Shown here: in pieces, positions 1 through 46,348 of the stretch
Layout: each line of letters begins with the position of its first letter
Numbering within the stretch: the first letter of the stretch is position 1
Source: Actinomycetota bacterium
GTDB taxonomy: Bacteria; Actinomycetota; Acidimicrobiia; Acidimicrobiales; Ilumatobacteraceae
Reading direction: 5' to 3'
Assembly (NCBI GenBank): GCA_027730505.1
Contig: JAQCGT010000008.1
Location: 1 to 46,348, forward strand
DNA: 46,348 bases
Notes under the pieces: model-generated
The model's input: the letters and a program-made list of their open reading frames with translations, nothing else
Databases searched by the model: none
Told to the model about the DNA's origin: nothing
Position numbers and translations under genes: made by a program

Positions 1-1462
1 TGAACATCGGCGCTGCAACCACGAAGAAAGCAACAGCGGCCACCCACGTGTCTCCCAATCTGGCGTACCAGGTCAGGCCCGTTCGACGCATCACATCACC
101 TGTCAACACCCGCTGTTCGGAGATGTCGGACCGCTGCAGCACTCGACCGTCGGGGTCGATGATCGCCGAGAATCCTGTCGGGGCGACCTGAATGACCCAA
201 CGACCGGATTCCACGGCACGAAGTCGGCTGGAGGCCACCTGCTGGGTCTGGAGAATGGTCCAGGTATAACTCGCTCCGTTCGTGGGATTGACGAGCAGTT
301 CGCCTCCCGATGTGACCCCGTCTCGCGTCCGACGGCCGAAGAACACCTCCCACGAGATGACTACGGCTGCCCGCGCCACGCCGGGAACGTCGAGGACCGC
401 CGGGCCACGTCCGGCGAGGGCATCGCTCGGAATCTGGTCGACCGGGGCGCCGAGCGCCTCGAGAAGCCCACGCAGCGGCACGTATTCGCCGTAGGGGACC
501 CGAACGACCTTCACGTACCGATCCACCACCGAACCGTCGGGCATGACCGTGTACTGAGCGTTGACGAAGTTGCCAGGACCGACGTCGTAGACGTACTCGG
601 CATCCTCTGTCACCCCGACGAGGAACGGGACACCCAATCGCGATGCTTCAGCAGCGATGGCTGCCGCTTGATCGCTCTCGGCGAAGGAAACTCGATTGAC
701 GTCGATGGCGTTCTCCGGCCAAACCACGAGATCGAGTTCGGGATCGACCTCGATCTTGGCGGTTGCCGCAAGATGTGCTGCCGTGACATCGCGCGACGGC
801 ACCTCGAGTGCGCTGGTGCCCTGGCGGCCACCGCCCTGCACGGCGGCGACCCGCACAGTGCCGCCGTCGATGTCGTGGCCGGCTGGCGCGATCGTTGCGA
901 GAACGAACACAGCGGACGACCCCAGGATCGGAGCCAGAGAGCAGCCTGTCACCGCTCGATCGCGGATCGACCTGATGAGCGGGGGGATCGTGAAGCTGAC
1001 CGTCATGACGACCAGAGAGATCAGCAACACACCACCGACCCGGGCGACGTCGAGCAGCGGTCCCGACGCCTGGGCGATACCCATTGTGGCGAGGGGAACA
1101 CCGCCGAATGGCACGGCAAGGCGAGCGGCCTCGGCGAGCGTGTGGGCCCCAGCTCGAGCGAACGGCGACCATGACGATGGGGCCACGGTCGCTGCGGCAA
1201 CGGCGTGGAACATAGAGAAGACGATCACCGCTGCGACGTGCCCGGGTGGGGTGAGGAACCACATCCAAGCGGTGGACGGAGCGAGCCAACCGATTGCGAA
1301 GACGAACCCTGATACGGCTCGCCGGCTCGCCCGGGCATCGTGTCGCCAGCCGAGGAGCGCGACCCCGATGAATGACAAAGGCCAGAATCCCCACGGCGGC
1401 ATGGATGCTGCAACGCAGAGCCCGCCGACGAAGGGCAGCAGCAATGATCTGGTGGCGTTCAC
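1..1462 (-). CDS. lnt: Apolipoprotein N-acyltransferase, C-terminus runs off window start
   Basis: Reverse-strand reading from GTG at 1462 gives several hydrophobic segments and then a nitrilase-like domain with ...LDLVVWPENAIDVN... and ...RYVKVVRVPYGEYVPLRGLLEAL...; typical Lnt motifs. Not in the ORF track because it has no stop inside the window. Confidence 0.88.
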   Translation of the reverse strand, partial: MNATRSLLLPFVGGLCVAASMPPWGFWPLSFIGVALLGWRHDARASRRAVSGFVFAIGWLAPSTAWMWFLTPPGHVAAVIVFSMFHAVAAATVAPSSWSPFARAGAHTLAEAARLAVPFGGVPLATMGIAQASGPLLDVARVGGVLLISLVVMTVSFTIPPLIRSIRDRAVTGCSLAPILGSSAVFVLATIAPAGHDIDGGTVRVAAVQGGGRQGTSALEVPSRDVTAAHLAATAKIEVDPELDLVVWPENAIDVNRVSFAESDQAAAIAAEASRLGVPFLVGVTEDAEYVYDVGPGNFVNAQYTVMPDGSVVDRYVKVVRVPYGEYVPLRGLLEALGAPVDQIPSDALAGRGPAVLDVPGVARAAVVISWEVFFGRRTRDGVTSGGELLVNPTNGASYTWTILQTQQVASSRLRAVESGRWVIQVAPTGFSAIIDPDGRVLQRSDISEQRVLTGDVMRRTGLTWYARLGDTWVAAVAFFVVAAPMF

Positions 1463-2109
1463 CCGTCGAGTGTGCCGAACACCACGATCCGCTGGGCGGT
1501 CGACCCCGGCGGATGGCACGCGAAGAGCGTGACGGTGGATTCAGGTGTCTGGTCGATGATCCAGAGCGCGGTGGGCTCGACGATCTCGGTTCGATCCACG
1601 AGGTAGACGTGGCGCCCTTCGGCATCCTCGAAGATGATTTCATCGCCGGGCACCAACTGATCGAGGTAGCGAAACACCTGATGTTTGCTGACCCGATGTC
1701 CGGCGACCACCACGTTGCCGAGGTCCCCGGGCATCGCCGTTCCGGGCCAGTGGCCGGGTCCGAGGTCGAGGGTCGTCAGACGAATCCCCTCGAACATCGT
1801 CGATTCGAGATCGATTGCGGGGATGCTGATGCTGGCGAGTTCGATCACCGGTTCGGTGGATCGGGTGTCCTGTGGTGGGGGCACCGGTGTGGGGAGCGTC
1901 ACCGTGGTTGTAGTGGTCGATGTGGTGGTCGTCGACGTCGTCGTTGTCGTGGAGGTCGACGTCGTCGTCGTGGTCGGGGCGACGGTGGAGGTTGTGGCGG
2001 CGGTCGTTTCAGGGATGACGACCGAGGCGGTCGAGTCACCACACGCGGAGATTGTGAGGGCCGCGGCGATGGCGATCACGAGAGCGATTGGTGCACGTGA
2101 GGGGTTCAT
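1459..2109 (-). CDS. Sortase (class E-like) with lipoprotein signal peptide and Thr-rich linker
   Basis: N-terminus MNPSRAPIALVIAIAAALTISACG (lipobox ISAC); sortase core LGPGHWPGTAMPGDLGNVVVAGHR...TLFACHPPGSTAQRIVV with catalytic His, Cys and Arg. Confidence 0.85.
   Translation of the reverse strand: MNPSRAPIALVIAIAAALTISACGDSTASVVIPETTAATTSTVAPTTTTTSTSTTTTTSTTTTSTTTTTVTLPTPVPPPQDTRSTEPVIELASISIPAIDLESTMFEGIRLTTLDLGPGHWPGTAMPGDLGNVVVAGHRVSKHQVFRYLDQLVPGDEIIFEDAEGRHVYLVDRTEIVEPTALWIIDQTPESTVTLFACHPPGSTAQRIVVFGTLDG
1900..2007 (-). repeat. Low-complexity Thr/Ser-coding tract in the lipoprotein sortase
   Basis: Encodes ETTAATTSTVAPTTTTTSTSTTTTTSTTTTSTTTTTVT. Confidence 0.85.
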
Positions 2110-3482
2110 GGCGATACCGATTCTTCCAGATGGGACATCGTTCTCTCAGCCGCTCGGTGGCCGTCTGCGACACATGCCGGGATGCCGATCCCCCGGTATG
2201 AACTCCCGGCGAGGACCAGACCTGCGCCGGTTCCGCGCTCGATGTGCGAGATGGTCGTGTGGTGATGCGGCCGGTACTGGGTGAAGGCTCCCGGCCAGCG
2301 AGTGACGCGGCTTTCCACCGGGGCGAGGTCGGTACCGAGATGCATTGAGACTTCAGCGACGGCGGCGTCGATGAGCGCAGAGTCGTCGAGATGGAGCACA
2401 TCGAGTCCATCTCTGCCGAGCGACACCCGCAGCACGACGCTGTCGTGACCACCGAGGTGGGCCCACTTCTGTGAGGCGAATGACACGGCGGTAACCGTTC
2501 GCTGCACCGACTTCGGAACCAGGTAGCCCGATCGGCCGAGTGCATGTTCGGGCCAATCGGCGATCGGTACCGCCAACGTGACCATGGCAACGCCGCAGGT
2601 CTCGAGCGTCCGAAGCGTTTCGGCGATGTCGCCGGACATCATCTCCGCCGCAGCGGCAGCGGGGGCGGCGTTAATGACGGCGTCAAATGCCTGACCGTCC
2701 ACCCGCCAACGGCCGTTGTCGGCCGTGATCTCAGCAACGGGTGACGACGTGATGATTCGAACTCGATCGCCGTGATGCTTTGCGAGATCGCGTTCGAGAG
2801 CGTTGATCAGGTCGGCCAGTCCGCCGATTGGCGCCGCGAAGATCGGCCCGTCGGATTTTGGCGTTGTCCGCATGGCCGAGCGGCCAGAGAGGAGGGCGCT
2901 TCGTCCTCGTCCGGCGAGCGCTGCGATTTGTGGAACGGCTGCCAGAGAGAACCGGTCGGTGTCGGCGCCGTAGATACTGCCGACGAGGGCATCGACCAAA
3001 CGGTCGTGCACTTCATCGCCAAAGCGTGTCCGAACCCAATGCCCGATCGAGTCGTGGGCGGTCGGCGTTCGCGGCAGCACGAGGTCGAGACCGGCCCGAG
3101 CCAGGCCAACTGGAGAGAGCAGGCCGCTGCGAGCGATTGCCAACAGCGATGTCGGAACGCCGAGGAGGACACCGTCGGGGATGGATCGCAGGCCGTCGTA
3201 CCAGATCGCAGCCCGCGCGTCGGTTGGCGCGGTGATTTGATCACCAAGTCCCAGTGATCTCGTCAGATCGATGGCGGCCGGCATCCTCACGAGGAACGCG
3301 TCAGGGCCCTCGTCGACCGCTGCGCGGCCTGCAAACGGCGAGGTGCTGATCTTGCCGCCAAGGCGTTCTTCCCCTTCGAACACCGTGATCGAGAGATCGT
3401 GGTCAGACGACAAGTAGGCCAGGTGGCGAGATGCGGCGAGGCCGGTGATGCCGCCGCCGATCACCGCCACCGAACGGGTCAT
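2106..3482 (-). CDS. hemY: Oxygen-dependent protoporphyrinogen/coproporphyrinogen oxidase
   Basis: N-terminal FAD motif VAVIGGGITGLAASRHL, then EGEERLGGKI...DEGPDAFL, plus position between hemH and the sortase. Confidence 0.9.
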   Translation of the reverse strand: MTRSVAVIGGGITGLAASRHLAYLSSDHDLSITVFEGEERLGGKISTSPFAGRAAVDEGPDAFLVRMPAAIDLTRSLGLGDQITAPTDARAAIWYDGLRSIPDGVLLGVPTSLLAIARSGLLSPVGLARAGLDLVLPRTPTAHDSIGHWVRTRFGDEVHDRLVDALVGSIYGADTDRFSLAAVPQIAALAGRGRSALLSGRSAMRTTPKSDGPIFAAPIGGLADLINALERDLAKHHGDRVRIITSSPVAEITADNGRWRVDGQAFDAVINAAPAAAAAEMMSGDIAETLRTLETCGVAMVTLAVPIADWPEHALGRSGYLVPKSVQRTVTAVSFASQKWAHLGGHDSVVLRVSLGRDGLDVLHLDDSALIDAAVAEVSMHLGTDLAPVESRVTRWPGAFTQYRPHHHTTISHIERGTGAGLVLAGSSYRGIGIPACVADGHRAAERTMSHLEESVSP

Positions 3483-4423
3483 GTGATCGTTGCTCCGGCC
3501 TCGACAACTCGTTGGGCGAGGGCCGCCATGACGTCAGGTCGGTCGTTCACGCAGGCGGTTCGATCGAAGGCAAGACCGTGCTGCTCGGCCCGCACGCGGG
3601 CCTCGATGTCGAGGTCGTACAGCACCTCGAGGTGGTCGGCAACGAATCCGACAGCGCTCACGATGACCCCTCGATGGGCGCCGCCAGCGGCGACATCATC
3701 GATGAGTTCGCCGATGTCGGGTCCGATCCATGGTTCAGGAGTGCGTCCGGCGCTCTGCCAGGCGATCGTCCAGTCGGACCCCTCCTCCATGCCGAGACGT
3801 TCGGCGATGGCAACGGCTGTCGAACGGAGTTCGTCGGGATAGAGGTCACCGCTGTCGATGATCCGTTGTGGGAGTGAATGAGCGGTGAACGCAACCAGCG
3901 ACCCCTCGCCCATGGCTTCCCGTCGCGTCCTGAGATCATCGGCGATGAAGTCGACGAAGGCCGGTTCGACGGCCCACGAGTCGATGCCGACCACGCTGAT
4001 GCCGAGTGGCTCTGCCGCAGCTTTGGTACGGCCGATGTACTGACCGATCGAATACGACGAATGATGAGGCGCGAGCACCAGGCCGACAATCCGTGTAAAC
4101 CCAGCATCAGCGATCTCGGCCACCGTTGTCTCGATCATCGGAGCGGCGTGCTTGAGCCCGAGAAAGACTCGGTGGGTTCCGGGGGCGAGGTCGTCTAGCG
4201 CGGCCTGCAATCCAGCAGCCTGGGCCTCGGTCAGCTCAGCGAGCGGCGACAGGCCCCCGATGGCCTCATAACGTGCGACCAGTTCGGCAAGCGCCTCCGG
4301 GGTTGGTGGACGCCCGCGTCGGATATCGGTGTAGTACGGCTCGATCTCGTCTCGATGACGTGGGGTGCCATACGCCATCAACAACACAGCGGTTGAAGGG
4401 GTGCCTGCGCTCATGTCCGTCAT
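3479..4423 (-). CDS. hemH: Ferrochelatase (proto- or coproporphyrin)
   Basis: LLMAYGTPRHRDEIEPYYTDIRRGRPP; LAPHHSSYSIGQY; FTAHSLPQRI; adjacent to hemE and hemY. Confidence 0.92.
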   Translation of the reverse strand: MTDMSAGTPSTAVLLMAYGTPRHRDEIEPYYTDIRRGRPPTPEALAELVARYEAIGGLSPLAELTEAQAAGLQAALDDLAPGTHRVFLGLKHAAPMIETTVAEIADAGFTRIVGLVLAPHHSSYSIGQYIGRTKAAAEPLGISVVGIDSWAVEPAFVDFIADDLRTRREAMGEGSLVAFTAHSLPQRIIDSGDLYPDELRSTAVAIAERLGMEEGSDWTIAWQSAGRTPEPWIGPDIGELIDDVAAGGAHRGVIVSAVGFVADHLEVLYDLDIEARVRAEQHGLAFDRTACVNDRPDVMAALAQRVVEAGATIT

Positions 4424-5508
4424 GCTCCCAGCAGATCGTTGCCGGTGCCGTGACGAGCGGTGATCTCATGGACTCGATCGACCACGGCCGTCAGCACTTC
4501 CGGATTCGAATCGGGCTGCACGCCATGACCGAGATTGAAGATGTGCCCCGGGTGCCCGGCGTTGTCCGCGAGCACTGCTTCCGCTCCGGCCAGAGCTGGT
4601 TCACGGCCGGCAAGCACCAGGGCGGGATCGAGGTTGCCCTGGACAACGAGATCGGGATCGATACGACGCCGGGCGGCTTGAATCGACGTGCGCCAGTCGA
4701 GGCCAAGCACCTGCGGTCCTGCGTTGTGCATCGACTCGAGCAGGTGGTCGCAGCCGATGCCGAAGTGGATGCCGGGCACGTTGGGATGACGCTCGGCGAG
4801 CTCGCTGAAGACGCGAGTCGAATGCGGAAGTACGAAGCGCTGGTAGTCCGCGTCAGACAGCGATCCGGCCCATGAGTCGAAGAGTTGGAACGCTCGTGCG
4901 CCATGGGCGAGCTGCACCGAGATGAACTCGATCGCTGAGCCCGCCAGGCGGTCGAGGACGGCGTGCCAGAGCACCTCGTCGGTTTGCATCAACGCCTTGG
5001 TGTGGCGGTAGGTGCGGCTCGGAGCACCTTCGATGAGGTAGCTGGCGAGGGTGAATGGGGCGCCGGCGAAGGCGAGCAGAGGAACCATCGGCGGTAACTC
5101 GTGGGTCAGGATGTCGACGGTGGCGGCCACATAGTCGACGTCGGCCGGTTCAAGGGGTCGGAGGCGTTCGAGGTCGGCAGCGGATCGCAGCGGATTCTCG
5201 GCCACCGGCCCCGTTCCGGGAGCGACGTCGATGCCGAAACCGACGGCATGGACGGGAACCACGATGTCGCTGTACAACACGGCGGCGTCGACGCCGTGGC
5301 GACGGACCGGCTGCATCGTGATCTCGGCTGCCGTCTCGGGTCGGGCGATGGCATCGAGAATCGATCCCGGGCCGCGGACTGCCCGGTACTCGGGCAGGCT
5401 GCGCCCTGCTTGACGCATGAACCACACCGGAGTCCGGGCCGCTGGACGGCCGAAGGCCGCAGCGAGGAATGGCGGTTCGTCGGGGGGGAAGTCGCGGGAG
5501 GAACTCAT
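4420..5508 (-). CDS. hemE: Uroporphyrinogen decarboxylase
   Basis: PVWFMRQAGRSLPEYRAVRG and FNLGHGVQPDSNPEVL. Start chosen at ATG 5508 (MSSSRDFPPDEPP) rather than the track's 5613. Confidence 0.95.
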   Translation of the reverse strand: MSSSRDFPPDEPPFLAAAFGRPAARTPVWFMRQAGRSLPEYRAVRGPGSILDAIARPETAAEITMQPVRRHGVDAAVLYSDIVVPVHAVGFGIDVAPGTGPVAENPLRSAADLERLRPLEPADVDYVAATVDILTHELPPMVPLLAFAGAPFTLASYLIEGAPSRTYRHTKALMQTDEVLWHAVLDRLAGSAIEFISVQLAHGARAFQLFDSWAGSLSDADYQRFVLPHSTRVFSELAERHPNVPGIHFGIGCDHLLESMHNAGPQVLGLDWRTSIQAARRRIDPDLVVQGNLDPALVLAGREPALAGAEAVLADNAGHPGHIFNLGHGVQPDSNPEVLTAVVDRVHEITARHGTGNDLLGA

Positions 5509-5524
5509 TAGAGAATGTCGACGA

Positions 5525-5539
5525 TATCGGCCGCCGATA
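5525..5539. promoter_or_regulatory. 15-bp inverted repeat in the hemE/helicase divergent intergenic region
   Basis: TATCGGC-C-GCCGATA perfect 7-bp arms, read directly. Confidence 0.45.
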
Positions 5540-5615
5540 CACTCGATGGACCCCTGAACACCGCTGGACTCGGAGAGACACGAGGTGTCGTTCCGATGGT
5601 CCCGTATCAGCACCG

Positions 5616-7778
5616 ATGAGCCAGAACCACCCAGATCTCGTCCCCGAACAGGCGTACATCGATCACGCCTACGAGTGTCTCGAGACCAGCCGCGCAGCGG
5701 CCTGGCGCATGCGGGAGATGCACGAGGCGGATCTGGGCGGGACCTTCCAGGCGCGTTTCGAACGAAACGCCGTCGACGAGACTCTCGTGAAGCGCCTTGT
5801 GGAACTCGATCTCGGTGACGCAGCGCTCGTCTTCGGCCGGATCGACCGCTCCGATCCCGAGGGGGACGGCGTCGAAAGCTTTCACATCGGTCGTCTCGCC
5901 GTCGCCGATGAGGACCGCGAGCCAGTGGTGGTCGACTGGCGGGCTCCGGTCGCCGAACCGTTCTATCGAGCGACCGGTCGTGAACCGATGGGTCTGCGCC
6001 GCCGACGTCACTTCGCCGTGGAGGGCCGACATCTGCTCGGGCTCGAAGACGAACTGTTCGGTGAGGGCCATCTCGGTGTCGGTGACGACGAGGGCCTCGA
6101 TCGGTCGGGAGGCCTGCGGGGTTACAGCACCTTGATCGCGTCGCTCGAACGAGGGCGCACCGGAAGTCTCGGCGACATCGTGGCCACCATCCAGGCCGAG
6201 CAGGATGAGATCATCAGGTCACCCCAAGCCGGCGTCCTCGTCGTTCAGGGAGGACCGGGAACGGGGAAGACAGTCGTCGCCCTCCATCGGGCCGCCTACC
6301 TGCTGTACACGCATCGGTTCCCGCTCGAAGACCAAGGCGTGCTTGTCATCGGGCCGAACCGGGTGTTCCTCCGGTACATCGAGCGGGTCCTTCCGTCCCT
6401 CGGTGAGGCGGGCATTGCCCAGGTGGTGTTGGCTGACCTCGTTCCCGACGTGACCGTGCGTGGCGACGATCCGCCCGAGGTGGCCCGTGCGAAGGGTGCG
6501 GCGGTGATGTCCGAGGTCATCGACCGAGCGATCCGAGACCGTGAGCGACCGCTGCGCGAGGACCTGGTTCTGCCGTTCCGATTTGGATACGTGCGACTGC
6601 GGGTCGAGGAGTCCGAGCGCATCGTGCGGATGGTCCGCCGCCGTCATCGCCGCCATAACGCGGCGCGGCGGCAGCTCGAAGCAGAGGTCTGGTCATCGCT
6701 GGCGGCGACGTGGCGCGACGGAGATGTCGACCCGTCCGACGTTCGGGCGGAATTGCGGTCGTCGCCCGAGATGCGTGAGGCGCTCGAACGAATGTGGCCG
6801 GTGTTGACCCCTGCCGAACTCCTCCATGACCTGTACGGTTCGAAAGCGCTGTTGCGATCCGCAATCGGCCGACTGCTCGAACCAGGTGCGGTCGATCTCT
6901 TGCACCGCCCCCGGTCGGCATCGGTCGAGGAGGTCGTGTGGAGTACTGCCGATGTGGCCCTACTTGATGATGCCCGAGAGGCGCTCGGTCCGCGACCGGG
7001 CCGCTCGGGCCGGATCGACGAGGTTGATGAACTGCGCACCTATGGGCACATCGTGGTCGACGAGGTGCAGGACCTCACACCGATGGAGCTTCGTATGGTG
7101 ACGAGGCGCTCTCTCAACGGATCAGTGACGGTCGTCGGCGATATCGCGCAAGCAACTGGGCCCCTAGCCCCGAGCGACTGGTCAGACGTGCTCGAACATT
7201 TGCCGGATCGGCGCCCACCGAGAGTGATCGGGCTTTCGGTCGGCTATCGCATACCGGCTCAGATCATGGCCCTTGCTGACGCCGTGATGAAGGTTGCGGC
7301 TCCTGGTTTGCGTGCACCGACGTCGGTTCGTCTCGGGGATGCCGAGCCCTCGGTGGTCGAGGTGGACGACATCGCCGCTGGTGTGGTGTCGGCTGTGCGT
7401 GCCATGGTCAATGGCCTTGGTCGTGCATCGGTGGCAGTGGTGGCCGCGGACGAGCGATGCGACGAGGTGTCTGCAGCGCTGTCGGCGGCAGGAGTCGACC
7501 ACGGTCGGGCTGGAGTCTCGGGGCTCGAGCATGAACTCACCGTGGTGCCGGTCAGCGTTGTGAAGGGTCTCGAACTCGATGGTGTCGTGCTGGTCGAACC
7601 AGTCGAGATAGCCGAGAGTGGTCGACACGGGCTGCGTTCGCTCTACGTGGCGTTGACCCGCTCGACCCGACGCCTCACCGTCGTGCACCGGCGGGCCCTA
7701 CCCGATGCAATGCACCGAGAGGACTCAGGCGCCGGCGATTCCAGCGTTGAGATCGATCAGCAGCTTCCAGCCTTTTGA
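5616..7778 (+). CDS. UvrD/Rep-like helicase of HelD/HelR (RNA polymerase recycling) type
   Basis: N-terminal EQAYIDHAYECLETSRAAAWRMRE; DWRAPVAEPFYRA; Walker A VVQGGPGTGKTVVALHRAAYLLY; VDEVQDLTPMEL. Start reassigned to ATG 5616. Confidence 0.88.
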   Translation: MSQNHPDLVPEQAYIDHAYECLETSRAAAWRMREMHEADLGGTFQARFERNAVDETLVKRLVELDLGDAALVFGRIDRSDPEGDGVESFHIGRLAVADEDREPVVVDWRAPVAEPFYRATGREPMGLRRRRHFAVEGRHLLGLEDELFGEGHLGVGDDEGLDRSGGLRGYSTLIASLERGRTGSLGDIVATIQAEQDEIIRSPQAGVLVVQGGPGTGKTVVALHRAAYLLYTHRFPLEDQGVLVIGPNRVFLRYIERVLPSLGEAGIAQVVLADLVPDVTVRGDDPPEVARAKGAAVMSEVIDRAIRDRERPLREDLVLPFRFGYVRLRVEESERIVRMVRRRHRRHNAARRQLEAEVWSSLAATWRDGDVDPSDVRAELRSSPEMREALERMWPVLTPAELLHDLYGSKALLRSAIGRLLEPGAVDLLHRPRSASVEEVVWSTADVALLDDAREALGPRPGRSGRIDEVDELRTYGHIVVDEVQDLTPMELRMVTRRSLNGSVTVVGDIAQATGPLAPSDWSDVLEHLPDRRPPRVIGLSVGYRIPAQIMALADAVMKVAAPGLRAPTSVRLGDAEPSVVEVDDIAAGVVSAVRAMVNGLGRASVAVVAADERCDEVSAALSAAGVDHGRAGVSGLEHELTVVPVSVVKGLELDGVVLVEPVEIAESGRHGLRSLYVALTRSTRRLTVVHRRALPDAMHREDSGAGDSSVEIDQQLPAF

Positions 7779-8159
7779 TGCGTCGGCCGGGCGTTTGCGT
7801 TCCACGGCACTGTGCGCCAGCGAGACGACCTGCTCAAGTCCGAACAGTTCCTCGGGGAAGTCGCGACGGATCGCGGCGCTGATCGATGCCCAGTCAGCGT
7901 CGATTGCAGCGAGGATGGTCGATGCGAGTTCAGGATCATCGACGATTGCATCGCTCAAGCTGTCCAGGGCACCAGCGATGCGGCTCAGCACGGTCGAGAT
8001 GTCATCGTCGGCTCGAGGACCCGGGGCTGTGGTGCCGCCGTCGACGGGCTCCGGTGCCGTGGTCGTGACGAGCGACTCATCGACGTAGGTCGAACCGCAG
8101 CCCGCCGTGACCAACACGACCACCAGCGCGGTGGCAAGCCAGGTGGTTCGGCTGCTCAT
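7725..8159 (-). CDS. Small predicted lipoprotein, helical
   Basis: MSSRTTWLATALVVVLVTAGCGS (lipobox TAGC); start overlaps the DtxR stop by 4 nt; 3' end overlaps the helicase ORF by 54 nt. Confidence 0.75.
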   Translation of the reverse strand: MSSRTTWLATALVVVLVTAGCGSTYVDESLVTTTAPEPVDGGTTAPGPRADDDISTVLSRIAGALDSLSDAIVDDPELASTILAAIDADWASISAAIRRDFPEELFGLEQVVSLAHSAVERKRPADASKGWKLLIDLNAGIAGA

Positions 8160-8815
8160 CCGGTGACCAGAATGCGCTCGCCGGCGAAGGCGCCGACGCC
8201 GATGTGGCGCCCTTCGATCTCGACGGTCACGGTGCCGTCCGGAGCCAAGGCGGTGACACGGCCGGATCGGCCCGGAAGCAGGTCGGCGTCCTCGAGGAAC
8301 TCGAGTAGGCCTGGCGTGAACTCGAGCTCTTCAGGAATTCGGCGGATGCTGAAGGTCGTGCCGATCGGGTGGACCGCGAGCGGGTGGGCACCATCGGAGA
8401 TGTAGTCGGATCCAGGGATCGGATTGCCATGTGGGCATGTTGTCGGCGAGCCCAGGAACCGATCGAGAGCATCCTCGACGGACTCGCTCATCACGTGTTC
8501 CCACTTGCCGGCCTCATGATGTGCCTCAGCCCAGGACAGACCGAGAATGTCGGTGAGGAATCGCTCAGCCAATCGGTGTCGACGCACCACCCGTTGAGCC
8601 AGCGCATCACCGTCCGTCGTCAGTTTGATGCCACCTTCGGTCGTGATGAGGCCTTCGGACTCGAGACGACGCACCATCTCACTCACCGCCGGTCGACTGA
8701 CGTTCAGCCGCTCGGCGATTCGCGCCTGGATCACTTCGAGGTCATCCTCAGCTAATTCGAAGATGCATTCGCAGTACTCCTCGAAGGCGGGATGATGCTC
8801 GCCGGGTGCAGGCAT
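8156..8815 (-). CDS. DtxR/IdeR/MntR-family metal-dependent regulator with C-terminal FeoA/SH3-like domain
   Basis: ERLNVSRPAVSEMVRRLESEGLI; VVRRHRLAERFLTDILGLSWAEAHHEAGKWEHVMS; CPHGNPIPG. Confidence 0.92.
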   Translation of the reverse strand: MPAPGEHHPAFEEYCECIFELAEDDLEVIQARIAERLNVSRPAVSEMVRRLESEGLITTEGGIKLTTDGDALAQRVVRRHRLAERFLTDILGLSWAEAHHEAGKWEHVMSESVEDALDRFLGSPTTCPHGNPIPGSDYISDGAHPLAVHPIGTTFSIRRIPEELEFTPGLLEFLEDADLLPGRSGRVTALAPDGTVTVEIEGRHIGVGAFAGERILVTG

Positions 8816-8821
8816 GGTTGG

Positions 8822-8827
8822 AGCCTA
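8822..8827 (-). promoter_or_regulatory. Predicted -10 element (TAGGCT) of leaderless DtxR gene
   Basis: TAGGCT, 6 nt (ccaacc), ATG at 8815 on the minus strand. Confidence 0.5.
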
Positions 8828-8873
8828 GATGCCCCCCAACGATCCGCGCCCCTCGTGTCAACCAGTGAAGAAG

Positions 8874-10523
8874 TCACTGTCGCAGGCGTCGAAGCCAACT
8901 CTCGGCGTGTCGTAGGCGCCGGTCGAGTTGCTCCTCTGTGGCCGAGGCCACCGAGGTGACGCCGGCACGCCTGTTCATCTCGGCTTGGACTCGTGGGTGC
9001 GGCCAACCGGTCATGTCGACGAGGCGGCGTGCCAACGCAGCATTTCGCGTGCGAAGGTCCTCCTTACGCTCGGCGACCGATAGTTCGCCGAATGGCACGC
9101 GTCCGGCTTCGGTCAGCACGATCGGAAGGTCGATCTCAAGTCCATCGCCCTGAGCGGGTTCAGGAACGAGTTCGTCGTCATCGAATTCCTGAAGTCCGTG
9201 TTCGGTGATGGCGTGAACCTGCATTCCGGTTGCCGTCGATGAGACGACGGAAAACAGTGAGAGTTGCTCAGGCCGCTCGTCGACTGCGTTCGCTTCAGTC
9301 GGGCCTCGTTGGAATGATTCTTCATCGTCGTCTCGGCCTGGCGGTCGGAGCGCATGACGTCTCGACTCGGCGATCCGAAACGCGTGGGTCCGCAGTCTTG
9401 GATCGTCGGGAATGAAGACGTAGGCGCGCTGGGTACCTCGGCCGGGTTGCCAGCGCACGAAGCGACCGACGGCCTGACGGAAGAACAGTTCGGTTGCGAC
9501 CGTCGTTGCGTAGACCCCGACTCGCAGGCGTGGAATGTCGACACCTTCGGAAACCATTCGGACCGAGATAAGCCACGGACGGTCGTCATTGGCGAAGGCT
9601 GCGATCTTGGCCGACGCGCTGGGGTCGTCACTGACGACCACATCGGCGTGGACACCCAACCGATTCCGAAGCAGTCGGGCGACCCCGTGTGCGTGGTCAA
9701 CGTCGGTGGCGATCACGAGTCCGCCGGCGTCCGGGTCGGTCGACCTGATCGCCCGGAGACGTTGATCTGCTTGGGTGAGCACCTGAGGGAGCCAGTCGCC
9801 GTCGAGGCTGAGTGCCGTACGCAATCGTGCTGACACCTGGTCACGGTTCAACTCGTCGGCGAAGTTGGCCCGGACGACGTCACCCGTTGGTGTCGACCAT
9901 TCCATCTGGCCGTCGAAACGCGGGAAGTAGACCGGCCTGACCACCCCGCCGTCGCGCAGCGCATCGTCGTATCCGTAGGTGACGTCTGCTCTGGCGAGGT
10001 CACCTTCGGCGGTGGTCTCGTAGGTGATGAATGGGATCGGTGTGTCATCGCTGCGAAAGGGCGTCCCGGAGAGTGCGAGCCGCCGTGATGCCGTCGAGAA
10101 CGCCGACAGCACTGACGAGCCCCAGGCGCGCTCGTCTCCGGCGTGATGGATTTCATCGAGCACCACCAGGCCGTCGCGAGCGATGCCCTGGAGTCGCTCC
10201 GCGGCCGATCCATTCGCAACCTGTTGATAGGTGGTGACGAGGCCGTGGACGTCACGGGCGAGACCCTGGCCCGGCGCCCAGTCGATATCGAGGGCCAATC
10301 CGAGACGATGCGCCGCTCTCGCCCATTGCGTCTTGAGATGGCTCGTTGGAGCGACGACGACAAGTCGTCCGGGGCTCGATGCCAGGTGGGCCAGAGCACA
10401 GGTCAGCGCGAATGTGGTCTTACCGGCTCCGGGCGTTGCCACGGCGAGGAAGTCAGGGGAGTTCGACCCGGTGAACTGATCGAAGGCGGCCCGTTGCCAA
10501 GGGCGCAGGCGCAGGGAGGTCAC
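8874..10523 (-). CDS. SF2 DEAD/DEAH-box helicase
   Basis: Walker A ATPGAGKTTFAL; VVLDEIHHAGDERAWG; LALSGTPFRSD; C-terminal helicase motif QAVGRFVRW. Confidence 0.88.
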   Translation of the reverse strand: MTSLRLRPWQRAAFDQFTGSNSPDFLAVATPGAGKTTFALTCALAHLASSPGRLVVVAPTSHLKTQWARAAHRLGLALDIDWAPGQGLARDVHGLVTTYQQVANGSAAERLQGIARDGLVVLDEIHHAGDERAWGSSVLSAFSTASRRLALSGTPFRSDDTPIPFITYETTAEGDLARADVTYGYDDALRDGGVVRPVYFPRFDGQMEWSTPTGDVVRANFADELNRDQVSARLRTALSLDGDWLPQVLTQADQRLRAIRSTDPDAGGLVIATDVDHAHGVARLLRNRLGVHADVVVSDDPSASAKIAAFANDDRPWLISVRMVSEGVDIPRLRVGVYATTVATELFFRQAVGRFVRWQPGRGTQRAYVFIPDDPRLRTHAFRIAESRRHALRPPGRDDDEESFQRGPTEANAVDERPEQLSLFSVVSSTATGMQVHAITEHGLQEFDDDELVPEPAQGDGLEIDLPIVLTEAGRVPFGELSVAERKEDLRTRNAALARRLVDMTGWPHPRVQAEMNRRAGVTSVASATEEQLDRRLRHAESWLRRLRQ

Positions 10524-10537
10524 GGTGTGTGGTCGGC

Positions 10538-11128
10538 TCAGTTGCCGTCGTTGAGCGCGCGCAGACCTGCCCAGGCGAGGGCGCTCACCGTTGCAGCGAT
10601 CTCGTCAGGGTCGAATTCGGTGCCTTTGTCGAGCAGCCGCCGACTTGCGCCTTCGGCGAGTCCGACGAGGGCATGGGAGATGATGCGTCGCCGCTCAGGG
10701 TCGAGGTCGACGGCGATGAGCGGAGCGATTGCGCTTGCCGCATCAGAGGTGATCCGTCGGACCTGTTCGGTGAATTCGGCGTCATGTCGAGCTGCGCCGC
10801 CGAAGAGGAGTCGGAACCCGTCATGGTCGGTTGCCACCCATCGGAAGTATGCGAGGAATCCGAGCCTCGTTTGCGACTTTCCGTCATCAGCATCGGCTGT
10901 CGCCTTGGAAATCGCCGTTCGCATACGGGTGCCCACCTCGTCGAGGAGCGCAGAGAAAAGGTCGCTCTTGGAATCGAAGTGCTGATACAGCACTGGTTTG
11001 GTCACTCCGGCGGCTTCAGCGATCTCATTCATCGAGGCGCCGTGATAGCCGGAGCGTCCGAAGATCTCGAGCGCAACGTCGAGGATCTGTTCGCGCCGGG
11101 CCGCGGCGGTGAGACGGGCATGAGTCAT
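10538..11128 (-). CDS. TetR-family transcriptional regulator
   Basis: N-terminal HTH AARREQILDVALEIFGRSGYHGASMNEIAEAAGVTKPVLYQHFDSKSDLF. Confidence 0.92.
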   Translation of the reverse strand: MTHARLTAAARREQILDVALEIFGRSGYHGASMNEIAEAAGVTKPVLYQHFDSKSDLFSALLDEVGTRMRTAISKATADADDGKSQTRLGFLAYFRWVATDHDGFRLLFGGAARHDAEFTEQVRRITSDAASAIAPLIAVDLDPERRRIISHALVGLAEGASRRLLDKGTEFDPDEIAATVSALAWAGLRALNDGN

Positions 11129-11161
11129 GGGAATGTCATGCTAGGGGCGATCTCGACGGGC

Positions 11162-11446
11162 TCATAGACCGTGTTCGACATCCTCGCGCTCGGCCGCTCG
11201 AACCGCGTAGCCCAACACGATCGATGGGGCGAGGAGCACCGAGGAAACGATGAGGCAGACGACGACGGTCGTTGCAAGCGGCGAGGAGAAGCCGACGGCG
11301 AACGCAATGATGAACACTGCGACACCGACCGAGAGGATCAGATAGCCGACGCGGTTGGCCAGCAGTGTCCAGCGGGCGATGACGGAGCGGCGGGCTCTCA
11401 CGGGATCGTCGATCGCCGAATGGTCGTGCTTCTTGCGGTCTGCCAT
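11162..11446 (-). CDS. Small membrane protein, two predicted TM segments
   Basis: MADRKKHDHSAI...LLANRVGYLILSVGVAVFIIAFAVGF...VVVCLIVSSVLLAPSIVLGYAV; GTG 11455 is an alternative start. Confidence 0.65.
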   Translation of the reverse strand: MADRKKHDHSAIDDPVRARRSVIARWTLLANRVGYLILSVGVAVFIIAFAVGFSSPLATTVVVCLIVSSVLLAPSIVLGYAVRAAEREDVEHGL

Positions 11447-11451
11447 AGGGT
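11446..11451 (+). promoter_or_regulatory. Predicted -10 (TAGGGT) of leaderless enoyl-CoA hydratase gene
   Basis: TAGGGT, 6 nt (tcactc), ATG at 11458. Confidence 0.5.
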
Positions 11452-11457
11452 TCACTC

Positions 11458-12189
11458 ATGGTACGCGTGGAACGCCCAAGTGCTGAGATCGTCCTTGTGA
11501 CGATCGACCGGCCCGAACGTCGCAACGCCGTCGATATCGCAACCCTCGATGGGCTGTCAGCAGCCTTTGGTGAGGTGGCTCTTCCCGGCACGAGGGTGGT
11601 GGTGCTCACCGGTGCTCCACCTGCCTTTTGTGCTGGTGCCGATCTCGGCGGCGCCGAATCCGAGGTGTTCCAGAAATCACTCGCCGGTGCGCTCAGAACC
11701 ATTGCCGGATGCCCGGTGCCGGTGGTGGCGGCGATCGACGGTCCGGCGCTCGGCGCGGGCAGCCAACTGCTGTCGGTGTGCGATCTGCGCGTCGCCACCG
11801 AGCGCAGCACCTTCGGCATTCCCGCCGCCCGTCTCGGACTTGCCGTCGATCAGTGGACCGTCGACCGTCTGGTCCGTGAGTTCGGTTGGGGAATCGCCCG
11901 AGCGATGCTCGTCGGAGCTGAAGTGTTCGACACTCACCGGATGGTGTCGGCTGGTGCGGTCCATCGAGTGGGTGATCTCGATGCGGCACTGGCTTGGGCG
12001 GAGACGCTCGCTGCACAGGCGCCTCTCACCGTCGTCGCTCACAAAGCGGCGCTCGACGCTGTTGCCGACCCGGCCGGATCCGCAGTTGACGTCGAATCGC
12101 TCCGGCTGGCGGCGTGGGCGTCGGCCGATGCCAGTGAGGGCCGTCAGGCGTTTCTCGAGAAGCGTCCGCCGCGTTTCACAGCATCGTGA
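11458..12189 (+). CDS. Enoyl-CoA hydratase/isomerase family protein
   Basis: TIDRPERRNAVD; APPAFCAGADL; AAIDGPALGAGSQLLSVCDLRVAT. Confidence 0.9.
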   Translation: MVRVERPSAEIVLVTIDRPERRNAVDIATLDGLSAAFGEVALPGTRVVVLTGAPPAFCAGADLGGAESEVFQKSLAGALRTIAGCPVPVVAAIDGPALGAGSQLLSVCDLRVATERSTFGIPAARLGLAVDQWTVDRLVREFGWGIARAMLVGAEVFDTHRMVSAGAVHRVGDLDAALAWAETLAAQAPLTVVAHKAALDAVADPAGSAVDVESLRLAAWASADASEGRQAFLEKRPPRFTAS

Positions 12190-12195
12190 TGCAGG

Positions 12196-13485
12196 TCAGA
12201 GGTTAGGCGGCAGCAATCCGTTGACGTTCTCGTAGATGAAATAGAGCACCACGATCCCGGGAATCAGCGCGACCGGTAGCGCTGGGAACCAACTGCGCCG
12301 CCGGTGACTCCACCAGCGGACAGCGAGGATCAGCACGATCATCGGGATCGTCCAGAGAATCCCTTGGGTGAGGGCGGCAGGGTCATGGAACCAACCCGCA
12401 GCGAAGGCATCGGTGGTCGCCGTCGATGTGCCGCCCGTGTCTTCGACGACGATTGGCACGCTGGTGCTGGTGGACGACGTCGTGGGCGACGCTGTAGTTG
12501 GTGTCGTCTCGGCCGCAGCCACAGTTGTTGCGGTCTCATCGGGAAGCAGGGTCGTTGTCGTTGCGATCGACGACAACGACGAAGCGAGGTAGCTGCTTCG
12601 AGCGGTGGGCGTATCCGACTGTGTCGGGTCGAGGTTGGCATGGATGATGATTCGCTGAGCGGCAGACCACTTCGGGTGGCATGACGTCAGGGTCAGTTCA
12701 GCGATCGTTGGATCGCTGGTGGCAACGACGTGGTAGTCGGACGGCTCGACGATCAGCGTCTCGCGCACGCGGTAGACGAATCGTCCCGCTGCAGTGGTGA
12801 CGATGATCTCGTCACCGGGTTCCAGCCGGTCGACATCGTGGAACGGTTGACCGTACGTGGTTCGGTGGCCGGCGATGGCCGCGTTGCCGAGTTGGCCCGG
12901 CAACGGCGTGTCAGGGAAGTGGCCCGGCCCCAGTTGTAACTCATCGACTCCGACTCCAGCGACCACGTAGTGGTCGGTGCCGATGGTCGGGATCTCAAGA
13001 CGCGCCACCGGGTCGCCGAGTGAGATGTCGAGCACGGGGGCCGGCGGCAACGTGGAGGTGGTGGTGACGTCGGTGCTCGTCGGCGCCGCCGTGTCGTCAG
13101 CGATGCTGGTCGTGGTCTGGGCTGCGGTGGTCGTGACGACCGCTGCGGTGGTCGTCTCGACAGAGAGTTGTTGCTCGAACTTGTCGGCGAGGTCGCGCTG
13201 GGCACGAGCGGTTTCGAGGCCCGTTCCCCACAACTGGTAGCCGACGAACCCGAGCATGAGCAGACCGATCACGATGAGTGCCCGGCCGAAGAGTCCGATC
13301 ACCCACCTCCAGTCTCGTGGCTCCGGCGGTCGGTCCCATTGAGCTCGACGATGTCGGCGCCAGGTGTTCCAATGTCTCCGGTAGAAACCCGCCCAGCGGC
13401 TGGTCGGGCCACGTCGATGCGCCCGACGCACCACCTCACTCAGACGGTACCCCTCGTTGGGACGGGGACTGTCGGGGCCTGACAC
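12196..13485 (-). CDS. Class E sortase with Thr-rich linkers, N-terminal TM and C-terminal TM segments
   Basis: LGPGHFPDTPLPGQLGNAAIAGHRTTYGQPFHDVDRLEPGDEI...LTLTSCHPKWSAAQRIII. ORF opens at 13566; GTG 13485 is preferred because TATCGT lies 7 nt upstream. Confidence 0.85.
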   Translation of the reverse strand: MSGPDSPRPNEGYRLSEVVRRAHRRGPTSRWAGFYRRHWNTWRRHRRAQWDRPPEPRDWRWVIGLFGRALIVIGLLMLGFVGYQLWGTGLETARAQRDLADKFEQQLSVETTTAAVVTTTAAQTTTSIADDTAAPTSTDVTTTSTLPPAPVLDISLGDPVARLEIPTIGTDHYVVAGVGVDELQLGPGHFPDTPLPGQLGNAAIAGHRTTYGQPFHDVDRLEPGDEIIVTTAAGRFVYRVRETLIVEPSDYHVVATSDPTIAELTLTSCHPKWSAAQRIIIHANLDPTQSDTPTARSSYLASSLSSIATTTTLLPDETATTVAAAETTPTTASPTTSSTSTSVPIVVEDTGGTSTATTDAFAAGWFHDPAALTQGILWTIPMIVLILAVRWWSHRRRSWFPALPVALIPGIVVLYFIYENVNGLLPPNL

Positions 13486-13551
13486 GACGCTCACGATACC
13501 GGTGGCCCTCAAGCGGCGACGGGGGTGTTCGAGCGGCGTGACGCCTAGCGT

Positions 13552-14232
13552 GTGGCAGAGATGCATCCGTCACCTGACGCCACAACCGACCCGGTCATTG
13601 ACCTTGAAGGGCTGGTCGTCGTGCTCGGTGGCTTCCCGGCACTCGCTGGCGCTGATCTTCGGGTGGAGCGCGGCGAGATTCTCTTGCTCGCTGGACCGAA
13701 TGGCGCAGGAAAGACGACGCTTCTGCGTGCCTGCGCAGGAATGACCCGACCGGTTCGAGGGTCTGGGCGCGTACTCGGGTTCGATCTCCTGCGCGAACGT
13801 GAGTCGATTCGTGCTGGCGTTGGACTTGTGGGTCATCGCAACGGCCTGTACGCGGACCTCACCGTTCAGGAGAACCTCCGGTTCTGGGGAGCGGCCAGCG
13901 GAGCGACGTCGTCGGAGATCGAAGCGGCTGCATCGGCGATGGCGGTGGACGGTCGCCTCGCCACGGTGCCGGTTGGACGACTGTCGGCTGGGCAGCGACG
14001 TCGAACGGCACTGGCGGTGCTCGTCGTGCGCCGGGCAGCGCTGTGGTTGCTCGACGAACCCCACACCGGTCTCGATGCCCAGGGCCGTGACGAACTCGAT
14101 GCGCTGCTCAGGCGCGCGGCTGTCTCGGGAGCGACCGTGGTGTTCGCAAGCCACGAGGCCGATCGGGCAGATCAGCTGGCCACTCGTTCGGTTCGTGTTG
14201 TCGCTGGTCGGGTGGAGGCCGTCGATGGCTGA
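13552..14232 (+). CDS. ccmA: Heme ABC exporter ATP-binding protein CcmA
   Basis: Walker A LLAGPNGAGKTTLLRACAGM; LSAGQRRRTALAVL; followed by ccmB and ccmC. ATG 13561 is an alternative start. Confidence 0.9.
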   Translation: MAEMHPSPDATTDPVIDLEGLVVVLGGFPALAGADLRVERGEILLLAGPNGAGKTTLLRACAGMTRPVRGSGRVLGFDLLRERESIRAGVGLVGHRNGLYADLTVQENLRFWGAASGATSSEIEAAASAMAVDGRLATVPVGRLSAGQRRRTALAVLVVRRAALWLLDEPHTGLDAQGRDELDALLRRAAVSGATVVFASHEADRADQLATRSVRVVAGRVEAVDG

Positions 14233-14917
14233 GGTGAGCCGATTCGATGTGGCCAAGGCGGTGTTCGTGAAAGACCTGAGAGTGGAGATTCGCTCGCGGG
14301 TTCTTGTGAATCAGATTCTGCCGTTCTCAGCGTTGGTCATGGTGCTCTTCGCCTTCGCCCTTGACGCCACGAATGTGCTCACCCGAGTCGCTCCCGGCCT
14401 CATCTGGCTCGCTGTGCTCTTCTCGATGATCGTGATCGTCCAGCGGGGTTTCGCCGTCGAATCAGCCGATGGTGCGCTCGAGGCGCTCCAGTCGGCCGGC
14501 GTTGACGCTCTCGGTGTCTATTGGGGCAAGTGGGCGGCGCTCGTCGTGCAACTCGTAGTTCTCGAGGTGCTGCTGGTCGCAACAGCGGTGTTGTTGTACG
14601 GCGTCGACCTTCGAGCAGAGGGTGTTGTGCTTCTCGTCACCACCTCGATCTCCGCGACGTGCGGTCTGGCTGCGGTAGGTACGATCTACGGAGGCCTCGC
14701 CGCTGGGGTCTCGGGTCGGGAGACCTTGCTCCCCCTTCTCGTTCTTCCAGTGGCGTCGCCCGTGCTCATCGGGGCCACCCGAGCGGTCGAAGCGGCGCTC
14801 GGCACCGGCGGCACGGCGATCTCAGAGGGCTGGCCGTGGCTCGGCCTGCTGTCGGTTTTCGCCGTTGCATTCGGTGTCGGCGGCTCATTCGCCTTCGGAC
14901 CCCTGATCGAGGACTGA
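14225..14917 (+). CDS. ccmB: Heme exporter protein CcmB
   Basis: Begins MAEVSRFDVAKAVFVKDLRVEIRSRVLVNQILPFSALVMVLFAFAL; multi-TM. The track's 372-aa ORF extends out of frame into ccmA. Confidence 0.9.
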   Translation: MAEVSRFDVAKAVFVKDLRVEIRSRVLVNQILPFSALVMVLFAFALDATNVLTRVAPGLIWLAVLFSMIVIVQRGFAVESADGALEALQSAGVDALGVYWGKWAALVVQLVVLEVLLVATAVLLYGVDLRAEGVVLLVTTSISATCGLAAVGTIYGGLAAGVSGRETLLPLLVLPVASPVLIGATRAVEAALGTGGTAISEGWPWLGLLSVFAVAFGVGGSFAFGPLIED

Positions 14918-14942
14918 CGCCGGCCCGCCGGATCGGAGCGAT

Positions 14943-15719
14943 ATGACCACCATCACCCCCCAGAGTCTCGAGGTTCCGGCCCGCCGACGCGGGACCGGCA
15001 CCCGCGCCACCCGAATCATCGGTCTGGCGACGATCGTGATGATCGGGTGGCTCGCCGTGTTCGGACTCCTCATTTCCCCAGCGGATCGCGATCAGGGCGA
15101 CTCGGTGCGGATCATGTACGTACACGTTCCGTCGGTGTGGCTCGCGTACCTCGCGTTCATCGTCACTGCCATCTGCTCGGCGATCCACCTGTTCGGTCGC
15201 CGTCACTCTCTGGGCGTCGACCGCGTCGCCGGCGCATCGGCAGAGGTCGGCGTGGTCTTCATGGCGGTCACGCTCGTGACCGGAATGCTCTGGGGTCGCA
15301 TCACATGGGGGGTGTACTGGCAGTGGGACGCTCGACTGACGACCACTGCGCTGCTCTTCATCAGCTACATCGGTTACCTGGCGGTTCGCGGTCTGGAGGG
15401 AACCCGTCAACAACGTGCCCGGCGAAGCGCAGTGATCGGGCTGTTGGTGGTTCTCGAAATCCCGCTGGTGCATTGGAGTGTCAGACTGTGGCGCAGCCTT
15501 CACCAGGAGGCGACGGTGCTCGGCACTGACCTCGATGTCTCGCTCGACGGCCTGATGCTGTTCTCATTGTTCAGCGGGGTGGTCGCATTCACCCTGCTCT
15601 TCATCTGGCTGGTGCTCCACCGTTCGAGGATGCTCACCATGATTGACCTCGCCGGTGAGCGTGCGCTCGACGAGGCGCTCGCCTCCCGAATCTCCGAGGG
15701 CGGTGAGAAGCGTGCGTGA
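14943..15719 (+). CDS. ccmC: Heme exporter / cytochrome c maturation protein CcmC
   Basis: RIMYVHVPSVWLAYLAF; GMLWGRITWGVYWQWDARLTTTALLF (WWD-like motif). Confidence 0.93.
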   Translation: MTTITPQSLEVPARRRGTGTRATRIIGLATIVMIGWLAVFGLLISPADRDQGDSVRIMYVHVPSVWLAYLAFIVTAICSAIHLFGRRHSLGVDRVAGASAEVGVVFMAVTLVTGMLWGRITWGVYWQWDARLTTTALLFISYIGYLAVRGLEGTRQQRARRSAVIGLLVVLEIPLVHWSVRLWRSLHQEATVLGTDLDVSLDGLMLFSLFSGVVAFTLLFIWLVLHRSRMLTMIDLAGERALDEALASRISEGGEKRA

Positions 15720-15846
15720 TGCGGGATTCATCATCGGTTCGTACCTGATCACGCTCGGTGCGATCGGGGCGTTCGCCGTTCGCACGCTTCGTCTCGGGCG
15801 ACGACTGGCAGACAGTGTTCCCGACGAGGACAAGCCATGGCTGTGA
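15712..15846 (+). CDS. CcmD-like small membrane protein
   Basis: GTG 15712: VRDAGFIIGSYLITLGAIGAFAVRTLRLGRRLADSVPDEDKPWL, one TM, between ccmC and ccmE. Confidence 0.7.
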   Translation: MRDAGFIIGSYLITLGAIGAFAVRTLRLGRRLADSVPDEDKPWL

Positions 15847-16331
15847 GCGATGCTCCTGATCTGACCCCCAGACCGACCGCAGAGCGTTCTCGACGATCAG
15901 GCCGCCGGATCCTGCCGATTGTGGTTCTGACCCTCGTGATGATTGCTGGCGGGGTCATCATCACCCAAGCCCTGTCGACTGCCGTCGACTACTACTGCAA
16001 CGTCGATGAGATCGGAGTGCGGAGCGGTTGTGACGAGGACCGCCGATTGCGGCTTCAGGGGACGGTTGCCGAGGGATCGGTCGTGACGGGAACCGTGGCG
16101 ACCATCTTCGACATTGAGTTCAACGATGTCGTCGTGGCGGTTGAGTACGAAGGTGAACCCGGCGGGATATTCCGTGAGTGCCTGCCGGTAGTCGTGCACG
16201 GCGTGTTCGACACAGAGTCGGGTCTGTTCCTGGGTGATCGTGTCGAGGTGAAGCACTCGGAGGAGTACGTGGCGGTCAACGACGACCGGCTCAGCGAGGC
16301 CGAGGCGATGGCGTGCCAGCCCTCAGCGTGA
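15837..16331 (+). CDS. ccmE: Cytochrome c maturation protein CcmE (heme chaperone)
   Basis: N-terminal TM, RLRLQGTVAEGSV, FRECLPVVVHG, heme-binding VKHSEEY (HxxxY). Confidence 0.88.
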   Translation: MAVSDAPDLTPRPTAERSRRSGRRILPIVVLTLVMIAGGVIITQALSTAVDYYCNVDEIGVRSGCDEDRRLRLQGTVAEGSVVTGTVATIFDIEFNDVVVAVEYEGEPGGIFRECLPVVVHGVFDTESGLFLGDRVEVKHSEEYVAVNDDRLSEAEAMACQPSA

Positions 16332-18295
16332 ACGCCGCGCTCGGCAACGCCGGGTTGCTCGTGATGCTGGTCGCGTCGACGGTCGGCGCATTCGCCACCG
16401 CTATGGCGATCGCGGGCGGCAACAGACGAGCGATTCGCCAGGGTCCTACCTTCGCCTGGGTGATCCTTGCCGGGGCGGTGCTGGCGGTGGTCATGATGCA
16501 GCGAGCGCTGTTCACCCGCGACTTCTCGATCGATTTCATACAACAGGTCGGTTCGACCACCACGCCCTGGCTGTACAACCTCGCGGCCATGTGGAGCGCA
16601 CTTGAAGGCTCGATCCTGCTGTGGGTGATCGTGCTCGCCGGATTTACTGCGGCGGTTGCCCGACGTTTCCGAGATCGCAGCGACGATGAACTCGTCGGCT
16701 GGGCGCTGGTGGTCATGTATGTGGTCTGCGCCTTCTTTGCACTTGTGAGCTTCGGGCCGGCATCTCCGTTCGCTCGCGGCGAGGCGGTGCCGCTCGACTT
16801 TGTCGGACCCGGACCGAACCCGTTGCTACAGAACCACATCCTGGTGATGTTTCATCCCCCGATCCTCTACCTCGGCTACGTGGGGTTCACCGTGCCGTTC
16901 GCATTTGCGATCGCTGCGCTCATCACGGGTCGAGTCGGTGAAGGGTGGCTGCTCGAGACTCGTCGTTGGGCGCTGTTCTCCTGGGGGTTCCTCACCATCG
17001 GCATCCTGCTCGGCGCCTGGTGGAGCTACGAGGTGCTCGGGTGGAGCGGCGTGTGGGCGTGGGACCCGGTCGAGAACGCCAGCCTTTTACCGTGGCTCAC
17101 CGGCACGGCGTACATCCACTCGGTACTGGTGCAACAGCGGCGCGGCATGTTGCGGGTCTGGAACCTCAGTCTCCTCGTGGCCACCTTCTCGCTCACCATT
17201 CTCGGCACGTTTATCACTCGCTCGGGAATCGTCAACAGTGTCCACGCGTTTGCCGCTGGCGAGGTCGACGGGTACCTGATCGGGTTCTTCGCCCTCGTCG
17301 TGCTGGTGTCACTCGGTCTGATTGGCTGGCGAGGTGACCGGCTGCGTTCTCCCGGGCAGATCGACTCTCCGGTGTCTCGTGAAGGGGCATTTCTCGCGAA
17401 CAACGTGGTCTTTGCCGTGTTCGCCTTCATCGTGTTGCTCGGCACGGTGTTTCCGCTGCTGGTCGAGGTGATTCAGGACCGTCAGACGGTCGTCGGCGCC
17501 CCATACTTCGATCGACTGTCGATGCCGATCGGATTGGTGTTGTTGTTCCTCATGGCGGTTGCGCCGGTGTTGCCGTGGCGCAAAGCGTCCACCGAACTGC
17601 TCCGCGACAGGTTGTTCTGGCCGGCGTGGTGCGGCGCGGCCGCGTTGGCCATTGCGGTTCTCACCGGTGCCGACGGCTGGGCACCGCTCGTCGCGTTCGC
17701 TCTCGGCGGTTTCGCCGCTGGCGCGGCGGGCCGGCAGATTGCCCTCGCCACCAGGCGGCAAGGTTGGAGGGGACTGGTCGGTCGAGCGAATGGGGGCATG
17801 TTCGTCCACCTCGGCGTGATTCTGATCGCCGTTGCTCTTGCAGCCTCGAACTCCTACACGCATTCGGCCACGCTTGTGCTCGAGCAGGGCGAGGAGGTGT
17901 CCTGGGCGGGGCACACCTTCGAACTCGTCGAGGTAGTCGATGAACTCGACGAGCGGGTCGACGTCGCTCGGGCCAACGTTCTTGTCGACAGAACGAAGAT
18001 CTACGGACCAGCGGTCACGACCTATCTCTTGCAGGGCATGGTGGTTCCCACGCCGAGTGTGCGCACTGGCTTTGCCAAGGATGTCTACTTGACGATCGAT
18101 GGCAACAGTCCGCCGCCGGCGGGCTCGACCGAGGTCACCCTCCGGGTCTTCGTCAAGCCGCTCATCCTCTGGATGTGGGTGGGTGGTGCGATCATGGCGA
18201 TCGGCACCGTGCTCTCAGCGGTGCCATCGGCAAGGCATCGTCGCCCGACTGATGCAACGTCAGCGCCGTTGGCAGAGGTCGGCCGTGTCGGCTGA
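16313..18295 (+). CDS. ccmF: Cytochrome c heme lyase CcmF
   Basis: NPLLQNHILVMFHPPILYLGYVGFTVPFAFA; GAWWSYEVLGWSGVWAWDPVENASLLPWLTGTAYIHS. Confidence 0.95.
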   Translation: MPALSVNAALGNAGLLVMLVASTVGAFATAMAIAGGNRRAIRQGPTFAWVILAGAVLAVVMMQRALFTRDFSIDFIQQVGSTTTPWLYNLAAMWSALEGSILLWVIVLAGFTAAVARRFRDRSDDELVGWALVVMYVVCAFFALVSFGPASPFARGEAVPLDFVGPGPNPLLQNHILVMFHPPILYLGYVGFTVPFAFAIAALITGRVGEGWLLETRRWALFSWGFLTIGILLGAWWSYEVLGWSGVWAWDPVENASLLPWLTGTAYIHSVLVQQRRGMLRVWNLSLLVATFSLTILGTFITRSGIVNSVHAFAAGEVDGYLIGFFALVVLVSLGLIGWRGDRLRSPGQIDSPVSREGAFLANNVVFAVFAFIVLLGTVFPLLVEVIQDRQTVVGAPYFDRLSMPIGLVLLFLMAVAPVLPWRKASTELLRDRLFWPAWCGAAALAIAVLTGADGWAPLVAFALGGFAAGAAGRQIALATRRQGWRGLVGRANGGMFVHLGVILIAVALAASNSYTHSATLVLEQGEEVSWAGHTFELVEVVDELDERVDVARANVLVDRTKIYGPAVTTYLLQGMVVPTPSVRTGFAKDVYLTIDGNSPPPAGSTEVTLRVFVKPLILWMWVGGAIMAIGTVLSAVPSARHRRPTDATSAPLAEVGRVG

Positions 18296-18836
18296 ACGGC
18301 GGCTTGCACCATGGATCGCCGGAGGAGTGGCCGTGGTGCTCGTTGGACTAATCGCTGTGTTGATCGCTGCCGCTCCCGAACAGCAGTCAGGTGCGGCGAC
18401 AACGCTGCTCGACCGACCGGCACCGGCTGTGTTGGGAGAGTTCGAGGACGGCACACCATTCGAGTTGTCCCGACGACGCGGCTCATGGGTGGTGCTGAAC
18501 TTCTTCACGTCGACGTGCATCCCGTGTCGCAACGAGCATCCTGAACTCGTGGCCTTCGTCGATCAGCAGCGTTCGCTCGGTGTCGATGGGGCCGAGTTCT
18601 ACACGATCGTTCAACACGACGAACCAGACTCGGTCAATTCCTTCTTCGCCGACAATGGAGGCGACTGGCCAATCGTGTACGACCCCAATTTCTCGTTTCA
18701 GAACGGCTTCGGAGTAGCTCAGGTGCCCGAAACCTGGATCATCGATCCCAACGGTGTGGTTCGTGGTCGAGTCATTGCTGAGGTCACCGCCGAGTTCCTC
18801 TCGACGACCATTCAACGGCTTCGGGAGGGCGCATGA
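18252..18836 (+). CDS. ccmG: Thioredoxin-like redoxin (CcmG/TlpA)
   Basis: VVLNFFTSTCIPCRNEHPEL; DPNFSFQNGFGVAQVPETWIIDPNG; start moved to ATG 18252. Confidence 0.88.
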   Translation: MQRQRRWQRSAVSAERRLAPWIAGGVAVVLVGLIAVLIAAAPEQQSGAATTLLDRPAPAVLGEFEDGTPFELSRRRGSWVVLNFFTSTCIPCRNEHPELVAFVDQQRSLGVDGAEFYTIVQHDEPDSVNSFFADNGGDWPIVYDPNFSFQNGFGVAQVPETWIIDPNGVVRGRVIAEVTAEFLSTTIQRLREGA

Positions 18837-19342
18837 GCAACAGTCGGTTGCTGAACCGCCGTCTCAAGTCATGGCCCGGGTGGGTGCTGCTCGTTCTTGT
18901 GGTCGTTGGTTTCGGGGTGGTCGGCGCAACACGCGACCGCGGTCCACTCGATCCCGGGGATCGCATCGACGAGTTGTCCCGTCGTGTGGCCTGCCCGGTG
19001 TGTGACGGTGAGAGCGTGTATGAGTCACGGAACCCTGCCTCAGAGGCCATCCGGGCAGCCATTCGAGAGGCCGTGTCACAGGGCACCGCGAACGATGACG
19101 CAATTCTCGCTGCCATCGCTGAGGCGTACGGGGGCCGTGTGCTGCTCGTGCCGCGTGCCACGGGATTCGATGCATTGGTCTGGGCTCTGCCGGTGACCGC
19201 CGGTGTGATCGGAATCGTTGCCCTTGTATTCGCTTTTCGCCGCTGGCGAATCGAGGCGGGTCTGGCAGGTGTGGCGAACGACGAGGACTACCAGATCGTT
19301 GCCGCCGAACGCGAACGTCTTGGTGACGCTGGTGGCGACTGA
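18833..19342 (+). CDS. ccmH: Cytochrome c-type biogenesis protein CcmH
   Basis: ELSRRVACPVCDGESVYESRNPASEAIRAAIREAVSQG...IAEAYGGRVLL. Confidence 0.9.
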   Translation: MSNSRLLNRRLKSWPGWVLLVLVVVGFGVVGATRDRGPLDPGDRIDELSRRVACPVCDGESVYESRNPASEAIRAAIREAVSQGTANDDAILAAIAEAYGGRVLLVPRATGFDALVWALPVTAGVIGIVALVFAFRRWRIEAGLAGVANDEDYQIVAAERERLGDAGGD

Positions 19343-20069
19343 GTTCGAATCACTCGCCGACGAGCGCGACTTCCTCCTACGGTCGCTCACCGACCTAGAG
19401 GCCGAATTTGCCGCGGGCGATGTCGATGAGGATGATTACCGCGAGTTACGCGACGGGTATACGGCGAGAGCGGCAGCGGTCATCAGAGCGTTGGCTACCG
19501 AGGAGGCCCCCCAGGCAGGGCGCTTTCGGCTCGGCGGGCGCAGACGTCTGATCGCGATCGTCGTCACCATGGCGTTGGCCGGCGGCCTGTCGTGGGCGGT
19601 GGCATCGTCATCGGGTCAACGCCTTTCCGGCCAGCAGATCACCGGCCTCGATCCGCGCGACGAGGTGTCGGTTCTGCTCGCCGAGGCTCGGGCCGGGTCG
19701 ATGGCCGATCCGCTCGGGGCTGCTGCACTCTACGGCGCAGTGATCGAACTCGACCCTGACAATGTTGAGGCGTTGACCTATCGAGGCTGGACCCTTGCGC
19801 TCGCCGCCCGGCAGGAAAGCGACGTGGACGTCGCTGGAGAACGTCTGTCGGAGGCGGTCGACTCGTTGGTGGCTGCGGTGCGAGCCGATCCCACCTATGC
19901 GGATCCGCTGTGCTTTCTCGGGATCATCCAATATCGATTCGTCGGCGACGCCGAGTCTGCGACACCGCTCGTCGCAGCGTGCCTCGACGCTGATCCACCG
20001 GCGATGGTGCTCTCGCTGATGGAGGGGATCGCCGCCGAGCTCGGCCTCGTCGGCGATTCAGCCCGCTGA
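19323..20069 (+). CDS. CcmI-like TPR protein
   Basis: SLADERDFLLRSLTDLEAEFAAGDVDEDDYRELRDGY, TM, then TPR-like repeats; terminal ccm position. Start uncertain (GTG 19323 or 19332). Confidence 0.75.
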   Translation: MTLVATEFESLADERDFLLRSLTDLEAEFAAGDVDEDDYRELRDGYTARAAAVIRALATEEAPQAGRFRLGGRRRLIAIVVTMALAGGLSWAVASSSGQRLSGQQITGLDPRDEVSVLLAEARAGSMADPLGAAALYGAVIELDPDNVEALTYRGWTLALAARQESDVDVAGERLSEAVDSLVAAVRADPTYADPLCFLGIIQYRFVGDAESATPLVAACLDADPPAMVLSLMEGIAAELGLVGDSAR

Positions 20070-20070
20070 A

Positions 20071-20544
20071 TCAACCTCGAGCCGGGGGCGGCCAGACCTT
20101 GCCGCGCGAGAAGGTCCCCTTCTTCGAACGTTTCAGCACCCAGGTCGATGCCTTGCGCCAGTCGGGTGTCGACTGAATCTCCATTCCACGGCGAACGAGT
20201 GCAGCAATCGTGGCCGGGACGAGGTCGCCGTGACTGCACAGCACGGCCCGATCGGGGACCTCGCTGAGGAGGTCGAGAACGGGCTCGAAGGGTTCGTCCT
20301 CGCAGAGTCGTTGCTCGACCTGAACGTCGAGCCCCAAAACGTCGGCGAGCGGTTCGAGGGTCTGAATGCAACGCCTGTACGGACTCGAGAGCAACACGCT
20401 GGGTGTCTTTGTCGCAAGCCTCGTCGCAAGGGATTCGGCCTGTTGCCAGCCGGCTTTTGACAGCGGGCGGTCGATGTCATGCCCTTCCCATGTTCGTCGT
20501 TCACCCGCTTTGGCATGACGGACGAGATAGATCACCGTGCTCAT
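20071..20544 (-). CDS. Phosphohistidine phosphatase SixA-like
   Basis: MSTVIYLVRHAKAGERRTWEGHDIDRPLSKAGWQQAE; LCSHGDLVP. Start reassigned to ATG 20544. Confidence 0.85.
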   Translation of the reverse strand: MSTVIYLVRHAKAGERRTWEGHDIDRPLSKAGWQQAESLATRLATKTPSVLLSSPYRRCIQTLEPLADVLGLDVQVEQRLCEDEPFEPVLDLLSEVPDRAVLCSHGDLVPATIAALVRRGMEIQSTPDWRKASTWVLKRSKKGTFSRGKVWPPPARG

Positions 20545-21287
20545 GCCCGCCCGTTTCGTTCGCCGACGAGACGACGATGTCGATCGGCGATCCGCCGGGC
20601 CATCGCCACCATTGCGACGGCCGCCGCCATGTTCAGCACTGCAGAACCCCAGATGGTGCTGCGCTGGTCGATCGCTTGGGTGGCGACTGCCTCGGCACCC
20701 GTACCGAGACCGCCAAGACCGTCGATCCCCTGGGCGGCGACGAAGACCAACGGCAACGCGCCGAACAGTACGAACCACCAGGTGACGACCGGCGCAACCG
20801 GTGAGTTCTGCCAGTCGTCCGAGTCGGGGTCGCTGGCACGCCAGATCTCTCTGAACATGAGAAACGGGATCACGTAGAGCACCAGGGGTGGGGCAAACCA
20901 TCCGCCGATCGCCCATCCCGGACGCCACCGTCCCACGCGCCCGACCGCTCGGTGATTGGTCACCAGACGGTGCATCCAGACAATGACGGTGATTCCGGCA
21001 GTGAGCTGCGCGAGCGACTGCACGAGCTGGATCGTCAAGGCGGGGCCGTACGCCTCGACGAAGCGGTCCTCGTCGAGGGACCCGATCAGAAATGATCGAG
21101 CTTCATCGAGCGCCGTCTCATTGATTGCGGCGAAGAGCACGCCGAGCACACCGACGACGCTCACGAGGATCGAGAGCGTGGTTGTCAATCCGGAGATCGG
21201 CCGCACGGGACCAGATCCAGCGCCAGCGATGAGATCGGGGGGAGGTGGAGGAGGCGGGAGCGGCAAGCCCCCGTCGCGATCGGTCAC
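20541..21287 (-). CDS. DUF4328-like membrane protein
   Basis: Pro-rich N-terminus; VWMHRLVTNHRAVGRVGRWRPGWAIGGWFAPPLVLYVIPFLMFREIWRASDP. Confidence 0.75.
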   Translation of the reverse strand: MTDRDGGLPLPPPPPPPDLIAGAGSGPVRPISGLTTTLSILVSVVGVLGVLFAAINETALDEARSFLIGSLDEDRFVEAYGPALTIQLVQSLAQLTAGITVIVWMHRLVTNHRAVGRVGRWRPGWAIGGWFAPPLVLYVIPFLMFREIWRASDPDSDDWQNSPVAPVVTWWFVLFGALPLVFVAAQGIDGLGGLGTGAEAVATQAIDQRSTIWGSAVLNMAAAVAMVAMARRIADRHRRLVGERNGRA

Positions 21288-21294
21288 TGACGCG

Positions 21295-21300
21295 AACCTA
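21295..21300 (-). promoter_or_regulatory. Predicted -10 (TAGGTT) of leaderless DUF4328-like gene
   Basis: TAGGTT, 7 nt (cgcgtca), GTG 21287 on the minus strand. Confidence 0.45.
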
Positions 21301-21320
21301 GTCGGCGAAGGTCAGGTCGC

Positions 21321-21659
21321 TCACCCCCAGCCGAGTTCATCGAGACGTTCGTCGTCGATGCCGGCGGCGTGGGCGATCTCGTGAATGACGGTGACGGTGA
21401 CCTCGGCGGCGAGTTCGGTCTCGTCGATGACCGCTTCGCAGTGGGCGAGGCGGTAGATCGAAATCACATCGGGACCAGTGTCGCCGTTTCGGTCGCCGTG
21501 GGGGACTCCGTCATAGAGCCCGAGCAGACTCGGCTCGTCCGGATTGCGGTCGTCCACCTGGATTACGACATTGTCGAGTATCGACAGAAGTTCGTCGGGC
21601 AACTGATCGAGGGCATCGCGAACGAGACGCTCGAAGCGGTAGCGCGGAATCGCCTCCAA
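21321..21659 (-). CDS. Zincin-like metallopeptidase family protein
   Basis: VTVIHEIAHAAGIDDERLDELGW. Confidence 0.88.
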   Translation of the reverse strand: MEAIPRYRFERLVRDALDQLPDELLSILDNVVIQVDDRNPDEPSLLGLYDGVPHGDRNGDTGPDVISIYRLAHCEAVIDETELAAEVTVTVIHEIAHAAGIDDERLDELGWG

Positions 21660-21664
21660 GGCGC

Positions 21665-22813
21665 TCAGTCGATGAGCTTGAGCTCGGGGCTGAACACTTT
21701 CTTCGGGCGCATGTCGACGGCGATGTGCTCGGCGATCGACATGAATGCCCGCGCCGCCTCGGAGTCGGGTTCGACCGCTGTGATCGGTCGGCCGTCATCT
21801 CCGCCTTCGCGAAGGGCCGGCACTAGTGGAAGCTGTCCCAGAAGTGGTACGTCGAGTTCATCGGCGAGTTCGGCTCCACCGCCGGCGCCGAAGAGCTCAT
21901 AACGCTTTCCGTCGTCGCCGGTGAACCACGACATGTTCTCGATCACCCCACGGACCGGCAGATTGACCTTTGCAGCCATCGCCGCTGAAAGCCGTGCCAC
22001 CTTCTGGGCCGCCGGCTGCGGGGTTGTGACCACGAAGACCTCGCCCCGGGGAAGGTACTGGCTGAGGCTGAGCGCGATGTCTCCAGTGCCAGGTGGCATG
22101 TCGACCAGCACGAAGTCGGGCTCGTCCCAGTACACATCGGTCAGGAACTGCTCAAGAGCCTTGTGGAGCATTGGCCCACGCCAGATCACGGCTTCACCGT
22201 CGGGCACGAAATATCCGATCGAGATGCAGCGCACCCCCCATTGCTCTGGCGGCACGATCATCTCGTCGATGATGGTCGGCTTTCGGTCGGTGCCGAGCAT
22301 GCGAGGGATCGAGAATCCGTAGATGTCGGCATCGACGACGCCGACCGAGTAGCCCTGACGAGCCAGTGCCACAGCGAGGTTCGTGGTGACGCTTGACTTG
22401 CCGACGCCGCCCTTGCCCGACGAGATGAGGAGGGGACGAGTGCGCGACCCGGGCTGAGAGAATGGGATGGCGCGTCCCTCGGCATGGCCGTGGGCGTGAC
22501 TGTGTCCGGCCGTGGCCCCGGGGGAGCCGTGAAGCACCTCACGAAGGGCGGCTCGCTCGGAGTCGGTCATCACGGTGAACTCCAACGCCACGTCACGTAC
22601 GCCATCGAGCGTGCGGACCGCGGAGGTGACCCGGTTCTGGATCTCGTTTCGCAACGGGCAGCCGGCGACCGTGAGGGCGACGAGGATGTCGGCGGTGCCG
22701 TCGGACCTCATCTCGGCACGCCGGAGCATTCCGAGATCGACGATCGATCGGTGCAGTTCGGGATCCTCCACCGGGCGGAGGGCTTCGACGAGGTCGGCAT
22801 CGGAGGTGGCCAT
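21665..22813 (-). CDS. mrp: Mrp/NBP35-family Fe-S cluster carrier ATPase
   Basis: SSGKGGVGKSSVTTNLAVALARQGYSVGVVDADIYGFSIPRML; DMPPGTGDIALSLSQ. Confidence 0.93.
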   Translation of the reverse strand: MATSDADLVEALRPVEDPELHRSIVDLGMLRRAEMRSDGTADILVALTVAGCPLRNEIQNRVTSAVRTLDGVRDVALEFTVMTDSERAALREVLHGSPGATAGHSHAHGHAEGRAIPFSQPGSRTRPLLISSGKGGVGKSSVTTNLAVALARQGYSVGVVDADIYGFSIPRMLGTDRKPTIIDEMIVPPEQWGVRCISIGYFVPDGEAVIWRGPMLHKALEQFLTDVYWDEPDFVLVDMPPGTGDIALSLSQYLPRGEVFVVTTPQPAAQKVARLSAAMAAKVNLPVRGVIENMSWFTGDDGKRYELFGAGGGAELADELDVPLLGQLPLVPALREGGDDGRPITAVEPDSEAARAFMSIAEHIAVDMRPKKVFSPELKLID

Positions 22814-22855
22814 GCGACCATTGTGGCCATCGAGTCACGGGTTTGCACTACGCCG

Positions 22856-22875
22856 GTAGGAGAAAATCGACCTAC
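22856..22875. promoter_or_regulatory. Inverted repeat GTAGG-N10-CCTAC overlapping the predicted -10 of the downstream regulator
   Basis: Read directly; TACACT (-10) at 22873-22878 lies 6 nt before ATG 22885. Confidence 0.4.
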
Positions 22876-22884
22876 ACTCGACAC

Positions 22885-23613
22885 ATGTCCAGCGCTTCCG
22901 CGACTCCGGCGGCGTTCAACGCCACGGTCTCGGCGATCACCGATGCCTTCGGCGATCCGACGCGGCGGCGAATCTGGCTCTTCGTGCGTGATGCCGACGA
23001 CGGGTCGGGTGTCACGACCTCGGAGGTGGCCACCGAAGTCGGTATCCACCCGAATGTGGCACGCCACCATCTCGAGAAGTTGACCGCTGGCGGATATCTC
23101 GAGGTCCGTGCGGCGCGAGCGGGCTCCGGAGGTGCCGGCCGGCCGTCGAAGCGGTACTCAGCGATCACTGCTGCGATCGAGGAGTTCCCGGTTCGCAGTG
23201 ACGACTTGGTCTTGTCGCTGCTCGGCCGGGCATTGACCCGTCTCGACCGGGTCGAGGCTGAGGCGCTCGCTGAGGAGGTCGGCGCTGAGTACGGCAGGGC
23301 CATGGCGGCCGGCCTGAACGGCGAGACCCTCGACCACGGGCACCGGTCGCTGCGTACGGCGATTCGTGCCGTTGCTGACGCCTTGACCGCTCACGGCTTC
23401 GCTGCGCACGCCGACAGTCGCAATAACCAGCTGAGGATCATCAACGACCATTGCCCGTTCGGCGATGTCGCAACCGAGCATCCGGTGATCTGTGCTGTCG
23501 ACCGTGGGATGGTCCGCGGGATGCTCGCCGAGCTGTACGGCGAAGATGTCGGCGAGGTCGTCACTGAGTCGTCGGTTGCCCGGGGCGACTCCGTCTGCTC
23601 CACCACGTTCTGA
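22885..23613 (+). CDS. ArsR/SufR-like HTH regulator with C-terminal Cys cluster
   Basis: ITDAFGDPTRRRIWLFVRD HTH; C-terminal HCPFGDVATEHPVIC (CX12C) plus a distal Cys. Confidence 0.85.
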   Translation: MSSASATPAAFNATVSAITDAFGDPTRRRIWLFVRDADDGSGVTTSEVATEVGIHPNVARHHLEKLTAGGYLEVRAARAGSGGAGRPSKRYSAITAAIEEFPVRSDDLVLSLLGRALTRLDRVEAEALAEEVGAEYGRAMAAGLNGETLDHGHRSLRTAIRAVADALTAHGFAAHADSRNNQLRIINDHCPFGDVATEHPVICAVDRGMVRGMLAELYGEDVGEVVTESSVARGDSVCSTTF

Positions 23614-23661
23614 AGTGCGGGTCGCCGCTCGCTGGTCGTCAGACGGCACAATGGGGTTTCC

Positions 23662-25419
23662 ATGTCGACCGCCCATTCACCGCTGCCTCCGTCCTCCGTC
23701 GACCCTCGCGTCCGGCTCGCCACCGCGGTGGGCCCCGTTCTCGCGTCGATCACCGGGCGAGACGATGCCGACCCGGTGGTGCGTCCCTCGGATCACGCCG
23801 ACGCCCAGGTAAACGGCGCCATGGCGCTGGCGCGCGAGGTCGGACGCCAACCGCGCGAGATCGCCGAGTCGGTGCTGTCATCAGGGGTGCTCGAAGGCAT
23901 CTGTTCCACGGCCGAGGTCGCCGGTCCCGGATTTCTCAACGTCACCTTTGACGCGTCGCTGCTCGACGGGCTTCTTGCAGCGATGGCCAGAGACGAGGCA
24001 CTCGGTACGCCTGTGGCTGCGAGCCCGCTTACGGTCGTCGTCGACTACTCGGCTCCGAACGTCGCGAAGGAGATGCACGTCGGGCATCTTCGGTCCACGG
24101 TCATTGGCGACGCGCTCGTGCGCCTGTACACCGCCGTCGGTCACCACGTGATCCGTGAGAACCACATCGGTGATTGGGGCCGGCCGTTCGGCATGTTGAT
24201 CGAGCATCTTCTCGACCTCGGCACTGATGTCGCAGCCGCCGGACTCGGTCAGGGAGATCTCGACGGTTTCTACAAGGCGGCCAACGTCAAATTTGACCAG
24301 TCACCCGAATTCCAGGAGCGGTCGCGCGAACGGGTCGTGCTCTTGCAGTCCGGTGATCCGGAGACTCGGGAACTCTGGGACCGGTTGGTCGCCATGTCGA
24401 CCGAGTACTTCAACACCGTGTACTCGAAGCTTGGAGTGCTCTTGGTCGACGATGACCTGGCGGGAGAGAGTCTCTATCAGCCCTTGATGCCGGGAACCCT
24501 CTCTCGGCTCGAAGCCTCGGGTCTCATGACCGAGAGCGACGGGGCGAGCGTCGTGTTCCCTCCGGGCTTCACCAACCGTGACGGCGACCCGCTGCCGCTG
24601 ATCGTTCGTGCCCGTACCGGCGGGTTCAACTACGCCACGAGCGATCTCAGTTGCGTGATCGACCGTGTCGAACGCCTCGGCGCCGACCTCATGCTCTACG
24701 TGGTCGGCGCCCCCCAGCAGCAGCACCTCGAGATGGTCTTCGCTGTTGCGAAGATGGCAGGTTGGATGCCTGACGGTGTCGAGGCGGTGCACGTCGCGTT
24801 CGGCAACGTGCTCGGTCAGGACCGCAAGATGCTGCGCAGTCGCAGCGGCGAATCGGTGAAGTTGGTTGACCTGCTTGACGAGGCTGTGGAGCGCGCCCTC
24901 GCTGCCGTCTCCGAGAAGAATCCCGATCTCAGCCCCGACGAGCAAGGCGACGTGGCGCGAATGATCGGGATCGGTGCCGTGAAGTACGCCGATCTGTCGA
25001 CGGATCGCGTGCGCGATTACGTGTTCGACTGGGACCGGATGTTGGCCTTCGACGGAAACACTGCCCCCTATCTGCAGTACGCCCATGCCCGTATTCGGTC
25101 GATCTTCCGTCGAGCCGATGAACTCGGTGTGGCGATGACCGCTCACGCTGTGGTTGAGCCGGCTGAACGGGTGCTCGCGTTGCGACTGCTCTCCCACGGC
25201 ACGGTCGTGGCCGATGCCGTGTCGGCCAACGCTCCCCACCGACTGTGCACCCATCTGTTCGACCTTGCTCAAGACTTCACGGCGTTCTATGAACAGTGCC
25301 CGGTGCTGCGCTCTGATGACGAGGTCCGCGGCTCGCGTCTCGCACTGTGTGACCTGACAGCCCGGACGCTTGCGCACGGTCTCGGACTGCTCGGCATCGA
25401 CGCCCCGGAGCGGATGTGA
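23662..25419 (+). CDS. argS: Arginyl-tRNA synthetase
   Basis: VDYSAPNVAKEMHVGHLRSTVIGDALVRLY; HIGDWGRPFGMLIEHL; terminal ...LGIDAPERM. Confidence 0.96.
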   Translation: MSTAHSPLPPSSVDPRVRLATAVGPVLASITGRDDADPVVRPSDHADAQVNGAMALAREVGRQPREIAESVLSSGVLEGICSTAEVAGPGFLNVTFDASLLDGLLAAMARDEALGTPVAASPLTVVVDYSAPNVAKEMHVGHLRSTVIGDALVRLYTAVGHHVIRENHIGDWGRPFGMLIEHLLDLGTDVAAAGLGQGDLDGFYKAANVKFDQSPEFQERSRERVVLLQSGDPETRELWDRLVAMSTEYFNTVYSKLGVLLVDDDLAGESLYQPLMPGTLSRLEASGLMTESDGASVVFPPGFTNRDGDPLPLIVRARTGGFNYATSDLSCVIDRVERLGADLMLYVVGAPQQQHLEMVFAVAKMAGWMPDGVEAVHVAFGNVLGQDRKMLRSRSGESVKLVDLLDEAVERALAAVSEKNPDLSPDEQGDVARMIGIGAVKYADLSTDRVRDYVFDWDRMLAFDGNTAPYLQYAHARIRSIFRRADELGVAMTAHAVVEPAERVLALRLLSHGTVVADAVSANAPHRLCTHLFDLAQDFTAFYEQCPVLRSDDEVRGSRLALCDLTARTLAHGLGLLGIDAPERM

Positions 25420-26702
25420 CCGTCCTTCCCGAACGGCTGTTGCCCGACACGGCTGATGTCGACGTCGATGGGATGCTGCGCGTTGGTGGCTGTCGACTCG
25501 ACGATCTCGCTGAGCGGTTCGGCACACCGCTGTTCGTCTATGACGAGCAGCACCTGCGGGCCCGCTGCCGGGAGGCCGTTGCAACGTTCGGGTCTGAGCG
25601 GGTGGTCTATGCCACTAAGGCGTTCCTGTGTCGGGCGATGGCCGATGTCGCTCACAGCGAAGGGCTCCTGCTCGACGTGGCCTCGGGTGGTGAGTTGCAC
25701 GTTGTGCTGGCTGCTGGGGTTCCAGCCAGTTCGTGTGTGCTTCACGGGAACAACAAAAGCGTGGCCGAACTGCGGATGGCGATGAGTGCCGGCGTGCGCC
25801 ATCTCGTCGTCGACTCGTTCGACGAGATGGATCGAATCGAGGCACTCGTTGCAGAGGGACTGCCAAAGCCCGATGTGCTCGTCCGTGTGACGCCGGGTGT
25901 GCACGCCCATACGCACGAGTTCATCGCCACCGGACAGGACGACTCGAAGTTCGGATTCAACCTTGCGAATGGTGACGCCATGCTCGCCGTCGAGCGCGCT
26001 CAGGGCTCATCGGCGATGAATCTGGTCGGCACCCACTGCCACATCGGCTCGAACGTCTTCGATGCTGGTGGCTTCGCCCGAGCAGCTGAGGTGATGGCCC
26101 GTTTCGCGGCGCCGCTCGATCTGCCCGAACTCGTCCTCGGTGGGGGACTTGGCGTTGCTTACGTGGCATCCGAGGAGGCGCCCACAATCTCGGCGTGGGG
26201 TTCGGCGCTGCTCGACGCGTGCGACCACGTTGGTGTCAGCTCCCGGGTGAGTGTGGAGCCGGGCCGCTCGATCGTGGCCTCGGCGGCGGTCACCGTCTAT
26301 TCGGTCGGCACGATGAAGGACATCCCCGGTATCCGCCGATACATCGCGGTTGACGGTGGTATGAGTGACAATCCGCGTCCTGTGCTGTACGGCTCGGGTT
26401 ACGAAGCAACGCTCGCCCGAGCACCGTTCGCCGAACGGCCGATGGCTGCACGCATCGTCGGTAAGCACTGCGAGAGCGGCGATGTGCTCCTAGCCGATGC
26501 CCGACTTCCCGCTGACACCACCGTCGGTGATCTTCTTGTCACGCCGGTCACCGGTGCGTATGGGCACTCGATGGGATCGAACTACAACAAGGTTCTCCGC
26601 CCGGCGGTCGTGTTTGTCAGCGATGGGATTGTTCGTCAAGTGGTTCGTCGTGAGACCTTCGACGATCTCTTGGCCACCGATACGTTCGACGCCGGATGCT
26701 GA
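25416..26702 (+). CDS. lysA: Diaminopimelate decarboxylase
   Basis: VYATKAFLCRAMADV; FGFNLANGDA; GTHCHIGSNVFD; CESGDVLLADARLP. Confidence 0.94.
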   Translation: MTVLPERLLPDTADVDVDGMLRVGGCRLDDLAERFGTPLFVYDEQHLRARCREAVATFGSERVVYATKAFLCRAMADVAHSEGLLLDVASGGELHVVLAAGVPASSCVLHGNNKSVAELRMAMSAGVRHLVVDSFDEMDRIEALVAEGLPKPDVLVRVTPGVHAHTHEFIATGQDDSKFGFNLANGDAMLAVERAQGSSAMNLVGTHCHIGSNVFDAGGFARAAEVMARFAAPLDLPELVLGGGLGVAYVASEEAPTISAWGSALLDACDHVGVSSRVSVEPGRSIVASAAVTVYSVGTMKDIPGIRRYIAVDGGMSDNPRPVLYGSGYEATLARAPFAERPMAARIVGKHCESGDVLLADARLPADTTVGDLLVTPVTGAYGHSMGSNYNKVLRPAVVFVSDGIVRQVVRRETFDDLLATDTFDAGC

Positions 26703-26707
26703 GACGC

Positions 26708-27505
26708 TCAACGACCGCGGTCAGCGAGGTACTGCGCCGAAGCAGCCCGTGACTCGGGATCGTGTAGGGCGACGACGAGGGTGTCTGCGTCGTTGGCATT
26801 GCGACGAGTGCCAGCCATCTCCTCCATCACGGCGTCGACTTGTGTGAGGGTGGCCCTGATAGCGAACATCGGTTTCGTCGCGAGCGACCTGGCGAGCTTC
26901 ATGGCCTCGGTCACCACGTCGGCGTCGTCGATGACGCGATTGACGAAGCGCAGCGCATGAGCCTCGGCGGCATCAAACGGGCGGCACGTCAAGATCAGCT
27001 CCTTGGCGACTGCCGGACCGACTTCGCGCGCCAGTCGAGGGACACCGCCCCACGCCAGCGGGATACCGAGGTCCACCTCGGGGATCGAGAACGTGGTCCC
27101 GGCTGCCGCTAACCGGAGGTCGCACGAGGCGGTGAGCACCACGCCGCCGCCGACACAGTGACCGTGCACCGCCGCAATGGTGAGCGGGCGCATGTCTGTC
27201 ACCGTCTCGGCCATCACTCTGCCGAGGTCGGCGCCGGCGCGCGGGTCGTTGCCACCGTAGACACCGGAGAAGTCGGCGAGGTCGAAGCCGGCGGTGAAGG
27301 CCCGCCCCTCGCCGCGTACCACGACGACTTTGATCTCGTGTTGGCGGTCGATCCATCGACAGAGGTCCACCAATTCGGTCATGAGGGCGATCGACAGCGC
27401 GTTCAGTCGCTCCGGCCTGTTGAGCACAATCGTGCCGATTGCCGTGCCGCTGTCGTGCTCCCACCGCAGGTTCTCGAGATGGGGAATCGGGTCGGCGTGG
27501 TCCAT
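26708..27505 (-). CDS. Enoyl-CoA hydratase/isomerase family protein
   Basis: IVLNRPERLNALS; GRAFTAGFDL; AVHGHCVGGGVVLTASCDLRLAA. Confidence 0.92.
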   Translation of the reverse strand: MDHADPIPHLENLRWEHDSGTAIGTIVLNRPERLNALSIALMTELVDLCRWIDRQHEIKVVVVRGEGRAFTAGFDLADFSGVYGGNDPRAGADLGRVMAETVTDMRPLTIAAVHGHCVGGGVVLTASCDLRLAAAGTTFSIPEVDLGIPLAWGGVPRLAREVGPAVAKELILTCRPFDAAEAHALRFVNRVIDDADVVTEAMKLARSLATKPMFAIRATLTQVDAVMEEMAGTRRNANDADTLVVALHDPESRAASAQYLADRGR

Positions 27506-27592
27506 CCCGACATCGAAGCACTTCGGCGTTCGACGGTGCGGATCGGGACGTCATGGGCGGGGTCGATCGTGCGACGGATAGCCTCCCGAGGC

Positions 27593-28900
27593 GTGTCGAA
27601 CGAGCCGAGTGATCAGCCCACCCGTGTCCGCATCGGCCTGCTTGGCTGCGGCAATGTCGGTGGCGCTCTGGTGCCTCTGTTGGAGTCGCAGCGGGGGGCG
27701 ATCGCGGCACGCACCGGAATCGACCCGGTGATTACGAGAGTTGCGGTTCGCAACACTGCGCGTGACCGTGGCATCGACTTGGCCGAGGGTGTTCTGACTC
27801 GCGACGCCATGGCGGTGGTGGCTGACCCTGACGTCGACCTCGTCGTCGAGGTGATCGGTGGGATCGAACCAGCTCGCGAACTGATCATGGCCGCGTTGTC
27901 GGCAGGCAAGCCGGTCGTGACTGGCAACAAGGAGTTGCTGGCCAATCACGGTGCGGAACTGTTCGCTCTCGCCGACGCCAATGGTGTCGACCTTCTCTTC
28001 GAAGCGGCGGTCGCTGGTGGGATCCCGCTCATCCGTCCGTTGCGGGAGAGCCTGAGGGGTGAGCCGATCACCAGAGTGATGGGCATCTTGAACGGCACCA
28101 CGAACTACATCTTGTCCAAGATGTCGAACGAGGGCGCCGACTATGGCGACGCCTTGGCCGAGGCGCAGCGACTCGGCTACGCCGAGCGTGATCCCACGGC
28201 TGACGTCGAGGGCTATGACGCCGGCGCGAAAGCGGCGATTATCGCCTCGATCGCTTTCGGGGTGAAAGTCGTTGCCGGTGACGTCTACCACGAGGGGATC
28301 AGCGGCATTACAGCTGGCGACATCGCCATTGCCCGCAGGCTCGGGTATGTGGTCAAGCTGCTCGGCATCGCAGAGCGTGAGGCCGACAGCGGTGAGGTCG
28401 CCGTTCGGGTCCATCCGGCGATGGTGCCGATTGACCATCCCCTTGCATCGGTCCGAGACTCGTACAACGCGGTGTTCGTCGAAGGTGATGCTGTCGGCTC
28501 GCTCATGTTCTACGGGCGCGGTGCGGGCGGCAACCCCACGGCGAGCGCCGTGCTCGGCGATCTCATCGATGCGGCGGTGAACCTCGCAAGTGGAACGCAT
28601 GGAGCGCTCGGCACGTTCGGGCGGGCTCGCATGCGACCGATCGATGCGACAAGCGCTGAATACCTGCTGGCCCTCGATGTGGCCGATCAGCCGGGCGTTC
28701 TCCACCAGGTGACCGGTGTATTCGCCCGACACGGCGTGAGCATCAGGGCGGCCGAACAAGAGGGGGCCGGACCCGAAGCACGCCTGGTGTTCATCACCCA
28801 TGACGCTGTTGAATCGGCAGTGCAATCGACGGTGCGTGATCTGCGCGAACTCGAGGTCGTCCGCCGGGTCGGCGGCTTGCTGCGGGTGATCGGTTCCTGA
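27593..28900 (+). CDS. hom: Homoserine dehydrogenase with C-terminal ACT domain
   Basis: VRIGLLGCGNVGGALVPLL; MGILNGTTNYILSKM; DVEGYDAGAKAAIIASIAFG. GTG 27593 start. Confidence 0.95.
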   Translation: MSNEPSDQPTRVRIGLLGCGNVGGALVPLLESQRGAIAARTGIDPVITRVAVRNTARDRGIDLAEGVLTRDAMAVVADPDVDLVVEVIGGIEPARELIMAALSAGKPVVTGNKELLANHGAELFALADANGVDLLFEAAVAGGIPLIRPLRESLRGEPITRVMGILNGTTNYILSKMSNEGADYGDALAEAQRLGYAERDPTADVEGYDAGAKAAIIASIAFGVKVVAGDVYHEGISGITAGDIAIARRLGYVVKLLGIAEREADSGEVAVRVHPAMVPIDHPLASVRDSYNAVFVEGDAVGSLMFYGRGAGGNPTASAVLGDLIDAAVNLASGTHGALGTFGRARMRPIDATSAEYLLALDVADQPGVLHQVTGVFARHGVSIRAAEQEGAGPEARLVFITHDAVESAVQSTVRDLRELEVVRRVGGLLRVIGS

Positions 28901-30276
28901 TGCGTTTTCGCTCGACGCGCGGTGCCGCCCCCGAGCTCGGATTCTCCGACACGCTGTTGTCGGGTCTTGCGCCTGACGGTGGGCTGTACGTGCCGGAGCG
29001 TTGGCCGATGCTCGATGTCCCGTCGGCGGCCGACGATTACGCAACGACAGCAGCGAAGGTGATGTCGCCGTACGTCGGCGACGACATCGATGGTGAGGCC
29101 CTCACCTCGATGTGTCGGGAGGCCTATGCCACGTTCCGTCACCCGGCCGTCGCGCCGCTCGTGCAGATCGATGACCACCAGTGGGTTCTCGAGTTGTTCC
29201 ACGGGCCGACGCTGGCGTTCAAAGACGTTGCGTTGCAGTTGGTCGGCCGTTTGTTCGATCACGTGCTTGCTGAGCGGTCGGAGCGGATCACGATCGTCGG
29301 GGCAACCAGTGGTGACACCGGATCTGCGGCCATCGACGGTGTCCGGCACTGCTCGAATGTCGACATCGTGATTCTCTATCCGCAGGGTCGTACCAGTGAG
29401 GTGCAACGTCGGCAGATGACGACTGTCGACGCGCCGAATGTCCATACGGTCGCTGTCGACGGAACCTTCGACGACTGCCAGGACCTGGTGAAGGCGATGT
29501 TCGCTGATCCGGTGTTGCGAGCTGAGTTGAAGCTCTCGGCGGTGAACTCGATCAACTGGGCTCGCGTGATGGCGCAGGTCGTGTATTACGTCACGGCCTC
29601 CAACGCGCTCAGTGGTCCGGTTCGGTTCTCGGTCCCGACGGGGAACTTCGGCAACGTCCTGGCCGGCTGGATTGCCCGCCGTTCTGGCGCGCCGATCCGA
29701 GACTTCATCGTGTCATCGAATGCCAACGACATCTTGACGAGGTTCATCGAGCACGGTGACATGTCGATGGGGGAGGTCGTGCCCACGCTGAGCCCAAGCA
29801 TGGACATCCAGGTCTCGTCGAACTTCGAGCGATTGCTCTTCGAGATGGTTGGCCGAGATGGTGCTGCCACGGCGGAGCGCCTCGCCGGTTTCCGCGACTC
29901 GGGTCGACTCGACGTTCCCGAATCGGCGATGGACGAGTGGATCCGAGGTTCGTTCCGGGCATTCCGAGTCGATGACGCCGCAACGCTCACGGAGATTTCG
30001 AGGGTTCACGCCGAGTGCGGAATGCTCATTGATCCGCACACCGCAACCGCCACGGCGGCCGCCCGGGAGCTGGTCGACGATGCGGACGTCATCAGCCTCG
30101 CCACAGCACACCCGGCAAAGTTCCCCGATGCGGTCGAGCAGGCGACGGGAATCCGACCGGAGTTGCCGGGCGCGCTCGTCGATCTGATGGATCGTCCCGA
30201 GCGGATTGTGAGGTTGCCAGCCGATCTGGCAGCAATCACCGACTTCGTGCGGTCAGTGTCGAGAGTGGTCGGGTGA
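28900..30276 (+). CDS. thrC: Threonine synthase
   Basis: GLAPDGGLYVPERWP; FHGPTLAFKDVALQLVGRLF; GATSGDTGSAAIDG. Confidence 0.95.
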   Translation: MRFRSTRGAAPELGFSDTLLSGLAPDGGLYVPERWPMLDVPSAADDYATTAAKVMSPYVGDDIDGEALTSMCREAYATFRHPAVAPLVQIDDHQWVLELFHGPTLAFKDVALQLVGRLFDHVLAERSERITIVGATSGDTGSAAIDGVRHCSNVDIVILYPQGRTSEVQRRQMTTVDAPNVHTVAVDGTFDDCQDLVKAMFADPVLRAELKLSAVNSINWARVMAQVVYYVTASNALSGPVRFSVPTGNFGNVLAGWIARRSGAPIRDFIVSSNANDILTRFIEHGDMSMGEVVPTLSPSMDIQVSSNFERLLFEMVGRDGAATAERLAGFRDSGRLDVPESAMDEWIRGSFRAFRVDDAATLTEISRVHAECGMLIDPHTATATAAARELVDDADVISLATAHPAKFPDAVEQATGIRPELPGALVDLMDRPERIVRLPADLAAITDFVRSVSRVVG

Positions 30277-30305
30277 TTGCGCACTCGGTGCGGCGCTGGT
30301 AGGTT
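30277..30305 (+). promoter_or_regulatory. Predicted rho promoter (TTGCGC-N17-TAGGTT)
   Basis: -35-like TTGCGC 30277-30282, 17-nt spacer, -10-like TAGGTT 30300-30305. Confidence 0.5.
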
Positions 30306-30310
30306 TCACC

Positions 30311-30431
30311 CGTCGGGTTTCTCCCGACGACACGGCGCCGATGGGCGTCCGTCCCGGAAACCTCTGATCTCCTTGGTCACGGACGGTCCGGGTGGCCCTT
30401 TCGACACATCTCTTCTGGCGATTGCCGCCAG
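30311..30431 (+). promoter_or_regulatory. Structured rho 5' leader
   Basis: Hairpins CGTCGGG-TTTCT-CCCGACG (30311-30329) and CTGGCG-ATTGC-CGCCAG (30415-30431) upstream of the rho start. Confidence 0.4.
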
Positions 30432-30482
30432 CCGGGTCCTGGTCCGTGTGTACATCGTCCCGCCATCGTCGGCGGAGAGAAG

Positions 30483-32207
<1,725 letters not shown>

Positions 32208-32264
32208 TCGGCGCAATTCGTCACATACCGCCGCTAGCCTTCCCCCGCCGAAGAGGAGATTCCG

Positions 32265-32477
32265 ATGAAGTCCGACATCCATCCCAATTACGACGTCGTC
32301 ACGGTCCGTTGTTCGTGTGGCAATGCCTTCGAGACCCGCTCAACCCGAACGGGCGAGCAGATTCTTGAACTCTGCAACGAGTGCCATCCGTTCTTCACCG
32401 GCAAGCAGAAGCTGGTCGACTCCGGTGGTCGCGTCGAGCGCTTCAACAAGCGCTACGGCGAGCGCTCTAAGAAGTGA
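32265..32477 (+). CDS. rpmE: 50S ribosomal protein L31 (zinc-binding type)
   Basis: [65 protein letters not shown]. Confidence 0.97.
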
Positions 32478-32489
32478 CGCCGGCGATCG

Positions 32490-33491
32490 GTGACCGCCAC
32501 CGATGACGCCCCTGAGCGGCGCTCGCGGCTGATCTCATCTGCGTTGCGCAGCCTCGTCGGCGATGAGCGGGCGGGTGAGCCGGAGATCTTTCCCGGTGGT
32601 GTCGCATTGCACGCTGAATCGTCCAGCCACATCTGGCTTGACGATCGACCAGATCGCCTCATCGCCGTTGCGATGCTGCTCACGGCGCGAGCCGGGCGTT
32701 CAGCTCTCAGAATCATCCTCCCCGCGGAGCGGGCAACCGAGGCACAGATCGTGGCTCGCCGAGCCACGCAATGGTCGACTCCGGCCGAGGTGGTGATCCT
32801 CGATGGACGTTCGACGTCGCTGGTCGTTGCCGGCGCGCACGTGCCTGAGCGGTCGCTCGATCCCACCCATGAGCACTTCGTGACGACGATCACCGCCGCT
32901 GGCGCCGACGTCGTGGTTGAGCACGGGGTGCTCACGGGCGAAGTTGCCGGTCTCGAGGTGTGTCGCGTCGTCGACGACTCCGATGGTGCACGACTTGAGG
33001 TGGGCGTCGGTGCTCACGATCGAGAGGCGTTCAGAATGCTCCACGGGGAGACCCCAGCAGCAGAGTCGCTCGCTCGAATCGTCGCTGCTGTGAAAGAGAT
33101 CAGAGCGCCCGGCGCCGACCCTCACCCCCTCAAGCGTCTCGCTCCCGAACGAGCGCTGCGCCGTCGCTTGCTCGACACTCCGGCACTGGTCGGCGCCGAG
33201 TCACTCGAACCCGTGCCATCCGTGAGTGCGGCCGCTGGACCTGGCGACCCCGCTCCGGCCCACCTCGTCGGAGTCCGAGACGGCTCGCGAACCCTCATTG
33301 CATGTACGACCGGAACTGACCTCGGTGCTGCCGCAGACGCGTTCGACACCTTCCACTGGCGCCGAGAGGCCAATCAACTTGATTCGCTGGTCATCGCCGT
33401 CCCTGAACGGAACCGCCTTCGCTCCGTCGATGAACTCGCTGCGTTGAGCGGCATCCCGACCGCCGTCGTGTCGATACCGGATCGGTCATGA
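32490..33491 (+). CDS. Uncharacterised protein between rpmE and prfA
   Basis: Continuous 333-aa ORF; overlaps the prfA start by 4 nt; no family recognised. Confidence 0.75.
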   Translation: MTATDDAPERRSRLISSALRSLVGDERAGEPEIFPGGVALHAESSSHIWLDDRPDRLIAVAMLLTARAGRSALRIILPAERATEAQIVARRATQWSTPAEVVILDGRSTSLVVAGAHVPERSLDPTHEHFVTTITAAGADVVVEHGVLTGEVAGLEVCRVVDDSDGARLEVGVGAHDREAFRMLHGETPAAESLARIVAAVKEIRAPGADPHPLKRLAPERALRRRLLDTPALVGAESLEPVPSVSAAAGPGDPAPAHLVGVRDGSRTLIACTTGTDLGAAADAFDTFHWRREANQLDSLVIAVPERNRLRSVDELAALSGIPTAVVSIPDRS

Positions 33492-34582
33492 CCGCTGAGT
33501 CCGATCGGCGCGCCGGGCTGTTTGCCAGACTGTCGACGCTTGCCGAGGAACACCGTGAACTCGAGGCGCGCCTCGCTGATCCTGAGACGCTCGCGGATCC
33601 GGCCGAGTTACAGCGCGTCGGCAAGCGATATCACGAGTTGAGCGCCGTCGCCGACGCTGTTGTGGAACATGACCGTTTGGTCGCTGACAGCGCTGCTGCA
33701 TCCGAGTTGCTCGAGTTCGCGAGCGATGATGAACGTGGAGCATTGAGCGCCGAGATCGATCGTCTCAGCGCGGATCTAGACGAACTCGCTGACCGGGTTC
33801 GGGTGCTTCTCATCCCGACTGACCCCGACGCAGGCCGTGCGGTCATCATGGAGATACGCGGCGCTGAGGGCGGTGAAGAAGCGAACCTGTTCGCTCGCGA
33901 TCTTCTCGATATGTACCGAGCGTATGCCCAGCAGCGGGGATGGACAGTCGAGGTGCTGTCGACCGACGTGAGCGACCTCGGTGGCATCAACCACGTGACG
34001 TTTGTGGTGCGTGGCGCCGATGCGTGGGAGCGCTTGAAGTTCGAGGGCGGACCGCATCGTGTGCAGCGGGTGCCGGTCACAGAGAGTCAAGGCCGAGTGC
34101 ACACCTCGTCGGCGACGGTCGCCGTGCTGCCCGAGGTCGACGAGGTCGAGGTCAGCATCGATGACCGTGACCTGGAGGTCGACGTGTACCGGTCATCTGG
34201 TGCTGGAGGCCAGCATGTCAACACCACCGACTCGGCGGTTCGCATCACCCACCGGCCGTCGGGAATCGTCGTCACCATGCAGGACGAACGCAGTCAGTTG
34301 CAGAACCGTGCACGGGCGATGCAGGTGTTGCGAGCGCGACTTCATGCGATGGCAGTGGCCAACCGGGACGCAGATCGTTCACAGCAGCGCCGTTCGCAAC
34401 TTGGCGGAGGTGGGCGGAGTGAGAAGATCCGCACCTACAACTTCAAGGAAAGCCGAGTGACCGATCATCGGATCGGGTTGACCATCCATCGGCTTTCCGA
34501 CATTCTCGGCGGCGATCTTGACTATGTGATCGGACCGCTTCTCGACGATGAGCGCGAACGTCTGCTGGCCGACGAGCGATGA
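33488..34582 (+). CDS. prfA: Peptide chain release factor 1
   Basis: GAEGGEEANLFARDLLDMY; GGPHRVQRVPVTESQGRVHTSSATVAVLPE; GAGGQHVNTTDSAVRITH. Confidence 0.97.
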   Translation: MTAESDRRAGLFARLSTLAEEHRELEARLADPETLADPAELQRVGKRYHELSAVADAVVEHDRLVADSAAASELLEFASDDERGALSAEIDRLSADLDELADRVRVLLIPTDPDAGRAVIMEIRGAEGGEEANLFARDLLDMYRAYAQQRGWTVEVLSTDVSDLGGINHVTFVVRGADAWERLKFEGGPHRVQRVPVTESQGRVHTSSATVAVLPEVDEVEVSIDDRDLEVDVYRSSGAGGQHVNTTDSAVRITHRPSGIVVTMQDERSQLQNRARAMQVLRARLHAMAVANRDADRSQQRRSQLGGGGRSEKIRTYNFKESRVTDHRIGLTIHRLSDILGGDLDYVIGPLLDDERERLLADER

Positions 34583-35412
34583 CGACGGTTGGGGAACTTT
34601 GGGCCAGCACGACCGAGGTCATCGGCGACCGTAATCACGCTCGCTGGCTCGTGGAGACCGCCGTGTCGGTCGACTCCATCGATGAGGCAGTCGCCGAGCC
34701 CGTGACCGATCGAATGGTCGCTCATCTCGATCGCATGGTGGCGCGGTACCGAGGCGGTGAACCACTGCAGTATGTGCTCGGACACTGGGCATTCAGGCAT
34801 CTTGAATTAGCGGTCGATCCTCGTGTCCTGATCCCGCGGTCAGAGACCGAAGAGGTCACGGGTGTGGCATTGACGATCGCTCGGCGCGTACATCCGCGAC
34901 GTGTGCTCGAGCTCGGCACCGGGTCGGGGGCGATCGGTCTGTCGATGGCGTACGAGTTGCCGATCGAGGGAACCGAGGTGTGGATCACCGACATCGACCC
35001 CGATGCCCTCGACGTGGCGCGGGCCAACCTCGCCGGAATCGGTCGGGCCGCCCGCAACGTCCGTATTGCTGCAGGCTCATGGTTCGACGCTCTCGATACG
35101 TCACTCCGTTTCGACGTGATCGTCTCCAATCCGCCGTACATCGCCGACGGTGACCTCGAGGTCGCAACCGATGTGCTCGAGTACGAGCCCCACCGAGCGC
35201 TCTTTTCGGGCAGTGATGGGCTTGACGCGATTCGAGAGATCGTGAGCGGTGCCCCAGCCAGGCTTCGTTCAGGAGGCTCACTGGTGCTTGAGATCGGCTA
35301 TCGCCAAGGGGCGACGGTGAGATCGTTGTTGCTGGCTGCCGGTTTCTCAGGAGCCGAGATCATCCCCGATGCGGCCGGTCTCGACCGGATCGCTGTCGCC
35401 TCAGTGCCCTGA
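34579..35412 (+). CDS. prmC: Release factor glutamine methyltransferase
   Basis: VLELGTGSGAIGLSMA; VSNPPYI. Confidence 0.94.
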   Translation: MTTVGELWASTTEVIGDRNHARWLVETAVSVDSIDEAVAEPVTDRMVAHLDRMVARYRGGEPLQYVLGHWAFRHLELAVDPRVLIPRSETEEVTGVALTIARRVHPRRVLELGTGSGAIGLSMAYELPIEGTEVWITDIDPDALDVARANLAGIGRAARNVRIAAGSWFDALDTSLRFDVIVSNPPYIADGDLEVATDVLEYEPHRALFSGSDGLDAIREIVSGAPARLRSGGSLVLEIGYRQGATVRSLLLAAGFSGAEIIPDAAGLDRIAVASVP

Positions 35413-36159
35413 TGCAGCGTGGAGCGATGCAGCCAGCCCGGTTCGCATGGCGACGACATCGGTGGCGACGGTGATCATCTGAAATCCCTGCGAGCGACGA
35501 AGCACTGCGGTCGACCCGTCCGAATGAATTCCGGGAAGAACACCGTGGTGTCGACACGCCGCGACGATGGTGCTGAGAGCGTTGTCGAACGCAGGAACGC
35601 CGTCGTTGCCGGTTGGACCTAATCCGAGACTGATCGCCAAATCCGCTGGTCCCACGTAAGCAGCATCGATCCCGGGAACGGCGAGGATCTCGTCGAGGTT
35701 GGCGAGCGCCTCCGCTGTCTCAATCATGGGAATCACCGCAATCGACCGGTCAGCCCATGTTCGGTAATCGTCGTGACGCTGCCCGGCAGTGATCGGTCCC
35801 CAGCTACGCGAACCAAGCGGCGCGTAGCGGCAGGCGGTCACGACGGAACGGGCCTGCTCGGCGGAGTTCACCATCGGCACGATCACCCCGTGGCAGCCGC
35901 TGTCAAGCGCTCGGCCGAGCATCGCCGGGTCGTTCCACGAAACTCGGGCTACGGGAATGGATCCACCGAGTTCGATTGCCTGCACCAAGGTGAGGAGATC
36001 GCCGATCTCAGCCGTGCCGTGCTGCATATCGACACAGACGTAGTCGAAGCCGCTCCGTCCGGTGGCTTCCGCTACCAAGGGATCTCGTGACGTGAGCCAC
36101 GCCCCGAGGGTCTCGTCCCCGGATGCCCATCGATCCTTCAGCGTCACTGCCGGCTCCAT
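35401..36159 (-). CDS. HpcH/HpaI aldolase family protein
   Basis: GAWLTSRDPLVAEATGRSGFDYVCVDMQHG; VPMVNSAEQARSVVTACRYAPLGSRSWGP; YVGPADLAISLG. ATG 36159 with GGAGG upstream. Confidence 0.88.
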   Translation of the reverse strand: MEPAVTLKDRWASGDETLGAWLTSRDPLVAEATGRSGFDYVCVDMQHGTAEIGDLLTLVQAIELGGSIPVARVSWNDPAMLGRALDSGCHGVIVPMVNSAEQARSVVTACRYAPLGSRSWGPITAGQRHDDYRTWADRSIAVIPMIETAEALANLDEILAVPGIDAAYVGPADLAISLGLGPTGNDGVPAFDNALSTIVAACRHHGVLPGIHSDGSTAVLRRSQGFQMITVATDVVAMRTGLAASLHAASGH

Positions 36160-36273
36160 TCGCCCTCCTCGTCGTCGGCGCAGGGCCGACCGTACCGCGC
36201 TTGGCCAAGCAGGTATGGGCACCCGAGGCGGGGGGCCGGTAGCGTCTGGGCGTCCCTAAACCGAGGAATACGC

Positions 36274-36558
36274 GTGACCGACGACCGTCTCTCCACCTAT
36301 CGATCTAGCATCGACAACATCGACGCGGCGTTGGTGCATATGTTGGCTGAGCGGTTCAAGATCACTCAGGCGGTGGGCGAATACAAGGCTGCCGCCGGCC
36401 TCCCTGCTGCTGATGAGGACCGGGAGCAGCGCCAGGTGGAGCGGTTGCGTCGATTGGCAACCGAGGCCGGTCTCGATCCGGCATTCACCGAGAAGTTCCT
36501 TCGATTCATCGTCGCCGAGGTGATCCGGCATCACCAGCGCATAGCCGGCGACACCTGA
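36274..36558 (+). CDS. Chorismate mutase (AroQ fold)
   Basis: YRSSIDNIDAALVHMLAERFKITQAVGEYKAAAGLPAADEDREQRQVERL. Confidence 0.88.
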   Translation: MTDDRLSTYRSSIDNIDAALVHMLAERFKITQAVGEYKAAAGLPAADEDREQRQVERLRRLATEAGLDPAFTEKFLRFIVAEVIRHHQRIAGDT

Positions 36559-37793
36559 TGGCATCAGACCGCGTCGACCTGGCGGTGATCGGCGGCGGGC
36601 CGGCTGGCTCGGCGACCGCTATGCGAGCCTCTCGCGCCGGGGCCTCGGTGCTGGTGCTGGAGGCCGGAGCCCACGGTCGCGACAAGGTCTGCGGTGACGG
36701 TCTGACGCCGAGGGCGGTGGCGGCACTCGACGAACTGGGTATCCCACTCGAGCCGGCGCACCGGATTTCGGGTCTGAGGATGATCGCCGGCCGAGTGGAG
36801 CGCGAGTTGCCGTGGCCGGGAGGCGGGCGATATCCGGCCTACGGGGCCGTGTGGCCTCGGCGCCGTCTCGATGCCGCACTGATCGATGCGGCCGCCGCCT
36901 CGGGAGCCGACGTTCGTTTCGAGACGTCTGCGATGCCCTGGGTCGAGGACGACCGGGTGGTCGGCGTTGAAGTCACCGATGCCTCGGGCACCCACCGGGT
37001 GAGGAGCGACATGGTCGTCGTGGCGGCCGGGGCGCCCGGCGCTGTGGCGCGGATGCTCGGGGCCGAGCGCAATCCCGATGAGCCGTTCGGCCTCGCCATC
37101 CGCACGTACGCCGAGTCACCTCGTCATGCCGACGAGATGCTCGAGGCTTGCCTCACTCTTCGAGATGAACACGGCATCCCAGTGCCTGGCTACGGGTGGA
37201 TGTTCCCGTGCGGAGATGGAACGGTGAACATCGGCGTTGGTGCGCTGTCGACGATGAAGGGCTTCAAGCGGCTCAACCTGAACCGGTTGATCGCTGCGTA
37301 CCGGGGGATCGTGGGCGAGTCATGGCAGCTGGGGCCGGATCTCGAGCGCCCTCGGGCCTGGAGACTCCCGATGAGTGTGGTCCGTCGACACGGCCCCGGT
37401 TGGGTGGCGGTCGGTGACGCTGCTGGGCTCGTCAATCCGATGAATGGCGAGGGCATCGACTACGGGCTCGAGTCGGGAATGCTCGCCGCAGATGCGTTCA
37501 TGGCGTCACCCGTCGACGCGCCGGATGCATATGACAAGGCAGTTGCCGAGCGCTTCGATGCCTTCTTGCGCACCGGACGACGATTCGCATTTCTGATCGG
37601 ACATCCGTTCTTGCTTCGCAGCGGCCTCCGACTGGCGGTCGGAACCGAGGCCATCGCTGGAATCACCCTCCAGGTCATGGGCAATCTGGTTGACCCCGAC
37701 ACGCCCGGCTCGTCGGGTCGGGTGCTGCGTGCTGCGGATCGCGTGCTTGCTGTTGCCGACCCGGTTCTGCGTCGGACTCGCGCTCGGGCTTGA
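36558..37793 (+). CDS. Geranylgeranyl reductase-family FAD-dependent oxidoreductase
   Basis: DLAVIGGGPAGSATAMRASRAGASVLVLEAG; DKVCGDGLTPRAVAAL; VGDAAGLVNPMNGEGIDYGLESG. Confidence 0.9.
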   Translation: MASDRVDLAVIGGGPAGSATAMRASRAGASVLVLEAGAHGRDKVCGDGLTPRAVAALDELGIPLEPAHRISGLRMIAGRVERELPWPGGGRYPAYGAVWPRRRLDAALIDAAAASGADVRFETSAMPWVEDDRVVGVEVTDASGTHRVRSDMVVVAAGAPGAVARMLGAERNPDEPFGLAIRTYAESPRHADEMLEACLTLRDEHGIPVPGYGWMFPCGDGTVNIGVGALSTMKGFKRLNLNRLIAAYRGIVGESWQLGPDLERPRAWRLPMSVVRRHGPGWVAVGDAAGLVNPMNGEGIDYGLESGMLAADAFMASPVDAPDAYDKAVAERFDAFLRTGRRFAFLIGHPFLLRSGLRLAVGTEAIAGITLQVMGNLVDPDTPGSSGRVLRAADRVLAVADPVLRRTRARA

Positions 37794-37810
37794 TCGGTAT
37801 CGTGCCCGCC

Positions 37811-38560
37811 GTGGGTGCACCGGCACAGGCTCTCGGAATTGACATCGGCGGAACGGGAATCAAAGGTGCTGTCGTCAATCTCGATTCGGGTCGACTCGAA
37901 TCCGAACGCCATCGGATTCCGACCCCGAAACCAGCGACCCCGCAATCGGTGGCCTCGGTGGTCGGCCAACTCGTCGACCAGTTCGGATGGTCTGGGCCCG
38001 TTGGAATCGCTTTGCCTTCGGTTGTTCGACATGGGGTCGTGCATTCAGCGGCGAACATCGATGCCTCGTGGATCGATACCGATGCCCGCGCCCTGTTCGC
38101 GCCGGTCGCCGGCAGTCATGTGACGGTGCTCAACGATGCCGATGCAGCCGGTGTCGCTGAGATGGCTCATGGGGCTGGTCGGGGGGTCGCTGGGGTGGTG
38201 ATCACCCTTACCTTCGGAACGGGGATCGGCTCGGCGCTTTTCGTCGATGGTCGGCTCGTTCCCAACACCGAACTCGGTCATCTCGAATTCCGAGGCGAGT
38301 CAGTCGAACGATGGGCCGCCGCCAGCGCCCGCAAGCGAGATGACCTTTCGTGGGCGGATTGGGCTGAGCGGGTGAACACCTTCCTCGGGATCGTCGACGG
38401 CTTGTTCTCGCCGGATCTCGTCATCCTCGGTGGGGGAGCGAGCAAGAAGCCGGATCACTGGGTTCCGCTCCTCGACCAACGTCACGCCTTGGCGGTCGCA
38501 GAGTTGGCGAACTCGGCAGGCATCGTCGGCGCGGCGATGGCCGCGGTTGCCGGCCGCTGA
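37811..38560 (+). CDS. ppgK: Polyphosphate glucokinase (ROK family)
   Basis: ALGIDIGGTGIKGAVV; RIPTPKPATP; LTFGTGIGSALFVDG; start GTG 37811 favoured by TATCGT 7 nt upstream (track start 37790). Confidence 0.88.
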   Translation: MGAPAQALGIDIGGTGIKGAVVNLDSGRLESERHRIPTPKPATPQSVASVVGQLVDQFGWSGPVGIALPSVVRHGVVHSAANIDASWIDTDARALFAPVAGSHVTVLNDADAAGVAEMAHGAGRGVAGVVITLTFGTGIGSALFVDGRLVPNTELGHLEFRGESVERWAAASARKRDDLSWADWAERVNTFLGIVDGLFSPDLVILGGGASKKPDHWVPLLDQRHALAVAELANSAGIVGAAMAAVAGR

Positions 38561-39703
38561 TCACGAGCTCGGGGTCACATCTCCCCGCCGGTATTCGGCA
38601 AAACCCTTGAACCCCACGATGACCAAGGTGATCACGGTGAGTGGGACAACGAAGCCGAACATCGCCACGCTGAACGTTGGTTCGAGCCCATGTTCAGCGG
38701 CATCGAGTCCGAGCCACACGAGGTAGGCGACGTAGTAGGCGACGAACAGGCCCCCTTCCCATCGCTTCAACTCGAAGCCGTTGACGAACATCGGGAGGCA
38801 GGCGACCGCAACCGCGAGCATGAAGGGGAGGTCGAATCCGAGGGCTCCATCGGAGACGCGAATCGGCGACACCAAGGAGGCGATGCCGATGACGGCGAGG
38901 ATGTTGAAGAGGTTTGAGCCGATCGCGTTGCCGACGGCGAGGTCGCGCTGTCCTCGTGCTGCCGCGACGACCGATGTGGCGAGTTCTGGCAGCGATGTGC
39001 CGATGGCGACGACGGTGAGCCCGATGACGAGTTCGCTGACCCCGAAGGCTTCGGCGATGTCGGTGGCAGCGGCGACGAGCATCTGCGCGCCGACGACGAG
39101 CAGCACGAGGCCGGCCAACACGGCAAGGAGGTCGCGCCACAGAGGCGTGGATCCGGAGAGATCCTCGTCGAGTCCAGCCGTGTACTGATCGGCGAGTTCA
39201 ACCGAGTCGCTCACACCGTCGTGGTCGAGGTCGCTGGTGTCGCTCGCCTCGCGGCGAGTGCTCGTTACGGTCCACGTGACGTAAGCGATGAGTGCCACGA
39301 CGAAGATCGCTCCGTCGATGCGTCCGATTGAGCCATCGATACCGAGTACGAGCAACGCGACTGAGAGCCCGATCATGATCGGAACGTCGGTTCGCACGAT
39401 CCTGAATGCCACGAACAGGCCACCGCCGGCCACCGCCGACAAGCCGAGGACCAACAAGATGTTGGCGATGTTCGAGCCGATCACATTGCCGAGGGCGATA
39501 TCGCTGCTGTCGTTGATCGCTGCGCCGATGCTGACGGCGAGTTCAGGGGCACTCGTTCCGAAGGCGACCACGGTGAGGCCGATCACCACCGCCGAGAGAC
39601 CCGTTCGAGCGGCGATTCGAGCGGCTCCTCTCACCAAGCTGTCGGCACCCCCGACAAGGGCGACGACCCCGATCGCGAAGGCGATACCCGTGAGGACCGT
39701 CAT
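38561..39703 (-). CDS. Calcium/sodium antiporter (YrbG-like, CaCA superfamily)
   Basis: Two alpha-repeats: AVVIGLTVVAFGTSAPELAVSIGAA...GNVIGSNIANILLVLG and ELVIGLTVVAIGTSLPELATSVVAA...GNAIGSNLFNILAVIG. ATG 39703 preferred over TTG 39712. Confidence 0.95.
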   Translation of the reverse strand: MTVLTGIAFAIGVVALVGGADSLVRGAARIAARTGLSAVVIGLTVVAFGTSAPELAVSIGAAINDSSDIALGNVIGSNIANILLVLGLSAVAGGGLFVAFRIVRTDVPIMIGLSVALLVLGIDGSIGRIDGAIFVVALIAYVTWTVTSTRREASDTSDLDHDGVSDSVELADQYTAGLDEDLSGSTPLWRDLLAVLAGLVLLVVGAQMLVAAATDIAEAFGVSELVIGLTVVAIGTSLPELATSVVAAARGQRDLAVGNAIGSNLFNILAVIGIASLVSPIRVSDGALGFDLPFMLAVAVACLPMFVNGFELKRWEGGLFVAYYVAYLVWLGLDAAEHGLEPTFSVAMFGFVVPLTVITLVIVGFKGFAEYRRGDVTPSS

Positions 39704-39781
39704 GGTCTCCAATCATCGCAGCACGTGTGGCCGATCCCACCCGTAATGTCCCGGGATCTCGCGTTCTGCGACGATGTGCCC

Positions 39782-40717
39782 GTGGCACGTCGCGAGCACG
39801 GTCAGGTGGTGGTCATCGGGGAGGCGCTGATTGATCTGGTGATGCCGGATTCGTCCCCGATTGAGGCAGTGCTCGGTGGTGCGCCCTTCAACACGGCTCG
39901 GGCCCTTGCCCGCCTCGGTGGGCGCGTCGAACTGTGCGCCACGATCTCGAGCGATCGATTCGGCGGGTCCTTGTTGTCGGCACTCGCCGCCGATGGTGTC
40001 GGTGTCGCCATGGTCGAACGGTGCGATGCACCGACCACCCTGGCGGCGGCTGAGCTGTCCATCGGCGGGTCAGCTGAATACCGCTTTTATATCGAGGGCA
40101 CATCAGCCCCACGACTCGAACGCCGCACGATCGACCCTGCGCCTGCATGGCTGTTTACCGGCGGACTGGGACTCGTGCTCCAACCGTTGGCCGATCGGGT
40201 GATCGAGATCGTCGACGCTCTTCCGGCGTCCGCCCGCGTCATGGTCGACGTGAACGCCCGGCCTCGGGTCATCGATGATCCACAAGCCCATCGGGCGCGG
40301 GTCGAACACATCGCCGGGCGCTGCGATGTGATGAAGGTCAGCGATGAGGACCTTTCGAACCTGTTTCCGGGATCGACAATCGATTCAGGTGTCGAGCGTC
40401 TGCTCGCCGCTGGGGCTCGCCTCGTGGTGATCACCGCAGGCGGTCAGTCCGTCCGGGCCATCGGCCCAGATATCGAGATCGAGGTGCCCGTTCCGAGTAC
40501 CGACGTCGTCGACACAATCGGGGCTGGCGACACGTTCGATGCCGGAATGCTCTCGTGGTGGACAGAGCCGGCTCACTGCGACCTCGATCCGTTCGAACCG
40601 ATCGCGATCCGTTCGGCCATCGGTCGCGGTATTGCGGCGGCCTCGGTCGTTGTCGGGCGTCGTGGTGCCGACCCACCCCGGTGGGACGAACTGCCTGGTT
40701 CCGGTGCTGAGAAGTAG
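39782..40717 (+). CDS. PfkB-family carbohydrate kinase (fructokinase-like)
   Basis: VVVIGEALIDLVMPDSSPIEAVLGGAPFNTARALARLGGRVELCATIS; VVDTIGAGDTFDAGML. Start uncertain. Confidence 0.9.
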   Translation: MARREHGQVVVIGEALIDLVMPDSSPIEAVLGGAPFNTARALARLGGRVELCATISSDRFGGSLLSALAADGVGVAMVERCDAPTTLAAAELSIGGSAEYRFYIEGTSAPRLERRTIDPAPAWLFTGGLGLVLQPLADRVIEIVDALPASARVMVDVNARPRVIDDPQAHRARVEHIAGRCDVMKVSDEDLSNLFPGSTIDSGVERLLAAGARLVVITAGGQSVRAIGPDIEIEVPVPSTDVVDTIGAGDTFDAGMLSWWTEPAHCDLDPFEPIAIRSAIGRGIAAASVVVGRRGADPPRWDELPGSGAEK

Positions 40718-40720
40718 GTT
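40715..40720 (+). promoter_or_regulatory. Predicted -10 (TAGGTT) of the M20 peptidase; includes the TAG stop of the upstream kinase
   Basis: TAGGTT, 6 nt (ggcgtc), GTG 40727; stop codon 40715-40717. Confidence 0.5.
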
Positions 40721-40726
40721 GGCGTC

Positions 40727-41824
40727 GTGCCCGTCTCTGACATGATCAACGATCTTTCGACGATGGTGGCAGACCTCGCCACGTTGGTGGAGGTCGAGTC
40801 CCCCTCGAATGATCGCGATGCCCTCAACCGATCAGCCGAGGTCCTTGCGTCGCTCATGACCGAGAGACTCGGCTCGGCTCCGACCCTGGTGGACGGACCT
40901 GCCGGTCGCCATGTGCACTGGTCAGGTGGTGGCTCACCCAAGGTGCTGATCCTCGGGCATCACGACACGGTTTTCCCTCTTGGCTCCCTCGCTGTGCGGC
41001 CGTTCGCTGTCGCCGACGGTCGTGCCACCGGCCCGGGCGTGTTCGACATGAAAGCCGGAATTGTTCAAGCGATCCATGCAGTGGCAACGCTCGACGATCC
41101 GTCGGGTGTGGAGATCCTCATGACCTGTGATGAGGAGGTCGGGGCGGGCACGTCAAAAGAACTGCTGTGCGAACGCGCGCTTGCATGCGGTGCCGTTCTC
41201 GTGCTCGAACCGAGCGCCGATGGTGGTGTTTTGAAGATCGGACGCAAGGGAGTGGGAACGTTCGAGGTGGTGATCGCCGGCAGGGCGGCTCACGCTGGCT
41301 TGGAGCCGCACAAGGGAGTGAACTCGGTGTTGGAGGCCGCTCATCAATTGTTGGCCATTGCCGCCATCGCTGATCCTGCGGCGGGTACCACGGTCACTCC
41401 GACGGTGATCACGGGTGGAACGGCCGAGAATGTCGTACCCGCTGAGACGAGGATCAGCGTCGACGTCCGCGTGTCGACCATGGCGGAGGCCGAGCGCGTC
41501 GAGGCCTGCATGGCCGCGCTGTCACCGGTGCTGGATGGGGCATCTGTCGCGGTGCACGGGCGCATCAGCCGACCTCCACTGCCCGAGACGTCGTCCGCGG
41601 AGTTGTTTCCACTCGCAGTTGCACATGACCCATCGATCACCGGGATCACGGTTGGTGGGGGAAGCGATGGAAACTTCACCGCCGCTCTCGGCGTGCCGAC
41701 TCTCGACGGACTGGGAGCGGTCGGTGGCGGCGCGCACGCTGACAGCGAGCACGTAATCGTCGACACCATGCCCGATCGGGCTCGACTCCTCGCCGCAATC
41801 ATCGCCGCGCGCTGCGCACCCTGA
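40727..41824 (+). CDS. M20-family metallopeptidase (carboxypeptidase G2-like)
   Basis: VLILGHHDTVFPLG; GPGVFDMKAGIVQAIHAV; CDEEVGAGTSKELL; GGGSDGNFTAALGVPTLDGLGAVGGGAHADSEH. Confidence 0.92.
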   Translation: MPVSDMINDLSTMVADLATLVEVESPSNDRDALNRSAEVLASLMTERLGSAPTLVDGPAGRHVHWSGGGSPKVLILGHHDTVFPLGSLAVRPFAVADGRATGPGVFDMKAGIVQAIHAVATLDDPSGVEILMTCDEEVGAGTSKELLCERALACGAVLVLEPSADGGVLKIGRKGVGTFEVVIAGRAAHAGLEPHKGVNSVLEAAHQLLAIAAIADPAAGTTVTPTVITGGTAENVVPAETRISVDVRVSTMAEAERVEACMAALSPVLDGASVAVHGRISRPPLPETSSAELFPLAVAHDPSITGITVGGGSDGNFTAALGVPTLDGLGAVGGGAHADSEHVIVDTMPDRARLLAAIIAARCAP

Positions 41825-41830
41825 TCGGGT

Positions 41831-44439
<2,609 letters not shown>

Positions 44440-44505
44440 TCCGCGGTACACGCGAGCCGCATCATTGGTACCCTTCGACGACCGGACCCGTCGCCGTGAA
44501 CCATC

Positions 44506-45606
44506 GTGAACGATCGTCCCTCATCCCCTCTCAGCCAGCATCCGATGCGATGGCTTCCGGCGCTTGGCGCTGCTGTTGTCCTACTCGTTGTGGCGATCTC
44601 AGCCTCGCCGGGGTCCGATGACGTCGCGATCGGAGAGGTGACCGTTCCGGCGGTGTCCGAACCCGTCGCCATGACGACGACCACGACCACAATCGATCCC
44701 GGTCCGCCTGCGCCTTCGACGCCCCTCGGGAGAGTTCTCGAGCGAGGAGTCGCCGGCGACGATGTGGCCATGGTGCAGCAGCGTCTCCATGATCTGGGCT
44801 TTGACCCAGGTCCGATTGATGGCATCTACGGAGGGGTGACGATCCAGGCGGTATGGGCGTACGAGAAGTTCGTTCTCGGAACACCGAGGACCGAGGCAAC
44901 CGGTGTGGTGACACCAGCCATGTGGGATCGGATGCGCGAGCCCCTTGGCGTTGTGCCGAGACGTGCAACGGGGGGATTGCGCAACCACACCGAGATCTAT
45001 CTGCCCGAGCAGGTGATGGTCGTGTTCCAGGCCGACGTGCCCGTGCTCATCACGCACATCTCGTCCGGAGAACTCGACGAATTCGGTCAGCCTGCGGTGT
45101 ATTGCGAGGAGGTCACCTACGACACCGACAACAACGGTGACCTTCTGGAGGAGCCGGTGACCGACTTCGTGTGCGCCTACGCGAAGACGCCCGGCGGAGT
45201 GTTCAAGTTCGAGCGTGAGATCTCAGGCATTCGCAACGGTCCGCTCGGCGACATGTGGAACCCGGTGTACTTCAACTACGGGATTGCTGTGCACGGGGCA
45301 CTGACCGTGCCGCTCGAACCGGCGTCGCACGGTTGTGTGCGGATCCCGATGCATGTCTCGGAGTATTTCCAAGATCTTGTCGAACTCGGGGAGACGGTGC
45401 TGGTTTGGAATGGTGAGGCCGAGCCTGAGGACGTCACCTATGAGGAAAGCCTGCCGAGTTGGTGGGCGGAGACCCCGCCAGAGTTCACAACGACGACGTC
45501 CACCTCGACGACGTCCACCACCACGACCTCCACCACGACGACCTCGACCACCGTTGCGACCACGACGTCAACGTCGACAGAGGACTCAGCGACGCCGAAC
45601 GATTGA
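44506..45606 (+). CDS. L,D-transpeptidase with peptidoglycan-binding domain and Thr-rich C-terminal tail
   Basis: GDDVAMVQQRLHDLGFDPGPIDGIYGGVTIQAVWAYEK; YKUD motif AVHGALTVPLEPASHGCVRIPM. Confidence 0.9.
   Translation: MNDRPSSPLSQHPMRWLPALGAAVVLLVVAISASPGSDDVAIGEVTVPAVSEPVAMTTTTTTIDPGPPAPSTPLGRVLERGVAGDDVAMVQQRLHDLGFDPGPIDGIYGGVTIQAVWAYEKFVLGTPRTEATGVVTPAMWDRMREPLGVVPRRATGGLRNHTEIYLPEQVMVVFQADVPVLITHISSGELDEFGQPAVYCEEVTYDTDNNGDLLEEPVTDFVCAYAKTPGGVFKFEREISGIRNGPLGDMWNPVYFNYGIAVHGALTVPLEPASHGCVRIPMHVSEYFQDLVELGETVLVWNGEAEPEDVTYEESLPSWWAETPPEFTTTTSTSTTSTTTTSTTTTSTTVATTTSTSTEDSATPND
45487..45584 (+). repeat. Low-complexity Thr/Ser-coding tract
   Basis: acgacgtccacctcgacgacgtccaccacc... encodes TTTSTSTTSTTTTSTTTTST. 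Confidence 0.85.
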
Positions 45607-46348
45607 TCAGCTCGCGGCCGGGCACGCATCTGGGCCAAGAAGTACTCCCGAGCGGAATGCGGCCACCCGCTCGAACAGCGAGGTGCCTTCACCATCGGCA
45701 AGTCTGATGAGCATCATGATCGCTTCATCCGGGTCGCCCGGTGAGGTAATGACCGTGCTTGTGCGGGCCGGGTCGCGACGAGAACCGAGCGTGATGTCGT
45801 CGACCCAGGCCCCGACCAGACAATCCGCCTTCAGGGGATCGGCACGCACCGATGATCCTGCATTTTCGAGGGCGAGGTCGGCCCACGCAAGTCCGAGGAG
45901 ATAGCCGAGAGTGAAGTCACCCGAGGCTACGTACAGGTCCTGTACGGCCTCCGCTTCGAATACAACCTGTTGAGCGTCTACGCACCGAGCGATCGGACCA
46001 TCCACGACGCGGAGGTCCCTGCAAGCGTCGTCGAGAGACGCCACGGGGATTGCCTCGAGCGACACGGTTGCGCCGAGCGCGATCGACCAGTACTCGTTCA
46101 GGTCGGCCCCGAGAAACTCCCATGAGGCCAGACATTCAGGGTCGCTCACCCCCGTGCAGTCATAGGGCGCATCGCCGCCTCGAAGGTAGTCATCAAGGCT
46201 CAGGTAGGCGTTGGGCATCAGTGGGAGCGGATTGTCGATGAGCGATGCGCACGCGCCAGCACCCTCCTCCACGCCGGTTTGGAACGCGCCGATCCGGTCG
46301 AATGCGGTGCCATGACCGCCCGGAGACATCGTGTCGATTCCGGCCGGA
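45607..46348 (-). CDS. Neutral zinc metallopeptidase-like protein, N-terminus runs off window end
   Basis: ...PAGIDTMSPGGHGTAFDRIGAFQTG; GYLLGLAWADLALE; KADCLVGAWVDD; SLFERVAAFRSGVLLGPDAC. The catalytic HExxH would lie outside the window. Confidence 0.6.
   Translation of the reverse strand, partial: PAGIDTMSPGGHGTAFDRIGAFQTGVEEGAGACASLIDNPLPLMPNAYLSLDDYLRGGDAPYDCTGVSDPECLASWEFLGADLNEYWSIALGATVSLEAIPVASLDDACRDLRVVDGPIARCVDAQQVVFEAEAVQDLYVASGDFTLGYLLGLAWADLALENAGSSVRADPLKADCLVGAWVDDITLGSRRDPARTSTVITSPGDPDEAIMMLIRLADGEGTSLFERVAAFRSGVLLGPDACPAAS

Follow-up and report, generated by a model that had tools for sequence, protein, structure and literature searches.

Sortases are described as enzymes tethered to the cell by a transmembrane (TM) helix. 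Two classes are relevant to the enzyme considered here: in class E sortases a Tyr in the β3/β4 loop has been proposed to select LAxTG, and the class D sortase of C. perfringens, which is without this Tyr, prefers LPQTG (PMC5148588). The acyltransferase Lnt, a homolog of which is encoded next to our sortase, has been studied through substitutions of its catalytic residues. The C387S variant of E. coli Lnt formed the acyl-enzyme and had no Lnt activity, and in M. bovis BCG a C387S homolog, BCG_2279c, failed to substitute for the true Lnt (PMC3850990); the Y388W variant of the E. coli enzyme was inactive, with the acyl-enzyme still formed (PMC5500890). In open-licence PMC text (titles, abstracts, and passages) we found no paper describing a lipoprotein sortase and none on a sortase of Acidimicrobiia.

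Here we examine a sortase with a lipobox in a member of the Ilumatobacteraceae. The window, the whole 46,348-nucleotide stretch that was analyzed, is one entire contig (G000:C40) of a 2.47 Mb assembly of 194 contigs. The named relatives of this genome belong to Ilumatobacteraceae / Acidimicrobiia. The lipobox sortase is real, and it is a variant of a known enzyme.

Architecture and class of the sortase

The gene lies in a minus-strand run in the order hemH, hemG, sortase, lnt, in which we infer the name hemG from the Pfam match and the hem context. The features discussed below are as follows.

1..1462, minus strand: Lnt-like acyltransferase, far end cut by the contig edge, with Ser for the nucleophile Cys (VVISWEVFF); TIGR00546 212.5 bits against a cut-off of 132.9, and alignment to solved Lnt chains
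1459..1462, minus strand: GTGA overlap of sortase stop and lnt start, 4 nt, read from the sequence; present in lipobox and Cys-less orthologs
1459..2109, minus strand: lipobox sortase of 216 aa that resembles class E without reaching its cut-off; PF04203 E=7.8e-30
1462..1854, minus strand: catalytic core of the sortase, containing His, Cys, and Arg (alignment A1)
1855..2040, minus strand: Thr/Ser/Pro-rich stalk, roughly residues 24-85 (direct reading)
2041..2109, minus strand: signal peptide with lipobox ISA-C, Cys23 codon at 2041-2043 (direct reading and ortholog lipobox statistics)
2106..3482, minus strand: hemG-like protoporphyrinogen oxidase, a conserved upstream neighbor whose stop overlaps the sortase ATG (2106-2109); PF01593 E=4.2e-35
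3479..4423, minus strand: hemH, ferrochelatase, upstream in the same gene run; PF00762 E=6.8e-72
12196-13566, minus strand: second sortase, 456 aa, missed in the original prediction; passes the class E cut-off with 178.6 bits

The frame, coordinates, and sequence of the sortase agree with the original prediction, as does its claim of a complete sortase core. PF04203 matches residues 94-214 with 103.6 bits (cut-off 26.6), TIGR01076 scores 70.1 bits against a curated cut-off of 39.35, and the catalytic set comprises His (AGHR), Cys (FACHPPGS), and Arg (AQR). These three residues are invariant across alignment A1, which holds 18 orthologs, and 88 of 93 orthologs match all three patterns together. 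Ahead of the core, the N-terminus reads MNPSRAPIALVIAIAAALTISA followed directly by CGDS and then by the Thr/Ser/Pro stalk, the length of which varies among orthologs.

Among sortase classes the class E model NF033747 scores best, at 112.4 bits, which is below its cut-off of 160, and the class D cut-off is likewise not reached. The β3/β4-loop Tyr is absent, with K at its position (GHRVSKH); at this position 69 of the 93 orthologs have H or K and 4 have Tyr. Class E membership is ruled out by the score below the cut-off together with the missing Tyr. The AlphaFold core has a pLDDT of 94.4, and among PDB folds the model is closest to a class D sortase, followed narrowly by classes A, C, and E.

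Lipobox and predicted transmembrane N-termini among orthologs

The original prediction read the N-terminus as a lipoprotein signal peptide and named conservation of the Cys in orthologs beforehand as a test of this reading. The signal, MNPSRAPIALVIAIAAALTISA with CG directly after it, conforms to standard lipobox rules: a charged n-region with R5 and a 17-residue h-region precede ISA-C23, as expected of a lipoprotein signal. The genome carries genes for Lgt and LspA, which score 216 and 111 bits, respectively. We classified the N-termini of 93 distinct sortases, drawn from 61 genomes and 80 named loci, and obtained 50 with a lipobox, 36 without the Cys, and 7 that were unresolved, such that a lipobox is present in 50 of the 86 classifiable orthologs. 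The last charged residue lies a median of 15 residues from the Cys in lipobox orthologs (n=50), and the uncharged run of Cys-less orthologs has a median of 21 residues, which is TM-length (n=36); the p value for this difference (Mann-Whitney p=5e-14) is indicative only, as the sequences compared are relatives of one another and it was the Cys that defined the two groups. In all 50 lipobox orthologs the hydrophobic run leads exactly up to the Cys, which in many of them is part of a textbook LSAC, LAAC, or LAGC and in 49 is directly followed by Gly, Ser, or Ala. A PS00013-like rule is satisfied by 49 of the 50, and the stricter G+LPP rule by 36. Judged by these features, the two groups bear the marks of predicted lipoproteins and of predicted TM anchors, respectively.

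Cys23 might instead be incidental, in which case the N-terminus would be an uncleaved signal anchor that tethers the sortase in the ordinary way through the membrane. Seven of the 12 orthologs in the same genus would fit this scenario, as they are without the Cys and have a hydrophobic run of TM length. We nevertheless consider it unlikely; in the window sortase the uncharged run ahead of the Cys is just 17 residues long, and the Cys sits precisely at its end, followed by Gly, a pattern repeated in the 50 orthologs. We reject a chance residue at this position because the Cys recurs at the exact end of the run in these orthologs against a background of ~0.6% in the same N-terminal stretches (10 other cysteines among 1901 residues). 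The outcome for the original prediction is therefore mixed: the lipobox is widespread among orthologs and Lgt and LspA are encoded, but the Cys is lost in 36 orthologs, including the seven same-genus copies with a TM-length anchor. For the window sortase, the lipobox reading survives this partial loss; its lipid anchor is probably genuine and widespread in Ilumatobacteraceae, yet exchangeable.

The distribution of the two anchor types was followed on a tree built from the sortase cores with the N-terminus excluded. Anchor type changed at least seven times on this tree, a count that is approximate because the tree, drawn from 132 columns, leaves many of its forks unresolved. A supported clade of 66 rows, mostly of the hemG-sortase-lnt type, is mostly lipobox and contains several Cys-less subclades. 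The genus of the window alone holds 5 lipobox and 7 Cys-less N-termini among its 12 distinct sortase copies; a weaker lipobox, GVAC, is found in L005 and L006 of this genus. Within a close set of six rows, the Cys is present in L008 and L012 and absent from L007, L009, L011, and L013, and TGACSGG of L008 stands near the place of SVAFFND in L007; the tether therefore seems to have been exchanged in place. One could also suppose that the lipid form works somewhere other than the TM form does, such as in vesicles or once it has been shed, and that a change of anchor alters function. The clean separation of the two anchor types speaks for this, but no release site is evident in the sequence, and we regard the idea as very improbable.

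The reading that we favor, and hold to be highly probable as a whole, is that a lipid would substitute for the usual N-terminal TM helix as the tether of this sortase, and that lipid and TM tethers would be interchangeable within the family. Cys23 would then be lipidated, and the enzyme would join its substrate to the wall by transpeptidation. Because closely related members differ in having a lipid or a TM tether in the place of the other, these sortases constitute a natural experiment on the role of the tether.

To place this in a wider context, 60 sortases were sampled from Actinomycetota outside the class of the window; 52 have TM-like N-termini and 8 a lipobox. In this sample, the premise of a TM helix as the normal sortase tether holds, and because 8 of the 60 have a lipobox, a lipid-anchored sortase is uncommon but not unique. 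Lipobox sortases look undescribed in the open-licence PMC text searched, yet recurrent in genomes.

The lnt neighborhood and the Ser-type Lnt

The original prediction also noted that the sortase stop overlaps the start of lnt by 4 nt, and implied that the two are coupled and that the neighbor would triacylate the sortase. The overlap itself is read directly as GTGA, and the downstream gene scores well above the lnt model cut-off. The sortase start overlaps the hemG stop as well, which had not been mentioned.

Sortase and Lnt-like protein could form a functional unit in which the sortase requires N-acylation by the co-translated Lnt; 66 of 93 orthologs have the two side by side in this order, and in the window they overlap. 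However, Cys-less sortases retain both the adjacency and the 4-nt overlap. Among orthologs with enough flanking sequence, lnt adjoins the sortase in 42 of the 50 with a lipobox and in 21 of the 34 without the Cys, and independent pairs on the tree reveal no association between lipobox and lnt adjacency, although with only three pairs the power is low. Moreover, hemG and lnt are contiguous in L037, L039, and L042, without an intervening sortase, and the Lnt carries Ser and Trp where E. coli requires Cys387 and Tyr388. We therefore reject functional coupling as the main reading and give it little credence. In L041, L048, and L051, too, hemG lies just upstream of lnt. A separate observation is a weak, broken match to the sortase core directly upstream of lnt at L036:147-311, which may be the remnant of a sortase gene in decay. 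For the overlap with lnt, we prefer gene packing in a hemG-lnt neighborhood to a device serving the sortase; this neighborhood either houses the sortase or has lost it, and no functional reason is needed for the overlap.

The Lnt-like protein (P0002) aligns along its length with solved Lnt chains, and VVISWEVFF falls opposite the ICYEV motif. It retains the Glu (WPEN) and the Lys (YVKV..PYGEY) and has Ser in place of Cys387 and Trp in place of Tyr388, which leaves the Glu-Lys-Cys triad incomplete. That this protein is the enzyme triacylating the sortase is doubtful because the catalytic Cys is missing. Ser occupies the nucleophile position in all 64 readable sortase-adjacent copies and in 19 of 20 separately fetched Lnt members of the family and order, and is fixed across the Acidimicrobiales sampled. 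Cys is usual in the Lnt sample of the phylum, where Ser occurs again in just one other family (L214, L218, L219, and L225); these form a second, separate actinobacterial Ser-Lnt group with ISFE or LSYE. The Lnt tree has two changes between Cys and Ser at this position. A search of the genome with the Lnt model returned no other gene above the cut-off and no Cys-type Lnt, the sole further match being weak and nitrilase-like (35 bits).

We tentatively suggest, as a possibility with somewhat less than even chances, that Acidimicrobiales usually have a single Lnt-type enzyme, one with a Ser nucleophile, which would N-acylate lipoproteins by an oxyester route or modify something else, and that beside it lives a clade of lipid-tethered sortases in which the tether is freely exchanged for a TM helix. 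The fixation of the Ser-type Lnt in the sampled Acidimicrobiales lets one ask if Lnt chemistry strictly needs Cys; alternatively, these bacteria might have only diacylated lipoproteins. The Ser-type Lnt may be a better lead than the lipobox sortase.

Candidate substrates and comparison with known systems

As originally stated, the window encodes no LPxTG or LAxTG substrate; there is a single loose match, VGFSS at 11164, on a 97-aa frame. A search of the genome by family model identified LPxTG-like C-termini with a hydrophobic stretch on other contigs, namely LPETG (C42, 433-aa frame), LPTTG (C171), LPSTG (C6; weak tail), and LPAAG (C176), and these four sorting-signal candidates lead us to reject the notion that the genome has no substrate. 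The loci of these LPxTG-like surface proteins are L056, L057, L060, and L061 (LPETG, LPAAG, LPTTG, and LPSTG); the LPAAG protein looks fasciclin-like. The window sortase may process the LPxTG-like proteins, or the class E paralog at 12196-13566 may do so instead; this paralog has the Tyr (GHRTTYG), begins with a TM helix, and bears hydrophobic segments toward its C-terminus. A third sortase-like protein of 623 aa is encoded at L003:1483-3354 on the minus strand (G000:C93); it has a twin-arginine-like signal (RRRFLLGAG), a C-terminal sortase domain, and no obvious membrane anchor.

Compared with class E (NF033747; S. coelicolor SrtE1, PDB 5cuw), the best-scoring class and also actinobacterial, the window sortase has the same fold and catalytic residues, but it scores below the cut-off, is without the Tyr proposed for LAxTG selection, and has a lipobox rather than a TM helix. 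The C. perfringens class D enzyme (PDB 4d70) is the top match by profile and fold and likewise lacks the Tyr; the window sortase nevertheless falls below the class D cut-off and belongs to another phylum. The eight other actinobacterial lipobox sortases (L164, L190, L194, L195, L197, L202, L204, and L205) share the sortase domain and lipobox N-terminus, but come from genomes outside the window's class, and most have a lower PF04203 score and look class-F-like. Finally, the neighboring Lnt resembles M. bovis BCG_2279c in having Ser at the nucleophile position (PMC3850990); BCG, however, has a Cys-type Lnt as well, whereas in the window genome the Ser-type protein stands alone above the family cut-off.
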